Source of the DNA: Actinopolyspora mzabensis | GTDB lineage: Bacteria > Actinomycetota > Actinomycetes > Mycobacteriales > Pseudonocardiaceae | Length of the DNA: 64,000 nt | NCBI RefSeq assembly: GCF_900101095.1 | Contig: NZ_FNFM01000001.1 | Span: forward strand, 248,001 to 312,000 | Direction of reading: 5' to 3' | Part shown: positions 1 to 64,000 of the stretch, piece after piece | Layout: every line of letters begins with the position of its first letter | How positions within the stretch are numbered: position 1 is the first letter of the stretch | Translations under genes and position numbers: made by a program | Notes under the pieces: generated by a model | The model's database searches: none | Told to the model about the DNA's origin: nothing | Seen by the model: the letters and a program-made list of their open reading frames with translations, nothing else

Positions 1-1
1 G

Positions 2-988
2 GTGGTGCTGGTGGACGACCGCCTCGGGGACGTCGTGCCCGCCGAGGCGGTTCCCTGGCTGCGCGGCGCGGGGGAGGTCTACGCCGATCCCGGCCTGGCC
101 GAGCCCACCCGTGACTCGTTGGGCGCAGCCGCGCCGCCGGAGCACACCGAGCTGCTGCGCCGGGCCGCCCGCGAGCCGGTCGTGCTGGTCGCCCCCGACG
201 ATCACTCGGCAGCGGTGCGGGAACTGCTGGCGGCGGGGGCCCGCGAGGTGCGCGCGGCTCCCCCGCCGGGAGTCGAGCTGTTGGACGCGGTGACGGTGAT
301 GCACCGGCTGCGTTCCCCCGGTGGCTGCCCGTGGGACGCGCGGCAGACGCACGAGTCGCTGCGCACCTATCTGGTCGAGGAGACCTACGAACTACTGGAG
401 GCCCTGGAGGGTGCCGACCGCGGGGCCATGCGGGAGGAACTCGGTGACGTACTGCTGCAGGTGTTGTTCCACGCCCGCGTGGCGGCCGAGGACGAGGCCG
501 ACCCGTTCGACGTCGACACCGTGGCGGCCGAGCTGGTGAGCAAGCTCGTCTCGCGTCACCCGCACGTGTTCGCCACCGACGATTCGGTGCACGACGCCGA
601 GTCGCAGCACGCGCGGTGGGAGGAGCTCAAGCAGCGCGAGAAGCAACGTGAGTCCGTTGTGGACGGTGTGGCGCACGGGCAACCGGCGGCGGCGCTGGCG
701 GCCAAGCTCGTGCAGCGCGCCGAGCGGGCCGGGGTACCGGCCGAGCTGATCGGCGACGACTCCCACCCGGGAGCCGAGCTGTTCGACGCCGTGGCGCGCG
801 CCAAACGACACGGCACCGACCCGGAGGACACGCTGCGCGCGACCTCGCTGGCCTTCGACCGACGCATCCGGGCCGCCGAGGCACGCGCGCGCACCGCCGG
901 AGCCGATCCCGCGCGGCTCTCCGAATCCGATTGGCGCGAGTACTGGCCAAAAGCCGACGAAACCGGTGAAATCGACGAACCGGGCTGA
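2..988 (+). CDS. mazG: Nucleoside triphosphate pyrophosphohydrolase MazG
   Basis: Hydrolyses nucleoside triphosphates to monophosphates and pyrophosphate, a house-cleaning and stringent-response role in the cytosol. The MazG core is clear near residues 100-200: EETYELLEAL followed by EELGDVLLQVLFHA, which carries the acidic metal ligands. The N-terminal 90 residues are the divergent extension seen in actinobacterial MazG (about 325 aa in mycobacteria), so the 328-residue length fits. The GTG at base 2 sits in an open frame reaching the window edge, so a few residues may be missing. It precedes a lytic transglycosylase and enolase, the same order as Rv1021-Rv1023. Confidence 0.93.
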   Translation: MVLVDDRLGDVVPAEAVPWLRGAGEVYADPGLAEPTRDSLGAAAPPEHTELLRRAAREPVVLVAPDDHSAAVRELLAAGAREVRAAPPPGVELLDAVTVMHRLRSPGGCPWDARQTHESLRTYLVEETYELLEALEGADRGAMREELGDVLLQVLFHARVAAEDEADPFDVDTVAAELVSKLVSRHPHVFATDDSVHDAESQHARWEELKQREKQRESVVDGVAHGQPAAALAAKLVQRAERAGVPAELIGDDSHPGAELFDAVARAKRHGTDPEDTLRATSLAFDRRIRAAEARARTAGADPARLSESDWREYWPKADETGEIDEPG

Positions 989-1068
989 GGTCTTCCAACC
1001 GTGACCGGCGACTCCACCGAACCCGGTGGGTCGGGTAACAGTTCAGTGACCTAGGGAGGTCCGCGACC

Positions 1069-1869
1069 GTGCCGCGACGACGGAAAGCATCCGACTCGCC
1101 GCTCGTGCTGCTGAGCGGACTGGCGATGCTCGCAGTGCTCGTGCTGTTGGCCGGGTTGCTGGACAACGGCGGGCCCCGGAACCAGTCCCGGTTGCCCAGC
1201 GCCACGGCACCACCCCGCGCCGGGGTGCAGCCACCCCAGGTGCGCCCGTTACCCGGCGGCGCCGACCCCGCCGCGACCTCCCGCCCGCAGCGGCAGCTCT
1301 CCGACTGGGCCGAGAACCTCTCCGACGAGCTCAACATCCCGATGGCCGCGCTGGAGGCCTACGGTTACGCCGAACTGGCCCTGGAACGCACCAGGCCGGA
1401 CTGTGGGCTGAGCTGGTCGGTGCTCGCCGGTATCGGCGCCGTCGAGTCCGGTCACGGCCGTTACGGCGGGTCGGATCTGGACAGCACCGCCCGCCCCGAG
1501 CCGCCCATCCGCGGGATCCCGCTGGACGGCAGCGAGGGCGTGCGGCTCATCCGCGACACCGACGATGGAGAGCTGGACGGCGACAAGGTCTACGACCGCG
1601 CCGTGGGCCCGCTGCAGTTCATCCCGACCACCTGGCGTGACTGGGGACGCGACGGCGATGCCGACGGGGTGGCGGACCCCGACGACCTCGACGACGCGGC
1701 GCTCGCCGCGGGCTACTACCTCTGCGACTCGGGGAACGACCTGCGCCTTGCCGAGCAGTTCCGCGAGGCCGTGCTGCGTTACAACGCCAGCGGCGACTAC
1801 GTGCAGCAGGTGCTCGACCACGCCGACGACTACGGCAAGCGCAGCCGCGAACTGCTGCGGACGAAGTGA
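1069..1869 (+). CDS. Membrane-anchored lytic transglycosylase (SLT/MltB-like)
   Basis: Predicted peptidoglycan lytic transglycosylase acting outside the membrane. Residues about 11-31 form one hydrophobic anchor after a basic start; there is no lipobox cysteine, unlike mycobacterial LpqU at the same position. The catalytic segment contains GIGAVESGHG with candidate catalytic Glu126, then VGPLQFIPTTW and a DGDADG loop resembling a calcium-binding site, typical of the SLT_2 family. GTG start is supported by AGGGAGGT about nine bases upstream. It has a rare in-frame TTA leucine codon at 1249. First of three paralogues within 9 kb. Confidence 0.87.
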   Translation: MPRRRKASDSPLVLLSGLAMLAVLVLLAGLLDNGGPRNQSRLPSATAPPRAGVQPPQVRPLPGGADPAATSRPQRQLSDWAENLSDELNIPMAALEAYGYAELALERTRPDCGLSWSVLAGIGAVESGHGRYGGSDLDSTARPEPPIRGIPLDGSEGVRLIRDTDDGELDGDKVYDRAVGPLQFIPTTWRDWGRDGDADGVADPDDLDDAALAAGYYLCDSGNDLRLAEQFREAVLRYNASGDYVQQVLDHADDYGKRSRELLRTK

Positions 1870-1989
1870 GGCTTCCACTCGACCTACCGGTGTGGTCGCG
1901 CGGTGGGCTTCTCGCGGCGGTGATTCGCGTGAGTTGTTCGGCGCCGGGAGCACCCGATACCCCTCCCGAGCGGTTCGTTCCCGCCTCGG

Positions 1990-2667
1990 TCAGAGCGTCA
2001 TACGCTGCAGCAGATCGGGGGCGACGACGAGGACGAACCCGGCCACCAGCAACGGCGGCGTCAGCACACCGATGCGTCTCAGCCGGCCGTCCCGCGTGTC
2101 GGCCAGGTGGAGCGTGAGCAGGACGGCGCAGCCGCAGCAGAGCAGCAGCAGGACATCGCTGTCCGCGAACCCGAATCCCGTCTCCTCGATCGTGGCGGCC
2201 AGCAGCAGTGCGATCGCGGTGGCGGTGGCAGCCGAACCCGACCAGGATGCCCCGCCGATGGCGGAGAAGACAGCTCCCAGTACTGCCCCTGCCAACATCG
2301 CCAGCACACACCACATGACCAGGTTGCTCACCTGGATCCCGATGTCGGGCGCGTCGGGGTAGTAGACGATGTTGTAAAGCAGCGGTTTGCCGACGTAAAA
2401 GGCCACCACCGCGCCGAGCAGGCAGGCGATGGTGCGCGGCACGGCCGCGCGAGGAGTGCGGCGAGCGCTGACCAGCACGGCCAGCAGCACCCACGGGGTC
2501 AGCGCGTGCGCGAACGGGTTCAGCAGGCGGTGGTAGAACCCGAAAGCGGCGAACGCGCCGGAGAGCAGCCCGATCGAACCGAGGAGCAGCAGTACCCCGC
2601 TGTTCCACAACGGACCGTTGTCGTGGCTCCGCGCCGCCGCGTTCGCAACGGACTGGTCATCCGACAC
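1990..2667 (-). CDS. Multi-spanning membrane protein of unknown function
   Basis: A 225-residue protein with about seven hydrophobic segments separated by short charged loops and a hydrophilic N-terminus; no enzymatic motif is visible. The general look resembles actinobacterial DUF6518-type membrane proteins, but that family name is a guess. It is convergent with the upstream transglycosylase and divergent from the next one, and the short gap to 2838 must carry both promoters. The reading frame is real by composition: hydrophobic segments are long and coherent, while competing frames give only Arg/Pro-rich strings. Confidence 0.72.
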   Translation of the reverse strand: MSDDQSVANAAARSHDNGPLWNSGVLLLLGSIGLLSGAFAAFGFYHRLLNPFAHALTPWVLLAVLVSARRTPRAAVPRTIACLLGAVVAFYVGKPLLYNIVYYPDAPDIGIQVSNLVMWCVLAMLAGAVLGAVFSAIGGASWSGSAATATAIALLLAATIEETGFGFADSDVLLLLCCGCAVLLTLHLADTRDGRLRRIGVLTPPLLVAGFVLVVAPDLLQRMTL

Positions 2668-2837
2668 ACCGGCTCCTCGGGATCACTGGTGGTGCTGTTC
2701 TCGTGCTCCGCGTGCCGGGCGTGGAGCACGCATCAGTCTCGCACACCAAGATCGCGTTCCGGGCCGTTGCGAAGAAGGATCCGGACAACTGCGAACAAAG
2801 GTCACGTACGGCTGGACAGGTCGCCTAGCCTGTTGCA

Positions 2838-3677
2838 GTGACCGAATCCGCTTCGTCGAAGCACCCGCGTTCCCGCTCGGTGCCGCGTGCGGTACTGGCC
2901 GTCGCCGGGCGCGGCGCCCTCGCCCTCGGCACGGTGGCGAGCACCGTGCTCGGTGTGGGTGCGGTGGCGGTGCTCGGGGAACCGTCCGCCGCCCCGCAAG
3001 CACCCCCGCTGGCGCGGCAGAACGTCGAACCCGCCCCGGTGGAACCGGGGTCGAGCGCCCCCGGCCGGTCCGCGACCGGCTCCGAACCCGGCGCCGAATC
3101 GGGCGACGACCCGGTGCGCGACTGGGCCAACGAGGTGGCCGCCGTCGTCGACGTTCCCGCCCGGGCGCTGGTGTCCTATGTGAACGCCGATCTGGCCATG
3201 CGCAGCCGAGCTCCGAGTTGTGGCGTGGACTGGGCGACCCTGGCGGGCATCGGGCGGGTCGAGTCGGACCACGGGCGCTACAGCGGGCGCAGGCTCGGCG
3301 CCGACGCGGTTCCCTCCACCCCCATCATCGGTGTGCCCCTGGACGGCGGTGAGGACGTGCGTGCCATCACCGACACCGACGACGGCGTGCTCGACGGTGA
3401 CACCGTCCACGATCGAGCCGTCGGGCCGATGCAGTTCATTCCCTCCACATGGGCGAAGTGGAGCACCGACGGCAGCGGTGACGGGGTGGGTGATCCGCAC
3501 AACCTCGACGATGCGGCGATGGCCGCCGCGCGCTACCTCTGCGCGGGCGGGCGCGACATGCGCAGCGGCGACGGCTGGTGGTCCGGCGTGATGTCCTACA
3601 ACAACTCGGTTTCCTACGCCAGGAAGGTGTTCAGCCTGGCCGAGCGCTACGCCCAAGCAGGCAGTCGCGACGAATGA
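2838..3677 (+). CDS. Lytic transglycosylase paralogue
   Basis: Second SLT_2/MltB-like transglycosylase of the region, 279 aa. A hydrophobic stretch at residues about 27-47 after a basic N-terminus acts as signal or anchor, followed by a Pro/Ala/Glu-rich linker to residue 95. Catalytic region: GIGRVESDHG with candidate Glu142, VGPMQFIPSTW, and the DGSGDG loop, in the same order as in the neighbour at 1069. GTG start at 2838; no strong ribosome-binding site is evident. Probably secreted peptidoglycan remodelling. The next gene is convergent and a repeat element lies just downstream. Confidence 0.86.
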   Translation: MTESASSKHPRSRSVPRAVLAVAGRGALALGTVASTVLGVGAVAVLGEPSAAPQAPPLARQNVEPAPVEPGSSAPGRSATGSEPGAESGDDPVRDWANEVAAVVDVPARALVSYVNADLAMRSRAPSCGVDWATLAGIGRVESDHGRYSGRRLGADAVPSTPIIGVPLDGGEDVRAITDTDDGVLDGDTVHDRAVGPMQFIPSTWAKWSTDGSGDGVGDPHNLDDAAMAAARYLCAGGRDMRSGDGWWSGVMSYNNSVSYARKVFSLAERYAQAGSRDE

Positions 3678-3720
3678 CGTCGTGTCGGGAGTGCGGCTCG
3701 GTCTGCTTGGCGGTGCGGTT

Positions 3721-3830
3721 GGCGGAACCTCACGGGCCGTCTCGCTGCGGGATCCTCGACATCGAGTAGTTACTACGCCACGTCGAGGCTGTCCTCGCGA
3801 GACGACCCGTGAGAACCCGCGGCGGTGCCG
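3721..3830 (+). repeat. Palindromic repeat element, copy R1
   Basis: About 110 bp beginning GGCGGAACCT and ending GCGGCGGTGCC, present in several copies in the window. Left arm CTCACGGGCCGTCTCGC and right arm GCGAGACGACCCGTGAG are complementary at 16 of 17 positions; an inner stem CCTCGAC/GTCGAGG and GTAGT/ACTAC completes one long imperfect hairpin. It lies between convergent genes. Confidence 0.85.
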
Positions 3831-3949
3831 GTTACGGGATGGGGGCTTGGGCGCGCTGAAGCAGGTCCCCACTCGACGGGCACGAGGGAGCCGCGTTGAG
3901 TATCGCTCTACGAAATGCGGGACTGTCGTGTTGTTGGTGGTGGGATACG

Positions 3950-5888
<1,939 letters not shown>

Positions 5889-5891
5889 TCC

Positions 5892-6419
5892 ATGCCGACC
5901 GGGCGACCGGCACAACGCGATCGACGGGACGAGGCGGACGGCACGAGCCGTACCCGGCAGTCGACGCGTGCGCGGCGCCCGCGCGGTGACTCGGACGGCA
6001 GGACCGCGCCGCGCCGGAGGTCCGGGTCCCGAGGGGCCCGGACCCCGGCGGGCACCGGTGGTGCGTTCAAGCTCTCCTCCACCAGACGGGCCGCCGTGCT
6101 GGCCACCCTCGTGTGCGCCATGGCGCTGAGCGTCTCGGTCCCGCTGCGCACGTATCTCGGGCAGCTCGACGAGCTGTCCGACCTGGAGCAGCGGGAGCAG
6201 CAGTTGAGCGAGGAAGTGCAGCGGCTGTCGGAGCGGAAGGCCGAACTGTCGGACCCGAGTCGGCTGGAGGCCGAGGCGCGGGAACGCCTCGGCTACGTCC
6301 GGCCGGGCGAAACGCCCTACATCGTCGAGCTGCCCTCCGAGGAGAAGCAGCAGTCCACGGAGCAGGCCGCTCCGGAGTCGAAACCGTGGTACCAGCAGCT
6401 GTGGAACACGTTCACGTGA
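5892..6419 (+). CDS. FtsB/DivIC-like septum formation initiator
   Basis: Bitopic divisome protein of the FtsB/DivIC family, 175 aa. A long basic, disordered cytoplasmic N-terminus (about 65 residues rich in Arg/Gly/Ser) precedes one membrane segment (about 70-86, AAVLATLVCAMALSVSV), then a leucine-zipper coiled coil (LDELSDLEQREQQLSEEVQRL) and the family motif ARERLGYVRPGE. In M. tuberculosis the same position between eno and the DUF501 gene is Rv1024. It starts three bases after the enolase stop and leads directly into the next gene, so an eno-ftsB-DUF501 operon is likely. Confidence 0.9.
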   Translation: MPTGRPAQRDRRDEADGTSRTRQSTRARRPRGDSDGRTAPRRRSGSRGARTPAGTGGAFKLSSTRRAAVLATLVCAMALSVSVPLRTYLGQLDELSDLEQREQQLSEEVQRLSERKAELSDPSRLEAEARERLGYVRPGETPYIVELPSEEKQQSTEQAAPESKPWYQQLWNTFT

Positions 6420-6433
6420 GAAGGGAAGTGACG

Positions 6434-6955
6434 GTGTCGGGCGTGGACCCGAGCGGTGAGCCCACCGCGACCGAGGACGACCGGCTGATCGTGCGGCGCC
6501 AACTGGGACGCCCGCCCAGGGGGATGCGCGACGTGGTGACCCGCGACTCCTCGGGCGAACCCACCGTGGTGCGCACCAGCCCCCGGCTGCCGGACGGGAC
6601 CCCGTTCCCCACGCTGTACTACCTCACCGCGCCCCGGCTGGTGACTCTGGTGTCCACGCTGGAGTCCGAGGGGCTGATGCGCGAGATGACCGAGCGGTTG
6701 GCCACCGACACCGGGCTGGCCGAGCGGTATCGCCGTGCGCATCGGGATTACCTAGCCGAACGCGACGCGCTCGAACCGCTCGGCACCGAGGTCAGCGCGG
6801 GCGGGATGCCCGGCAGGGTGAAATGCCTGCACGTGCACGTGGCTCATTCATTGGCCAAGGGGCGCGAGGTTAACCCGTTCGGGGACGAGGCGCTCGATGT
6901 GATCGCCCAGCGGTGGCCCACCGAAGCACCGGAGCTCTTTCCCGGGTTCGGGTGA
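6434..6955 (+). CDS. DUF501 family protein
   Basis: A 173-residue cytosolic protein of the DUF501 family (Rv1025 homologue by position and sequence type), function unknown. Conserved-looking blocks are RQLGRPPRGM, PFPTLYYLTAPRL near residue 60, and GMPGRVKCLHVHVAHSLA with its Cys/His cluster near residue 140, which suggests metal binding. The frame is open upstream; GTG 6434 is preferred because GAAGGGAAG lies 7-8 bases before it, although GTG 6416 or 6428 are possible. Last gene of the enolase operon; ppx, which follows in mycobacteria, is displaced to 11.8 kb here. Confidence 0.85.
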   Translation: MSGVDPSGEPTATEDDRLIVRRQLGRPPRGMRDVVTRDSSGEPTVVRTSPRLPDGTPFPTLYYLTAPRLVTLVSTLESEGLMREMTERLATDTGLAERYRRAHRDYLAERDALEPLGTEVSAGGMPGRVKCLHVHVAHSLAKGREVNPFGDEALDVIAQRWPTEAPELFPGFG

Positions 6956-6985
6956 CTTCCGGACGGGTTGCGTGCTTGGTCCCGT

Positions 6986-7245
6986 GGCGGAACCTCTCGC
7001 ACGGCTCTCGCTGCGGGGCCGACGACATCGAGTAGCGACCTACACAACGTCTCCGGCGTCCTCGCGAGAGCCGCACGGGAGAACCCGCGGCGGTGCCGAC
7101 TGCGAGGGTGGTCGGTGCTCGGTCTGTGGGAGTGGTCGGAGTTCGGCCCTGCGGCGAGGGCGCGACGATTTCGCGGGAAATTGACGGAGCACGGGGTCAA
7201 ACCTCCGCACTGGGGCGTCAATTTCGCGAGAAATTGACGCCGCCC
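6986..7245 (+). repeat. Palindromic repeat copy R2 with hairpin pair
   Basis: Core element 6986-7098 (same ends as copy R1) followed by a linker with GTGGTCGG motifs and two hairpins whose ATTTC arms start 53 bases apart: one at 7166-7183 and a stronger one at 7215-7240 (GCGTCAATTTC, loop GCGA, GAAATTGACGC). A further left-half copy runs 7257-7308. This fills the 388-bp space between the convergent DUF501 and aidB genes; no gene is seen in it. Confidence 0.85.
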
Positions 7246-7343
7246 CGAAGTCGGGTGGCGGGGCCTCCCGCGCGGCTCTCGTCGCGGCCGGTCCCGACAT
7301 CGTAGCGGTGTCGATCGCCCAAGGGGTGGTAGTTCGGCGTGGC

Positions 7344-9005
7344 TCAGTCCTTCCGGGGAGTGACCCGGTCCAGCAGGACGTCGGATCGGGTGCCGGTGGC
7401 GCCGAGGGTGTGGGCGTCACCGTCCAGCCGGGTCGCCAGGAAGGTTTCGGCGACCTCCTTCGGCGCGGTGCGCAGCAGCAGGCTCGTCTGCAGCGTCAGC
7501 ACGAGCCGTTCCGCCAGGGCGCGGGCCCGTTCCTCGCGCGGTTCGCCCAGTTCCTCCCGCAGCTTTCGCAGCGAGCGGTCGTAGCGCTCGTCCTGCCCGG
7601 CCACGCGGTCCAGCTCGGCCAGCAGCGTCTCGGCCGTGTCGGGCTGCTTGTGCAGCGCGCGCAGCGTGTCCAGCGCGGTCACGTTGCCCGAGCCCTCCCA
7701 GATGGACAGCAGCGGCGCCTCCCGGTAGAGCCGGGGCATGCCGGACTCCTCCACGTAGCCGTTGCCTCCCAGGCATTCCAGCGCCTCGCCGATCACCGTG
7801 GGGGCGCGCTTGCAGACGTAGTACTTCGTGGCGGGCAGCGCCAACCGCAGCAGGTCCAGCTCGGCCCGGTCGCCGCGCTGCCCCCGGTCGATCGCGCTCG
7901 CCAGCCGCATCGCCAGGCCGATCGCCGCCTCCGACTCCACCGCCAGATCCGAGAGGACCGCGCGCATCAGCGGGGTCCGGTGCAGCGTGCTGCCGAAGGC
8001 GTCGCGGTGCGCGGCGTGGTGCGCCGCCTCCGAGAGCGCGACGCGCATGTTGGCCGCGGAACCGAGCACGCAGTCCATCCTGGTCATCGAAACCATGTCG
8101 ATGATGCTGCGCACCCCGCGCCCTTCCTCGCCGATCAGCCAGCCGATCGCGCCCTCGTACTCCAGCTCGGCGGAGGCGTTGGACTTGTTGCCCAGCTTGT
8201 CCTTGAGTCGCCGCAGCCGGACCGCGTTGCGCGTACCGTCCGGCAGCACCCGGGGGACCAGCAGGCAGCTCAGCCCGGCAGGGGTCTGCGCCAGCGTGAG
8301 GAACAGGTCGTTCATCGGCGCGGAGGTGAACCACTTGTGCCCCACGATCCGGTAGCTGCCGTCGGCCAGCGGCTCGGCCGTGGTGGTGTTGGCGCGGACG
8401 TCCGAGCCGCCCTGCTTCTCGGTCATCGACATCCCGGCCAGCAGACCGCGCTTGTTCGCGGCGGGCCGGAGACCGAAGTCGTAGCTCCCGGCGCGCAGCC
8501 CCGGTTCGTAGATCTCGGCGAGTTCGGGGCTGTGGCGCAGCGCGGGAACCGAGGCGAAGGTCATCGAGATCGGGCAGCCGTGGCCCGCCTCGGCCTGTGA
8601 CCACAGGTAGAACCCGGCGGCGCGGTGCAGGTGCGCCCCTGCCGGCGCGTCCGGTGCCCACGGTGCCGCGTGCAGTCCCTCGGAGACCGCGCGTTCCATC
8701 AGCCAGTGCCAGGAGGGGTGGAACTCCACCTCGTCGATGCGGTGCCCGTAGCGGTCGTGGCTGTGCAGCACCGGCGGGTGCTCGTTGGCGAGCCTGCCGT
8801 GCTCACGTGCCGTGGCGGAGCCCGCCTGCCGCGCCAGCGGGCGCAGTTCCTCGATCCGTGCCGACTGCCCGTGCTCGGCCAGCGCTTCCCGCAGGGCCGG
8901 ATCGCAGTCCAGCGGATCGAAGTCGTCCAGCGGGGGCGGCTGGTTGCTGACCTGGTGGGTCGCCGGGATGGCGAAGTCGGCTGCGGACTCTCCGGGCTGC
9001 GTCAT
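7344..9005 (-). CDS. aidB: AidB-type acyl-CoA dehydrogenase
   Basis: Flavoprotein of the acyl-CoA dehydrogenase superfamily most like E. coli AidB, the alkylation-response protein that binds DNA and isovaleryl-CoA. 553 aa from the chosen ATG. Shared AidB blocks include FHPSWHWLM, GLLAGMSMTEKQGGSDVRAN, GHKWFTSAPM, RLKDKLGNKSNAS and YREAPLLSIWEGSGN. The catalytic base region and the C-terminal extension match AidB rather than beta-oxidation enzymes. An ATG six codons upstream (9023) is in frame; neither has a clear ribosome-binding site. Its promoter region is shared with the next, divergent transglycosylase and holds repeat copy R3. Confidence 0.93.
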   Translation of the reverse strand: MTQPGESAADFAIPATHQVSNQPPPLDDFDPLDCDPALREALAEHGQSARIEELRPLARQAGSATAREHGRLANEHPPVLHSHDRYGHRIDEVEFHPSWHWLMERAVSEGLHAAPWAPDAPAGAHLHRAAGFYLWSQAEAGHGCPISMTFASVPALRHSPELAEIYEPGLRAGSYDFGLRPAANKRGLLAGMSMTEKQGGSDVRANTTTAEPLADGSYRIVGHKWFTSAPMNDLFLTLAQTPAGLSCLLVPRVLPDGTRNAVRLRRLKDKLGNKSNASAELEYEGAIGWLIGEEGRGVRSIIDMVSMTRMDCVLGSAANMRVALSEAAHHAAHRDAFGSTLHRTPLMRAVLSDLAVESEAAIGLAMRLASAIDRGQRGDRAELDLLRLALPATKYYVCKRAPTVIGEALECLGGNGYVEESGMPRLYREAPLLSIWEGSGNVTALDTLRALHKQPDTAETLLAELDRVAGQDERYDRSLRKLREELGEPREERARALAERLVLTLQTSLLLRTAPKEVAETFLATRLDGDAHTLGATGTRSDVLLDRVTPRKD

Positions 9006-9105
9006 GCCCGCAGCGTAGGACATATCGGTTACCGAACAGTAGTAGTCGTCGCTCCCAGATCGAGCGGCGCAGTCGCGCGCGAGGAGCCCCGGAGCGCGTG
9101 GCCGT

Positions 9106-9305
9106 CAATTTCTCGCGAAATCGCCGCGCCGCTACGACGCGGAGCCGACCCCCGACCACTCCTGCAGGCCGCGCTCCGACCACTCTCGCAATCGGCACCG
9201 CCGCGGGTTCTCCCGTGCGGCTCTCGCGAGGACGGTCCCGACGTGGCGTAGGTGGCTACCCGATGTCGGGGCACCCGCAGCGAGAGCCGTGCGAGAGGTT
9301 CCGCC
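9106..9305 (-). repeat. Palindromic repeat copy R3 (inverted) with hairpin
   Basis: Core at 9193-9305 in reverse orientation relative to R1/R2, with the associated ATTTC/GAAAT hairpin at 9106-9123 (+ strand loop TCGC) on the side expected for that orientation. It sits in the 420-bp intergenic region between the divergent aidB and transglycosylase genes, so it could affect both promoters. No gene is seen in this stretch. Confidence 0.83.
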
Positions 9306-9425
9306 ACAGCACCACCCTGGCAACCCGCGCCGGGAAACCGCTGTTCATCGGGCGATCTTCGAGCCGATGGTGTGCAATCCGGGAGGAGTCGGCGATGCCG
9401 CGAGGACCAACTGGGGAGGGCGATC

Positions 9426-10748
9426 GTGCCGCGTCGGAGCAGAACGTCGCCGTGGCGGCGACGTGACCAGCCTGCGTGGTGGCCCCGGCATTCCGAATCC
9501 GAAACACTTCCGAACTCGACCGCCCGTCGCGGGCCGCGCAGACCATCGGTCGGTTCGCTGCTGGCGCTGTTGGCGCTGCTGCTGCCGTTCGTGCTGGTCG
9601 GTGGCGCCAATGCGCTCACGGCCGCGATGTTCGACGCTCCGGGGGTCGGTGAGCGGTCCGGAACGCCGCCGAGACAACTGGGGATCACCGGGGAGCTGCC
9701 CGAACAGCGGGAACCCGGCGTGCGACTGCTCCGGGACAGCCGCTCGATGCGGGCGGCTTCCGAACCGGACACCGGAGCCGGGTCCGCCGTCCGGGTACCG
9801 GACGGGCCTGCCGGGATTCCGGCGCCGATGCTGCGGGCCTACCGCGACGCCGCGGACCGGATCTCGGAGACCGAGCCGTCCTGCGGCCTGCACTGGTCGG
9901 TGCTCGCGGCGATCGGACGTGTCGAGTCCGGCCACGGCGACTCCGGTCGGGTCGACGACTCCGGAACGACCGTGACCGCGATCCTCGGCCCACGTCTCAA
10001 CGGTGGTGCGGGATTCGCCGCCGTGCCGGACACGGATGCCGGTGAGCTGGACGGGGACCCGGTCTGGGACCGCGCGGTGGGTGCGATGCAGTTCCTGCCC
10101 GCCACCTGGGACCGCTACGGCGTGGACGGCAACGACGACGGGATCGCCAGCCCGCACAACGCGCACGACGCGGCGCTGGCGGCGGGGAAGTACCTGTGCG
10201 CGGCGGGTGGGGATCTGAGCCGCGAGGAGAAGTTGGCCCGCGCGGTGTTCGAGTACAACCACTCGGAGCGGTACGTGCGCGACGTGCTCGGCTGGGCCAG
10301 CGCCTACCGCACCGGCGGTCACCCCACACCCGCGCCGGATCTGCCCGATCTCGGACCGGCGGCCCCCGAACGAACCGGCGAGGCGGTTCACCTACCGGCC
10401 CCCAGCGAGGGGCCGGAACCGAGCGGTCAGCGGGCCCCCGAGGAGTTCGCGCCGTTGTCGCCGGCCTCGCCCCCGAAGGACGAGCCCTCCGGCAACGGGC
10501 CTTCCTTCGAGCCGATCGTGCCCGAAACGGCGCAGCGGCCGACCGGGCAATCCACCTCCGGCGGAAACGAACCGGGGAGCGGTCCTTCCTCGGACGTCGC
10601 ACCCGCGCCGAGCCGTTCGGAGCAGGGGGACGATTCGATGGGGAGCTCGGAGTCGGCAGCTTCCGGGACCCCCGAATCCCGATCCGCTGCCGAACCCACG
10701 TCGAGCACCGGGCCCGACGCCGAGCCGTCGGGCGGTTCGGCCGACTGA
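9426..10748 (+). CDS. Lytic transglycosylase with long disordered C-terminal tail
   Basis: Third SLT_2-type lytic transglycosylase paralogue, 440 aa. N-terminal Arg-rich segment, one hydrophobic helix about residues 44-63, then the catalytic domain: AAIGRVESGHG with candidate Glu167, VGAMQFLPATW, a DGNDDG loop and a YLCAAGG motif shared with the paralogues. Residues about 310-440 are a Pro/Ser/Glu/Gly-rich low-complexity tail with no domain, possibly a wall-spanning extension. GTG 9426 is chosen over upstream open frame because GGGGAGGG is centred about eight bases before it. Confidence 0.86.
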   Translation: MPRRSRTSPWRRRDQPAWWPRHSESETLPNSTARRGPRRPSVGSLLALLALLLPFVLVGGANALTAAMFDAPGVGERSGTPPRQLGITGELPEQREPGVRLLRDSRSMRAASEPDTGAGSAVRVPDGPAGIPAPMLRAYRDAADRISETEPSCGLHWSVLAAIGRVESGHGDSGRVDDSGTTVTAILGPRLNGGAGFAAVPDTDAGELDGDPVWDRAVGAMQFLPATWDRYGVDGNDDGIASPHNAHDAALAAGKYLCAAGGDLSREEKLARAVFEYNHSERYVRDVLGWASAYRTGGHPTPAPDLPDLGPAAPERTGEAVHLPAPSEGPEPSGQRAPEEFAPLSPASPPKDEPSGNGPSFEPIVPETAQRPTGQSTSGGNEPGSGPSSDVAPAPSRSEQGDDSMGSSESAASGTPESRSAAEPTSSTGPDAEPSGGSAD

Positions 10749-10794
10749 CCGGCGCGTTCCGCACGCCTCGTGGAACGCGCCCGCGGGGAGGCCG

Positions 10795-11148
10795 TCAGTT
10801 CTGCTGCTGCATCTCCCGGCTCATCTGCTCCTGGAACTCGTTCTGGAACTCGGGCGACTGGAACACCGAGAGCGCGAGGATCGCCCAGACGATGCAGATG
10901 ACCAGGCCGACACCGGACAGGACCGTCCCCGTGATCGCGGCCCTCTTGTTGGTGGCCCTGCCCTGCGAGACCTTCCGGATGCCGATGATGCCGAGGATGA
11001 CGCCGACGATGACGACCGGCCAGGCGATGACCCCGAACACCGGGATCAGCGACAGCACCACCCCGATGATGCCGAGCACGAGCGCGGCGGTTCCCAGACC
11101 GTTGCTCGGCTGCTGTTCGGGTTGCTGTTGGTAGTCCTGATAGGACAC
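10795..11148 (-). CDS. DUF4190-type small membrane protein
   Basis: 117-residue protein with a Gln-rich cytoplasmic start (SYQDYQQQPEQQ) and a DUF4190-like core: two hydrophobic segments, GLGTAALVLGIIGVVLSLIP and the later GTVLSGVGLVICIVWAILAL, with GIIGIRKVSQGRATNK between them. Function unknown; such proteins are frequent small actinobacterial membrane proteins. GTG 11148 is chosen because GGAAGG is seven bases upstream; the frame is open 28 codons further. It is convergent with the transglycosylase gene. Confidence 0.78.
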   Translation of the reverse strand: MSYQDYQQQPEQQPSNGLGTAALVLGIIGVVLSLIPVFGVIAWPVVIVGVILGIIGIRKVSQGRATNKRAAITGTVLSGVGLVICIVWAILALSVFQSPEFQNEFQEQMSREMQQQN

Positions 11149-11650
11149 GTTCGATCCTTCCGTGACGCCGTTGGTTGGTGCGCTTCCCGGTTCGCGCGAA
11201 ACTCCCGTTTCGGCGTGCTGCGAATCCGGCACCGAACGGGAAACCCTATAACGCGATTGTCCGATTTCGGGGCGAGTTGCTCGATCTGGGCCGGCTGTTC
11301 ACCGTTTCGTTGTATGACTCGTGATTTCCCCTACACCGACACGCCGAAACTCGTAGGAAGCCCCTGTCCGAGTCCGTGCGGTCCCGCTCACGCCGCTCGC
11401 CGAGCCGCTGTCGGGGGCGGGCGTCGGCGCCACGTCCGCGTACCGCTGACCGAATCGGTTCGGGTCGCCCGTGCCGCCCACCCTGCGCTGCAATAGCCTG
11501 GACCCGACAAGGTGCTCGGGACGGACGACGAATCGACAGGGTTCACCGACTTTCGTTCGGTCGTTCCCGCCGAGATCTACCGGCCGGGTTGCTGCTAACC
11601 GTGGGATCTCCTTCGGCACGCCAGTGCCGAACCCCCCCTACGCAGTTCGC
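11149..11650. other. Intergenic stretch without a gene
   Basis: About 500 bp between the DUF4190 gene and repeat copy R4. It is locally less GC-rich around 11290-11330, probably promoter DNA for the divergent genes. Short open frames here have Arg/Pro-biased composition and no start signals, so I call none. Confidence 0.5.
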
Positions 11651-11755
11651 GACGCCGCGGGTCCTCCCGTGCGGCTCTCGCGAGGAAGGCCCGACGTTGG
11701 GTCGCTACCCGATGTCGGGCCTCCCCGCAGCGAGAGCCGTGCGAGAGGTTCCGCC
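11651..11755 (-). repeat. Palindromic repeat copy R4 (inverted)
   Basis: Reverse-orientation core element with both arms present (GCGGCTCTCGCGAGGA on the left, GCGAGAGCCGTGCGAGAGG on the right) and the inner CGACGT/CGATGTCG region. No hairpin pair is attached. It ends 50 bp before the ppx start codon. Confidence 0.83.
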
Positions 11756-11805
11756 AAGCGAGCACCCCGTCAACTCGACCGGGAGACTTCGAAACAGGAG
11801 GAAGC

Positions 11806-12759
11806 ATGGTGCGCGTTGCTGCGATCGACTGCGGGACGAACTCGATCCGGTTGTTGATCGCCGAGGTGACCGTGCACGAGGACGGCACGCGCGAACTGCG
11901 CGACCTGCACCGCGAGATGCGGATCGTGCGGCTGGGGCAGGGGGTCGACGCCACCGGCAGGTTGTCCGAGGAGGCGCTCGACCGCACCAGGCAGGCGCTG
12001 CACGACTACGACGAGCGCATCCGCGAGGAGGCCGTCGAGCGCACCAGGATGGTGGCCACCTCGGCGACCAGGGACGCCGCCAACCGCGAGGACTTCTTCG
12101 GGATGGTCCGCGAGACGCTGGGGGTGGAGGCCGAGGTCATCACCGGCGAGGAGGAGGCCAGGCTCTCCTTCGTCGGCGCGGTGGGTGACCTGGACCCGGC
12201 GGACGGTCCGTTCCTGGTGGCGGACGTGGGTGGTGGTTCCACCGAGTTGGTGCTCGGCCACTGGGACGGCAAGGAGGCCCGGATTGCCGGATCCCACTCA
12301 GCGGACATCGGATGCGTGCGTCTCACGGAGCGTTGCCTCCATACCGATCCGGCTACCCCCGATGAGGTGAAGATCGCGAGTGAGTTCACGCGGGAGGCAC
12401 TGGATGACGCGTTCGCCGCCGTGGACGTCTCCGCCGCGCGCCGCTGGGTCGGGGTGGCGGGCACCGTCACCACGTTGTCGGCGATCTCGCACGGTCTCTC
12501 CCAGTACGACCCCGCCGCGATCCACCTGTCCCGCGTGTCCCGGACCAGTGTCGACGAGACCGCTCGTGAGCTGCTGGCGATGGATCACGAGCAGCGCGCC
12601 GCGCTGGGACCGATGCACCCGGGGCGGGTGGACGTCATCGGGGGAGGCGCGTTGGTCGTGAGCGTGCTCGCGGCCGAGCTGGCGGAGCGAGCCGGGATCA
12701 CGGATATCACTGTCAGTGAGCACGACATCCTCGACGGTATCGCCCTTTCGATCGGTTGA
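11806..12759 (+). CDS. Exopolyphosphatase/guanosine pentaphosphatase (Ppx/GppA)
   Basis: Ppx/GppA family phosphatase of the sugar kinase/Hsp70/actin fold, hydrolysing polyphosphate or pppGpp; 317 aa, the short actinobacterial form (Rv1026-like by context). Phosphate-binding loop 1 is VAAIDCGTNSIRLL at the start, and loop 2 is ADVGGGSTELV near residue 140. EVITGEEEARLSF matches the family. A perfect-looking AGGAGGAAGC precedes the ATG. In mycobacteria it directly follows the DUF501 gene; here aidB, a transglycosylase and repeats intervene. Confidence 0.92.
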   Translation: MVRVAAIDCGTNSIRLLIAEVTVHEDGTRELRDLHREMRIVRLGQGVDATGRLSEEALDRTRQALHDYDERIREEAVERTRMVATSATRDAANREDFFGMVRETLGVEAEVITGEEEARLSFVGAVGDLDPADGPFLVADVGGGSTELVLGHWDGKEARIAGSHSADIGCVRLTERCLHTDPATPDEVKIASEFTREALDDAFAAVDVSAARRWVGVAGTVTTLSAISHGLSQYDPAAIHLSRVSRTSVDETARELLAMDHEQRAALGPMHPGRVDVIGGGALVVSVLAAELAERAGITDITVSEHDILDGIALSIG

Positions 12760-12966
12760 TTCCCATTATGTGAGACACTTCATTCCGACAATTGGGTGAT
12801 TATCTTGCTGAATCGAGAAAGAAAGTGACGGCTTAGTGACAGCTCATTGTCGTGAACTGTGTCTCGCTTATGTTTACGCTCGCACTCATCCGACGACCCG
12901 AGGTCGTCGGCGTGGCGACCCCCGCCCTGATCGGCGGGGAGTCACGTAGACAGCGGGAGGAATTTG

Positions 12967-14631
12967 ATGCGCAAGCGACGCATGGTCGCGCCGGTCGCGG
13001 CATCGCTGTCGGCGGTCCTGCTGGCAGCAGGCTGCGGCGGCGGTGGCGGCAGCGCCGTCACCGAGGCAACCGGGACCCTGGAGGACCCGATCACGGTCCA
13101 GTGGGGTGAACCGCAGAGCGAGCTGGTTCCCACCAACAGCAACGACACTTTCGGCTCCCAGGTCCTCAACCCGATGTTCACCGGCCTGGTGGAGTACGAC
13201 CCCAAGTCTTTCGAGCCGAAGAACGCGATGGCCAAGTCCATCGAGCTCTCGGACGACAAGAAGACCTACACGGTCAAGCTCAAGCAGGGCTGGAAGTTCC
13301 ACAACGGTGAGGAAGTCACCGCCGACAACTTCGTCCGGGCCTGGAACTACGGCGCCTACGCGGGCAACGCCCAGCAGAACGCCGACATGTTCAACGCGAT
13401 CCAGGGCTACGACGCGGTGCACCCCGCCGACCCCGACGGTGAAGAGGGACCGAAGAAGCCGCCGGAACCCTCCGCCGAGAAGATGTCCGGCCTGAAGGTG
13501 GTCGACGACCACACCTTCAAGATCACGCTGAAGAAGCCGTTCAGCGTCTTCCCGACCAAGATCGGCTACCAGGCCTTCGTGCCGCTGCCGGACGCGTTCT
13601 TCGAGAACAAGGAGAAGTTCCGCAAGAACCCGATCGGCAACGGGCCCTACAAGTTCGAGAGCCGGACGCCGCAGCAGAGCCTGACGCTGACCCGCTACAA
13701 GGACTACCAGGGTGACGACGCGGGCAGCGTCGACGCGGTCAAGATGGTGGTCTACAACAAGGCGCAGACCGCTTACCAGGATCTCAAGTCCGACAACCTG
13801 GACGTGATCAACACCATCCCCACCTCCGCGCTGGCCGACAACCGGTGGAAGGACGAGCTCGGCGAGCGGGCTATCTCCAAGCCGCGCATGGGCATCACCG
13901 TACTGAACCTCCCGATGTACAAGGAGAAGTTCAAGAACCCGGACCTGCGCAAGGCGCTGTCGCTGGCGATCGACCGCGAGAAGATCGTCAAGCAGGTCTT
14001 CAACGGTGAGGCCACCGCCGCCACCGGCTGGATCGCCCCCGACTTCCCCGGTGGCCCGGACAAGGGCTCCTGCGGCGAGTGGTGCAACTACGACAAGGCC
14101 AAGGCCAAGGAGCACCTGAAGAAGGCGGGTGGTTTCGACGGTCAGCTGACGCTGAGCTACAACGCCGACGGCGCCCACAAGCAGTGGATCACCGCCGTGG
14201 CGGGTAGCATCCGGGACACCCTGGGCATCAAGGTCGGCCTCAACGCGGTGCCCACCTTCGGCACCTACCAGGACCAGATGGACAACAACGAGATGACCGG
14301 GCCTTTCCGCTACGGCTGGGTCGCCGACTACCCGACCCCGCGGACCTTCCTCAAGCCGCTCTACACCACGAGCGGTTCGGCGAACAACACCGGTTACTCG
14401 AGCGAGAAGTTCGACAACCTGATCGCCGAGGCCGACCAGGCCGCCACCGTGGACAAGGCCAACCAGCTCTACAACCAGGCGGCGTCGCAGCTGGGCAAGG
14501 ATGTACCTTCCATCCCGCTGTTCACCAACGCGGTGAAGGGTGCGACCTCGAACCGGCTGGCCGAGGGCACGCTCAACTCCCGCACGGTTCCCGCGATCAC
14601 CACCTTCAAGGTGGCTCAGGCGGGAGAGTGA
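12967..14631 (+). CDS. Oligopeptide/dipeptide ABC transporter substrate-binding lipoprotein
   Basis: Extracellular solute-binding protein family 5 (OppA/DppA type), 554 aa. The signal peptide ends in the lipobox LAAGC with lipidated Cys23, followed by a Gly/Ser linker. Family features include WKFHNGEEVTADNFVRAW near residue 110, NGPYKFES, LNLPMYKEKFKNPDLRKALSLAIDRE, and a C-terminal lobe. ATG 12967 has GGAGG seven bases upstream; TTG 12964 is less likely. The 200-bp upstream region is AT-richer with a possible promoter (TTGTCG at 12847, TATGTT at 12869). First gene of a five-gene importer operon. Confidence 0.94.
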   Translation: MRKRRMVAPVAASLSAVLLAAGCGGGGGSAVTEATGTLEDPITVQWGEPQSELVPTNSNDTFGSQVLNPMFTGLVEYDPKSFEPKNAMAKSIELSDDKKTYTVKLKQGWKFHNGEEVTADNFVRAWNYGAYAGNAQQNADMFNAIQGYDAVHPADPDGEEGPKKPPEPSAEKMSGLKVVDDHTFKITLKKPFSVFPTKIGYQAFVPLPDAFFENKEKFRKNPIGNGPYKFESRTPQQSLTLTRYKDYQGDDAGSVDAVKMVVYNKAQTAYQDLKSDNLDVINTIPTSALADNRWKDELGERAISKPRMGITVLNLPMYKEKFKNPDLRKALSLAIDREKIVKQVFNGEATAATGWIAPDFPGGPDKGSCGEWCNYDKAKAKEHLKKAGGFDGQLTLSYNADGAHKQWITAVAGSIRDTLGIKVGLNAVPTFGTYQDQMDNNEMTGPFRYGWVADYPTPRTFLKPLYTTSGSANNTGYSSEKFDNLIAEADQAATVDKANQLYNQAASQLGKDVPSIPLFTNAVKGATSNRLAEGTLNSRTVPAITTFKVAQAGE

Positions 14632-14902
14632 GTCAGAAGGCCCGGAACGGCTCGGGTGATCTTCCCGCACGGTGAGTAACGCTCCGACGAGTGAGCTGGT
14701 CGCACCGTGGGCGAGCGGGGTACGTAGGGTGGGTAACCACTCGATGTACCCCGCGACGCGCCGATGTTCTCGGCGCCGTCGGGGCCGATCATTCGTGACA
14801 GCCATTCCGCGAGGTCTTCTCGGGTTTCGGACTGTTTCTACCCGGTCCACCGTCGCCAAAAGCGGCGGTGGACCGGGTGTGTCCTGGTCGAAGGAGGATT
14901 CG

Positions 14903-15829
14903 GTGGGCCGATACATACTGCGGCGGCTGCTGCAGTTGATTCCGGTGTTCATCGGAACGACGTTCATCATCTACTCGCTGGTCTGGGCCATCCCCGGCAA
15001 CCCGTTCGCGGGAATGTGCGGGCCGCGTGGTTGCCCGCCCGCGTTCATCGAGCAGATGACCCAGGAATACAACCTGGACAAACCGTTGCCGGTGCAGTAC
15101 GTCCTCTACCTGGGACAGCTGTTCAGCGGCAACTTCGGGCAGACCTTCAACGGTATCGAGGTCAGTACGCTGATCCAGAACGCTTATCCGGTCACCCTCA
15201 AACTCGCCACCATCGCGCTGGTCTTCGAGGCAGTGATCGGCATCGCAGCGGGCATTCTGACCGCGCTGCGCGGCAAGGGCTTCGTGGACAATCTCGTGCT
15301 CGCCGCCACGCTCTTCCTGATCGCTGTACCGGTCTTCGTCAGCGGGTTCGTCATCCAGGTCGTGTTCGGCGTACAGCTCGAATGGATCCAGCCTTCGGTC
15401 GGCAGTGATCCCACCATCGGACAACTCATCGCGCCCGGCCTCGTGCTCGGCAGCCTTTCCATGGCCTACATCGCCCGGCTGACGCGAACCGCGATGTTCG
15501 AGAACAAGCGCGCGGACTACATCCGCACCGCCACGGCCAAGGGGCTCAAGCCGCGCCGGGTGGTCTCGGTGCACATGCTGCGCAACTCGTTGATCCCGGT
15601 GATCACCTTCATAGGTACCGACTTCGGTGCGCTGATGGGCGGTGCCATCGTGACCGAGGGTGTGTTCAACATCCACGGCATCGGCGGACTCGTCTTCGAT
15701 GCCATCAAGACCCAGGAGGGCGTCACCGTCACCGGTGTGGTCACCCTGCTGGTGGTTGTCTACCTGCTGATGAACCTGCTGGTGGACATTCTCTACGCGG
15801 CTCTGGACCCGAGGATCCGATATGACTAA
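14903..15829 (+). CDS. Peptide ABC transporter permease (DppB/OppB type)
   Basis: Inner-membrane permease, 308 aa, six predicted transmembrane helices. Begins GRYILRRLLQLIPVFIGTTF, the standard OppB/DppB start, and contains the coupling EAA-type loop (RADYIRTATAKGLKPRRVV) that contacts the ATPases. GTG 14903 is chosen because AAGGAGG lies six bases upstream; the longer open frame is not protein-like. The end overlaps the next permease by eight bases, indicating translational coupling. Confidence 0.94.
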   Translation: MGRYILRRLLQLIPVFIGTTFIIYSLVWAIPGNPFAGMCGPRGCPPAFIEQMTQEYNLDKPLPVQYVLYLGQLFSGNFGQTFNGIEVSTLIQNAYPVTLKLATIALVFEAVIGIAAGILTALRGKGFVDNLVLAATLFLIAVPVFVSGFVIQVVFGVQLEWIQPSVGSDPTIGQLIAPGLVLGSLSMAYIARLTRTAMFENKRADYIRTATAKGLKPRRVVSVHMLRNSLIPVITFIGTDFGALMGGAIVTEGVFNIHGIGGLVFDAIKTQEGVTVTGVVTLLVVVYLLMNLLVDILYAALDPRIRYD

Positions 15830-16835
15830 CGCAGGGGAAGGCCAGCAGCGCATTCTCGCTGCCGGGGCCTACGCCGAAGGTGAGATCGAAGCGAGACAGC
15901 AGGGGGAGAGCGGTGACGAACTGCCCGGCACCCCCGAACCACACCAGCCTCCTAAGCAGGAGAAGCAGCGGGGACTCTGGGGCGACGCCTGGCTCGAACT
16001 GCGGCGCAAGCCGCTGTTCATCATCGGCAGCGTCATCATCCTGCTGCTGGTCGCGATCTCGATCTTTCCGGGGTTCTTCGCGCCGGGCGACCCCAACGCG
16101 CAGAACCTCACGCTGGCCCGCCAGGGACCGTCCGCCGACGCCCCGTTCGGTTACGACTCGATCGGCCGCGACATCTACACCAGGGTGATCCACGGCGCTC
16201 GCGCCTCCATCGTGGTCGGTGTGCTCGCCACGCTGCTCACCGTGGCCATCGGTTCGCTGGTGGGGCTGTTCGCGGGCTACTTCGGCGGCAAGACCGACAG
16301 CTTCCTGGCGCGGTTCGCCGAGATCTTCCTCGGGCTGCCGTTCGTGCTCGGCGCCATCGTCATCCTGTCGGTGTTCAACGCCGGTATCCAGGGAGCGCCC
16401 GGCACGATACGGATCATGCTGCAGGTCATCCTCACCATCGGGGTGCTGGCCTGGCCGATCTCGATGCGCATCATGCGTTCGGCGGCGATCGCGGCCAAGC
16501 AGCAGGACTACGTCAACGCAGCCAAGGCGTTGGGTGCCAGCCACACGCGGATCATCTTCAAGCACGTGCTGCCGAACTGCCTTGCTCCGGTGATGGTCTA
16601 CGCCACGATCGCGCTCGGCCAGTTCGTCGGCCTGGAGGCGACGCTTTCCTACCTGGGGCTCGGGCTGCAGTACCCGGTCGTCTCCTGGGGAATGATGATC
16701 TCCGACTCGCAGCAGTACATCATCAGCACGCCGCACATGCTGCTGTTCCCGGCGGGCTTCCTGGTGATCACGGTACTGGCGTTCGTGATGCTCGGTGACG
16801 CGGTGCGCGACGCGCTGGATCCGAAACAACGGTAG
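15822..16835 (+). CDS. Peptide ABC transporter permease (DppC/OppC type)
   Basis: Second permease, 337 aa. A hydrophilic 50-residue cytoplasmic N-terminus leads into the DppC-type LWGDAWLELRRKPLFIIGS region, then six membrane helices and the coupling loop KQQDYVNAAKALGASHTRIIFKHVLPN. FGYDSIGRDIYTRVIHGAR is the typical OppC periplasmic segment. ATG 15822 overlaps the previous stop. The acidic N-terminal extension is longer than in E. coli DppC, as in many actinobacteria. Confidence 0.94.
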   Translation: MTNAGEGQQRILAAGAYAEGEIEARQQGESGDELPGTPEPHQPPKQEKQRGLWGDAWLELRRKPLFIIGSVIILLLVAISIFPGFFAPGDPNAQNLTLARQGPSADAPFGYDSIGRDIYTRVIHGARASIVVGVLATLLTVAIGSLVGLFAGYFGGKTDSFLARFAEIFLGLPFVLGAIVILSVFNAGIQGAPGTIRIMLQVILTIGVLAWPISMRIMRSAAIAAKQQDYVNAAKALGASHTRIIFKHVLPNCLAPVMVYATIALGQFVGLEATLSYLGLGLQYPVVSWGMMISDSQQYIISTPHMLLFPAGFLVITVLAFVMLGDAVRDALDPKQR

Positions 16836-16849
16836 TAAGGAGGGCCGCT

Positions 16850-17869
16850 TTGTCGGCTACCGACGACAGCACGGGCGGCTCCTCGGAGTCGCGCCTGCTC
16901 GAAGTGGAAGACCTGCACGTCGAGTTCCGCACCCGCGAGGCCACGGCGAACGTGCTCAACGGGGTGGGGTATCACGTCGACGCGGGGGAGACCCTCGCCG
17001 TGCTCGGCGAGTCGGGCTCCGGCAAGAGCGTCACGGCGCAGACCGTGATGGGCATTCTGGACACTCCGCCGGGCTTCGTGACCAAGGGAGCCATCCGCTA
17101 CCGCGGGGAGGAGCTCCTCTCCGCGACGGAGGACCGCCGCCGTGGGCTGCGGGGCGAGAACATGGCGATGATTTTCCAGGACGCCCTCTCCGCGCTCAAC
17201 CCGGTTTACACCGTGGGATTCCAGATCGCCGAGCAGTTCCGCTTCCGGCGGGGGATGTCGCGCAAGGACGCGATGGCCAAGGCCGCCGAGATGCTGGACC
17301 TGGTCAAGATCCCCAACGCCAAGCAGCGCGTGAAGGAGTTCCCGCACCAGTTCTCCGGTGGCATGCGGCAGCGCGCCATGATCGCGATGTCGCTGGCGCT
17401 GGACCCGGACCTGCTCATCGCCGACGAGCCGACCACCGCGCTGGACGTGACGGTGCAGGCCCAGATCATGGACCTGCTGGACGAGCTGCGCCGCGAACGC
17501 GGCATGGGGCTGATCCTGATCACCCACGACCTCGGCGTGGTCGCCGAGGTCGCCGACCGCATCGCGGTGATGTACGCCGGTCGGGTGGTGGAGGAGTCCG
17601 ATGCGGAGTCGCTGTACAAGCGCCCCGCACACCCCTACACCGAGGGGTTGATGGAGTCCATTCCCCGGCTGGACCAGAAGGGCGAACAGCTGGCCAGCAT
17701 CAAGGGGCTCCCGCCCAACCTCGCCAACATCCCCGAGGGCTGCCCGTTCCACCCGCGCTGCCACCGCGCCACGGACGAGTGCCGCCGGAAGGTTCCGGAG
17801 TTGCTCGAACTCCGCCCCGGGCGCTACAGCGCCTGCCACTTCGCCGAGGAGTTGATCAGCAGTGAGTGA
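16850..17869 (+). CDS. Peptide ABC transporter ATPase (DppD/OppD type)
   Basis: ATP-binding subunit, 339 aa. Walker [10 protein letters not shown]-loop [10 protein letters not shown], signature [17 protein letters not shown], Walker [13 protein letters not shown] and switch H in [11 protein letters not shown] are all present. The C-terminal oligopeptide-transporter extension contains the Cys motif CPFHPRC...C...C that binds an iron-sulfur cluster or zinc in OppD/OppF families. TTG start at 16850 is supported by AAGGAGGGC eight bases before. The stop overlaps the start of the partner ATPase. Confidence 0.94.
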
Positions 17870-18896
17870 GCCGATTCTGCAAGTTCGCGACCTGGTCAAG
17901 CACTTCCCGGTGCAGCAGGGGATCGTGTTCAAGAAGACCATCGGTCACGTGCGGGCGGTGGACGGGGTATCCTTCGACCTCAACCGGGGCGAGACGCTGG
18001 GCATCGTGGGCGAGTCCGGCTGCGGCAAGTCCACACTGGCCCAGGTGCTGATGCGGCTGGAGCAGCCCACCAGCGGCAGGGCGCTGTTCGAGGGCGTGGA
18101 CATGTTCGGCAAGAAGAGCGCGTCCCAGCTGCGGCAGCTGCGCAGGGACATGCAGATCGTGCTGCAGGACCCCTACACCTCGTTGAACCCGCGCAAGACC
18201 GTGGGCGACATCGTCGGCGAGCCGTTCGAGATCCACCCCGAGGTGGCGCCGAAGGGCGACCGGCAGCGACGGGTGCAGGAGCTGCTCGACACCGTCGGGC
18301 TCAACCCGGAGCACGTGCGGCGCTACCCGCACCAGTTCTCCGGTGGGCAGCGGCAGCGGATCGGTATCGCCCGTGCGCTGGCGCTCAAGCCCAAGGTGAT
18401 CGTCTGCGACGAGCCGGTGTCCGCACTGGACGTCTCGATCCAGGCGCAGGTGATGAACCTGCTGGGTGATCTGCAGTCCGAGTTCGGCCTGTCCTACATC
18501 TTCATCGCCCACGACCTCGGCGTGGTGCGGCACCTCTCCGACCGGGTGGGCGTGATGTACCTGGGCAAGATGGTCGAGAACGGCACCGAGGACCAGATCT
18601 ACGAGCACCCGCAGCACCCCTACACCCAGGCGCTGCTGTCCTCGGTGCCCGTGCCGGATCCCTCGGTGCGCGACCGCAGGGAGGCCATCCGGCTCACCGG
18701 TGACGTGCCCAGCCCGGCGAACCCGCCGTCCGGGTGCCGGTTCCGCACCAGGTGCTGGAAGGCGCAGGACATCTGCGCCGAGCAGGAGCCCGAGCTGGCC
18801 GTGCGGCGCGACGGCGGCCGCGTCGACCTCGAACTGGCCGACGGCCACCCCAGCGCCTGCCACTTCGCCGAACGGCACGAGCACGTCGTTTCCTGA
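17862..18896 (+). CDS. Peptide ABC transporter ATPase (DppF/OppF type)
   Basis: Second ATPase of the importer, 344 aa, forming a heterodimer with the preceding one. Walker [22 protein letters not shown]-loop, signature [17 protein letters not shown], Walker [13 protein letters not shown], and switch histidine in [11 protein letters not shown]-terminal C-x-F-R-T-R-C motif of the oligopeptide ATPase tail is present. GTG start overlaps the previous gene by eight bases. A strong hairpin 40 bases after the stop probably ends the operon. Confidence 0.94.
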
Positions 18897-18935
18897 GGGA
18901 AGCGCTGTCTCTCCGAGGAGCCTCTCCTCGCGGTG

Positions 18936-18969
18936 GGGGGCGTCGATTTCGCGCGAAATCGACGCCCCC
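18936..18969. terminator. Hairpin ending the peptide importer operon
   Basis: Perfect 15-bp stem (18936-18950 with 18955-18969) with loop GCGC and the family ATTTC/GAAAT apex, but no T-tract. It lies between the convergent importer and S10 peptidase genes and is also the first hairpin of repeat copy R5. Confidence 0.65.
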
Positions 18970-19109
18970 TGCGGCGGTGCGGCCCCGGTCGGCGTCAATT
19001 TCTCGCGAAATCGCGGTGCCGCTGCGACGCAGGACTGAGCTCCCACCACTCCCGCAGGCCGAACACCGACCACTCACGTAGCTGGACCACCCGCACGGGA
19101 GGTTCCGCC
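18936..19109 (-). repeat. Repeat copy R5: hairpin pair plus deleted core
   Basis: Two ATTTC/GAAAT hairpins with arms 52 bases apart (18946 and 18998), then the GTGGTCGG-type linker in reverse orientation, then only the outer ends of the core (CCGCACGGGA joined to GGTTCCGCC at 19091-19109). The interior appears deleted. It occupies the convergent intergenic space. Confidence 0.78.
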
Positions 19110-19150
19110 GAGTAACCACCCAGTCAGACCGGGCGGACGGACGAACCGGT

Positions 19151-20629
19151 TCACCGGGAGACGAACTCGGCTAGATCGGCGGACTGCTTGATCCGCGACG
19201 GCTCGTGCACGTACATCATGTGCCCGGCTGGGTAGTAGCGGACGTCGATGTTGTCCCGCAGTTCCCGCGGGATCTCCAGTTGCGCCAGGGTGTGCTCGGC
19301 CGCGAAGTACGGCGTGGCCCCGTCGGTGTGCCCGCAGCCCACGTGCACCCGCAGGTGCGGGTTGCTGCGCATCGCCTTGGCCAGCTTGTCCGTGGCGGTC
19401 ACCGCCATCCCCTCGAAGTCCTCGTAGGACCAGGGGTGGACCCGCATCGACAGCACCTCGTAGGGCAGGTCGTTGGAGTACTCCAGCTCCTGCCGCAGGT
19501 AGTGGTTCACCCCGGCCGAGTAGGCCCCGATCAGTCCCGACACGCTCGGGTCGTCCGAGAGGTGCTCACCGCCCGCGTCGGGCTCCCAGCCGGTGAAGCG
19601 TCCGTCCATGCGGCCGACGGTCAGCCGCTTGTCGCGCAGCAGTTCGGTGAAGAACCGCAGGTGCTCGATCCGCAGGTTCACCCGGTCCACGTAGTCCGAG
19701 GTCAGTCCGGTCAACTCGGCGGTGCGCCGCACCACCTCGGCGCGGTCCTCGTCCGACAGCCGGGCACCCTGCCGCAGCGCCCACGGGTAGTCCCGCGCCG
19801 CGAACTCCTCGGCCTCGTCCAGCACCTCGCGCAGCGGGCGCTCCCCGTGCTTGCCGTGGTGGTGCGCGATGGCCGCGTAGGTCGGCAGGAACAGGCTGTA
19901 GGGCAGGTCGTTGCCCTCGGTGAAGCGGATGGTGCCCATGTCCAGCACCGTCGAGATCAACAGCAGCCCGTTCGGGTAGAGCCCGTACTTGCTCTGCAGG
20001 TGTTCGGCAAGGGAAGCGGCCCGCAACGTGCCGTAGGACTCGCCCGCCAGGTACTTCGGCGACAGCCAGCGGCCGTTGCGCGTGGTCCACAGCCGGATCA
20101 GCTCCGCCACCGACTCGATGTCGCGCCGATAGCCGTGGAAGTCGCCCGCCTTGCCGCCGCGCACCGCCCGGGAGAAGCCGGTGGAGACCGGGTCGATGAA
20201 CACCAGGTCGCTGTGCGCCAGCAGCGTCTCCGGATTGTCGGTCAGACCGTACGGCGGGGCCGCGAGCTGGCCCGCGTCGCCGGAGACCACCTTGCGCGGC
20301 CCCAGCAGCCCCATGTGCAGGAACGCGCTGGCCGCGCCGGGGCCGCCGTTGAAGGCGAACGTGACCGGGCGGTCGGAGGAGTCCGGCGAATCGGCCACGT
20401 ACGAGGTCACGAACACCTCGGCACCCGCTACGTGCCCGTCGAACTTGCCGTCGGTGTAGCTCTCCTCCCGCAGCACGTACCGGCCGGCGGTGGCCGTGTA
20501 GGAGAGTTGCTTGCCGTTGGCCGTGATCGTGTGATGCGTGCTGACCAGGTCGTCGGTCGGTTCGGCCGAAGGCGTGCTCGACTGCCGGTTCGACTCGCCG
20601 GTGTTCTCGGTTTCCTCGCTGGCTGTCAT
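19151..20629 (-). CDS. S10 family serine carboxypeptidase-like protein
   Basis: Alpha/beta-hydrolase of peptidase family S10, 492 aa. NGGPGAAS supplies the oxyanion region, GESYGT carries the nucleophile (Ser198), and the C-terminal part has HVGCGHTDGATPY and YPAGHMMY with the likely catalytic Asp and His. No signal peptide is evident from the chosen ATG (20629), so it may be cytoplasmic, as with other bacterial S10 proteins. The frame is open 31 codons upstream, but those residues are Arg/Pro-rich and overlap the divergent promoter. It is divergent from the glycosylase gene. Confidence 0.88.
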   Translation of the reverse strand: MTASEETENTGESNRQSSTPSAEPTDDLVSTHHTITANGKQLSYTATAGRYVLREESYTDGKFDGHVAGAEVFVTSYVADSPDSSDRPVTFAFNGGPGAASAFLHMGLLGPRKVVSGDAGQLAAPPYGLTDNPETLLAHSDLVFIDPVSTGFSRAVRGGKAGDFHGYRRDIESVAELIRLWTTRNGRWLSPKYLAGESYGTLRAASLAEHLQSKYGLYPNGLLLISTVLDMGTIRFTEGNDLPYSLFLPTYAAIAHHHGKHGERPLREVLDEAEEFAARDYPWALRQGARLSDEDRAEVVRRTAELTGLTSDYVDRVNLRIEHLRFFTELLRDKRLTVGRMDGRFTGWEPDAGGEHLSDDPSVSGLIGAYSAGVNHYLRQELEYSNDLPYEVLSMRVHPWSYEDFEGMAVTATDKLAKAMRSNPHLRVHVGCGHTDGATPYFAAEHTLAQLEIPRELRDNIDVRYYPAGHMMYVHEPSRIKQSADLAEFVSR

Positions 20630-20700
20630 GGGCCGTAGCCTAATCGTCTCGACCGGAGGACCCGGCGGCCCGCGCAGGGTTGTGCGGGCGATGTGCCACC

Positions 20701-21477
20701 GTGACCGTGGTGAACGAGACACACTCCCCAGCCTCCGCCAAGGGGCGGGTCGAGCCGACCACCTCGGCGGGCGAGGCGAGCACGCTGCCCGAGCTGGACG
20801 AGGCGGTCACCGGCTGTCGCGCCTGCCCCCGACTGGTGAGCTGGCGGGAACGGGTGGCCGAGGAGAAACGCGCCGCCTTTCGTGACCAGGAGTACTGGGG
20901 CAGGCCCGTACCGGGGTTCGGGCCCTCCGACGCCTCGCTGGCGCTGGTGGGGCTGGCGCCCGCGGCGCACGGGGCCAACCGGACGGGACGCATGTTCACC
21001 GGCGACCGTTCCGGCGAGGTGCTGTACCGGGCGCTGTTCGACGTGGGGCTTGCCTCGGCGCCGCACTCCGAGTCGGCCGGCGACGGGCTTCGGCTGTACG
21101 GCACGCGGATCACCGCGCCGGTGCGGTGCGCTCCTCCCGCCAACAAGCCGACCCCGGCCGAGCGCGACACCTGTTCGCCCTGGCTGGCGCGCGAGTTCGA
21201 GCTGCTCCGGCCGACCCTCCGGGTCGTGGTGGTGCTGGGCGGTTACGGCTGGCAGGCCCTGCTGGCGGTGTTGGCGGCCGGTGGGTGGGAGGTGCCCCGC
21301 CCGAAGCCGAGGTTCGGGCACGGAGCGCGGGCCACGCTGCGCGACCCGGCGGGGGCCGAACTGGTGCTACTGGGCTGCTACCACGTCAGCCAGCAGAACA
21401 CCTTCACCGGCAGGCTGACGCCGGAGATGTTGCGGGCCGTGCTGGGACGCGCCAAGGAGGCGGCGGGGGTGGGATGA
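20701..21477 (+). CDS. Uracil-DNA glycosylase, family 5-like (UdgB)
   Basis: Base-excision repair glycosylase, about 258 aa. Motif 1 is [22 protein letters not shown], the family-5 (UDGb) form that lacks the catalytic Asp/Asn of families 1 and 4; [12 protein letters not shown] near residue 45 and a second Cys cluster ([18 protein letters not shown]) supply the four cysteines for an iron-sulfur cluster. C-terminal motif [15 protein letters not shown] matches the family. GTG 20701, 20707 and 20710 are all possible starts. The last 20 codons are duplicated after the downstream toxin-antitoxin pair. Confidence 0.9.
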
Positions 21478-21478
21478 C

Positions 21479-21514
21479 TTGACTGTCAATGCAGCAAGAC
21501 TGCAAAATGCAGTC
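21479..21514 (+). promoter_or_regulatory. Probable vapBC promoter and operator, leaderless
   Basis: A -35-like TTGACT (21479-21484) and -10-like CAAAAT (21503-21508) are 18 bp apart, placing the start of transcription at about the ATG at 21515, so the mRNA would be leaderless. A perfect inverted repeat GACTGCA-AAA-TGCAGTC (21498-21514) covers the -10 and touches the start codon, a good site for antitoxin autorepression. Confidence 0.6.
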
Positions 21515-21799
21515 ATGGCGGTGCTTACGATTCGAGATGTGCCAGACGACGTCAAGGAGGCTCTCGGGAGAGACGCGCGCGAGAGCGGCCAGTCGTTGCA
21601 GGCCTTCCTGCTAGGGGTCTTGCGGCGGCAGGCGGCGTTCAGCCGTAACCGGAAGCTTCTCTCCGAGATTGAACGCGATCTTGCCCAGGGGGGTGGTGCC
21701 GATGACGATGCACCGGATGCCGCAACCCTCTTGGAGCAAGCGAGGCTGGATGATCTGGATGGTGGGGTTGGTCGACCCGGGGCGGGTGGCGTGGCGTGA
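21515..21799 (+). CDS. VapB/FitA-type antitoxin
   Basis: 94-residue antitoxin. The N-terminus LTIRDVPDDVKEALGRDARESGQSL is the ribbon-helix-helix DNA-binding type (FitA-like/Arc-like), with RQAAFSRNRKLLSEIERDL as dimer helix and an acidic, Gly-rich C-terminus that would bind the toxin. ATG 21515 fits the family start; there is no ribosome-binding site, consistent with a leaderless message. Its last bases overlap the toxin start. Codon use and base composition look less GC-extreme than the neighbours, suggesting acquisition. Confidence 0.85.
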   Translation: MAVLTIRDVPDDVKEALGRDARESGQSLQAFLLGVLRRQAAFSRNRKLLSEIERDLAQGGGADDDAPDAATLLEQARLDDLDGGVGRPGAGGVA

Positions 21800-22200
21800 T
21801 CGTTGTTGACGCGTCGGTGCTGGCGAACATGTTGCTCTACGCGGATGAGCGCGGGCGTCGGGCAAGGGCTGTGTTGGGCAGGGATATCGAATGGGCCGCC
21901 CCCGAGCACTGGAAGGCGGAGGTGTTCTCGGTCGTCCGCGGGCTCACGCTTGGTAGCAAGATCAAGGAGGAGCAGGCCGTCCGAGCGGTTGAGCGCCTTC
22001 CACTGCTCGGCGTCGATCACGTCTCGATCGACGAGCTTCTCCCCCGGATGTTGCAGCTCCGCGCCGGAATTAGCGGTTATGACGCCGCATACGTGGCGTT
22101 GGCGGAGGCACGCGGCATCCCGCTCGTGACGTCGGACGGCCGACTCGCACGTACGGCGACGAGCTACTGCGGAGTGGAGTTCGTATCTCCTGGAGCGTGA
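21796..22200 (+). CDS. VapC-type PIN-domain toxin
   Basis: 134-residue PIN-domain ribonuclease, the toxin of the pair. Four acidic residues of the PIN active site are visible: Asp5 (VVDASVLA), Glu42 (AEVFSVVR), Asp96 (YDAAYVALAE) and Asp114 (TSDGRLA). Such toxins cleave tRNA or rRNA when freed from antitoxin. GTG 21796 overlaps the antitoxin TGA by four bases, the usual coupling. The target cannot be told from sequence. Confidence 0.9.
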   Translation: MIVVDASVLANMLLYADERGRRARAVLGRDIEWAAPEHWKAEVFSVVRGLTLGSKIKEEQAVRAVERLPLLGVDHVSIDELLPRMLQLRAGISGYDAAYVALAEARGIPLVTSDGRLARTATSYCGVEFVSPGA

Positions 22201-22280
22201 CGGCTCGGGCCGGGTGGCCGTTCCGCTCCGGTTCCGTGAAAACCAGGAACGTCGGACAACGGAAGGTGCGGACGAAGTTG

Positions 22281-22343
22281 ATGACGAGCGAGCTGCCGCG
22301 CGACGTGTTGGGACGCGCCGAGGAGGCGGCGGGGATCGGGTGA
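22281..22343 (+). pseudogene. Duplicated 3' end of the uracil-DNA glycosylase gene
   Basis: Twenty codons ending in TGA that align in frame with the last 20 codons of the glycosylase gene (21415-21477). The final 39 bases match at 34 positions; the peptide VLGRAEEAAGIG parallels [12 protein letters not shown]. It lies 80 bp beyond the toxin gene, so the toxin-antitoxin pair is bracketed by two diverged copies of the glycosylase end. Confidence 0.7.
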
Positions 22344-22436
22344 GGCGTTCGGTTCAGCTCGCCGACGCCGCGTCGGACATCGGCGTGCTCGGTGCGTGAT
22401 CGCTGCCCCCAGGCCGCGCGGTTATGCCGAGCGGTG

Positions 22437-22985
22437 ATGACGACGCCGCCGCGCGAAGCGCTCGGGCGGCTCCCCTCCGCGGTGGAGTCGGGTGAAGTCG
22501 AGCGGTTGTGCGGCAGATACGATCTCGATCTGCTCGTCGTGCACGGCAGCGCGGTGGAGCGGGAGCCATCGCGAGCTCCGGCGGACCTGGACATCGCGTG
22601 TCGGCACCGTCCGGGAACAGCGCTGGACACGAGCAGACTGCGGTCCGAGCCGGTGACCGCGGCCGCTGTCGAACGGTTGACCTGTCGATTGGTGGACCTG
22701 GCCGCTGACAGCAACACGCACATCAGCTCGGTTGTCCTCGTACGCGCCCCGGAGAACTATCGCGACAGCTTCGACCCGATGGAGTGGGCGCGCGTGTTGA
22801 CGGCTGAGATCGTCGAGAAGATCAAACCTTCAGTGGGTACGCCGCGAACGAAGCGCTGGGAGGGTGTGACGGGCCTCTCGATTCGGTGCTCCCGCGCTCG
22901 TCGATCCGAGTCTCCGGTATGGTGGGCGGGGATGATTCGAGATCGACTTCACCCGGTGTTCGCCAGCGTCGTAGGCGACCGGTAG
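22437..22985 (+). CDS. Nucleotidyltransferase-fold protein, possibly degenerate
   Basis: 182-residue frame from ATG 22437. The N-terminal 60 residues contain LLVVHGSAV and ADLDIAC, the hG-S...D-x-D pattern of minimal nucleotidyltransferases (MNT), as in MntA-type antitoxins. After residue about 65 the expected MNT fold continuation is not recognisable and the C-terminal 45 residues look random (WEGVTGLSIRCSRARRS), so the gene may have suffered a frameshift or be a chimaera. It lies next to vapBC in a stretch that looks acquired. Function not assigned. Confidence 0.5.
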   Translation: MTTPPREALGRLPSAVESGEVERLCGRYDLDLLVVHGSAVEREPSRAPADLDIACRHRPGTALDTSRLRSEPVTAAAVERLTCRLVDLAADSNTHISSVVLVRAPENYRDSFDPMEWARVLTAEIVEKIKPSVGTPRTKRWEGVTGLSIRCSRARRSESPVWWAGMIRDRLHPVFASVVGDR

Positions 22986-23209
22986 CCACGCCGATCGTGC
23001 CCGCGTCCTCCCGGTGATCCCGGTTCTTCCTTCGAGGACGTGTGTACCGCACGAGCGGAACTCACGACGGATGCGTACCGCGATGGGGCTGTACGCACCG
23101 TCCACGACCGTGCACGGGTTGTTTTTGTGATCAGGAACACCCGCGAGCGGTGTCACATTTGAGGGGGCCGCCGGGGTGGCCCGTCGCGTATTGGTGTGAC
23201 CATAGAGGC

Positions 23210-24532
23210 ATGGCTGGTAAATCCGATCCCACCCGGATTCTCATCCTCGGCGGCGGCTACGTCGGTATGTACACCGCGTTGCGACTGCAGTCCAAGCTCG
23301 GCCGCCGTGAGGCTTCGGTGACGGTCGTCGACCCTCAGCCGCACATGACCTACCAGCCCTTCCTCCCGGAAGCGGCGGCGGGCAACGTTGAGCCCCGTCA
23401 CGTGGTAGCGCCGTTGCGACGAGTGTTGAAGCGGTGTCACGTTCTCACCGCGCGTGTCACGGAGGTCAACCACGAGAAGCGATCGGTCACGGTGGAGGAT
23501 GCCGAGGGCATCGCCAGTGACCTGGGCTACGACGTGCTCGTTGTCGCACTCGGGTCCGTCTCGCGCCTGCTGCCGATCCCGGGTCTGCCCGAACACGGTA
23601 TTGGTCTCAAGACCGTGGGCGAAGCGATCTATCTGCGCAACCACGTGCTCGCGAAGATGGACGCCGCCGCCAACACCACCGATCCGGAGCTGCGCAAGCG
23701 CCTGCTGAACTTCACCTTCGTCGGTGGGGGGTACGCGGGTACCGAGGCACTGGCCGAGCTGGAGGACATGGCCAGGTACGCCACCCGCTACTACGAGTCC
23801 ATCACCCGCGACGACATGAGCTGGTCGCTGATCGAGGCCGCCGGGCGGATCATGCCCGAGGTCAGCGAGAAGATGGGCGTCTACACCGTCAAGGCCCTCG
23901 AGGAACGCGACATCAAGGTCTACCTGAACACGTTCCTCAAGTCGGTGGAGAACGGCCACGCCGTGCTCTCCGACGGGACCGAGTTCGACACCGACACCTT
24001 GGTCTGGAACGCCGGGGTGAAGGCCAACCCGGTGCTGAAGAACACCGACCTCCCGCTGGACGAGCGGGGCAGGGTCAAGGCCACCTCGCACCTGCGCGTC
24101 GAGGGGCACCCCGACGTCTGGGTCGCGGGTGACTGCTCGGCCGTGCCGGACCTGTCCAAGGCCGAGGAGGACCCCAACGCCACCTGTGCTCCCTCGGCGC
24201 AGCACGCCGTTCGCCAAGCCAACCAGCTGGCGAAGAACCTCATCTCCTCGCTGCGTGGTCGCAAGACCGAGGCGTACTTCCACCGCAACGCGGGTTCCGT
24301 CGCGGGGCTGGGACTCTACAAGGGCGTGGCCGACGTCTACGGTTTCAAGGCCAAGGGCTTCGTGGCCTGGTTCATGCACCGCACCTACCACGTGAGCAAG
24401 ATGCCGACCTTCAACCGCAAGGCGCGGATCGTCATCGACTGGACTCTCGCGTTCCTGTTCCGGCGCGAGGTCGTCTCGATGGGGCAGATCCAGAACCCCC
24501 GTTCCGATTTCAAGCGTGCGGCTTCCAGCTGA
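23210..24532 (+). CDS. ndh: Type II NADH dehydrogenase (NDH-2)
   Basis: Single-subunit flavoprotein oxidising NADH and reducing menaquinone at the inner face of the membrane, without proton pumping. 440 aa. FAD-binding ILGGGYVGMYTALRL is at residues about 11-25; NADH-binding FVGGGYAGTEALAELE is near 170; VWVAGDCSAVPD is the second FAD motif near 300. The C-terminus has the amphipathic membrane-attachment segment (ARIVIDWTLAFLFRREVV). ATG 23210 begins the Rossmann fold correctly; the Shine-Dalgarno AGAGG is weak. A strong terminator hairpin follows. Confidence 0.95.
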   Translation: MAGKSDPTRILILGGGYVGMYTALRLQSKLGRREASVTVVDPQPHMTYQPFLPEAAAGNVEPRHVVAPLRRVLKRCHVLTARVTEVNHEKRSVTVEDAEGIASDLGYDVLVVALGSVSRLLPIPGLPEHGIGLKTVGEAIYLRNHVLAKMDAAANTTDPELRKRLLNFTFVGGGYAGTEALAELEDMARYATRYYESITRDDMSWSLIEAAGRIMPEVSEKMGVYTVKALEERDIKVYLNTFLKSVENGHAVLSDGTEFDTDTLVWNAGVKANPVLKNTDLPLDERGRVKATSHLRVEGHPDVWVAGDCSAVPDLSKAEEDPNATCAPSAQHAVRQANQLAKNLISSLRGRKTEAYFHRNAGSVAGLGLYKGVADVYGFKAKGFVAWFMHRTYHVSKMPTFNRKARIVIDWTLAFLFRREVVSMGQIQNPRSDFKRAASS

Positions 24533-24572
24533 GCCCGCTCCGGGCTCTTCGCTCGGTGATCACACGATCGGC

Positions 24573-24610
24573 AACGGGCCGTGCGTCGGGGAACCGGCGC
24601 ACGGCCCGTT
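24573..24610 (+). terminator. Terminator after ndh
   Basis: Perfect 13-bp stem, AACGGGCCGTGCG (24573-24585) with CGCACGGCCCGTT (24598-24610), loop of 12. Outer CACAC and GTGTG can extend it. A weaker hairpin AGCCCG-CTC-CGGGCT lies at about 24533. No long T-tract. Confidence 0.75.
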
Positions 24611-24861
24611 GTGTGTGATCTCCCGCTCCCTTGACTTTCTGTGACTTTTTCACGAGCATTGCCGGAAAGATGTCACCCGTATGGGTGGCTATGGTAGTGC
24701 GTGTGGCGCGGCAGTGTTGATGTTTTTTACACGCTGTGATCGGGTTTGCTCCAGATGGCGGTTTCGTTTCTTCTGGAACCAACGGCAGCATTGGCACGTC
24801 TTAATAAGGGGCCCACTGTGGGTCGGTTACCGAAGGCGTGTCGGTGACTAGCCGAGGACGC

Positions 24862-24935
24862 GCCCCCGTAGCCCAATCGGCAGAGGCGGACGACTTAAAA
24901 TCGTCGTAGTGTCGGTTCGAGTCCGACCGGGGGCA
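24862..24935 (+). tRNA. tRNA with UAA anticodon (Leu), short variable loop
   Basis: 74 nt. Acceptor GCCCCCG pairs with CGGGGGC, T-arm GTCGG-TTCGAGT-CCGAC, anticodon stem GACGA/TCGTC with loop CTTAAAA, so the anticodon is UAA reading UUA leucine codons. D-stem is a 3-bp GCC/GGC. The variable region is only five bases (GTAGT), unlike the long arm normally found in leucine tRNAs. Discriminator A is followed by CC, then G, so CCA is not fully encoded. It would read the in-frame TTA codons seen in the transglycosylase gene at 1249 and phoH2 at 60048. Confidence 0.9.
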
Positions 24936-25560
24936 CCGAAAACCGTTGTTCACAGCACTTGTTGATCATCGCGCTCAGCGGGATGTGCTGAGTTGTCCAT
25001 TTCGGACTCGGCGTGTCGCTGGTGAGACGGCCTTCGGTGAGATCGTTCCTACGTGAGATCTTGGACGCGACGTTGTCGGTCTTCTTCCACTGTCCTCTTT
25101 CGTCGCTTCCTTGTCGAGCATCGCGATGTGGACAGTCCCGTGCCGATCACGACCAGCGCGCCTCCTGGCCGAACCTGCTCGCGAGCACATGGGGCACACC
25201 GGGGACAAAACGCATACCGGGACAAAACCGGAGCCGTACAGCGGGCCCGAGGGGCCACGACCGCCAGTGGCGGAGGGATCCGGTTTCCCGGCTCCGACTC
25301 GTCCTCGCGACCCCTGAAGGACTCCGGTAGTTGGCATTATGCCGACGCCCTCGACTGTCCCGGCCCGTATCGCTGTGCGGCGGAGTCGAGAATCCTCGCT
25401 CGTGGGCGGGTGACCTCCTGCGGCGGCCACCCGTAGGGCCCCGGATCTCCGGGCACCGAACCGACTGTGAACAGCCTCTCCTGTCGCCGCTGTGTTCGGG
25501 CCACGACGTTGCGCCGCCCACACCGAGCGGAGTCACACTCACCGGAATTGTTAGGTTCTT
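24936..25560. other. Gene-free stretch between tRNA and riboswitch
   Basis: About 620 bp in which I find no credible gene: open frames on both strands have Arg/Pro/Ser-biased composition, no ribosome-binding sites and no recognisable domain. Composition is patchy and slightly lower in GC than neighbours. No tRNA 3'-end duplication marking an integrated element was seen. Confidence 0.5.
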
Positions 25561-25737
25561 CCTCGCCAGTCAACCCGCCCGGGCAGTGCCGCCGGGCGGC
25601 GCAGGGAATCCGGTGCGAATCCGGAGCTGACGCGCAGCGGTGAGAGGGACGCGCGGAGCAGCGGCCACTGAGACGAGTTCTCGGGAAGGCGCTCCGGGCG
25701 GAGGATCTCGAGCCCGAAAACCTGCTGGCTGTGGCGT
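25561..25737 (+). ncRNA. Cobalamin riboswitch
   Basis: The B12-box core GGGAATCCGGTGCGAATCCGG followed by AGCTGACGCGCAGCGGTGAGA spans 25603-25645, close to the family consensus. Downstream GCCACTGAGAC (about 25663) and GAGCCCGAAAACCTGCTGGC (about 25710) are the other conserved blocks, and CGCCAG near 25564 can pair with CTGGC at the end. It lies about 70 bp upstream of btuF and would shut off the importer when adenosylcobalamin is plentiful. The expression platform (25738-25805) contains a half copy of the dispersed repeat. Confidence 0.93.
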
Positions 25738-25753
25738 CGCCCGACGCGACGCA

Positions 25754-25793
25754 CGGAAACCGCCCGCACGGCTCTCGCGCATGGAGCCCCGAC
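25754..25793 (+). repeat. Half copy of the dispersed repeat in the btu leader
   Basis: The segment matches the left arm of repeat copies R6/R7: CGGAA, then GCACGGCTCTCGC (13 identical bases), then GCCCCGAC at equivalent spacing. The right arm is missing. It lies in the riboswitch expression platform, ending 12 bases before the btuF start codon. Confidence 0.65.
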
Positions 25794-25805
25794 GGAGAAG
25801 GACTC

Positions 25806-26834
25806 ATGAAGAGATCGTCCCGTGTCTTATCCCTGACCTGTCTGCTTCCGCTCGGCCTCGGGGTGCTGACCGCCTGCGGCGGCAGCGGCTCGGAAGTCTC
25901 CGGCCAGGACAGCGCCGCGGGCTACCCCAGGACCGTCGAGAACTGCGGCAGGGAGATCACCGTCGAGGCCCAGCCGGAACGCGCGGTCTCGCTGAACCAG
26001 GGCTCCACCGAGATCCTGCTCTCGCTCGGTCTCGCCGATCGCGTGGTCGGCACCGCCACCTGGACCGACCCGATCCTGCCGAGCCTGCGGGAGGCCAACT
26101 CGAAGGTCCCCAGGCTCGCCGACAACGCCCCCTCCTACGAGCGGGTGCTGGCCGAGGAGCCGGACTTCGTCTCCGCGTCCTTCGAGAGCACCTTCCAGGA
26201 GGTCTCCTCCAGGGACGACTTCGCCGATATGGGCGTGCCCACCTATCTCTCCCCGGCCGACTGCGTCAAGAACAACGAGGGCGACGGCGACGGCGCACGC
26301 GACGAGCCGCTGGAGATGAGCACCATCTACCGGGAGATCGAGGAGCTCGCGCGGATCTTCGACGTCGAAGAGCGCGGTGACGAGCTCGTGGGGGAGCTGC
26401 GCGGCAGGCTGGACGAGGCCTCCTCCGAGATCGACGCCTCCGGTGTGAGCATGCTCTACTGGTTCGCCAACAAGGAGTCGCCCTACATGGCGGGCTGCTG
26501 CGGCGCGCCCGGCATCATCACCGAGGAGCTTGGCGCGAAGAACGTCTTCGACGACACGAACAAGGAATGGCCGCAGATCAACTGGGAGACCGTGGCCCAG
26601 CGCGACCCGGACGTGCTGGTCCTCGGTGACCTGACTCGCGAGAGCCAGACCGCCGAGGAAGCCGCCCAGAAGATCGAGTTCCTGGAGAACAACCCGGTCA
26701 CCAAGCACATGGCCGCCGTGCGCAACGACCGCTACATCCGGCTCAGCGGCGCCGCCATGAACCCCTCGATCCGGACCGTCGACGGTGTGGAACGGGTCGC
26801 GGCCAAGCTGCGTGAGTTCGGGCTCGTCGAGTGA
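25806..26834 (+). CDS. btuF: Cobalamin ABC transporter substrate-binding lipoprotein (BtuF-like)
   Basis: Periplasmic-binding-protein type 2 helical-backbone fold (Fe/B12 class), 342 aa, attached to the outer face of the membrane. Signal peptide with lipobox LTAC (Cys24). Family features are the N-lobe RTVENCGREITVEAQPERAVSLNQGSTEILLSLGL start and C-lobe INWETVAQRDPDVLVLGD. The B12 assignment rests on the riboswitch directly upstream; by sequence alone it could be an iron-siderophore binder. ATG 25806 has GGAGAAGGA before it. Overlaps btuC start. Confidence 0.87.
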   Translation: MKRSSRVLSLTCLLPLGLGVLTACGGSGSEVSGQDSAAGYPRTVENCGREITVEAQPERAVSLNQGSTEILLSLGLADRVVGTATWTDPILPSLREANSKVPRLADNAPSYERVLAEEPDFVSASFESTFQEVSSRDDFADMGVPTYLSPADCVKNNEGDGDGARDEPLEMSTIYREIEELARIFDVEERGDELVGELRGRLDEASSEIDASGVSMLYWFANKESPYMAGCCGAPGIITEELGAKNVFDDTNKEWPQINWETVAQRDPDVLVLGDLTRESQTAEEAAQKIEFLENNPVTKHMAAVRNDRYIRLSGAAMNPSIRTVDGVERVAAKLREFGLVE

Positions 26835-27868
26835 GCGCCCTACTGGCCCGATCCCGCGGGGGTGCCGCCGCAGCTCTCTGGCTGGCCGGTCTGCTGCTGC
26901 TCGCGCTCTCCATCGCCGTCACCATCACGTTCGGTCCGGCCGACATCGCGGTGACCAACGTATGGGCGGTGGTGGGCGAGCACCTCGGTCTCGGCGACGC
27001 CGGACTCTCACTGATCCGCGAGGGGATCATCTGGGACCTCCGGTTGCCCCGGACCGTGCTGGCGGCGGTTTGCGGGGCCGGGCTCGGACTGTGCGGCGTG
27101 GTCATGCAGTCCCTGCTGCGCAACCCGCTGGCCGACCCGTACGTGCTGGGGATCTCCTCCGGGGCCTCCACCGGGGCCGTGCTGGTCGTGGTGCTGGGAA
27201 TCGGCAGCGGCGTGCTCTCGCTGTCGCTCGGCGCGTTCCTCGGATCGCTGGTCTCGTTCGCGCTGGTGATGGTGCTCAGCCACATCGTCGGTGGCACCGC
27301 CGACCGCGTGATCCTCTCCGGGGTCGCGGCCATGCAGCTGTTCTCGGCGCTGACCTCGTTCATCGTGATGTCGGTCGCCGATTCCCGGCAGACGCGCAGC
27401 GTGTTGTTCTGGCTGCTCGGTTCGTTGAGCGGCACCGGCTGGTTCGAGGTGTGGCTGTGCCTGGGCGCGCTACTCGCGGTGCTGGTGGTGTGCACCGCCA
27501 AGTCGAGTTCGCTGGACGCGTTCACCTTCGGGCAGGACGCGGCCGCCTCGCTCGGCGTTCCGGTGGCGCGCACCCGGTTGCTGCTGCTCGTCGTGACCGC
27601 GTTGCTCACGGCCACGCTGGTCAGTGCCTCCGGCGCCATCGGTTTCGTGGGGCTGGTGCTGCCGCACGCGGCGCGGGCCATCGTCGGCCCCGGCCACCGC
27701 AGGCTGTTGCCGACCACCGCGCTGGCCGGGGCGATCTTCCTGGTGTGGATCGACACGATCGCCCGGACGCTGCTCGATCCGCAGGAGATCCCGGTCGGCG
27801 TGATGACCTCGCTGGTCGGGGTGCCCGCGTTCGTGGTCATCCTCTACCGCAGCCGCAAGGTGCACTAG
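26831..27868 (+). CDS. btuC: Cobalamin ABC transporter permease (BtuC/FecCD family)
   Basis: FecCD-type permease, 345 aa, about nine to ten membrane helices. Recognisable family blocks are LRLPRTVLAAVCGAGLGLCGVVMQ, RNPLADPYVLGISSGAS and GFVGLVLPHAARAIVGPGHR, the last being the ATPase coupling region. GTG start overlaps the btuF TGA by four bases. btuD follows only after a 323-bp gap that holds repeat copy R6, so the operon is split. Confidence 0.92.
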   Translation: MSALLARSRGGAAAALWLAGLLLLALSIAVTITFGPADIAVTNVWAVVGEHLGLGDAGLSLIREGIIWDLRLPRTVLAAVCGAGLGLCGVVMQSLLRNPLADPYVLGISSGASTGAVLVVVLGIGSGVLSLSLGAFLGSLVSFALVMVLSHIVGGTADRVILSGVAAMQLFSALTSFIVMSVADSRQTRSVLFWLLGSLSGTGWFEVWLCLGALLAVLVVCTAKSSSLDAFTFGQDAAASLGVPVARTRLLLLVVTALLTATLVSASGAIGFVGLVLPHAARAIVGPGHRRLLPTTALAGAIFLVWIDTIARTLLDPQEIPVGVMTSLVGVPAFVVILYRSRKVH

Positions 27869-27906
27869 TAGGAATTCGTCGGTTCGGCTTCCGGGGCTGC
27901 TCGCTC

Positions 27907-28017
27907 GGCGGAACCTCTCGCACGGCTCTCGCTGCGGGTGCCCCGACATCGGGTAGTTACTACACGACGTCGGGGCCGTCCTCGCGAGAGCCGCACGGGA
28001 GAACCCGCGGCGGTGCC
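27907..28017 (+). repeat. Palindromic repeat copy R6, between btuC and btuD
   Basis: Full core: left arm beginning GGCGGAACCTCTCGCACGG, inner CCCCGACATCGGGTAGTT region with GTAGT/ACTAC, right arm GCGAGAGCCGCACGGGAG, end GCGGCGGTGCC. It fills most of the 323-bp gap between btuC and btuD; the remainder holds only the btuD leader. No hairpin pair is attached. Confidence 0.86.
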
Positions 28018-28191
28018 GGTTGGCGGGCGTGGTGTTCGGCGCTGTCACGTCGGGGGCCCCGGTGAGACGGACAACAGCTCGATGAATGGCAAAACGTGGC
28101 TGGGAAACCGACCGCGAACGCGGCACCCGACCGGACAAGGTACCCGACCGGAGAAGGCAAGTTCCGTTACGAATCGCAGGGAGCGACGTCC

Positions 28192-28956
28192 ATGAGTCTG
28201 CTGGCCGAGGAGGTTTCCTGGCGTGCCGGAGGGAAGCTGATAGTCGACGGCGTCAGCATCGCTCCGGAGGAGGGAGCCACCGTCGGGCTGCTCGGCCCCA
28301 ACGGTTCGGGCAAGTCGACGCTGCTCCGGCTGCTGGCCGGGGTTCGCCAGGTGTCGGAGGGCGTGGTCCGACTCGACGGCTCCCCGATCGAACGGGTCGG
28401 GCGCAAGAACATCGCCCGCAGGCTGGCCGTGGTCGAACAGCACGCGGGCACCGAGGTCGACATGAGCGTGCTCGACGTCGTTCGTCTCGGCCGCATTCCG
28501 CACCGGCGTGCCTGGGTGGGGGCCACGGCCGACGACGAGACAGCGGTGCGGTCAGCCGTGGAGTACACCCGGCTGGAGGACAAGGTCGACCGGTCCTGGC
28601 ACACCCTCTCGGGCGGGGAACGCCAGCGGGTCCAGATCGCGCGGGCACTCGCACAGCAGCCGAAGGAGCTGCTGCTCGACGAGCCCACCAACCACCTGGA
28701 CATCCAGCACCAGCTGGAGCTGCTGGCGCTGGTGGTCCGGATCCCGGTGACCAGCGTCATCGCCCTGCACGACCTCAACCTGGCGGCCATGTTCTGCGAT
28801 CACCTGCTGGTGCTGGCGGAGGGACGTGCCGTGGCGGCGGGCTCGCCGGAACAGGTGCTGACCGAGGAGCTGATCGCCGAGGTCTACAACGTTCGCGCCC
28901 GGGTGGACGCGGAGGGTCCCGGCGGGCGTCCCGCCATCCGCTTCTTCCCGGACTGA
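28192..28956 (+). CDS. btuD: Cobalamin ABC transporter ATPase (BtuD/FecE-like)
   Basis: ABC ATPase of the iron/B12 importer class, 254 aa. Walker A GPNGSGKST, Q-loop region VVEQHAGTEVDMSVLDVVRLGRIPH, signature LSGGERQRVQIARALAQ, Walker B LLLDEPTNHLD and switch His in VIALHDLNLAAMFCD are complete. The frame is open upstream, but ATG 28192 begins the domain and has AGGGAG about nine bases before it. Partner of the btuF and btuC products; expression may be uncoupled from them by the intervening repeat. Confidence 0.91.
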   Translation: MSLLAEEVSWRAGGKLIVDGVSIAPEEGATVGLLGPNGSGKSTLLRLLAGVRQVSEGVVRLDGSPIERVGRKNIARRLAVVEQHAGTEVDMSVLDVVRLGRIPHRRAWVGATADDETAVRSAVEYTRLEDKVDRSWHTLSGGERQRVQIARALAQQPKELLLDEPTNHLDIQHQLELLALVVRIPVTSVIALHDLNLAAMFCDHLLVLAEGRAVAAGSPEQVLTEELIAEVYNVRARVDAEGPGGRPAIRFFPD

Positions 28957-29080
28957 GTGAAGCTTCCGCCGCCACCTCGCGGGGTTTCCACCGGCGTGGT
29001 GCCGGAAATCCCCACCCGAGCGGTGAGCTGCCCGGCCCAAACCCTGCCCGACCGGCACAAGCCGCGTAACGCTCACCCGA

Positions 29081-29680
29081 TCAACGCCGGTAGGGGTGCT
29101 TCTCCTTCGCGTCCCGGAGCGCGGTGGCCCACCAGGACAACTCGTCGAGCATCATCTTGGCCGCGGCGGTGCTGCCCGCCCTGTCCTTGGGAAAGCCCTC
29201 CTCGTCGAAGGCCTGCCCGGCCCACTGGAAGCTCACCGTGTCCCGAACGGTCATGGCGCGGACCTCGGCGAAGACCTGCCTGAGGTTCTCCAGGGCGTGC
29301 AGTCCGCCGGCGATCCCGCCGTAGGAGACCAGCCCGACCGGCTTCGCGTGCCACTCGGAGTTGTGGTGGTCGATCGCGTTCTTCAACGACGCCGGGAAAC
29401 TGCGGTTGTACTCGGCCGAGACCACCACGAAGGCGTCGGCGGCGTCGAGTCGTTCGTGCAGTGACGTCTTCGAGCTCCCCGCGTCCGAGGCGGAGCTCAC
29501 GCTCATGTCGATCGGCAGTTCCACCTCGGCCAGATCCACCAGGTCGACCTCGAAGTCACCGTGGCGTTCGGCCTCGGCGGCCATCCAGTTGCCCACGGTC
29601 GGGCCGAAGCGGCCCTCCCGGACGCTGCCGATGATCACTGCCACGCGCAGGTTCTCGCCGGTCGTGCTGTCGTTGCTCAT
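29081..29680 (-). CDS. NADPH-dependent FMN reductase
   Basis: Flavodoxin-like quinone/FMN reductase, 199 aa. The start VAVIIGSVREGRFGPTVGNW is the FMN-phosphate loop, SAEYNRSFPASLKNAIDH is the family signature around residue 90, and KPVGLVSYGGIAGGLHALENL binds the flavin ring. Likely reduces quinones, azo or nitro compounds with NADPH as a stress response. ATG 29680 has GGAAGGAAACGAG in front; the longer frame is discarded. The promoter has MerR-type geometry (29740-29770). Confidence 0.91.
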   Translation of the reverse strand: MSNDSTTGENLRVAVIIGSVREGRFGPTVGNWMAAEAERHGDFEVDLVDLAEVELPIDMSVSSASDAGSSKTSLHERLDAADAFVVVSAEYNRSFPASLKNAIDHHNSEWHAKPVGLVSYGGIAGGLHALENLRQVFAEVRAMTVRDTVSFQWAGQAFDEEGFPKDRAGSTAAAKMMLDELSWWATALRDAKEKHPYRR

Positions 29681-29739
29681 CTCGTTTCCTTCCCGAATCC
29701 CGGAAGTGGCTGTCGTGCCGCGTGTCGTTGTCGAGATCG

Positions 29740-29770
29740 AAGGTAGGAGTTCGATCAAACTCGAAGTCAA
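29740..29770 (-). promoter_or_regulatory. MerR/SoxR-type promoter for the FMN reductase
   Basis: On the minus strand, -35 TTGACT and -10 TACCTT are separated by 19 bp, the overlong spacer typical of MerR-family promoters, and an inverted repeat GAGTT-N6-AACTC is centred within 1 bp of the spacer midpoint. No MerR gene is in the window, so the regulator would act from elsewhere. Confidence 0.55.
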
Positions 29771-30138
29771 GTTCCCGATCGGACACTTCCGAATTCGGTT
29801 GCCGGGGAGCCGGAATCGGGGGACTGGGAGCCGTTCGTTTCGCGTACAATCCGGAACCGGAACGTGACGCGGTTTTGCCGTGTTCGAACGTGTTCGCCGA
29901 GTGGGTGTGTGGCGCGAGTGATCGAGTAGCCGAGCGGTGGCCGGTCAGGGATCCCGGATTCGCATCGCCCCCGAAGCTCGGCATCCGTGCCGGTCGGCCG
30001 GTTACGGGCCGTCCCGCCCACCTTGATCGAATGCGCTCGTGGCACCCTGGCGGGGTTGAACCCTCCGGTTCGTGTCGGAGTGCGGCTGTGCAGGTAGAGC
30101 CCGGATGAGCGCGCCGGGCGACGACCAGGAGTGAACGA
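29771..30138. other. Intergenic region upstream of the yidC paralogue
   Basis: About 370 bp with no credible gene. A possible -10 TACAAT occurs at 29845-29850 on the + strand without a convincing -35. The local composition is less GC-rich between 29750 and 29900. Confidence 0.45.
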
Positions 30139-31494
30139 GTGGAGCAATTCTTCGGCTTTATCCTCTACCCGGTGTCGTGGCTCCTCTGGGTGTGGCACCA
30201 GCTCTTCGGCGCCGTGTTCGGCCCGGACCAGGGCATCAGTTGGATACTCTCCGTCTTCTTCCTGGTGTTCACCCTGCGTGTGCTGCTGCTCAAGCCCGCG
30301 CTGAGCCAGATCCGCGCGGGGCGCAAGATGCAGAAGTTCGCCCCGCAGATGCAGAAGATCCGGGAGAAGTACAAGAACGACCGCCAGAAGATGGCGCAGG
30401 AGATGCAGAAGATGCAGTCCGAGCAGGGGGTCAACCCGCTCGGTGGCTGCCTTCCGGCGCTCGTGCAGATCCCGGTCTTTCTGAGCCTGTTCCACGTGCT
30501 GCGCGGGTTCGACCCCACCGAGGACAGCAACTTCGCCTTCGGCAGGCAGGGTGTTCAGTCCTTCGTCAACGCCGACATCTTCGGGGCCAAGCTCTCCAAC
30601 TGGATCACCCAGCCCGAGCAGCAGTTGGAGCAGTTCGACACCACCCGCGCCGATATGATCATGGTGGGCATCCCGCTGATGATCGTCGCCTCGGTGGCCA
30701 CCTACTTCACGATGCGCATGTCGATGAAGCGCCAGTCCGACGCGGCGATGGCCAACCCGCAGAGCGCGATGATGGGCAAGGTCATGATGTACCTCGCCCC
30801 GATCGGCGCCCTGGTCTCCGGTTGGTTCCTGCCGCTGGCGGTGCTGTTCTACTGGCTCGCCAACAACGTCTGGACCCTGGGGCAGCAGCACTTCCTCACC
30901 AACAAGGTCGACCGGGAGGAAGCGCGCCAGAAGGAGCAGGACATCGCGGCCAAGAAGGAGGCCCCGCGCCCCAAGCCGGGACAGAAGCCGGATCGCGGCG
31001 GCGGTAACAAGGCCGTCGCGGAGCTCGACGAGGAAGAGACGGACGAGGAGTCGCCCGAGGCCACCTCGGAGAACGGCGCCAAGTCCGGCAATCGTTCCAA
31101 GGCCGGCAGCGGCTCCAAGACTGGCAGCGGTTCCAAGACTGGCAGCGGTTCCAAGGCGGGCTCCGGCAAGTCCGGGAGCGGCTCCGCGGCCAAGAAGACC
31201 TCCCAACGGACCAACGGTTCCAAGACGGGCTCCGGCACCAAGACTGGTTCCGGAGCCAAGGCCGGCTCCAGTGGCAAGTCCGGCTCGGGTTCCAAGAACG
31301 GTTCCGGGAGTGCCAAGTCGGCCGCGGGTGCCAAGTCCGCCGGTGGTTCGGGCGGCGGCTCGGAGAACGGCGGCAAGTCCTCCGGTGGTTCCGGGAGTGA
31401 CTCGGGCAACAAGAAGGGCCAGCAGTCCAAGAATCGTTCGGGTGGCTCGGGTAAGCAGTCGGGGGCGCAACGGAGCCAGAAGAAACGCCGGTGA
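30139..31494 (+). CDS. YidC/Oxa1-type membrane protein insertase with basic tail
   Basis: Membrane insertase, 451 aa. The Oxa1 core (residues about 1-260) has the first helix FFGFILYPVSWLLW, hydrophilic-groove helix WILSVFFLVFTLRVLLLKPAL with the conserved Arg, the charged cytoplasmic hairpin (KMQKFAPQMQKIREKY), NPLGGCLPALVQIPVFLSLF and later helices. From about residue 285 the protein is a Lys/Gly/Ser low-complexity tail of repeated GSGSKTGSGSK-like units. It is not next to rnpA/rpmH, so it is probably a second insertase rather than the housekeeping copy. GTG start, ribosome-binding site CCAGGAG. Confidence 0.9.
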   Translation: MEQFFGFILYPVSWLLWVWHQLFGAVFGPDQGISWILSVFFLVFTLRVLLLKPALSQIRAGRKMQKFAPQMQKIREKYKNDRQKMAQEMQKMQSEQGVNPLGGCLPALVQIPVFLSLFHVLRGFDPTEDSNFAFGRQGVQSFVNADIFGAKLSNWITQPEQQLEQFDTTRADMIMVGIPLMIVASVATYFTMRMSMKRQSDAAMANPQSAMMGKVMMYLAPIGALVSGWFLPLAVLFYWLANNVWTLGQQHFLTNKVDREEARQKEQDIAAKKEAPRPKPGQKPDRGGGNKAVAELDEEETDEESPEATSENGAKSGNRSKAGSGSKTGSGSKTGSGSKAGSGKSGSGSAAKKTSQRTNGSKTGSGTKTGSGAKAGSSGKSGSGSKNGSGSAKSAAGAKSAGGSGGGSENGGKSSGGSGSDSGNKKGQQSKNRSGGSGKQSGAQRSQKKRR

Positions 31495-31635
31495 AACCGT
31501 GACGTTCCCGAAACAGGTGAGGCACTGGGATCGGTGCCGCGATTGCGGGTAAAGTGCGTTTTACGTGGCCGGGAACCGATCACGGCTCCCGGCCGTTAAT
31601 ACGGGTGACGGCGCACGCACGCCCGGGAGGATGAC

Positions 31636-32439
31636 TTGCGCACAAGCAGCAACCCTGCGTTCAAGAACCTGCCCAAGGGTGGGGGGTACGCGAACTTCAA
31701 CTACGGCCAACCCGCAGGTGCCTTCGGCACCGAGGGGCAGGCCACCACCGCTCCGCAGCAGACCGGACGGCCGCTGTCGATCGACGACATCGTGACCAAG
31801 ACGGCCACCACGCTGGCCATCACGATCGGTACCGGTGCGGCCACCTACCTCATCGGTGGTGCCGCTTCCTGGGGGCTGGCGCTCCCGGCGGCGCTCGTCG
31901 GGTTCGTACTGGCGTTGGCCAACATCTTCAAGAAGAAGGTGAGCCCGGCGCTGGTCATCGCCTACGCCGCCGTCGAGGGTGTGTTCCTCGGCGCGGTGAG
32001 CCACCTGTTCGCCTCCATGGTGAACAACCCGGCCATCATCATGCAGGCCATCGCGGGCACCATGGGTGTGTTCGGGGCCATGCTGGTGGTCTACAAGACC
32101 GGCGCGATCCGGGTGACCCCGAAGCTGACCAAGTGGGTCATCGGCGCGGCGGCAGGTGCCGCCACGCTGATGCTGGTCAACCTGGTCGCCGGTTTCTTCG
32201 TCGAGGGTGGTCTCGGCATCCGCGGCAGCGACGGCGGTCTGCTCGCCATCGGCTTCAGCCTGCTGTGCATCGGTATCGCCGCGTTCGTCTTCCTGCTGGA
32301 CTTCGACCAGGCGGACAGCGCCATCAAGAGCGGTGTGGATGCCAGGTTCGCCTGGTACATCGCGTTCAGCCTGATGGTCACGCTGGTGTGGCTGTACCTG
32401 GAGATCCTGCGGTTGCTGTCCTACCTGCAGAGCGACTAG
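31636..32439 (+). CDS. Bax inhibitor-1/YccA family membrane protein
   Basis: 267-residue integral membrane protein of the actinobacterial Bax1-I/YccA type. A hydrophilic 50-residue start (SSNPAFKNLPKGGGYANF) leads into seven hydrophobic segments. Family hallmarks include VIAYAAVEGVFLGAVSH, GTMGVFGAMLVVYKTGAIRVT and the C-terminal FDQADSAIKSGVDARFAWY loop. Function in bacteria is unclear; calcium leak has been shown for the Bacillus homologue. TTG start at 31636 with GGGAGGA seven bases upstream. A textbook terminator follows. Confidence 0.9.
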   Translation: MRTSSNPAFKNLPKGGGYANFNYGQPAGAFGTEGQATTAPQQTGRPLSIDDIVTKTATTLAITIGTGAATYLIGGAASWGLALPAALVGFVLALANIFKKKVSPALVIAYAAVEGVFLGAVSHLFASMVNNPAIIMQAIAGTMGVFGAMLVVYKTGAIRVTPKLTKWVIGAAAGAATLMLVNLVAGFFVEGGLGIRGSDGGLLAIGFSLLCIGIAAFVFLLDFDQADSAIKSGVDARFAWYIAFSLMVTLVWLYLEILRLLSYLQSD

Positions 32440-32553
32440 CGGTACTTCGCCGGTCCGGTTCTCGTGGGTGCGCGTCCGGCGCGAACGGCCACGTGCCCGC
32501 GAGTTCCGCCCGGCAGGAGCCCGGGTGAGCGGAGCAGGAGCTCAGTAGAACCC

Positions 32554-32600
32554 AAGCGGCGCCCGTCCCTTCCGATACGGGAGGGACGGGCGCCGCTTTT
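32554..32600 (+). terminator. Intrinsic terminator
   Basis: A 17-bp perfect stem (AAGCGGCGCCCGTCCCT at 32554-32570 with AGGGACGGGCGCCGCTT at 32582-32598), loop of 11, ending in TTTT. It lies between the Bax-inhibitor-like gene and the convergent thiolase gene and can act in both directions because of its AA/TT ends. Confidence 0.92.
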
Positions 32601-32720
32601 CGTGGCTGCGAACGGCACCGGTAGCCGTTTCCGAGACGCGGCCTGTGTCCGTGACCTTGTGCACGCGGCCCGTCCCGCGACGAACCGCGCCTCAACGTGA
32701 CGAGCCGCGCCCACCCGTTG

Positions 32721-33941
32721 TCAGCTCAGCCGTTCCAGCACCATGGCCATGCCCTGGCCACCGCCGACGCACATCGTCTCCAGCCCGAACTGCTTGTCGT
32801 GGTACCGCAGCGAGTTCAGCAGCGTGGTCGTGATCCGCGCACCGGTCATCCCGAAGGGGTGCCCCACGGCGATGGCGCCGCCGTTGACGTTGAGCTTGTC
32901 CAACGGGATTCCCAGCTCCTGGTAGGAGGGGATCACCTGGGCGGCGAAGGCCTCGTTGATCTCGACGAGGTCCATGTCGCCGATGCCCATGCCCGCCCGG
33001 CCGAGCGCCTGCCGGGAGGCCTCCACCGGGCCCAGCCCCATGATCTCCGGCGAGAGCGCCGTCACACCGGTGGACACGATCCGGGCCAGCGGGGTCAGGC
33101 CGAGCTGCTCAGCCTTGCGGTCACTCATGATCACCAACGCGGCCGCGCCGTCGTTGAGCGGGCAGGCGTTGCCCGCCGTGATCCGCCCGTCGGGACGGAA
33201 AACCGGCTTGAGGCCGGACACCGCGTCCTTGGTCACCCCGGCACGCGGGCTGTCGTCAGTGTCCACGACCGTTCCGGAGGGTGTGGTCACCGGAGTGATC
33301 TCCCGGGACCAGAACCCGTTCGCGGCGGCCTTCTCCGCGAGGTTCTGCGAACGCACCCCGAACTCGTCCATCTCTTCCCTGCCGATGCCCTTGGCCAGCG
33401 CCAGGTTCTCCGCCGTCTGCCCCATCGGGATGTAGACGTCGGGGAGCTCGTCGAACTCCCGCGGGTCTACCCAATCGGCGGCGCCGTTCTCGGCGGCCTG
33501 CTGGGTGCGCTGCTGCGCCCGGTCGAACACCGGGTTGGCGGTGTCCGGCAGCGAATCCGAGTTCCCCTTCGCGAAGCGGGAAACCGTCTCCACCCCCGCG
33601 CTGATGAACACGTCGCCTTCGCCCGCCTTGATGGCGTGCATGGCCATTCGGGTGGTCTGCAGGCTGGACGAGCAGTAGCGGGTGATCGTCGTCCCGGGCA
33701 GGTGGTCGTGGCCGAGCAGCGTGGCGACCACGCGCCCCATGTTGTACCCCTGCTCGCCGCCGGGCAGGCCGCAGCCGAGCATCAGGTCGTCGATCTCGCC
33801 GGGATCGAGTTCGGGAACCTTGTCCAGCGCGGCCCGCACGATCTGTGCCGAGAGATCGTCCGGGCGCATGTCCAGCAGCGATCCCTTGCCCGCACGCCCG
33901 ATGGGGGAGCGGGCGGTCGCGACGATGACTGCTTCGGTCAT
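32721..33941 (-). CDS. Acetyl-CoA acyltransferase (thiolase)
   Basis: Thiolase of beta-oxidation type (FadA3/Rv1074c-like by context), 406 aa. Active-site Cys90 lies in TRYCSSSLQ; GGAIAVGHPFGMTGAR supplies the histidine and CVGGGQGMAM the second cysteine. INEAFAA is the conserved Asn-Glu-Ala-Phe motif. Cleaves 3-ketoacyl-CoA to acetyl-CoA and a shortened acyl-CoA. ATG 33941 has AAGGAG nine bases upstream. A TetR-type palindrome lies 137 bp upstream, next to repeat copy R7. Confidence 0.94.
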   Translation of the reverse strand: MTEAVIVATARSPIGRAGKGSLLDMRPDDLSAQIVRAALDKVPELDPGEIDDLMLGCGLPGGEQGYNMGRVVATLLGHDHLPGTTITRYCSSSLQTTRMAMHAIKAGEGDVFISAGVETVSRFAKGNSDSLPDTANPVFDRAQQRTQQAAENGAADWVDPREFDELPDVYIPMGQTAENLALAKGIGREEMDEFGVRSQNLAEKAAANGFWSREITPVTTPSGTVVDTDDSPRAGVTKDAVSGLKPVFRPDGRITAGNACPLNDGAAALVIMSDRKAEQLGLTPLARIVSTGVTALSPEIMGLGPVEASRQALGRAGMGIGDMDLVEINEAFAAQVIPSYQELGIPLDKLNVNGGAIAVGHPFGMTGARITTTLLNSLRYHDKQFGLETMCVGGGQGMAMVLERLS

Positions 33942-34077
33942 GGCGGGAACTCCTTCGCGGTTGCTGCGTCTGTTTCGAAACGGTTCCCGTGACGTGTCCG
34001 AGCCACGCACGGTGGAATGTGCTCACCCTAGGGGCCTACCGGCTGTTGGCGCGGTGATCGCGCTCACAACAATGCCA

Positions 34078-34093
34078 TACCGACTGGATGGTA
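34078..34093 (-). promoter_or_regulatory. TetR-type palindrome upstream of the thiolase gene
   Basis: TACCGACTGGATGGTA matches the generic actinobacterial TetR operator TACCGACCGGTCGGTA at 13 of 16 positions, with perfect outer arms TACC/GGTA. It lies in a locally AT-richer promoter region 137 bp before the thiolase start. Confidence 0.4.
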
Positions 34094-34165
34094 CGCCTGC
34101 ACATCAGCCGAGAACACCTTATTGTTGTGGCACTGGACCGTTTCGGTTGTCGTTGTGGGTGCTGT

Positions 34166-34396
34166 GGCGGAACCTCTCGCACGGCTCTCGCTGCGGGAGC
34201 CTCGACATCGAGTAGTTACTACGCCACGTCGAGGCTGTCCTCGCGAGGCGACCCGTGAGAACCCGCGGCGGTGCAGGTGGCGAGGGTGGTCGGAGCTCGG
34301 TTCGGGGCTCAGCGTCGCGGCGATTTCGCGAGAAATCGACGGAGCCCGGGGCCTGTGCCGCCCTGCCGTCCCGGCGATTTCGCGAGAGATCGACGC
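34166..34396 (+). repeat. Palindromic repeat copy R7 with hairpin pair
   Basis: Best complete copy: core 34166-34275 with inner CCTCGACATCG...CGTCGAGG stem and GTAGT/ACTAC, a linker, then two hairpins CGATTTC-GCGA-GAAATCG (34321-34338) and a near copy at 34375-34392 (arms 54 bases apart), both with GCGA loops. It fills much of the 551-bp space between the thiolase and SGNH genes; no gene is seen there. Confidence 0.86.
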
Positions 34397-34492
34397 CGTC
34401 CGAACGGGAACCGACCACGCTCCGGGGTACCCCGCGTGCGTCGTTCCGAGTCTTTGGAACCTGCACAGTGCGACTGTGGGGGAGTTCCCGGC

Positions 34493-35407
34493 TCAGTTCT
34501 CAGCGCGGTGGCCCCACCACAGGTTCAACCTGGCCACGAGCCGGCGGGTCGGTCTACGGGCCTCCACCGCCGCGGAACGGGCCGGAGCCCTGGGCACCGG
34601 TACCCCGGTCCAGGCGCCGATCGCGTCGCACAGTGTCGGCAGCAGCAGCTCGGCGGCCGTCTCGTACCCGGCCGCCGAGGGGTGGAACCGGTCCGGGCCG
34701 AACAACTCCACCGGGCGGGTCAGGAACTCCGGGGAGAGCAGGTCGGCCAGCGGTACGGCATGCCCACCGGACCGCTCCACCGCCCGGCGCTGTTCGAGCG
34801 CCAGAGTGAGACTCCTCCTGCGGGCGATCGAACGCAGCGGCTGCGGGATGGGGCGGACCACTCCGAGGTCCGGGCAGGTGCCGACGACCACCGCCACCCC
34901 CGCCCCGGTCAACCGGGCCACCCCCTGTTCCAGCAGCCCCGTGCTCGTGCTCACCGGTATGCGGGTCGTCACGTCGTTGGCACCGATCAGCACCAGCACC
35001 AGCCGGGGCGGTTCCCGGAGCACCGCGTCGATCTGCCGCTCCAGCCCCCTCGTGGTCGAGCCCACGACCGCGTGCGTGCGCAACCGCACCGGACGCTCCA
35101 ACTCCTCGGCCAGCCCGCTCGCCAGCCGTGCCCCGGGCAGCTCGGTCGCCACCTCGACACCGAGCCCGGCGGCCGAGGAATCACCCAGCACGGCGAACTC
35201 CAGCGGCGGTATCGCGGCGGCCGCCTCGCCACCGAAGTGTTCGGGGCAGTAGGTCCCGTCCGCGTCCAGGGGACCGTTGCCGGGCAACCCGATAACACGC
35301 CTGGCGTATCTCGACTGTTCGTTGAGCAGCCCGTACGCCGCGCCGGACAGTCCGCCCACGGAAGCGGTGCCGACGGCAGCCAACCGCAGCAGTCGCGCAG
35401 CGATCAT
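34493..35407 (-). CDS. SGNH-fold esterase/lipase, exported
   Basis: GDSL/SGNH hydrolase, 304 aa, homologous by order to Rv1075c. N-terminal hydrophobic segment (RLLRLAAVGTASVGGLSGAAYG) suggests export or anchoring. Block I VLGDSSAAGLG holds nucleophile Ser77; block III GANDVTT holds the oxyanion Asn; block V DRFHPSAAGY holds the catalytic Asp-His. Substrate unknown, probably short-chain esters. ATG 35407 has GGGGAGG eight bases before it. Divergent from cbs. Confidence 0.9.
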   Translation of the reverse strand: MIAARLLRLAAVGTASVGGLSGAAYGLLNEQSRYARRVIGLPGNGPLDADGTYCPEHFGGEAAAAIPPLEFAVLGDSSAAGLGVEVATELPGARLASGLAEELERPVRLRTHAVVGSTTRGLERQIDAVLREPPRLVLVLIGANDVTTRIPVSTSTGLLEQGVARLTGAGVAVVVGTCPDLGVVRPIPQPLRSIARRRSLTLALEQRRAVERSGGHAVPLADLLSPEFLTRPVELFGPDRFHPSAAGYETAAELLLPTLCDAIGAWTGVPVPRAPARSAAVEARRPTRRLVARLNLWWGHRAEN

Positions 35408-35619
35408 CGTTGCCTCCCCGACTCTCGCGGACGCCTCGGACACCGCTCTGCCGAATGGTCACTCCGTTCGGGCGGGGGCGCATGTCCGGGGAGTCCGGTT
35501 CCCGTCCGGTTGGGCGTGGAGCACCCGTCGAAGGTTCCGTAACCCGAATATCGTTCGTCGCGGGCGAATGGTTAATGGGTGGGCAGTGGGCGAACGGGTG
35601 AAAATCGCCTGAACAACGA

Positions 35620-35638
35620 GTTCGTAAGGCTCACGAAC
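35620..35638. promoter_or_regulatory. Inverted repeat upstream of cbs
   Basis: GTTCGT-N7-ACGAAC, perfect 6-bp arms, in the 360-bp region between the divergent SGNH and cbs genes and 130 bp before the cbs start. Nothing else is seen in that region except locally AT-richer stretches near 35550-35610. Confidence 0.35.
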
Positions 35639-35767
35639 CGACTACCCCGCCGAGAGCGCGGGGAGGCCGATGGGGAGACTGCTGGTGGGCAGTTTTCGCC
35701 CGGGAGAATTCGTGCGGAGCCGCGGTGCGGCCGCACCGCACACGGTTGATACGAGGAAGGAACCGCC

Positions 35768-37135
35768 GTGGACTACGTGGAGCACGTGGCCGATCTTGTC
35801 GGTGACACACCGTTGGTGCGGCTGAACTCGCTGACGAAGCCCGGCAACGCCCGGGTGCTGGCCAAAGTCGAGTACTTCAACCCCGGCGGCAGCGTCAAGG
35901 ACCGGATCGCCGAGCGCATGATCGAGGCAGCCGAGGAGTCGGGGGAACTCCCGCCGGGAGGCACCATCGTGGAGCCCACCTCGGGCAACACCGGTGTCGG
36001 ACTGGCGATGATCGCACAGCGCAAGGGATACCGCTGCGTGTTCGTCTGCCCGGACAAGGTCAGCGAGGACAAGCGCAACGTCCTGGAGGCCTACGGTGCC
36101 GAGGTCGTCGTGTGCCCGACCGCGGTTCCACCCGAGCACGAGGACTCCTACTACAGCGTCTCCGACCGGTTGGCGGCGCAGGACGGCTACTGGAAACCCA
36201 ACCAGTACAACAATCACGCCAACCCCGAGTCGCACTACCACTCGACCGGTCCGGAGATCTGGGAGCAGACCGAGGGGCGCGTGACGCACTTCGTGGCGGG
36301 GATCGGTACCGGCGGCACGATCTCCGGTATCGGGCGCTACCTCAAGGAGGTCTCGGAAGGGCGGGTCCGCATCGTCGGCGCCGATCCCGAGGGCTCGGTC
36401 TACTCCGGCGGAAACGGGCGTCCCTACCTGGTCGAGGGCGTCGGCGAGGACTTCTGGCCGAACACCTACGACCGCGAGATCTGCGACGAGATCATCTCCG
36501 TCTCGGACGGGGACTCCTTCCGGATGACCAGGGAACTGGCTCGGCAGGAGGCGCTGCTGGTCGGCGGTTCCTGCGGCATGGCCGTGGTCGCGGCGCTGCG
36601 GTTGGCGGAGCGCGTCGATCCCGAGGACGTGATCGTGGTGATGCTGCCCGACAGCGGGCGCGGTTATCTCACCAAGGTCTTCAACGACTCCTGGATGGCC
36701 TCCTACGGCTTCCTCCCGCCGGGGCACAGTGGCGGTTCGATCGGGGACGTCCTCCGGCGCAAGGACGGCACCATACCCGAACTGGTGCACGTACATCCGA
36801 ATGAGACGGTCGCCGAGGCGGTGGCGATCCTGCGCGAGTTCAGCGTCTCCCAGATGCCGGTGGTCAAGGCCGAACCCCCGGTCATGGCAGCCGAGGTAGC
36901 GGGCGCGATCAACGAGCGCGATCTGCTGGACGAGCTGTTCGCGGGCAGGGCCAACCTGGCCGACCGGGTAGAGACCCACATGTCGCCGCGGCTGCCCACG
37001 ATCGGAGCAGGTGAGGACATCAACTCGGCCATGCGGGCGCTCAAGAACGCCGACGGCGCGATGGTGCTGGTCGACGGCAAACCGGCCGGCGTCGTCACCA
37101 GGCAGGACGTGCTCGCCTTCATCGCGGGCCGCTGA
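35768..37135 (+). CDS. cbs: Cystathionine beta-synthase
   Basis: PLP enzyme condensing homocysteine and serine to cystathionine, first step of reverse transsulfuration to cysteine. 455 aa, matching Rv1077 length and place. PLP lysine is Lys44 in NPGGSVKDRI; PTSGNTGVGLA and GIGTGGTISG bind the cofactor. After residue about 325 there is a pair of CBS domains (VHVHPNETVAEAVAIL and AGEDINSAMRALKNADGAMVLVDG), the usual regulatory region. GTG start with GAGGAAGGAA upstream. metB lies two genes downstream, completing the pathway. Confidence 0.96.
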   Translation: MDYVEHVADLVGDTPLVRLNSLTKPGNARVLAKVEYFNPGGSVKDRIAERMIEAAEESGELPPGGTIVEPTSGNTGVGLAMIAQRKGYRCVFVCPDKVSEDKRNVLEAYGAEVVVCPTAVPPEHEDSYYSVSDRLAAQDGYWKPNQYNNHANPESHYHSTGPEIWEQTEGRVTHFVAGIGTGGTISGIGRYLKEVSEGRVRIVGADPEGSVYSGGNGRPYLVEGVGEDFWPNTYDREICDEIISVSDGDSFRMTRELARQEALLVGGSCGMAVVAALRLAERVDPEDVIVVMLPDSGRGYLTKVFNDSWMASYGFLPPGHSGGSIGDVLRRKDGTIPELVHVHPNETVAEAVAILREFSVSQMPVVKAEPPVMAAEVAGAINERDLLDELFAGRANLADRVETHMSPRLPTIGAGEDINSAMRALKNADGAMVLVDGKPAGVVTRQDVLAFIAGR

Positions 37136-37346
37136 CCGGAGTTCTCCCCGGTGGGTTGTCCGGGGCGCGGCGACCGGTTACACGGCCCGGAAAGCCTCGT
37201 TCCCCGGACGACCCGCTTTCAGCGGATACGTGCTGTGCTGGGAATATCGAAGTGCTGTTACACGGTGGCCCCTGCGCCCGAGTGCTGTCGGATACCGTAG
37301 GTCGCGTACACGCCCAGGTTCACGCCCAAGGGGGTAGGAAAACCCG

Positions 37347-38816
37347 ATGAGCTCTCCGCAATCACCCGAAGGTGGTAACCAGGAGGAGCGGCAGCCGGAT
37401 TCGTCCTTCGAGCAGCAGTCCGGCAACGCCGAGGCCGACGCGTCCACCCCGGACTCGACCCAGAAGATCTCCTCACGGATGAATCCGCAGGAGTCGGAGC
37501 AGCCGGAGAGCGGGCAACAGGGCGATCGGAGTTCCGGTGCGGATTCGACGCAGGTCGTCAATCCCGCGCAGGCCATGCAGCAGATGGAACAGTCCCCGCA
37601 GCCGCAGCCCCAGCAGGAGGGCGGGACCACACAGGTCGTTCCGCCGTCCATGCAGCAGCCGCAGCCGATGTACGAACAACCCGGCCTGGGTGGGCAGCAG
37701 TCCGGTGGTTTCGCGACGCAGCCTCCGGGCGCGCAACCACCCCAGATGCCGGGACAGCCCGGGCAACAGGCCGTGCCGGGGCAGCCACCCGGCCAGCAGG
37801 GAGCCCCCGGGCATCCGGGTATGCCGGGGCAGCCACCGCAGATGCCGGGGCAGCCACCCGGCCAGCCCGGGATGCCCGGTACGCCCAGTGGTGGGTTCCC
37901 GGCGCAGCAGCCACCACCGCCGGGACAACCCGGGCCGTTCGGCGCGCCGCCGCAGCAGGGGCAGCCTCCCGGTGGTAACAAGTCCGGGGCGGTCGTCCCG
38001 GCAGGGCCGCCGGTGGAGTGGGGCGAGCGCGCGAAGAGCTACCTCATCGACGGCATCGCCCCCGGCGTGGCTTACGGCATCGTCTACCTGATCGCCGCTG
38101 CCCTGCTGTTCGGTGGCACTGCCAGCAGTGTTTCCAGTGGCGGGACGAGCGGCGGTGGTGCCGCCGTGTTCGGCGGAATACTGATGTTCCTGGCCGTGAT
38201 CGCCCTGATCGGCTTCATGGTCTGGAACTACGGTTACAAGCAGGGCACCACCGGGCAGTCCCTCGGCAGGCGCATGGCCGGGACGATGCTGATAAGCGAG
38301 GCAACCGGCAGGCCGGTCGGGTTCGGTTACGCCTTCCTGCGCTACCTCTGCCACATCGTCGACAGCCTTCCGCTCGGCATCGGTTTCCTGGCGCCGCTCT
38401 GGGAGCCCAAGAACCAGACCTGGGCCGACAAGATCATGGGCACGGTCGTCGTTCCCGCCGTCCCGGCCGGACCAGGTGGTCCCGGCGGACAACCCGGCAT
38501 GCCCGGCCAGCCCGGCATGGCTCCCGGACAGCAGTACGCCCAGCCCTACGGTCAGCCCTATCCGGGGCAGCCCGGTCAGCCGATGCCGGGGCAACCCATG
38601 CCCGGCCAGCCCGCGCAGGGCCAGCCCATGCCCGGCCAACCGATGCCGGGGCAACCCATGCCCGGACAACCCCCCGCACCGGGACAGCCGCCACAGCAGG
38701 GGCAGCCCCCGCAAGGACCCCCGCAGCAGGGCCAGCAGCCCATGCCGGGCCAGCCCTACGGGCCGCCGCCGGGTGGGTACCCGCCGCAGCCGCCCGGCCA
38801 GCCACCGCAGTGGTGA
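37347..38816 (+). CDS. RDD-family membrane protein with Pro/Gln-rich termini
   Basis: 489-residue protein like the mycobacterial proline-rich antigen (Pra, Rv1078) in place and design. Residues 1-220 are Gln/Pro/Gly-rich with MPGQPPGQP-type repeats; residues about 225-385 form the RDD domain with two to three membrane helices (WGERAKSYLIDGIAPGVAYG, then FLAVIALIGFMVWNYGYKQG, GQSLGRRMAG); residues 385-489 are again PGQPMPGQP repeats. Function unknown. ATG 37347 follows TAGGAAAACCCG. Confidence 0.88.
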   Translation: MSSPQSPEGGNQEERQPDSSFEQQSGNAEADASTPDSTQKISSRMNPQESEQPESGQQGDRSSGADSTQVVNPAQAMQQMEQSPQPQPQQEGGTTQVVPPSMQQPQPMYEQPGLGGQQSGGFATQPPGAQPPQMPGQPGQQAVPGQPPGQQGAPGHPGMPGQPPQMPGQPPGQPGMPGTPSGGFPAQQPPPPGQPGPFGAPPQQGQPPGGNKSGAVVPAGPPVEWGERAKSYLIDGIAPGVAYGIVYLIAAALLFGGTASSVSSGGTSGGGAAVFGGILMFLAVIALIGFMVWNYGYKQGTTGQSLGRRMAGTMLISEATGRPVGFGYAFLRYLCHIVDSLPLGIGFLAPLWEPKNQTWADKIMGTVVVPAVPAGPGGPGGQPGMPGQPGMAPGQQYAQPYGQPYPGQPGQPMPGQPMPGQPAQGQPMPGQPMPGQPMPGQPPAPGQPPQQGQPPQGPPQQGQQPMPGQPYGPPPGGYPPQPPGQPPQW

Positions 38817-38864
38817 GGGGCCGTCGGCACCGAGCAAAGCAGGACCTCACCTCGGAGTCCGCAT

Positions 38865-38916
38865 GAGATTCGCGGGCGTGCCACCTCGTGCGCGGGTGGG
38901 CGCGCCCGCGAATCTC
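38865..38916 (+). terminator. Hairpin after the RDD gene
   Basis: Perfect 14-bp stem GAGATTCGCGGGCG (38865-38878) with CGCCCGCGAATCTC (38903-38916), loop of 24, no long T-tract. Located between the RDD gene and metB. Confidence 0.6.
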
Positions 38917-39012
38917 GTTCCGCCCCGGTCTTGTGCCGACGTGGAATGTGGGTTCCTTCGCCTCCCCCGATCGCGTGCCGAACCCCGAAAGGCTGCGAGT
39001 AGGGTTCCGGGC

Positions 39013-40152
39013 ATGACCGACGGTTTCGCCACTCGCGCCATCCACGCGGGGCAGCACCCCGACAGCTCGACCGGCTCCGTGATCCCACCGATTCACGCGA
39101 CCTCGACCTACGCGCAGGACGGCGTCGGAAACCAGCGAGCGGGCTACGAGTACTCCCGTACCGGCAACCCCACCCGCACCACGCTGGAGGAGTGCCTGGC
39201 CGCGCTGGAATCGGGACGCTACGCACGGGCCTTCTCCTCCGGGATGGCCGCCACCGACGCGGTGCTGCGCAGTGTGCTGCGTCCCGGTGACCACCTGGTC
39301 ATTCCGGACGACGCCTACGGCGGGACGTTCCGCCTGATCGACAAGGTGCTGACCGGCTGGGGTGTCGACTACACCCCCGTCCGCGTGTCCGACGTGGACG
39401 AGGTGCGTGCGGCGATCCGGCACAACACCAAGGTCCTGTGGGTGGAGTCGCCCACGAACCCGCTGCTCAACATCGCCGATCTGGCGGCCCTCGCCGAGCT
39501 CGCCACCGAGACCTCCACCCGGCTCGTCGTGGACAACACGTTCGCCTCGCCCTATCTGCAGCAGCCGCTGTCGTTGGGAGCCGACGTGGTGGTGCACTCC
39601 ACCACGAAATACCTCGGTGGTCACTCCGATGTTGTCGGTGGTGCCGTGGTCACCTCCGACGAGGAGGTGGCTTCCGGAGTCGCGTTCCTGCAGAACACCG
39701 TGGGCGCGGTTCCCGGGCCGTTCGACGCGTGGCTCACGCTGCGCGGCATCAAGACCCTGGCGGCGCGGATGGAGCAGCACAGCGCCAACGCGGCCAAGAT
39801 CGCGGCCGCGCTGCGCGAACACCCCAAGGTGACGCGGGTCTACTACCCCGGGCTGCCGGATCACCCCGGCCACGAGGTCGCGGCGCGGCAGATGCGGAGT
39901 TTCGGGGGGATGGTGTCGTTCACCCACGCCGACGGGGAACAGGCCGCCGTGGACGTCTGCGCCCGCACCCGGTTGTTCACCCTGGCCGAGTCACTGGGCG
40001 GCGTGGAGTCGTTGATCGAACACCCAGGCAGGATGACCCACGCGAGCACGGCGGGATCGCTGTTGCAGGTGCCCGCCGAGCTGGTCCGGGTCTCCGCTGG
40101 CATCGAGGATATCGACGACCTGCTGGATGACCTGCTCGCCGCCCTGAAGTGA
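39013..40152 (+). CDS. metB: Cystathionine gamma-synthase/lyase
   Basis: Cys/Met-metabolism PLP enzyme, 379 aa, at the Rv1079 position. PLP lysine Lys199 lies in HSTTKYLGGHSDVVGG; YSRTGNPTRTTLE, SSGMAATDAV and ESPTNPLL are family signatures. It could make cystathionine from an activated homoserine or cleave cystathionine to cysteine; pairing with cbs favours the lyase direction in reverse transsulfuration, but both activities occur in this family. ATG 39013 gives the canonical GFATRAIHAGQ start. A 21-bp tandem repeat begins directly after the stop. Confidence 0.93.
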   Translation: MTDGFATRAIHAGQHPDSSTGSVIPPIHATSTYAQDGVGNQRAGYEYSRTGNPTRTTLEECLAALESGRYARAFSSGMAATDAVLRSVLRPGDHLVIPDDAYGGTFRLIDKVLTGWGVDYTPVRVSDVDEVRAAIRHNTKVLWVESPTNPLLNIADLAALAELATETSTRLVVDNTFASPYLQQPLSLGADVVVHSTTKYLGGHSDVVGGAVVTSDEEVASGVAFLQNTVGAVPGPFDAWLTLRGIKTLAARMEQHSANAAKIAAALREHPKVTRVYYPGLPDHPGHEVAARQMRSFGGMVSFTHADGEQAAVDVCARTRLFTLAESLGGVESLIEHPGRMTHASTAGSLLQVPAELVRVSAGIEDIDDLLDDLLAALK

Positions 40153-40154
40153 CA

Positions 40155-40217
40155 CCGCGGCGCTGGGGCTGCTCGCCGCGGCGCTGGGGCTGCTCGCCGC
40201 GGCGCTGGGGCTGCTCG
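40155..40217. repeat. 21-bp tandem repeat, three units
   Basis: Three identical units CCGCGGCGCTGGGGCTGCTCG at 40155, 40176 and 40197, with a degenerate fourth. It starts three bases after the metB stop codon. Confidence 0.95.
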
Positions 40218-40240
40218 CGGCGGCGCTGCTCGGGCGGTGT

Positions 40241-40307
40241 CGATTTCTCGCGAAATCGCCGGGCCGCTGGTGCGGCGCGGCCCGGGCCGCGTAATTTCCC
40301 ACGAAAT
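40241..40307 (-). repeat. Hairpin pair of repeat family (copy R8)
   Basis: CGATTTC-TCGC-GAAATCG at 40241-40258 and a weaker TTTC-CCAC-GAAA hairpin near 40295-40306, with ATTTC arms 51 bases apart. Only degenerate linker and core sequence follows to about 40370. Located between convergent metB and the small lipoprotein gene. Confidence 0.7.
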
Positions 40308-40397
40308 CGCCGCGCGGCTGCGGGAGGTCCCGGGCACCGATCTCCCGCCATCCGCACCGGCGGGCAACCCGAGGCGTCGGGCTTCCGCCACGGCCGT

Positions 40398-40655
40398 TCA
40401 GCTCTTGGCGCCCTCGACACTCCAGGACGGCGCCGGCGCGGCGGGCGTGGTTACCTCTTCCGGATTCACCGGCAGGTCCTCGCGGCTCACGCAGCCGCCC
40501 ACCAGCCGGACGGCCTCACCGTCCGTCTCGTAGCTGCCGGGATCGTCGCAGCCGGAGCTGACCACGGTGAACACGGCGACGGCGCACAGTACTGTCGCCG
40601 TGGTCAGTCCCGTAACCAGGGGAAGCGTGCCGGAAGAGGTACTCAGCCGTGGCAT
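40398..40655 (-). CDS. Small putative lipoprotein
   Basis: 85-residue protein. Basic start, hydrophobic segment (TLPLVTGLTTATVLCAVAVFTVV) and lipobox-like VSSGC near residue 34, then a short acidic domain with one more Cys (VGGCVSREDL) that might pair with a nearby residue. Function unknown. ATG 40655 is supported by GGAGG seven bases upstream, which is why I prefer it to the longer frame. Not present at this place in M. tuberculosis as I remember it. Confidence 0.68.
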   Translation of the reverse strand: MPRLSTSSGTLPLVTGLTTATVLCAVAVFTVVSSGCDDPGSYETDGEAVRLVGGCVSREDLPVNPEEVTTPAAPAPSWSVEGAKS

Positions 40656-40841
40656 GGTGCCTCCATGGGCGGTATCGGTCGGTACGCTGACGACCCGGTC
40701 TTGGTGGTGTGACGTCGTCAAGCTTACCGAATCCGTTTTCGAGTGGCGCGTTTCGAGTGAATGGCGCGCGACACTCGGTTACCGGTTTCCGGCGTGGGAA
40801 TAGCGTGTGAAACGGGTTCCCGGCGATTCGACTGTCCGCTT

Positions 40842-40908
40842 CGTACCGGCCGTTTCGTACCGGCCGTTTCACGGGGGCGCTTCACGGGGGCGCTTCACGG
40901 GGGCGCTT
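40842..40908. repeat. Two adjacent short tandem repeats
   Basis: Two units of CGTACCGGCCGTTT (14 bp, 40842-40869) directly followed by three units of CACGGGGGCGCTT (13 bp, 40870-40908). The whole 40656-41249 stretch otherwise has no credible gene; a hairpin lies at 41032-41062. Confidence 0.93.
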
Positions 40909-41031
40909 CGAGTCGCCTGTTTCGGGCCGGCCGGTGCGCACTGCTCGCTTCGTGCGAAACACCGACGCCCGTCCCCGACCGAATCGTCGAGGACGGGCTC
41001 AATCGGTCATCACCCGACCTGAAACCGATGC

Positions 41032-41062
41032 TACCCACGAGAGCGCAGCTCTTTCGTGGGTA
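41032..41062 (-). terminator. Hairpin downstream of hppD
   Basis: TACCCACGA and TCGTGGGTA pair around an inner GAGC-GCA-GCTC stem with a TT bulge. It lies 190 bp beyond the hppD stop; terminator role is inferred. Confidence 0.4.
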
Positions 41063-41249
41063 ACGGTGTCGAAGCACTCGGTAGAGTGGCAACTTCAGCC
41101 CTTCCGGGTGAGACGTTCGACCGCCGGGTGCTCGGCCACGAATCCCGCGAAACGGCACTCGTGCGTCCTGGCCCCACCGTTCGATGTCTTGCTGTCCGCC
41201 ACCGGAGAACCGGGGCCTCGGGCGCGCCACCAGCGAGGGGCGAGTTCGA

Positions 41250-43115
<1,866 letters not shown>

Positions 43116-43137
43116 CCGGGCCGGGGGCGTTGTTCGG

Positions 43138-43165
43138 GGGTGCCCCGCGACGCGGCAGGGCACCC
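43138..43165. terminator. Hairpin between convergent lrp and greA
   Basis: GGGTGCCC (43138-43145) pairs with GGGCACCC (43158-43165) around an inner CGC/GCG; no T-tract. Serves both convergent genes if active. Confidence 0.45.
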
Positions 43166-43334
43166 TGCTCACGTTCCGACGTGGGTCCGAGTGAGCAAGC
43201 CGCTCCGCACTGTGTTCCGGGAGGGATTCGTGCCGGGGAAACCCGTGAAACGGGAGTGAACCACCCCTGCACAAGGGCGGTTGATGTACGTGGTGTAGCA
43301 CGCAGGCGGTGGTGCACACCGCCGGGCGGGGTCC

Positions 43335-43823
43335 TCAGCCCTGGAACGGCTCCGCCTTGATCAGGGTCACCTGCATCTTGCCGCCGTTGGGCAGGTCGTA
43401 TTCGCAGACGTCGCCCTCGGTGGCGTCCAGCAGGGCCTTGCCGAGCGGCGAGCTGGGGGAATAGACCTCCAGATCACCGTGGGCGCCTTCCTCACGGTTG
43501 GCGAGCAGGAACTTCTCCTCCTCGTTCTCGCCCTCGAACCGTACGGTCAGCACCGAGCCGGGACGCGCCACACCGGACTCGGTCGGCACATCCCCGACCT
43601 TGGCGTTGCGCAACAGCTCCTGCAGCTGGCGGATGCGTCCCTCCAGCTGTCCCTGCTCCTCGCGCGCGGCGTGGTATCCGCCGTTCTCCTTCAGGTCGCC
43701 CTCTTCGCGAGCTTCGTTGATCTTCGCAGCGATCGCCGGGCGCTCGGCCACGAGCTCGTCCAGCTCACCCTTGAGCCGGTCGTAAGCATCTTGGGTCAGC
43801 CAGGTCGCCTGGGTATCGCTCAC
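43335..43823 (-). CDS. greA: Transcription elongation factor GreA
   Basis: 162-residue cleavage factor that rescues backtracked RNA polymerase. The N-terminal coiled coil has [22 protein letters not shown] and the tip [22 protein letters not shown] with the acidic Asp-Glu pair that coordinates magnesium; the C-terminal FKBP-like domain ends [26 protein letters not shown] 43823 is chosen because GAGGAG is eight bases upstream, excluding two GTGs just before it. Position equals Rv1080c. Confidence 0.97.
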
Positions 43824-44000
43824 GGTCACCACTCCTCGTCGACTGCGGTTCCGCGTTCCGCGGACCGGTAGCTTTCGCACTCCGAAGAGCTCGGAATGGA
43901 AAAACACGGCCCGTGCGGGGCCGTGCTGGTAGCGACAATAACACGAGTAAAGGGGTGTTGTGGGGTATTCAGCCGGTACCACCGGAGTGACGTGACGAGT

Positions 44001-44468
44001 TCACCCGGATGGCCGTGCACCTTCCCGGAGATACTTCGGCACATCGTAGGAACAACCGAAAACCTCACCGGTCACCGGCTGCTCCGAGGTCGTCAGTGTC
44101 GTCTCGACGTAGGTGGTCGTCGCACCCGGTGGGAGGTAGACCTCCTTGCGTCCCGCCTCCTTGCCCGAGATCCCACGGGAACGCACCACGCATTCCGCGG
44201 GCCGGGAGGGCTCGTCGCGGCGTACCTCCAGCGTGATGTGCACGGTGTTGTCGTCGCGGAGGTCGAACTGGGAGGCCTTGCCGTCGATGGGGGCGCTTCC
44301 GAAGTTCCGGTAGGCCGCGACCGCGAGCACAAGCCCGAGTGCCAGCACCAGCGCGCTTCCCAACCACACCGGCCATCGCCGGTCGCGTCCGGAACCGCGC
44401 CTGCCGTATCTGCCCTCGGGCACCCCGTGGCCCGTGCCGGGCGAACCCGGCTCGGATGAACTCGTCAC
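44001..44468 (-). CDS. DUF4307 membrane protein
   Basis: 155-residue protein at the Rv1081c position. A hydrophilic 40-residue start is followed by one membrane helix (WLGSALVLALGLVLAVAAYRNFG) and an extracytoplasmic beta-rich domain with two cysteines (PAECVVRSRG and VFGCSYDVPKYL) that may form a disulfide. Function unknown. GTG 44468 fits the family length; its ribosome-binding site is weak. Divergent from mca. Confidence 0.82.
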   Translation of the reverse strand: MTSSSEPGSPGTGHGVPEGRYGRRGSGRDRRWPVWLGSALVLALGLVLAVAAYRNFGSAPIDGKASQFDLRDDNTVHITLEVRRDEPSRPAECVVRSRGISGKEAGRKEVYLPPGATTTYVETTLTTSEQPVTGEVFGCSYDVPKYLREGARPSG

Positions 44469-44649
44469 GGCCTCAGCCTCTCGACCTCTCCGGTGATTCG
44501 TCCCCCTCGGCAGGGGGCTGCCGCCGGTCGACATCGACGTTCGGGAACAATGGAAAGCGACCTGCGGTTGAGTATCCCTGGGGCGTACCGCCCGGAGTTC
44601 GCGGGGGCGGTACAGGTGTCGACAGCCAGACGGGAAGGGAATACCGGAC

Positions 44650-45531
44650 ATGGCGGAGAAACTTCGCCTGATGACTGTGCACGCTCACCCGGACGACGAG
44701 TCCAGCAAGGGGGCGGCCAGCACGGCTCGTTACGTGGCGGAAGGCCACGACGTGATGGTTGTCACCTGCACCGGAGGTGAAGCGGGCAGCATCCTGAACC
44801 CGGCGATGGACAAGCCGGGAGTGGTCGAGAACATGCCGGAGATCCGGCGTCGTGAGATGGCCGAGGCAGCGGAGATCCTCGGTGTGCACCACCGGTGGAT
44901 GGGCTTCGTCGACTCCGGGCTTCCCGAGGGCGATCCGCCGCCGCCGTTGCCGGACGGGTGTTTCGCCAACCAGCCGTTGGAGCTGCCCACCGAGGAGCTG
45001 GTCCGGATCGTGCGCGAGTTCCGGCCGCACGTGCTGGTGACCTACGACGAGAACGGTGGCTATCCGCACCCGGACCACGTGAAGTGCCACGAGGTCTCGA
45101 TGGCCGCCTTCGACGCGGCCGGTGATCCCGACCGGTTCCCGGACGCGGGTGAGCCCTGGCAGCCGCTCAAGTTGTACTACGGGCACGGTTTCTCCAGGCG
45201 TCGAATGCAGCTGTTCCACGATTCGCTGCTGGAACGCGGACTGGAGTCGCCCTACGGGGAGTGGCTGCGGAAGTGGGACGCCTCACGTCAGGATCCCTAC
45301 GAGCGGGTGACCACTCAGGTCGAGTGTGCGGACTACTTCGAGGTCCGGGACGACGCGCTGCGTGCCCACGCCACGCAGATCGACCCGAACAGCAGGTGGT
45401 TCGCGGTCCCGCTGGACATCCAGCGTTCGGTCTGGCCCACCGAGGAGTACGAACTGGTGCGCTCGTTGGTGGACACGACGTTGCCGGAAGACGATCTGTT
45501 CACCGGGGTGCAGGAGCGAGTGCACGCATGA
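44650..45531 (+). CDS. mca: Mycothiol S-conjugate amidase
   Basis: Zinc amidase cleaving mycothiol-toxin conjugates to release a mercapturic acid for export. 293 aa. The LmbE/PIG-L zinc site is seen in [10 protein letters not shown] (His13, Asp16) and [12 protein letters not shown]. Residues distinguishing Mca from MshB cannot be settled by eye, but the gene order DUF4307-mca-small membrane protein matches Rv1081c-Rv1083. ATG 44650, Shine-Dalgarno GGAAGGGAA. Its stop overlaps the next start (ATGA). Confidence 0.95.
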
Positions 45532-46091
45532 CGGTGCTCGGTTACGCGGCGGAGCTCGCGACGGAGCGGCAGCCCCTGCTCATGGTGGTGGCGCAGGACT
45601 CGGGTCCGGGAGTGCAGGACGAGGGGTTCGGCAAGTCCACCCCGCTCGCGCTGTTCCTGATCCTGGTGCTGCTGATCGCGGTCGTCTTCCTGGCCCGATC
45701 CATGACCAAGCAGCTCGGCAAGGTTTCCACCCGGTTCGACGAGCAACGGGCCGCGGCGGCGGCTCCGAAACGCGTCAAACGTGCCGAGGCCGCCCGCCTC
45801 GCCAGGCAGCAGGAAGCCGTGGGTACGGCCGGGACCGCCGACGATGCCGCCGAGCGAACCGAGGGGGCCGCCGAGCGAACCGAGGGGGCCGCCGAGCGAA
45901 CCGAGGGGGCCGCCGAGCGAACCGAGGGGGCCGACTCGTCCGCCGGTTCCGAGGGCCGGGGACGAGCTCCCGGCCCGGGGGTGTCCGCCTCCGAGGTTCC
46001 CGGTGGCGAGCACTCCGAGGACAACGCCGCGACGGACGACGCCACGGGAGACGGTTCCGCGGAACCTCGCGAGCGGGATCGTACGGACTGA
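45528..46091 (+). CDS. Small membrane protein with heptapeptide repeats
   Basis: 187-residue protein at the Rv1083 position. One membrane helix ([23 protein letters not shown]) follows a short extracytoplasmic start, then a basic coiled segment ([34 protein letters not shown]). Four identical AERTEGA heptads (DNA 21-bp units at 45846-45929) and an acidic disordered tail follow. Function unknown; tight coupling with mca suggests a linked role. Overlaps the mca stop by four bases. Confidence 0.82.
45846..45929 (+). repeat. In-frame 21-bp tandem repeat, four units
   Basis: Four units GCCGCCGAGCGAACCGAGGG (plus G) encode AERTEGA heptads in the small membrane protein. Near-perfect identity indicates recent expansion or frequent conversion. 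Confidence 0.95.
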
Positions 46092-46139
46092 GCGGAACTC
46101 TCCGCCGGGGCGAGCTCGCGGGGGAGCCCCGGTCACATC

Positions 46140-46177
46140 CGCGCGGAGCGGCCCGCTGCCGGTCCGTTCCGCGCGGA
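46140..46177. terminator. Hairpin between convergent genes
   Basis: CCGCGCGGA (46140-46148) pairs with TCCGCGCGG (46169-46177), with CGG/CCG inside. It separates the mca operon from the end of pnkp on the other strand. Just six bases before the pnkp stop. Confidence 0.5.
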
Positions 46178-46182
46178 GTGGG

Positions 46183-48813
46183 TCACAGCCGGGGGTCCAC
46201 CGGGTCCGATTCGAGCGCCAGCACGGCGGAGACGCACTCGTGCAGCCGCCACAGCGGTTCACCCCCGGCGAGGCGGTCGAGCGCCTCGAGCCCCAGGCCG
46301 TGTTCCCGCAGCGCGAGCGAGCGCTTCCTGCCCAGGGAGCGCTTCCGCAGCCGCTCCAGATTGTGCGGCTCGGTGTACTCCGGCCCGTAGACCAGCCGCA
46401 GGTACTCCCTGCCCCGCACCTTCACCCCGGGCTGGATCAGGCCGTTCCGGCCGCGCAGCGCCGCCGTGCGCGGTTTGACGACCATGCCCTCCCCGCCCTC
46501 GGCGGTCAGTTCCTCCCACCACTCGGTGGCAGCGGTCACCGATCCGGCGTCGTCGATGTCGACCGTGCGTCGCCTGGTCGTGCGGAACACCCCCGGATCC
46601 GCCGCGGCGAGTCGGTCGGCCGTTGCCAGGTGCCACTCCTGCTCGGTCTCGCTGTACGCCCGTCCTTCGCTCGCCAGGAGACGAAACGGGGCGAGCCGTA
46701 CCCCCTCGGTTCCGTCGACCGGGTGACAGTACGAGCGGTATGCGGTGCGGAAGCGCTCGACATCGGTGTACCTGGTCTCGAACCGGGCTCGCAACGCGGC
46801 GACGTCGACGCCGCGCCGCTCCGCCTCGCGCAGACCTCGCAGCGTGCTCCGCAACGTGCTCTCGGCGGCCGTGGCCGTGCCCGCGTACCGCTCGTCGATC
46901 AGCCCCGCGGCCTTGGCGTTCCAGGGCAGTAACTCCGTGTCCAGCAGTAACCAGTCGGTGTCGAGTTCCTCCCACAGGCCGGTCCGGCCCACGGCGGCGT
47001 GGATTCGCGCGAGCAGCGCGGCCGAGGTCGCCTCGTCGAAGAACGCCCGACCGGTACGGGTGTGGATCGTCCCCGGTGTGCCCGAGGGGCGGGGGTCGAC
47101 CCCGAACCTTTCCCGCGCGGTCCGGTCGTCGCGGCACAGCAGCACCACGGCACGCGACCCCATGTGCTTCTCCTGGCACACCAGTTCCCGCACACCCTGG
47201 TGCTGATACTCGGCGAAGGCCCGCTCCGGGTGCTCCAGCAGTTCACCCTCGGTCACCGTGGAGCAGGGCGGCATCGTCGGCGGAAGATACAACAGCAGCC
47301 GGGGGTCGATGGCGAACCTGCTCAGCACCTCCAGGGCGGCGGCGGACTGCTCGGCCCCGATCGTCACCCGACCGTGGTGGCCGGTGTGCACCACGCGGCG
47401 CCCGGACACGTCCCCCAGGTCGAGCGTTCCCGGTTCGCGTCGCGGGGTCCGCTCGGCGGGATCGTGCCGCTCGTTCCCGTCCCGCGCGGCCGAGTCGCCC
47501 ACCCGCATCGGGCGTACCGGTTCGCTGTACGTCCGCTCCGCCGGTACCGACACCGTCTGCCGCTCCGGGTAGCGCAACGCCGTGAGTTCCCCGCCGAACA
47601 CGCACCCCGTGTCCAGGCACATCGTGTTGTTGACCCACTCGGCCTCGGCCACCGGGGTGTGCCCGTAGAGCACCGTCGCGCTACCCCGGTAGTCCTTTGC
47701 CCAGGGATAGCGCACCGGCAGTCCCCACTCGTCGGTCTCGCCGGTGGTGTCGCCGTACATCGCGAACGCGCGCACCCGGCCGGAGGCCCTGCCTTGGTAG
47801 CGTTCCGGCAGCCCAGCGTGGGCCACGACCAGGTTCCCGCCGTCCAGCACGTAGTGGGCGGTCAGCCCGTCGCAGAAGTCGCGGGCACGTCGTCGGAAGT
47901 CCGCACCCAGCCCGTCGAGCTGATCCAGCGTCTCCCGCAGCGACTCCGAGATCCGCACCTTGCGGCCGTCGAGGGCCTTGACCAGCTTGTGCTCGTGGTT
48001 GCCGATGATCACCAGTGCGTTGCCCGACTCGGCCATGCCCATGACCAGCCGGAGCGTGCCCGCGCTGTCCGGCCCTCGGTCCACCAGGTCACCCAGCAGT
48101 ATCGCGCGTCTGCCCGCCGGGTGTTCGGCGTCTACCGCGTTCCCGTCGGCATCGTGCCGCAGCCGGTAGCCGAGCTCGCGCAGCAGTGCTTCCAGCTCCA
48201 CCCGACAGCCGTGCACGTCGCCGATCACGTCGAACGGGCCGGTGTCGGCACGGCGGTTGTTGAACAGCCTGGTCCACCGTGGTTCCGCCGAGTCCACTTC
48301 GGATTCGGAGCGGAGCACGTGCACCCGCCGGAACCCTTCCCGCCGCAACCCCCGCAGCGAGTGGCGCAGGTCCTTGCGCTGCCGCCGAACCACACCCGGA
48401 TCCGGGGCATCCGGGCGCTCGGCGTTGCGCCGCAGGCAGAGGCTCTCGGGCATGTCGAGCACCACGGCGACCGGCAGCACGTCGTGTTCCCTGGCGAGCC
48501 GGATCAGCGACTGCCTGGCGTGGTTGTGCACGTTCGTGGCGTCCACGACGGTCACCCGGCCCGCCGCCAGCCGCTTGCCCGCGATGTGGTGCAGCACCTC
48601 GAAGGCGTCGGCCGTCGCGTCCTGGTCGGTGGGGTCGTCGGCCACCATCGCCCGGCAGTGATCGCTCGACAGCACCTGGGTGTGCGCGAAGTGCCTGGCG
48701 GCGAAGGTGGACTTGCCGGAGCCGGAAGCACCGACCAGCACGATCAGCGCGAGCTCGGGCAGCTCCAGTTCGGTCCCCGTCGGATCCGTGTTCGCGTCCT
48801 CGGTCTCGGTCAT
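46183..48813 (-). CDS. pnkp: RNA repair polynucleotide kinase-phosphatase-ligase (Pnkp)
   Basis: Three-domain RNA repair enzyme, 876 aa, the length of Clostridium thermocellum Pnkp. Kinase domain: P-loop VGASGSGKST (Lys34). Metallophosphatase domain: GDVHG (198-202), GDLVDRGPD (241-249), GNHE (271-274), HAG (332-334), GHTP (384-387). Ligase domain: EKHMGSRAV with adenylated Lys549, EGMVVKP (775-781) and VKVRGREYLRLVYG (Lys798). It heals 5'-OH and 2',3'-phosphate ends and seals RNA cut by ribotoxins, but needs Hen1 for ligase adenylation. ATG 48813 overlaps the hen1 stop by four bases. Confidence 0.96.
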   Translation of the reverse strand: MTETEDANTDPTGTELELPELALIVLVGASGSGKSTFAARHFAHTQVLSSDHCRAMVADDPTDQDATADAFEVLHHIAGKRLAAGRVTVVDATNVHNHARQSLIRLAREHDVLPVAVVLDMPESLCLRRNAERPDAPDPGVVRRQRKDLRHSLRGLRREGFRRVHVLRSESEVDSAEPRWTRLFNNRRADTGPFDVIGDVHGCRVELEALLRELGYRLRHDADGNAVDAEHPAGRRAILLGDLVDRGPDSAGTLRLVMGMAESGNALVIIGNHEHKLVKALDGRKVRISESLRETLDQLDGLGADFRRRARDFCDGLTAHYVLDGGNLVVAHAGLPERYQGRASGRVRAFAMYGDTTGETDEWGLPVRYPWAKDYRGSATVLYGHTPVAEAEWVNNTMCLDTGCVFGGELTALRYPERQTVSVPAERTYSEPVRPMRVGDSAARDGNERHDPAERTPRREPGTLDLGDVSGRRVVHTGHHGRVTIGAEQSAAALEVLSRFAIDPRLLLYLPPTMPPCSTVTEGELLEHPERAFAEYQHQGVRELVCQEKHMGSRAVVLLCRDDRTARERFGVDPRPSGTPGTIHTRTGRAFFDEATSAALLARIHAAVGRTGLWEELDTDWLLLDTELLPWNAKAAGLIDERYAGTATAAESTLRSTLRGLREAERRGVDVAALRARFETRYTDVERFRTAYRSYCHPVDGTEGVRLAPFRLLASEGRAYSETEQEWHLATADRLAAADPGVFRTTRRRTVDIDDAGSVTAATEWWEELTAEGGEGMVVKPRTAALRGRNGLIQPGVKVRGREYLRLVYGPEYTEPHNLERLRKRSLGRKRSLALREHGLGLEALDRLAGGEPLWRLHECVSAVLALESDPVDPRL

Positions 48814-50207
48814 GATGTCGTGTCCCTGTCGGAGAGGTCGTTTCGGGTGAACACGGCCAGCTGGGTGGGCTGTCCGAGCCGCTGATCCGCTTCGCCGATA
48901 CCGCTCGACGTGGCGGCGTAGCCGTGGGTGCTCGCCACCCGCCGCGTCCACTCCGCGAACTCGGCACGGTCGAACTCGAACCGGTGATCGGGGTGGCGCA
49001 TCCCACCTGCCAGGTCCGGGTAGTGCGAGTTGTACGCCGAGTTCGGGGTGGTCAGCACCACCCGGGCCGGGCGCGCGTGCCCGAACACCGCGTGTTCCAG
49101 CGCGGGCAGCCGTTCCGGGTCGACGTGTTCGACCACTTCCATGAGCACGGCCGCGTCGTAGCCCGCCAACCCGGAGTCGGTGTAGGTCAGCGCGGACTGT
49201 CGAAGTCGGATCCGGCGGTTCTCGCGTTCCGAACGCCGCTCCAACCGCAGGGTGCGCTCGGCGGCCCGCAACGCACGGGTGGAGACGTCCACCCCCAGGA
49301 TCTCGCCGAACTCCGTGTCGTCGAGCAGGTCCCGCAGCAGCTCGCCGTCGCCGCAGCCCAGATCGACCACCGAGCGGGCCCCGGTGGTGCGCAGCACTTC
49401 CAGCACGGCGGCCCGGCGCTGCGCCGCCAGCGGGCGCGTCTCGGTGGTCTCGTCGTCGTGGTCGGTGCCCTCGTCGCAGGTGAGCCGCCGCAGCGCCTCG
49501 TCCACCAGCGGTCGCGCGTGCACCAGGTAGCGCCCGCTGATCAGCTCCCGCTCGGGGTGACTCGCCAGCCAGGCCCCGCCCGCGCGCAGCAGCTTGTCGA
49601 TCTCGTCCTGGCCGACCCAGTAGTGCTTGGCGTCGTCGAGTACCGGCAGCAGCACGTAGAGCTGGTTCAACGCCTCGGAGACGGTGTGCTCGCCACGCAG
49701 TGCCAGCCGCCCGTACCGGGTCTCGCCCCGGTCGGGGTCGTGCAGCACCTCGTGCTCGACCTCCCAGCCCAGCGGTTCGAACAGGCGGCGCGGCAGTTCC
49801 CGCTCCCGGCCGTGCGGCACCGCGGGCAGTTCGATCCGCAGCGGCACCGCCCTGGTGACCAGTTCGGGCCGCGCTTCGCAGCGGGCCGCCAGCGCGGTCC
49901 GGAACACCTTGCCCAGCGCCACCGCCAGCAGCGAGGAGGCCACGTAGGGGCGGTCGTTGACGTAGGGGCCCAGCGCCCACGAACCGCCCTGGCGGGCCTG
50001 GCGCGCCAGCTCCACCGGATCGGTCTCCAGCAGCAGCGCCACGGTGCAGTCGTGCTCGTCGGCACGCGGGTAGTACACGTGCGCCCTGCCCGCCGTCACG
50101 TCGAAGGACTGCGCCCCTTCGGGGTGCTTGTGCAGCAGGAATCCCAGATCGCTGGCCGGTCGCTCCCCCATGGTGGTGCTCAACGTCAACAACACGGGCA
50201 CCAGCAT
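48810..50207 (-). CDS. hen1: Hen1 3'-terminal RNA ribose 2'-O-methyltransferase
   Basis: Bacterial Hen1, about 465 aa. The N-terminal domain (1-245, LTLSTTMGERPASDLGFLLHKHPE start) activates Pnkp ligase; the C-terminal methyltransferase has SAM loop VVDLGCGDGEL (281-290), metal ligands Glu357, Glu360, His361 (LMEVVEHVDP) and His408 (RHPDHRFEF), plus TTPNSAYN. It methylates the 2'-OH at a break before sealing, immunising the repaired tRNA against recutting. ATG 50207 or GTG 50201 (better ribosome-binding-site spacing) are both possible starts. Operon order hen1-pnkp, coupled. Confidence 0.96.
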   Translation of the reverse strand: MLVPVLLTLSTTMGERPASDLGFLLHKHPEGAQSFDVTAGRAHVYYPRADEHDCTVALLLETDPVELARQARQGGSWALGPYVNDRPYVASSLLAVALGKVFRTALAARCEARPELVTRAVPLRIELPAVPHGRERELPRRLFEPLGWEVEHEVLHDPDRGETRYGRLALRGEHTVSEALNQLYVLLPVLDDAKHYWVGQDEIDKLLRAGGAWLASHPERELISGRYLVHARPLVDEALRRLTCDEGTDHDDETTETRPLAAQRRAAVLEVLRTTGARSVVDLGCGDGELLRDLLDDTEFGEILGVDVSTRALRAAERTLRLERRSERENRRIRLRQSALTYTDSGLAGYDAAVLMEVVEHVDPERLPALEHAVFGHARPARVVLTTPNSAYNSHYPDLAGGMRHPDHRFEFDRAEFAEWTRRVASTHGYAATSSGIGEADQRLGQPTQLAVFTRNDLSDRDTTS

Positions 50208-50358
50208 GCCTCGCGGCACGTTCCGCACGCAGCCGTTTCGCTACCAGCCGGCCCGTGGTGCCCCGTCCGCCAGGTGCTCCGTCGGACTCCGGAACGAAGC
50301 TGAACGAGGGACGTCGCTTCCCGGATCTCGGTATCCGTCTCGAGGACCGAGCTCTACG

Positions 50359-51417
50359 ATGGGCTCGTTGAAGATCGAAAACCTTTCCGGTTCCGCTTCC
50401 GGCGACCGAGCCGGAGCGTGGAAACGGCGACTGCGAACGGCGCTCTACCTGTGCGTGCTCGCCGGGGTGGCTTCGTTGCTGTGGGCGGGCAGCCTCGGGG
50501 CCGACCTCTTCGCCCCGTGGGCACAGCTGTCGGCGTTGCGACCCCAGTTGAACGTGCTGGTCCTGCTGTTCGCCGTGGTGCCGCTGTGGCGGCGGCGCTT
50601 CGTGATCTCGGCGCTGACGCTGGTCACCGCGCTGGTTTCCACGATCGGGATGCTGCCCCCGACCTGGGGGGCGAGCGGTTCGGTCTCCTCCGGTTCCGGC
50701 TCGGTCGGGATAGCCGTCTTCAACGTTTCCGCCGACGGTGCGGACCTGGCCGAGATCGCCCGGGAGATCCGGCGCGCCGATCTGGAGGTGGTCTCGCTGC
50801 CGGAAGCTTCCAGGGGTTATGCCGGAAAACTGGTCGACAGGCTCGCCCGCACCGGGGACGAGTACGTGTACGAGACACACGCCCCCCTGGTTGGCGACGT
50901 CGAGCACCCGACGCGCAGGCGGACCGGCCCTTATCCCACCTCGCTGCTGGTGAAACCGGAGCTGCGGCCGGAGTTCGGTACCGAAAAAGTCGCGGGCTCG
51001 CTGGGCACCATCGACGCGAAGATCAGGGGCTCGGCGGTGACCTGGCACGTGGCCGCCGTGCACCCACCGCCGCCACTTCCGGGAGGGACCTCGGGCTGGT
51101 GGGCCAGCCACAGCCTGCTCGAGGAGTACTGCGATTTCGAGCGGCCGTTCGTGCTCGCGGGGGACTTCAACTCCACGCTGAACCAGGGGCCGATGCGGCG
51201 ACTGACCTCCAACGGATGCACGGACGTCGGCCGCGCCGCGGGTACCGGGTTGAGCACGACCTGGCCGTCCTCGTTGCCGGAGTTCCTCGGGATCACGATC
51301 GACCACGTGCTCGTCGGCGGCAGCGAGGTCGGCGCCGCCGACTACCGGACGGTCGACATCAGCGGCACCGACCACAGGGGAGTGATCACCGAAGTGGCCC
51401 TGCCGCGACTGAACTGA
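50359..51417 (+). CDS. Membrane-anchored endonuclease/exonuclease/phosphatase-family hydrolase
   Basis: 352 aa. Three hydrophobic segments in the first 110 residues (LRTALYLCVLAGVASLLWAG, LNVLVLLFAVVPLW, FVISALTLVTALVSTIGML) are followed by an EEP-fold domain: VGIAVFNVSADGADLAEIA, SLPEASRGYA, the AAVHPPPPL histidine, LAGDFNSTL and the final TDHRGVITEVAL with the catalytic His. In orthologous families the domain faces outside and the substrate is unknown (phosphodiester or lipid). Divergent from hen1 by about 150 bp; function in RNA repair is not supported by its membrane location. Confidence 0.85.
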   Translation: MGSLKIENLSGSASGDRAGAWKRRLRTALYLCVLAGVASLLWAGSLGADLFAPWAQLSALRPQLNVLVLLFAVVPLWRRRFVISALTLVTALVSTIGMLPPTWGASGSVSSGSGSVGIAVFNVSADGADLAEIAREIRRADLEVVSLPEASRGYAGKLVDRLARTGDEYVYETHAPLVGDVEHPTRRRTGPYPTSLLVKPELRPEFGTEKVAGSLGTIDAKIRGSAVTWHVAAVHPPPPLPGGTSGWWASHSLLEEYCDFERPFVLAGDFNSTLNQGPMRRLTSNGCTDVGRAAGTGLSTTWPSSLPEFLGITIDHVLVGGSEVGAADYRTVDISGTDHRGVITEVALPRLN

Positions 51418-51600
51418 TCCAACTCCGGTCACCCGTTCGGCCGGTCCCGGGCGGCGTCCCGCCCTCGCCGCTCAGGAGCCGTCCCGCTCCGGCGGAACAC
51501 CGACCGCGTGGGCGGGAACCGGCCCCGCGCGAGTTCCGTCAGGGGCTTCTCGCGGCGGGGCTACTCGGTGTCGGGACCGTCGGCGTGGGACGCTGCGGGT

Positions 51601-53646
<2,046 letters not shown>

Positions 53647-53666
53647 TCGCGCACCCTCGTGTCGAA

Positions 53667-53692
53667 CCTCCCGGGGCGGGAACCCCGGGAGG
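53667..53692. terminator. Bidirectional hairpin
   Basis: CCTCCCGGGG (53667-53676) pairs with CCCCGGGAGG (53683-53692), loop of six. Located between the convergent DUF255 and hemolysin III genes. Confidence 0.6.
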
Positions 53693-53737
53693 TGCCGCCC
53701 ACCGATCTCCCGGACGAAGCCGCGCGGAAAACCCCGG

Positions 53738-54424
53738 TCAGGAGTACAGCGCCAGCCAGATGGCGATGTGGTGGCAGAGCGCGGCGGCCGAGACCGCCGC
53801 GTGGAAGAACTCGTGGTACCCGAACACCCTTGGCCACGGGTCGGGGCGGCGCAGCGCGTAGCAGATCGCACCGCCGGTGTAGAGCACGCCACCGACCAGC
53901 AGCAGCACCAGCGCCGCGGCCCCGGCGTTGGCCAGCAGGTCGGGCAGTACGAAGACCGCGACCCAGCCGAGGGCGATGTAGACGGGCACCCCGACCCAGC
54001 GCGGGCCGTTCGGCCAGGCCAGCTTGAGCACCACGCCGCCGAGTGCGCCACCCCACACCACCGCCAGTACCACCGTCGCCGTGCTCGGCCGCATCGCCAT
54101 CATGGCCAGCGGTGTGTAGGTGCCCGCGATGAACAGGAAGATCATGGAGTGGTCGAGGCGGCGCATCGTGGTCCGCGCGCCTTCCGTGCGCCACGTTTTG
54201 CGGTGGTACAGCGCGCTTATGCCGAACAGGCCCAGCACGGTGGCGACGTAGACGGAGGTTCCCAGCGCGGCCCGTGCGGACACCGTGGTGCCTGCCAGCG
54301 CGATCAGCGCGACGCCCGAGGCCAGTGCCCCGAGCGTTGACCACAGGTGGATCCAGCCCCGCAGCTTGGGTTTGACCGGCTGAGCGGCCGAGGGCTCACG
54401 CGTGTTGCGGCTCGCAGTTGGCAC
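53738..54424 (-). CDS. Hemolysin III/PAQR-family membrane protein
   Basis: 228-residue, seven-helix protein of the hemolysin III (PAQR-related) family, matching Rv1085c. ISALYHRKTW near residue 70, LDHSMIFLFIAGTYTPL and GYHEFFHAAVSAAALCHHIAIW hold the conserved histidines that form the metal site in PAQR proteins. Haemolytic activity is only historical; a hydrolase (ceramidase-like) function is plausible. GTG start at 54424. Divergent from the prenyl transferase. Confidence 0.92.
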   Translation of the reverse strand: MPTASRNTREPSAAQPVKPKLRGWIHLWSTLGALASGVALIALAGTTVSARAALGTSVYVATVLGLFGISALYHRKTWRTEGARTTMRRLDHSMIFLFIAGTYTPLAMMAMRPSTATVVLAVVWGGALGGVVLKLAWPNGPRWVGVPVYIALGWVAVFVLPDLLANAGAAALVLLLVGGVLYTGGAICYALRRPDPWPRVFGYHEFFHAAVSAAALCHHIAIWLALYS

Positions 54425-54599
54425 GTTCCGAGCCTACGGGAAGGCGGGCGTCCCGCTCCGCTCGACATGATGTCGTTCACCCGCCCGGTGGCGGAACGAG
54501 TCACGGATCACCCGCCTCGGTGAGCCGCGTGCGGAGCGCGCGTGTCGATCCTGCGGTCGCTTACCGTGCTCGTCGAGCCTCCGAGTAGTCTCGTGGAAC

Positions 54600-55376
54600 G
54601 TGGCGCTGAGACTTCGGCTACGAGAGCTTGTCTACGATCTCTACGAACGGCGGTTGCGCCGTCAGCTGGAGGGGGCACAACGCCCCAGACATGTCGGTGT
54701 GATTCTGGACGGCAACCGCCGCTGGGCGAAGGAAGCCGGGCTCGACGCCGACTACGGGCATCGTGCCGGGGCACGCAAGATCTCGGACTTTCTCGGCTGG
54801 TGCCGGGAGAACCAGGTGGAAGTGGTCACGCTGTGGCTGCTGTCCACCGACAACCTCCGGCGCGCCAGCAGTGAGGTCGACTCGCTGCTGGAGATCATCG
54901 CCGGGGTCGTGGAGGAGATCACCCAGCCCGGCACGCCGTGGCGGGTGCGCATCGTGGGGGCGATGGACCTGCTGCCCACCGAGATCGCGGCCAGGATCTC
55001 GGCCGCCGCGTTGCGGACTGAGAACCGAAGCGGGATGCAGGTCAACGTGGCGGTCGGCTACGGCGGAAGGCAGGAGATCGCCGACGCCGTGCGCAAGATG
55101 CTGCAGCGGCACGCCGAGGCGGGAACCACCATCGAGGAGCTCGCCGAGGTGCTCGACGTCGATCACATCGCCGAACACCTCTACACCTCCGGGCAACCGG
55201 ACCCGGAGCTGTTGATTCGCACCTCGGGTGAGCAGCGACTGTCCGGTTTCATGCTCTGGCAGTCGGCGCACTCGGAGTTCTGGTTCTGCGAGACCTACTG
55301 GCCCGCCTTCCGACGAGTGGACTTCCTCCGCGCACTGCGAAATTTCGCGGCTCGACATCGCAGGTTCGGGAACTGA
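54600..55376 (+). CDS. Short-chain Z-isoprenyl diphosphate synthase (UppS family)
   Basis: cis-Prenyltransferase, 258 aa. VGVILDGNRRWA supplies catalytic Asp37; VTLWLLSTDNLRR, VNVAVGYGGRQEI, DPELLIRTSGEQRLSGFMLWQSAHSEFWF and the C-terminal WPAFRRVDFLRALR are complete. Sequence and gene order match Rv1086, which makes (2Z,6E)-farnesyl diphosphate, the precursor of decaprenyl phosphate used in wall synthesis, rather than the long-chain Rv2361c type. GTG 54600 start. Confidence 0.92.
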   Translation: MALRLRLRELVYDLYERRLRRQLEGAQRPRHVGVILDGNRRWAKEAGLDADYGHRAGARKISDFLGWCRENQVEVVTLWLLSTDNLRRASSEVDSLLEIIAGVVEEITQPGTPWRVRIVGAMDLLPTEIAARISAAALRTENRSGMQVNVAVGYGGRQEIADAVRKMLQRHAEAGTTIEELAEVLDVDHIAEHLYTSGQPDPELLIRTSGEQRLSGFMLWQSAHSEFWFCETYWPAFRRVDFLRALRNFAARHRRFGN

Positions 55377-55402
55377 GGCGTTCGAGCCCGGGTGTTCGAA
55401 CC

Positions 55403-55551
55403 CGCTGTCGGATCGAATCCGCTGTCGGATCGAATCCGCTGTCGGAATCCGCGGTGGTGCCGAGAAGCGCTGGGTCCCGGAAGTGTCGCGGTACCGCGAA
55501 GTCCTGCGGCGCCGGTGAAGTGCTGCGGCGCCGGTGAAGTGCTGCGGCGCC
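55403..55551. repeat. Two tandem repeat arrays after the prenyl transferase gene
   Basis: CGCTGTCGGATCGAATC in 2.5 units (17-bp period, 55403-55445) and CTGCGGCGCCGGTGAAGTG in 2.5 units (19-bp period, 55504-55551). Both are noncoding and lie between convergent genes. Confidence 0.92.
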
Positions 55552-55571
55552 GACAAGAACCCGGCACCAGA

Positions 55572-55603
55572 AGCGGGGCCGGACCGCGATGTCCGACCCC
55601 GCT
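55572..55603. terminator. Bidirectional terminator
   Basis: AGCGGGGCCGGAC (55572-55584) pairs with GTCCGACCCCGCT (55591-55603) with one mismatch, loop of six, followed by CGTTTC. Between the prenyl transferase and the convergent chaplin-like gene. Confidence 0.8.
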
Positions 55604-55646
55604 CGTTTCACCCCGGTGATTCGGGACGAATCCGTTCAGCCCGTGC

Positions 55647-55907
55647 TCAGCTGCCGTTGGTGACCGAGGTGGGGTGGTCCACGACCGGCGCGTTGACGCA
55701 CTGCGAGGGCTGCGAGTGCAGCAGGTTGACAACCGCGCCGGCCACGGCGACGTTGTTGCCGCACAGCTGGACCGGCAGCACGCTCAGGTTGTTGTCGTTG
55801 AGCACGTTGATGCCGTCGTTGTCCTTGGTGTCGGCGCTGGCCATGGGAGCCATGGCCATCATGCCCGCGGCGGCGATACCAACGGCGGCGGCGGTCTTCT
55901 TCAGCAT
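55647..55907 (-). CDS. Chaplin-like small secreted protein 1
   Basis: 86-residue protein with a clear signal peptide (LKKTAAAVGIAAAGMMAMAPMASA). The mature 62 residues contain INVLNDNNLSVLPVQLCGNN, VAVAGAVVNLLHS, and a second cysteine in SQCVNAPVVDHP. The CGN-x-V-x-V-x-G pattern with two cysteines resembles the chaplin domain of aerial-hypha surface proteins, though it is not a canonical match and a rodlin-like role is possible. ATG 55907 with AAGGAG upstream. Tandem paralogue follows at 56203. Confidence 0.75.
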   Translation of the reverse strand: MLKKTAAAVGIAAAGMMAMAPMASADTKDNDGINVLNDNNLSVLPVQLCGNNVAVAGAVVNLLHSQPSQCVNAPVVDHPTSVTNGS

Positions 55908-56202
55908 GGGGGACTTCTCCTTCGATTTACACGTCGATTCCGACGATCCCCGCCGACTCGTACTTCGAGCGGCGGAGGAGATTTTCTCGTGAGGTGGCTC
56001 GGAACGAGCCCAGCGGAGTGGAAATCGCCCGGCGGTGCGGGAATCGGGTGCCGAATCGGGTCGCGCGGTCGCGCGGAGGAAACGCACCGGTCTCGTTCCG
56101 AGTTCTCCGGGGGTCGTTCGGTTCGCCGCTGAATCCGGAGTGGACGGCGTATACGTCAGCGCCGTCCACTCCGGCTCTTCCGGTTCCTGATGGGATCCGG
56201 GC

Positions 56203-56454
56203 TCAGCTGATCGCCTTGGGGTGGTCCACGACCGGCGCGTTGACGCACTCGGAGGACTGCGAGGTCAGCACGTTGGCGACAACGCCGAGCACGGCGACGT
56301 TGTTGCCGCAGGCCTGGACCGGGACGGCGCTGATGTTGTTGTCGTTGAGCACGTTGATGCCGTCGTTGTCCTTGGAGTCGGCGCTGGCCATCGGGGCCAT
56401 CGCGACCATCCCGGCGGCGGCGATACCCACGGTGGCTGCGGTCTTCTTCAGCAT
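56203..56454 (-). CDS. Chaplin-like small secreted protein 2
   Basis: 83-residue paralogue of the preceding gene: same signal peptide (LKKTAATVGIAAAGMVAMAP), same INVLNDNN motif, VPVQACGNNVAVLGVVANVL and SSECVNAPVVDHP. High identity between signal sequences and the last 12 residues indicates recent tandem duplication. The 300-bp upstream region (to 56768) is strikingly AT-rich around 56579-56640 and contains CGATA-ACAC-TATCG, a likely regulated promoter. ATG 56454, Shine-Dalgarno AGGGAG. Confidence 0.76.
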   Translation of the reverse strand: MLKKTAATVGIAAAGMVAMAPMASADSKDNDGINVLNDNNISAVPVQACGNNVAVLGVVANVLTSQSSECVNAPVVDHPKAIS

Positions 56455-56768
56455 TTTCTCGCTCCCTGTCGGTACGGGTGATTCGTGAAACGCGGTTCGC
56501 ACGACGGAACCCCAGAAAATTCCGCCGTGGGCGCGCACACGAAAGAAACCTATCGAGTGCATGATCGAGAGGAAAGCTCGATAACACTATCGTGTAAATA
56601 TCTAATTTGATTTCTAAAGGTATCTTTCGGGTGACACACGAAAGGTGACATCGGTGCTCGAAGTGATCGACCGGGACTTTCCACTCGGGAGTGATCCGTA
56701 GCCGGAGCTTTCCGGGAGCGACGACGCGAACGCGGCACGAAAGCCGCGAATTCCGCTATCCTGCCGAC
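56455..56768. promoter_or_regulatory. AT-rich regulatory region of the chaplin-like gene
   Basis: No gene found. The segment 56579-56640 is about two-thirds A+T against a roughly 70% GC surround and contains the inverted repeat CGATA-ACAC-TATCG (56579-56592). It serves the chaplin-like gene on one strand and the DUF885-like gene on the other. Confidence 0.55.
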
Positions 56769-57959
56769 ATGCCCGAAGCGCCGGTCGCCGAGTACCTCGT
56801 CCTCGGCCTGCGACTCGGGAGGCTGTCCCGCGGTTTCGTGCAGAGCTACACCGGCGATCAGGCGCTGCGTGGGCAGGTGGACCGCGAACCCGCACCGCTT
56901 CCCGGCGTGCTCGCCTCCCAGGCACGGGCACTGCGTCGAACCGTCCGGCAGGCCGCGCTGGATGCCGACCGCGAGGACTTCCTGCTCGGGCAACTCGCCG
57001 CGCTGGACTGCGCCGCCCGCGGGCTCACCGGTGCTCCAGTCTCGTTCGCGGGCAAGCTGCGCCGCTGTTTCCAGCTCGAGGCGGACCGCACCGACCCCGA
57101 GCGCTACGCCGCGGTCCACGCCGAACTCGCCCACTGGCTGCCTCGGGGCGCTACCCTCCTCGAACGGATGGCGAATTTCCGCGAACGCGAACGCATCCCG
57201 ACCAAAGCGCTGCCCGACTGCGTGCGTGCCCTTTCCGAGGTCCTTCGTGCCCTGACTCGCGAGGCGTTCCGGCTACCCGCGCACGAGCGGGTGACTTACC
57301 GGTTCCGCCACGAGCCGTCCTTCGGCGGGCTGCAGCACTACCTGGGCGATGGCCGCTCCGTCGTCACCGTCAGCACCGCCGTGCCGCACCGGCTCAGCGA
57401 CCTCCCCCGGCTGCTGGCGCACGAGAGCTACCCCGGCCACCACACCCAGCACTGCCGCGGCACGCTTCCCGAGCACGAGATCTCGCTCGCCCCCACCCCG
57501 CAGTGCGCGCTCTCGGAGGGACTGGCCGAACGGGCGCTGGACGTGCTGCTCGGCCCCGCCTGGAGTGTCCGGGTTTGTGAGGTGCTCCACGGGATCCTGC
57601 CGCTGCCCGCGGCGGAGGACCTCGAACGGATGGACGCCGCGCGGCGCGTGCTCGCGGGAGTCCGACGGGACGCCGCGCTGATGCTGCACGAGCACGGCAC
57701 CGACCCCCACCGGGTGCGCGAGTACCTGCGGCGCTGGTTGCTGCTGGACGACTCGCGGGCCCGGGTGCTGCTGGAACGCCTCTCCGACCCCTCCGCCGCC
57801 GCGTACGCCGCCGTCTGCCCGAGCGCGTACGAGCTGACCGGCGGCTGGTTGGACGCCGAAGGCCCCGATTGCCGCCGCGCCCGCTACGCACGGCTGTTGG
57901 ACCGGCCGCTGCCGCCGCACACCCTGCGGTCCGAGCTCTCCGGCATCATCGCGGCTTGA
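56769..57959 (+). CDS. DUF885-like putative metallohydrolase
   Basis: 396-residue protein. HESYPGHHTQHC (His218 onwards) matches the HE-x-YPGHH core typical of DUF885 proteins, a gluzincin-like putative carboxypeptidase family, with CALSEGLAERALD providing the downstream Glu. The N-terminal half is helical with conserved FRERERIPTKALPDCV. No signal peptide. It is shorter than typical DUF885 proteins (500-600 aa). Upstream in-frame residues are Arg-rich and discarded. Substrate unknown. Confidence 0.8.
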   Translation: MPEAPVAEYLVLGLRLGRLSRGFVQSYTGDQALRGQVDREPAPLPGVLASQARALRRTVRQAALDADREDFLLGQLAALDCAARGLTGAPVSFAGKLRRCFQLEADRTDPERYAAVHAELAHWLPRGATLLERMANFRERERIPTKALPDCVRALSEVLRALTREAFRLPAHERVTYRFRHEPSFGGLQHYLGDGRSVVTVSTAVPHRLSDLPRLLAHESYPGHHTQHCRGTLPEHEISLAPTPQCALSEGLAERALDVLLGPAWSVRVCEVLHGILPLPAAEDLERMDAARRVLAGVRRDAALMLHEHGTDPHRVREYLRRWLLLDDSRARVLLERLSDPSAAAYAAVCPSAYELTGGWLDAEGPDCRRARYARLLDRPLPPHTLRSELSGIIAA

Positions 57960-58005
57960 CCACTCCCCGGCGCGAACGCCGGAGTTTCCGCCGATTGGAG
58001 GACCG

Positions 58006-58884
58006 ATGAGCCGACGCGCCGTGCTGTGTGCCGGAATGGTGACGCTGGACCTGCTGCAACGGGTGGCCGAGTTCCCCGGGCCGAACGAGAAGACCACCGC
58101 CGAGCGGGCCGAGCTGAGCGCGGGCGGGCCTGCCACCGGGGCAGCCGTGACCGCCGCCGCGCTCGGTTCCGGGGTGAGCCTGCTGACGGCGCTGGGGAGC
58201 CATCCGATGGCCGGTGTCGTGGCGGACGAGCTCGCCGAGTACGGAGTCGAACTGCTCGACGTCACTCCCGACAGCGGGACGCCGCCGGTGGTCTCCGCCG
58301 TGACCGTGCACAGCACGACCGGCAGTCGCAGCGTGGTCTCGCGTCCCCCGCCGGATGCCGCTCCGGAACCGGGAGCACTGCTGCGGGACCTGCCCGACGC
58401 GGTGCTCGTGGACGGGCACCGTCCGGTGCTCGCCCGAGCCGCCGTGCGGCACGCCGAACGAGCAGGTGCTCCCGTGGTGCTCGACGGCGGCAGCTGGAAA
58501 CCCGTGCTCGCCGAGATCCTGCCCCGAGTGGACCTCGCGGTCTGTTCCGCCGACTTCCGGGCGCCCGGTACCACTGAGCTCGAGGAGCAGCCCGCCGCCC
58601 TGTTCGAACGTGGTGCGGGGGCCGTGGCGGTCACCCGTGGCCCCCGGGACGTGCTCTGGTGGTCGCCGGACGGCGCGAGCGGCAGCGTTCCGGTACCTGC
58701 TGTCGAGGCGGTGGACACGCTCGGCGCGGGCGATGTGTTCCACGGTGCGGTGGTCCACGCCGTAGCCGGTGGCGCCCCGCTTTCCCACCTGCCGGACACG
58801 CTGGCGTTCGCGGCCGGGGTCGCCGCCGACCGGGTGCGTCATCCGGGGCACCGGGAGTGGTTGAGCGGCGTCTCCCGTCGCTGA
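58006..58884 (+). CDS. PfkB-family carbohydrate kinase
   Basis: 292-residue ribokinase-family sugar/nucleoside kinase. N-terminal LCAGMVTLDLLQRVAEFP and AELSAGGPATGAAVTAAALG are PfkB signature 1; EAVDTLGAGDVFHGAVVHAV is signature 2 with the catalytic Asp. Substrate (ribose, fructose-6-phosphate, nucleoside or similar) cannot be fixed by eye. ATG 58006 follows GGAGGACCG. It starts 46 bases after the DUF885-like gene, so the two may be cotranscribed. Confidence 0.88.
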   Translation: MSRRAVLCAGMVTLDLLQRVAEFPGPNEKTTAERAELSAGGPATGAAVTAAALGSGVSLLTALGSHPMAGVVADELAEYGVELLDVTPDSGTPPVVSAVTVHSTTGSRSVVSRPPPDAAPEPGALLRDLPDAVLVDGHRPVLARAAVRHAERAGAPVVLDGGSWKPVLAEILPRVDLAVCSADFRAPGTTELEEQPAALFERGAGAVAVTRGPRDVLWWSPDGASGSVPVPAVEAVDTLGAGDVFHGAVVHAVAGGAPLSHLPDTLAFAAGVAADRVRHPGHREWLSGVSRR

Positions 58885-59249
58885 CTCGATGGCGGCGGTG
58901 CGAACCACGGGATCGATTCCGTGCGGCGTGCGGGATGCGAAACCACCCACTACCCACTGTCGGGTGATGGGTTCACCGTAGGGGCCGTGCGGGTGTGCAC
59001 ACTGTGGCTTTTGGGTGACGATTCGTTTAATCACCTGTGTGGCTGCCTGCCAACGTCCGATCACACGGGTAGCGTCCCCGGTGACGGGTCGTGCAGCTGC
59101 GGCCCGTCCGGGGAGGCCCTTCACCCGTGTCGAAGGTCGGATCGGGCTCCACCGGGTGGCTGCCCACGGCCCGACTCCGACGGGGGGTGCGGGGCGGCCC
59201 GGCCCGCCGACGAACGGGCACGATCGCTCGTGCCCGTTAGGGAGTAGCC
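58885..59249. other. phoH2 leader region
   Basis: 365 bp without an assigned gene. It holds a perfect hairpin AACGGGCACGA-TCGC-TCGTGCCCGTT (59213-59238) ending one base before the phoH2 Shine-Dalgarno AGGGAG, an inverted pair GGTGA/TCACC around the AT-rich GATTCGTTTAA near 59013-59036, and a GTG-started frame (59015-59362) overlapping phoH2 whose opening TIRLITCVAACQRPITRVAS could be a PhoAT-like antitoxin. That last point is speculative. Confidence 0.45.
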
Positions 59250-60644
59250 GTGATGACACGACGTTCCCAGCAAGCGGAGCCCCTGTCCGGTTCCGAAAGC
59301 GTGAATTCCTCAGCTCCCGCACCGCGTCCGTCGGACGCGTCCGAGGGAAGGGGAGCGCGTAGCTACGTCCTGGACACTTCTGTGCTGTTGTCGGACCCCT
59401 GGGCTTTCACCAGGTTCGCCGAGCACAGTGTCGTCCTGCCACTGGTCGTGATCAGCGAGTTGGAAGGCAAGCGCCACCACCCCGAACTGGGCTGGTTCGC
59501 ACGCGAGGCACTGCGTGGCCTCGACGATCTGCGACTGCGACACGGCAAGCTGGACGAGCCGGTTCCGGTCGGTGAGTCGGGTGGTCGACTGCACGTCGAG
59601 TTGAACCACTCCGATCCCGAAGTGCTGCCTCCGGGGTTTCGCAACGAGTCCAACGACGCCCGCATCCTGGCGTGCGCGCTGAACCTGGCCGGTGACGGTC
59701 ACCTGGTGACCCTGATCAGCAAGGACATGCCGCTGCGGGTCAAGGCCGCCGCCGTGGCGCTCGACGCGGACGAGTACCGGGCGCAGGACGTGATCTCCAC
59801 CGGCTGGTCCGGCATGGCCGATCTGGACGTGCCGCCCAACGAGGTGGACACGCTGTTCAAGTCCGGCTCGGTGGAGTTGGCGGAAGCCGCCGAACTACCG
59901 GTCAACACCGGGTTGCGGCTGCTCGCGGGAACGAAGAACGCGCTGGGTCGGGTGACCCCGGACAAGACGGTGCGGCTGGTGCGCGGTGAGCGCGAGGCGT
60001 TCGGGCTGCACGGTCGCTCCGCCGAACAGCGGATAGCCCTGGACCTGTTACTGGACCCCGAGGTCGGCATCGTCTCGTTGGGCGGCCGGGCCGGAACCGG
60101 CAAGTCCGCGTTGGCGCTGTGCGCCGGGCTGGAATCCGTCATGGAGCAGAACAGGCACCGCAAGGTGATGGTGTTCCGGCCGCTCTACGCGGTGGGCGGC
60201 CAGCAGCTCGGCTACCTGCCCGGCAGCGAGGACGACAAGATGCAGCCCTGGGGCCAGGCGGTCTACGACACGCTGGGCGCGCTCGCGGGGCAGAACGTCA
60301 TCGACGAGGTCATCGACCGGGAGATGCTCGAGGTGCTGCCGCTGACCCACATCAGGGGGCGCTCGCTGCACGACTCCTTCGTGATCGTCGACGAGGCGCA
60401 GTCGCTGGAGCGCAACGTGCTGCTGACGGTGCTGTCGCGGCTGGGTGCCAATTCGCGGGTGGTGCTCACCCACGACGTGGCGCAGCGCGACAACCTGCGG
60501 GTCGGCAGGCACGACGGCGTCGCGGCCGTGATCGAGAAGCTCAAGGGGCACCCGCTGTTCGCGCACGTCACACTGACCCGCTCCGAGCGGTCCCCGGTGG
60601 CCGCCCTGGTCACCGAGATGCTGGAGGGTGAGTTCATGAGCTGA
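59250..60644 (+). CDS. phoH2: PhoH2: PIN nuclease fused to PhoH ATPase/RNA helicase
   Basis: 464-residue two-domain protein of the Rv1095 type. PIN domain: [12 protein letters not shown] (Asp42), [28 protein letters not shown] and [12 protein letters not shown]. PhoH domain from about residue 235: Walker [33 protein letters not shown], Walker [12 protein letters not shown] and [12 protein letters not shown]. Mycobacterial homologues unwind and cut RNA in an ATP-dependent way. GTG 59250 or ATG 59253 after AGGGAG. A rare in-frame TTA codon is at 60048. Followed by a 17-bp hairpin. Confidence 0.95.
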
Positions 60645-60679
60645 CGCTCCGCTCCGGGGCCGAGTTCTCGGATACCGCG

Positions 60680-60717
60680 TGGCTGGGCGCGATTTCGCGA
60701 GAAATCGCGCCCAGCCA
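60680..60717. terminator. Strong GCGA-loop hairpin after phoH2 (repeat family, R9)
   Basis: Perfect 17-bp stem (60680-60696 with 60701-60717) capped by GCGA and carrying the ATTTC/GAAAT apex of the dispersed hairpins. It lies between convergent genes and is the longest stem of this family; no T-tract. Confidence 0.75.
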
Positions 60718-60802
60718 CCCCCGCAGCCCGGAAAATCCGAGTACCGATGGTGGCCCGGGGCCGGTTGACGGTTCGACGGCCGTAGCGGTGGGGAAACGCG
60801 GC

Positions 60803-61450
60803 TCAGTAGTAGGCGCAGCTGCCGTACAGCGGTTCGGTCGGCGCGGGTGAGGGCTGCTGCTCCGGAGCGCCGCAGCCGGTCCGCACGAACTTCCCCTCGA
60901 ACTCCAGGTAGGTCTCCCAGTACCTCGGTGCGTCCGCGTAGTTCGGGTCGTAGGTGCTCTGCCGCAGCGCCACGTCCGGTCGTCCGTTGCCGTCCAGTTG
61001 ACGGAGCGTCGCGCCCGGGGCCCCGCCCCGCACGCTGTCGGTCTCCTCGATACCGCGATCGGCGGTGAGTAGTGCCGACAACGCGCCCGTGCTGTGCGCA
61101 CCGGTGTAGTAGGTCACCGCGCACCGCTGCGCGTCGCCGTCCCAACCGCACTCGGCGTCCTGCACGCCCCTGTCGGGCAGCTCCCGGCTGTCGTGCAGCT
61201 CGTCCCCGATGTAGTAGGCGAGCACGCTGCGACCACCGGGAGCCGAGTCGTCCCGCCAACCCGTGAAGCGCACGTCGTAGGGCAGCGACAGGTCGAAGAC
61301 CTTTTCACAGTCCGTCTCACAGCCGGGCGGCGGCTGCTGTCGTGCCGGTTCCGCCGCGCTCGTGGCGGGGAGTACCGCCCCGGAAGCGGCCGCGGCCAGT
61401 GCCGCCGCGCCGATCCCGGCAGTGGCCGCTCGGGTTCGTCGAGTACGCAA
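60803..61450 (-). CDS. Secreted hypothetical protein, cysteine-rich
   Basis: 215 residues from a TTG start that has AGGAGGTCCAGA directly upstream, a near-perfect ribosome-binding site. Signal peptide about residues 1-34 (TAGIGAAALAAAASGAVLPATSA). The mature protein has five or six cysteines (PGCETDCEKVF, AECGWDGDAQRCAV, RTGCGAPE, GSCAYY) and acidic patches; I do not recognise the family. It may bind or inhibit an extracellular partner, but nothing shows this. Confidence 0.72.
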   Translation of the reverse strand: MRTRRTRAATAGIGAAALAAAASGAVLPATSAAEPARQQPPPGCETDCEKVFDLSLPYDVRFTGWRDDSAPGGRSVLAYYIGDELHDSRELPDRGVQDAECGWDGDAQRCAVTYYTGAHSTGALSALLTADRGIEETDSVRGGAPGATLRQLDGNGRPDVALRQSTYDPNYADAPRYWETYLEFEGKFVRTGCGAPEQQPSPAPTEPLYGSCAYY

Positions 61451-61627
61451 TCTGGACCTCCTCGGTTCCGCCGCGTTGCCGCGCACGACGGGAACGCGAT
61501 GCGGAAAGCGCCGTGATGGTTACCCTTCGTCGCCGGTTGTACTACAGCCGGAACCACGGGGGCACACCCGGCGCGCGAGCAGGCCAGCCGATCGTGCTAA
61601 CTCCGTCCCGGTGGACTCGGCGTGGTT

Positions 61628-61825
61628 TCACCAGCGGCGGTCCTCGGCGGGTTCGGTCGTGGTGTGGAGGAAGGCGCGCCAGGCGTGGTGAGTGAAGGTG
61701 TGGACGGGGCCGTCGGGGTTCTTGGAGTCGCGGACGCCCACGGCGGTGTCGGTGAGTCGTACCTCCACGCAGTTGTCGCTGGCTCCGGAACTGCGACTGC
61801 TCTTGATCCAGCCGGTGTCGTACAT
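61628..61825 (-). CDS. DUF397 small protein
   Basis: 65-residue DUF397 protein: WIKSSRSSGASDNCVEVRL, VGVRDSKNPDGPVHTFTHHAWRAFL is the full family pattern. DUF397 genes sit beside XRE/DUF5753 regulators in filamentous actinomycetes; in Streptomyces such pairs (BldB-like and related) influence development, and an antitoxin-like interaction has been proposed. Its ATG shares one base with the stop of the regulator gene (TGATG), so the two are coupled. Confidence 0.93.
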   Translation of the reverse strand: MYDTGWIKSSRSSGASDNCVEVRLTDTAVGVRDSKNPDGPVHTFTHHAWRAFLHTTTEPAEDRRW

Positions 61826-62694
61826 CAGAAGAACTCCTCAAGAGTGCGTTCCATGAAATCTCGCGATTCCTCGTGATCGAGCGCGAGTTCGTGTATTCGG
61901 TCGAACAATAGGTAGAACACGTTCGTGTCCTCGATGCCGTCGAGGTAGACCGAAGGGCCGTAAAGTACCGATGAGAAGGCTACCGGCGTGCCTTGCTCAC
62001 CGAAACCGAACAGCGTGAACCCGCCGCCGCAAGCCGGATTCCACGGAGTGCCCGCAGGTAGTACTGCTACGGAGAGGTTTTCGTACTCGTCCAGTAGTGA
62101 CATTATCTGCTTCAGCTGCTCGGTCAACAGGGCCGGAGTGGCTTTCAGGTCCGTGATCGCGTGTTCCGAAAGCACGACGCGGACACTTCCGGGTTTCTCA
62201 CTGTGCAGCGCCCTCGACTGGCGGTGTATCCGGTAGTCGATGCGCTGCTCCACTTCCTCCGGTGTGAAGTCGTTGAGGATGCCCTGCCATGATTCGATGA
62301 CCGAACGGATGTAGGAAGGCGACTGCAGTAGTCCGGGGACGATGCTCGGTTCGAACGCTTTGATCTCGATCGCGTTGCTTTCCAGATCGGCGAACCGCTG
62401 GTAGGCATCGGGCAGCGTGTCCACGTACGCTCTGCGTTTCTGGCGTTTTCGGGCCGAGCCCGCCAGCGCTTGTACCGTTTCCCGTTCCTGAGGCTCTACC
62501 GAGCAGAGATCGAGTAGGCTGTCGAGACTGTCCGGTGGCAGGGTTCCCTCGCCGTCCTCGATCTGGACCAACCGCGAGCGCGCCTTGCCGATCTCCTGCG
62601 CAGCGGCGTGCTGTGATTTGCCTGCTTGTTCCCGGAGTCGACGCAGGGTGAGCCCCAGTTGCCGCCGCTCGAACGTCTGACGGGCACGGCCCAT
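61825..62694 (-). CDS. XRE-family regulator with DUF5753 domain
   Basis: 289 residues. N-terminal helix-turn-helix (LTLRRLREQAGKSQHAAAQEIGKARSRLVQIEDGEGTL, about 14-52) and a C-terminal DUF5753 effector domain (residues about 90-280: IKAFEPSIVPGLLQSPSYIRSVI, VVLSEHAITDL, VAVLPAG). ATG 62694 is chosen over GTG 62715 because GAGAGGA lies about seven bases before it. Divergent from a 100-residue protein gene; an excellent palindrome lies in between. Confidence 0.92.
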   Translation of the reverse strand: MGRARQTFERRQLGLTLRRLREQAGKSQHAAAQEIGKARSRLVQIEDGEGTLPPDSLDSLLDLCSVEPQERETVQALAGSARKRQKRRAYVDTLPDAYQRFADLESNAIEIKAFEPSIVPGLLQSPSYIRSVIESWQGILNDFTPEEVEQRIDYRIHRQSRALHSEKPGSVRVVLSEHAITDLKATPALLTEQLKQIMSLLDEYENLSVAVLPAGTPWNPACGGGFTLFGFGEQGTPVAFSSVLYGPSVYLDGIEDTNVFYLLFDRIHELALDHEESRDFMERTLEEFF

Positions 62695-62733
62695 GCGCTT
62701 CCTCTCGTAACTCACCCGATCAGATGGCTGTCA

Positions 62734-62752
62734 AAGACTGACGGTCAGTCTT
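62734..62752. promoter_or_regulatory. Operator-like palindrome between xre and the 100-aa gene
   Basis: AAGACTGACGGTCAGTCTT: perfect 9-bp arms around a single G. It ends four bases before the TTG start at 62756, within the promoter of the small gene, and 40 bp upstream of the regulator start. Likely bound by the XRE regulator. Confidence 0.65.
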
Positions 62753-62755
62753 ATC

Positions 62756-63058
62756 TTGGTTGTGGTGGCCACCATTCCTGTCAGCTCGATCAACCATCGT
62801 ATCGACCGGCAAGGAGCTTGGATCATCAGTCTTTACCGGCGCACCGGGGTATCGGTGGAGTCCTACGTGGAGATGGCCCGTGGGGTGGCGGTCCGCTGTG
62901 AGGTGGACCGGCTAAACGAGCAGGCCAGCCTCGCGTTCGGTTCCTCGGAGAGTTTCGTGCTCAGTCTGGATCGCGACGCACTCGAACAGCTGGTGTCGCT
63001 GGGCAGTCGCGCCATCGTCGAGCTCGACGTCGAGGGCGAGCCGTTGACAGTCATGTGA
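62756..63058 (+). CDS. Hypothetical 100-residue protein beside XRE-DUF397
   Basis: 100-residue protein from TTG 62756. The C-terminal half (FVLSLDRDALEQLVSLGSRAIVELD) forms a likely amphipathic helix pair; no signal peptide or known domain. Small genes of this kind are often found divergent from XRE-DUF397 pairs in actinomycetes. The message may start so close to the TTG that it is leaderless, since the operator palindrome sits directly in front. Function unknown. Confidence 0.6.
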   Translation: MVVVATIPVSSINHRIDRQGAWIISLYRRTGVSVESYVEMARGVAVRCEVDRLNEQASLAFGSSESFVLSLDRDALEQLVSLGSRAIVELDVEGEPLTVM

Positions 63059-63351
63059 GCGCGTGGGTCGTCCTCGGTGTTTTCGACAGGTGGCGTCGGT
63101 CCCCCGAACGGAACCGAGCACACTGCCTCGGTGTGCTCGGGGCGGAACGAACCTCGCGACTCAAAGGGGCGAGTATGCGTCGTGAGGCCTACACGGCACT
63201 GCTGAACCTCGCCGGTTGAGCGCGGGGATGTTGATGCACGTGAGGCGGTACTCGGCGAGCCTGCCGGGCACCGCCTCCTCCTGAAACGTAACCAGCGGAA
63301 AATCGGGTTGAGCCGGGCACCGGCAAGGATCACCGAGACCCGGCTGCGGTA

Positions 63352-64000
63352 CTAGAACCAGCCCATGACCGCTTTGATGCTCACCCAGATCGCCAGGGCG
63401 GTGGTCAGGACCAGCACGGTGTTCTCCCCGATGTTCGCCTTGTGCTCGCCCAGGTGGCTCGATTTGTTCACGAGAATCATGAGGCCGATCGCCGTGATCG
63501 GCACGACTACGGCCTGCATCCCGGTGACGAAGATCGCCATCTCGACGAACCCGGGCATTCCGGGAATGGACCAGATGATGGGCGAGATCAGAATGAACAG
63601 GCTGAACCACTTGAACCACGGGTCGTCGTCGAACTTCCGTCCGAACTTCCCCCGGCGCTCCGGCCTGATTATGTGCAAACAGTCGATGATGATTTTGGGG
63701 AAACCGTTCGCATACCCGATCACGCTGCTGTAGAGGATTCCGAACGCTCCGAGGTAGAAGACGACGGCGCCGAACGTGCCCAGGTGCAGCGACAGGGCCT
63801 TGGAGATGTCCTCCAGGCTGTTGACCTCGATGTTGTTCGGGCTGAGGATCTCGGCGCCGACGACCCAGACCGTCAGGTTGATCACGATGGCGGCGCAGAT
63901 GCCGAACAGGATGTCGTTGCGCTGGATCTTCTTGTGGCGCACGCCCTTCCAACCCTTCTCCTGCACGAAGTAGGGGTACAGGAAGTTGGCCATCGATCCC
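63352..64000 (-). CDS. Nramp-family divalent metal transporter, C-terminal part
   Basis: The visible 213-plus residues are the C-terminal half of an Nramp-like metal ion transporter; the start lies beyond the window. ANFLYPYFVQEKGWKG resembles the cytoplasmic loop after helix 6, followed by hydrophobic helices (ILFGICAAIVINLTVWVVG, LGTFGAVVFYLGAFGILYSSVIG, WFSLFILISPIIWSI, TGMQAVVVPITAIGLMILV, VLTTALAIWVSIKAVMGWF). The helix with GMQAVVVPI is the usual helix-10 region. The substrate is probably Mn2+, Fe2+ or Mg2+, but the helix-1 and helix-6 motifs are not in view. 63059-63351 downstream has no gene. Confidence 0.82.
   Translation of the reverse strand, partial: GSMANFLYPYFVQEKGWKGVRHKKIQRNDILFGICAAIVINLTVWVVGAEILSPNNIEVNSLEDISKALSLHLGTFGAVVFYLGAFGILYSSVIGYANGFPKIIIDCLHIIRPERRGKFGRKFDDDPWFKWFSLFILISPIIWSIPGMPGFVEMAIFVTGMQAVVVPITAIGLMILVNKSSHLGEHKANIGENTVLVLTTALAIWVSIKAVMGWF

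Follow-up and report, generated by a model that had tools for sequence, protein, structure and literature searches.

A hairpin element under structural constraint that stands mostly behind genes in Pseudonocardiaceae

We describe a non-coding hairpin element that is dispersed between the genes of Actinopolyspora mzabensis and recurs in other genera of its family. The structure of the element is under constraint: its stems have been kept paired by compensatory change or by block exchange. Most copies stand shortly behind the stop codon of a co-directional gene, and their orientation is also tied to the direction of replication. We tentatively read the element as a mobile-derived hairpin at the 3' ends of genes that may act as a transcript boundary.

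The hairpin family in the window and in its genome

The starting point was a 64,000-nt stretch of contig NZ_FNFM01000001.1 (positions 248,001 to 312,000), called the window throughout. A sequence-only reading of the window had proposed a dispersed, intergenic family of near-palindromes. An nhmmer search of 464 kb (a contiguous 400-kb sample plus the window) recovered this family with a best E-value of 4.7e-36. At 45 bits or more, the search returned 24 distinct copies, 6 in the window and 18 further ones in the sample; the copies of the window are thus not the only ones in the genome. All 24 lie between genes, as called with a home-made codon-score caller, confirming a dispersed, non-coding palindromic family. 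By extrapolation, the genome (5.0 Mb, 24 contigs) holds about 250 copies. In a DNA search of the same genome, 40 of 221 candidates from a first look were scored and each of them had E ≤ 1e-37; the right-end pattern matched 120 times genome-wide versus 10 times for its reversed control. Chance composition was rejected on the nhmmer E-value, the control counts and the fold energies given below.

The six full copies of the window have the positions and strands first assigned to them. They are listed here with the partial copies and the short B palindromes that accompany them; the position rule is placement close behind the stop codon of a co-directional gene.

3721..3830, + strand: full hairpin copy of a subtype with a CACGGG outer arm; the gene called at 2880-3677 stops 43 nt before it
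6986..7098, + strand: full hairpin copy; 30 nt past the stop of the DUF501 gene 6428-6955
7158..7246, + strand: tail of the 6986 copy, with a pair of B palindromes
7257..7308, + strand: decayed left half-copy
9096..9136, - strand: tail of the 9193 copy, with a single B palindrome
9193..9305, - strand: full hairpin copy between divergent genes; breaks the position rule
11651..11755, - strand: full hairpin copy with an altered right end; the Ppx/GppA gene 11806-12759 starts 50 nt after it; breaks the position rule
18934..19026, - strand: pair of B palindromes adjoining the 19091 scar
19091..19109, - strand: scar of a lost hairpin; copies in the same gap measure 118-119 nt in genomes G004, G009 and G003
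25754..25793, + strand: uncertain, weak likeness to a left half; over 36 nt, 81% to the two nearest copies and 72% to a third
27907..28017, + strand: full hairpin copy; the FecCD permease gene 26831-27868 stops 39 nt before it
34166..34275, + strand: full-length copy, a mosaic of two subtypes with unpaired outer arms; opposes both neighbour genes, an exception to the rule
34313..34402, + strand: pair of B palindromes CGATTTCGCGAGAAATCG in the tail of the 34166 copy

The ends first described for the family are found on four of the full copies; the description fails for the 11651 copy, which has the right end GCGGCGTC, and for the 34166 copy, which has GTGCA. The 34166 copy joins the left arm of one subtype to the right arm of another, a feature absent from the earlier reading. 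It folds poorly because its arms belong to different subtypes: −52.3 and −55.7 kcal/mol on its two strands, against −57.4 to −75.5 kcal/mol on the reader's strand and −73.8 to −79.7 kcal/mol on the opposite strand for the other five full copies. The 19091 site had been taken for an internally deleted copy. Relatives do keep a copy in this gap, including weaker or shorter ones (95 nt in G007, 56 bits in G008), but nearly the whole hairpin is gone from the window and only a scar is left. The match at 7257 is indeed the left half of a copy, now decayed, whereas the supposed left half at 25754 is too weak a match to be counted firmly.

The window has other features of its own. A cobalamin riboswitch at 25550-25743 (Rfam, 92.1 bits) lies upstream of a cluster that includes the FecCD permease gene. 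Two stretches of 247 nt, 55661-55907 and 56208-56454, form a direct duplication with 85% identity, 547 nt apart. Tandem repeats at 31071-31307, 38555-38672, 40155-40228 and 45817-45933 have units of 18, 15, 21 and 21 nt; these periods are divisible by three, and the repeats are probably coding.

In Actinopolyspora, the core hairpin of about 110 nt is bordered by a conserved left flank of 22-28 nt and a right flank of about 40 nt. The left part of the element runs from the left flank through GGCGGAACCT, the outer arm, CTCGCTSCGGGA and the inner arm to the apex, where many copies carry GTAG/CTAC. The right part continues with the complementary inner arm, CTGTCCTCGCGAG, the complementary outer arm, AGAACCCGCGGCGGTGCCGG and a right flank with TTGCG and GTGG motifs. 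The left flank has the consensus GGTTTGCGTRGCGGTGCGGGT in other genera, and its left edge lies at −28 in the Actinopolyspora set. Short B palindromes are often present in the Actinopolyspora tail. A short GCGGC/GCCGC hairpin lies at most 110 nt away from 78 of 143 other-genus copies, at 27-38 nt past the core in 76 of the 78; its strict form, AAGCGGC..GCCGCTT, accompanies 45 of the 143 copies versus 13 of 3510 random places.

Two further repeats were seen beside the element. Element B (CGATTTCGCGAGAAATCG) often occurs as a pair about 53 nt apart, in the element tail or alone; beyond the sites listed above, the window has it at 40231-40322 and 60690-60708. A loose pattern for B matched at 8 places in the window and at 30 in a 400-kb stretch of contig C14. 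Element C, another large hairpin whose apex is similar (GAGTAGCGACCTACGCGG), forms a second family, found on C14 of the same genome at 161274-161385, 248737-248847, 165273-165385 and 134016-134126 (within loci L031-L050). Four of the five C copies above 35 bits stand 41-47 nt behind a stop codon, and at two places C lies directly ahead of a copy of the 110-nt element. By eye, the arm or apex of the element at loci L337 (genus g15), L342 (genus g55) and L250 (Saccharopolyspora rosea) contains an insert some 55 nt long that has a GGCGC/GCGCC hairpin (CCCGCCAGCCCGACCACCGCCCC...); this insert is possibly another small mobile element that targets the hairpin.

Pairing, strand and position relative to genes

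Copies across the genera were captured with a wide pattern that yielded 203 copies; a narrower first pattern had yielded 93, and none from S. rosea. From 47 chosen copies we aligned 46 across nine genus groups (alignment A4), leaving out the longest, L259. In this alignment, 95.2% of cells were paired, versus at most 49.0% in slid versions. Double changes occurred in 22 of 37 pairs across the nine groups. There were 240 double-change cells, versus 70.8 ± 8.0 in shuffled alignments, and none of 500 shuffles reached 240. The same signal was detected within the genus, where 43 copies had 31 double-change cells versus 5.4 in shuffles. The arms vary widely between genera, yet the base of the stem, the internal loops and both flanks are similar throughout. 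Varying but paired arms combined with a fixed base, fixed loops and fixed flanks are the pattern expected if a folded strand is recognised, either as RNA or as single-stranded DNA. This suggests that some partner recognises the shape of the hairpin.

The two strands are not equivalent. With RNA parameters, the strand opposite the upstream gene was the more stable one in 45 of 46 copies (mean 10.0 kcal/mol); with DNA parameters, it was so in 41 of 46. Mismatches in the outer arms pointed the same way outside the genus: the gene strand of 108 copies had 60 A.C versus 12 G.T mismatches (p 8e-9), and A.C on the gene strand means G.U on the opposite strand, yet these counts are non-independent because of shared ancestry and one recurrent wobble position. 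In Saccharopolyspora, one wobble position makes up 21 of 31 mismatches. The Actinopolyspora excess sits in six fixed pairs, and the minor mismatch types number only 20 G.U versus 13 A.C.

We then scored open reading frames of at least 60 codons around each copy. A co-directional frame ended 8-74 nt upstream of 212 of 249 copies. The mirrored side had such a frame in 91 of 249 cases (odds ratio 9.9), and random places had one in 1345 of 4980 (27%); orthologous copies of related species were counted singly in this test and are thus non-independent. The median spacing from stop codon to element was 38 nt in Actinopolyspora, 39 nt in genome G022 and 38 nt in Saccharopolyspora. Shorter spacings were found in small samples of g55 (15, 15, 15, 34 and 37 nt) and Amycolatopsis (11, 11, 22, 36 and 36 nt).

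Gene calls gave a similar picture. In G022, where calls covered 75 of the 92 listed copies, 66 of the 75 followed a co-directional gene, 49 of these 66 at 28-58 nt. Its tandem gaps held 31 co-directional versus 8 opposite copies, and a single copy lay between divergent genes. Among the 24 copies from the window's own genome, 16 stood behind a gene of their own direction, 12 at a distance of 28-50 nt, 4 lay between divergent genes and 4 stood against tandem genes; 12 of the 16 gene-following copies were in convergent gaps. Convergent gaps sometimes hold two facing copies, one for each gene, as in the 19091 slot of G001 and G005 and in two cases in G022. Within the window, the rule was obeyed by the copies at 3721, 6986 and 27907 and by the 19091 scar, and was broken by those at 9193, 11651 and 34166. 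By eye, hairpins that look native stand between the stop codon and the element at L002, L013 and L328, so the element need not be the first structure behind a gene.

The orientation of the copies is also linked to replication. We compared three complete genomes, G003, G021 and G022, in which dnaA lies at about 2 kb and the terminus was taken as opposite. Among the listed copies, 27 of 33 in G003 (pooled), 27 of 29 in G021 (29 of its 39 copies listed) and 73 of 92 in G022 (92 of 114 listed) pointed from origin to terminus. The bias was weaker in G009 (25 of 36, p 0.03, a hand tally with the terminus assumed opposite dnaA). Each convergent gene pair holds one leading- and one lagging-strand gene, and still 27 copies followed the leading-strand gene versus 8 for the other in G022 (p 0.002); gene numbers alone are therefore insufficient to explain the polarity. 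Two causes could give rise to it: genes on the leading strand may be expressed more strongly, or certain hairpins may be lost more readily. We favour the second and infer that the copies lost most often are those with their stable strand on the template of the lagging strand.

Distribution, age and an IS5-type capture

The covariance-model search of related genera that the sequence-only reading had proposed as a check detected the element, with model R2, in 72 of 248 Pseudonocardiaceae genomes, representing 15 of 44 genera. R2 gave no hit in 295 other genomes of a phylum-wide sample (20 of them listed by kinship), and model R1 none in 24 genomes of other families in the order. All these searches scored a capped number of candidates; those with R2 used stricter filters and scored 15 per genome in the family and 12 in the phylum sample. 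At the sensitivity of these searches, the element appears to be limited to Pseudonocardiaceae.

Copy number ranged from 1 to at least 114 per genome; G006, a 4.2-Mb genome of the same genus, is nearly element-free, with 3 matches. Only 6 of 171 clusters of upstream genes spanned more than one genus, which we roughly estimate to be about chance for so partial a sample. Most sites were thus probably gained after the genera parted, and we rejected conserved ancestral sites between genera as the main pattern. One upstream gene is common to Amycolatopsis and g55. Species within a genus can have a site in common, as in four species of g55 behind a gene that, by eye, looks like gatB.

To follow individual sites, we compared the window region in ten Actinopolyspora genomes, that is, the seven element-bearing gaps in up to nine relatives. 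The three relatives closest to the window's genome (G004, G007 and G009) bear an element at all seven sites, six copies and the scar; G008 has it at six of the seven and G003 at five. Copies are thus old and shared at their sites in the region compared. The 11651 copy is absent from G003 and G008, where a remnant of the left flank remains, and the 27907 gap of the most distant group measures just 19-22 nt; for neither copy did the relatives show a clean insertion site. More generally, the aligned absences of this region consist of decay, scars and gaps that cannot be aligned, and the search that the earlier reading had proposed, for target-site duplications and empty sites, yielded neither in these ten genomes.

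Copies also change in place. Block replacement has given the 9193 copy a new interior in G009 and the 27907 copy a new left flank in G007 and G009. Deletion scars were found at four places: the 34166 gap (in G005 and G002), the 19091 site of the window, and C14 near 311002 and near 228171. Their junctions differ, a pattern that fits palindrome deletion better, and excision by a specific enzyme was rejected on these grounds. At C14:88801-88903 of the window's genome, the left halves of two facing copies form a chimeric hairpin with near-perfect inverted ends.

The situation is different in S. rosea. A search of NZ_CP102826.1 for the roughly 15-bp inverted repeat GCCTGTCTTYGAACT, allowing at most two mismatches, gave 417 matches versus 8 for a control pattern. 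At the loci examined, such terminal inverted repeats (TIRs) enclose the hairpin in 13 units of 227-229 bp, and 7 of the 13 have identical CTNAG flanks; among 35 TIR pairs, a number that includes overlapping pairings of the same site, 16 have identical flanks. Other units with the same inverted repeats (138-144 bp, at L355, L360, L365 and L380) lack the hairpin core. An insertion sequence of 958-959 bp shares the first 12 TIR bases at its ends, and its three copies (L237:3608-4567, L250:2964-3923 and L361:1684-2642) all have identical CTNAG flanks. They encode an identical protein of 277 aa, free of stops, that matches PF13340, PF01609 and the NCBIfam model for IS5 family transposases (DDE). 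All three copies sit inside the arms of older hairpins at CTNAG, and so does at least one MITE unit lie within an older hairpin. Capture is thus a simpler explanation than ancestry, and from these sequences the element appears to have been captured and multiplied by an IS5-type system in S. rosea. A transposase with matching ends, which the earlier reading had suggested looking for, therefore exists in this species.

TIRs of this kind were not found outside S. rosea, save for a trace in S. soli (L259). No TIR signal was detected in Actinopolyspora (own 7.18 versus cross 7.07, with 3 of 119 copies above the cross 95% mark) or in G022 (3 of 64 above the mark). The MITE label first given to the family therefore suits S. 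rosea, with its IS5-type ends and CTNAG flanks, but not the genus of the window, where copies have no TIR, target-site duplication or clean empty site. The broader claim of a non-autonomous mobile origin is very likely right, given that the genes followed differ from genus to genus and that genomes hold from 1 to more than 100 copies; the RAYT/REP type named with it did not stand.

Known repeat families and candidate roles

According to published descriptions, REPs measure 20-40 bp, have an unpaired GTAG or CGTC tag and often come with a RAYT. The element resembles REPs, BIMEs and REPINs as a non-autonomous hairpin found outside genes in high copy number; it differs in its length of about 110 nt and in the GTAG of its apex, which is paired, and a RAYT partner was not found in the window's genome. 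A search of that genome for Y1 transposases returned one match, an IS200/IS605 TnpA beside a TnpB-type gene (PF01385, PF07282). No element copy was found in this 3.4-kb locus (L051, C9:60668-64030), and a RAYT partner was rejected for this genome. By eye, the TnpA/TnpB locus appears to lie inside an SRPBCC-like gene.

The ERIC or IRU sequences of enterobacteria are intergenic palindromes that occur in many copies and have no transposase of their own. Compared by description, our element shares these traits and a similar length; it belongs to another taxon and adds stems that covary across genera, fixed loops and ties to stop codons and to the direction of replication. The literature on this type reports a unit of 127 bp. 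As regards the IS5-family MITEs, the likeness lies in the TIR, the CTNAG flanks and the transposase with a matching TIR start of S. rosea, and the difference in the Actinopolyspora and G022 copies, on which such ends were not seen. We know of no single bacterial repeat family that combines covarying stems, a place behind stop codons, polarity with genes and replication, and capture by an IS5-type system.

An attC site is co-oriented with its cassette gene. The element also resembles attC in size, in its conserved ends, in the fold of its bottom strand and in its place behind a gene. The attC literature describes sites of 57-142 nt with little sequence conservation except at the ends, an active folded bottom strand, and boxes that pair, AAC on one strand with GTT on the other. 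In the element, the ends GCGGAACCT and AGAACCCGC both carry AAC on the same strand, in an internal loop, and copies are not arranged in arrays. Same-strand AAC was found at the left end of 201 and at the right end of 197 of the 203 captured copies (the capture pattern asks for most of these letters) and at both ends in all rows of A4. Membership in attC was rejected because the end boxes do not pair as AAC/GTT.

Rfam gave no match to the element at the gathering cut-off; the best sub-threshold score was 26.4 bits against a cut-off of 142, and all hairpin look-alikes remained below threshold. Flank profiles, for both flanks in the Actinopolyspora set and for the left flank in the set across genera, revealed no U-run after the hairpin on either strand. 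With the weaker fold in the mRNA sense, this does not indicate a classical intrinsic terminator. No published description of the element was found in a literature in which subscription journals were thinly covered; the accessible parts of PMC3733652, PMC2267715, PMC3469384, PMC3610266, PMC2727003 and PMC3116915 do not describe it.

Taken together, these results lead us to favour, if tentatively, a mobile-derived hairpin at the 3' end of genes whose presumed function is that of a transcript boundary. The element would have spread as a non-autonomous mobile hairpin, with some helper in most genera and with an IS5-type transposase in S. rosea. A copy that persists close behind a stop codon would take the place of the upstream gene's 3' end. 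There it may both protect the 3' end of the mRNA and block convergent and antisense transcripts, in whose RNA the hairpin would be the more stable of the two. The polarity would arise because deletion more often strikes copies that have their stable strand on the template of the lagging strand. The weaker fold of the mRNA-sense strand speaks against a boundary role, as does the 34166 copy, which persists without pairing arms. Conserved internal loops would be superfluous in a plain terminator and suggest that something else recognises the element. Because many sites have tolerated its loss, the element does not look essential at any one of them.

The chief rival, which we rank second and consider a real possibility, is a selfish single-strand hairpin: some recombinase or HUH-type enzyme would recognise the folded opposite strand and would insert it behind genes, and the host would gain nothing. 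Such an enzyme would account for a conserved stem base and loops beside freely changing stems, for a strand-specific fold with a preferred orientation, for the patchy copy number and for upstream genes that genera rarely have in common, and it would have analogues in IntI acting on attC and RAYT acting on REPINs. However, a helper gene was not found, the one region compared in ten genomes yielded no recent insertion marked by a clean empty site, and the copies have been retained for long with their pairing mostly maintained. That the element was an IS5-type MITE throughout, with S. rosea in the ancestral state and the TIRs lost in other genera, is improbable. The abundance of TIR-like sites in S. 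rosea, its hairpin units with CTNAG flanks, the insertion sequence with its transposase and the S. soli trace would all agree with it, but 119 Actinopolyspora and 64 G022 copies lack any TIR signal, older hairpins surround the insertion sequence and at least one MITE unit, and 6 of the 13 units have no identical flanks. A trans-acting structured RNA or an antisense RNA made from the strand opposite the upstream gene would fit the better fold of that strand, its G.U pairs in place of A.C and the strong covariation; with very many copies behind unrelated genes and no Rfam match above threshold, we consider it quite unlikely. We give almost no credence to a RAYT/REP (REPIN) family, which shares with the element its many intergenic palindromes behind genes, because the single Y1 match of the window's genome is an IS200/IS605 TnpA with no copy in its locus and because the anatomy differs.

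It is conceivable, although we hold it doubtful, that Pseudonocardiaceae have a folded-strand insertion system comparable but unrelated to attC/IntI and REPIN/RAYT, in which a dedicated factor, from the host or from a mobile element, would recognise the folded opposite strand by its fixed stem base and internal loops and would place the element directionally behind stop codons time and again across the family. The element would then represent a class of strand-specific structured elements that is new to the literature. If a helper or a binding protein exists, the fixed loops make that protein findable. GC-rich actinobacteria seldom use U-run terminators. If the transcript boundary that we favour is right, the element would show how GC-rich actinobacteria end their transcripts at many genes.
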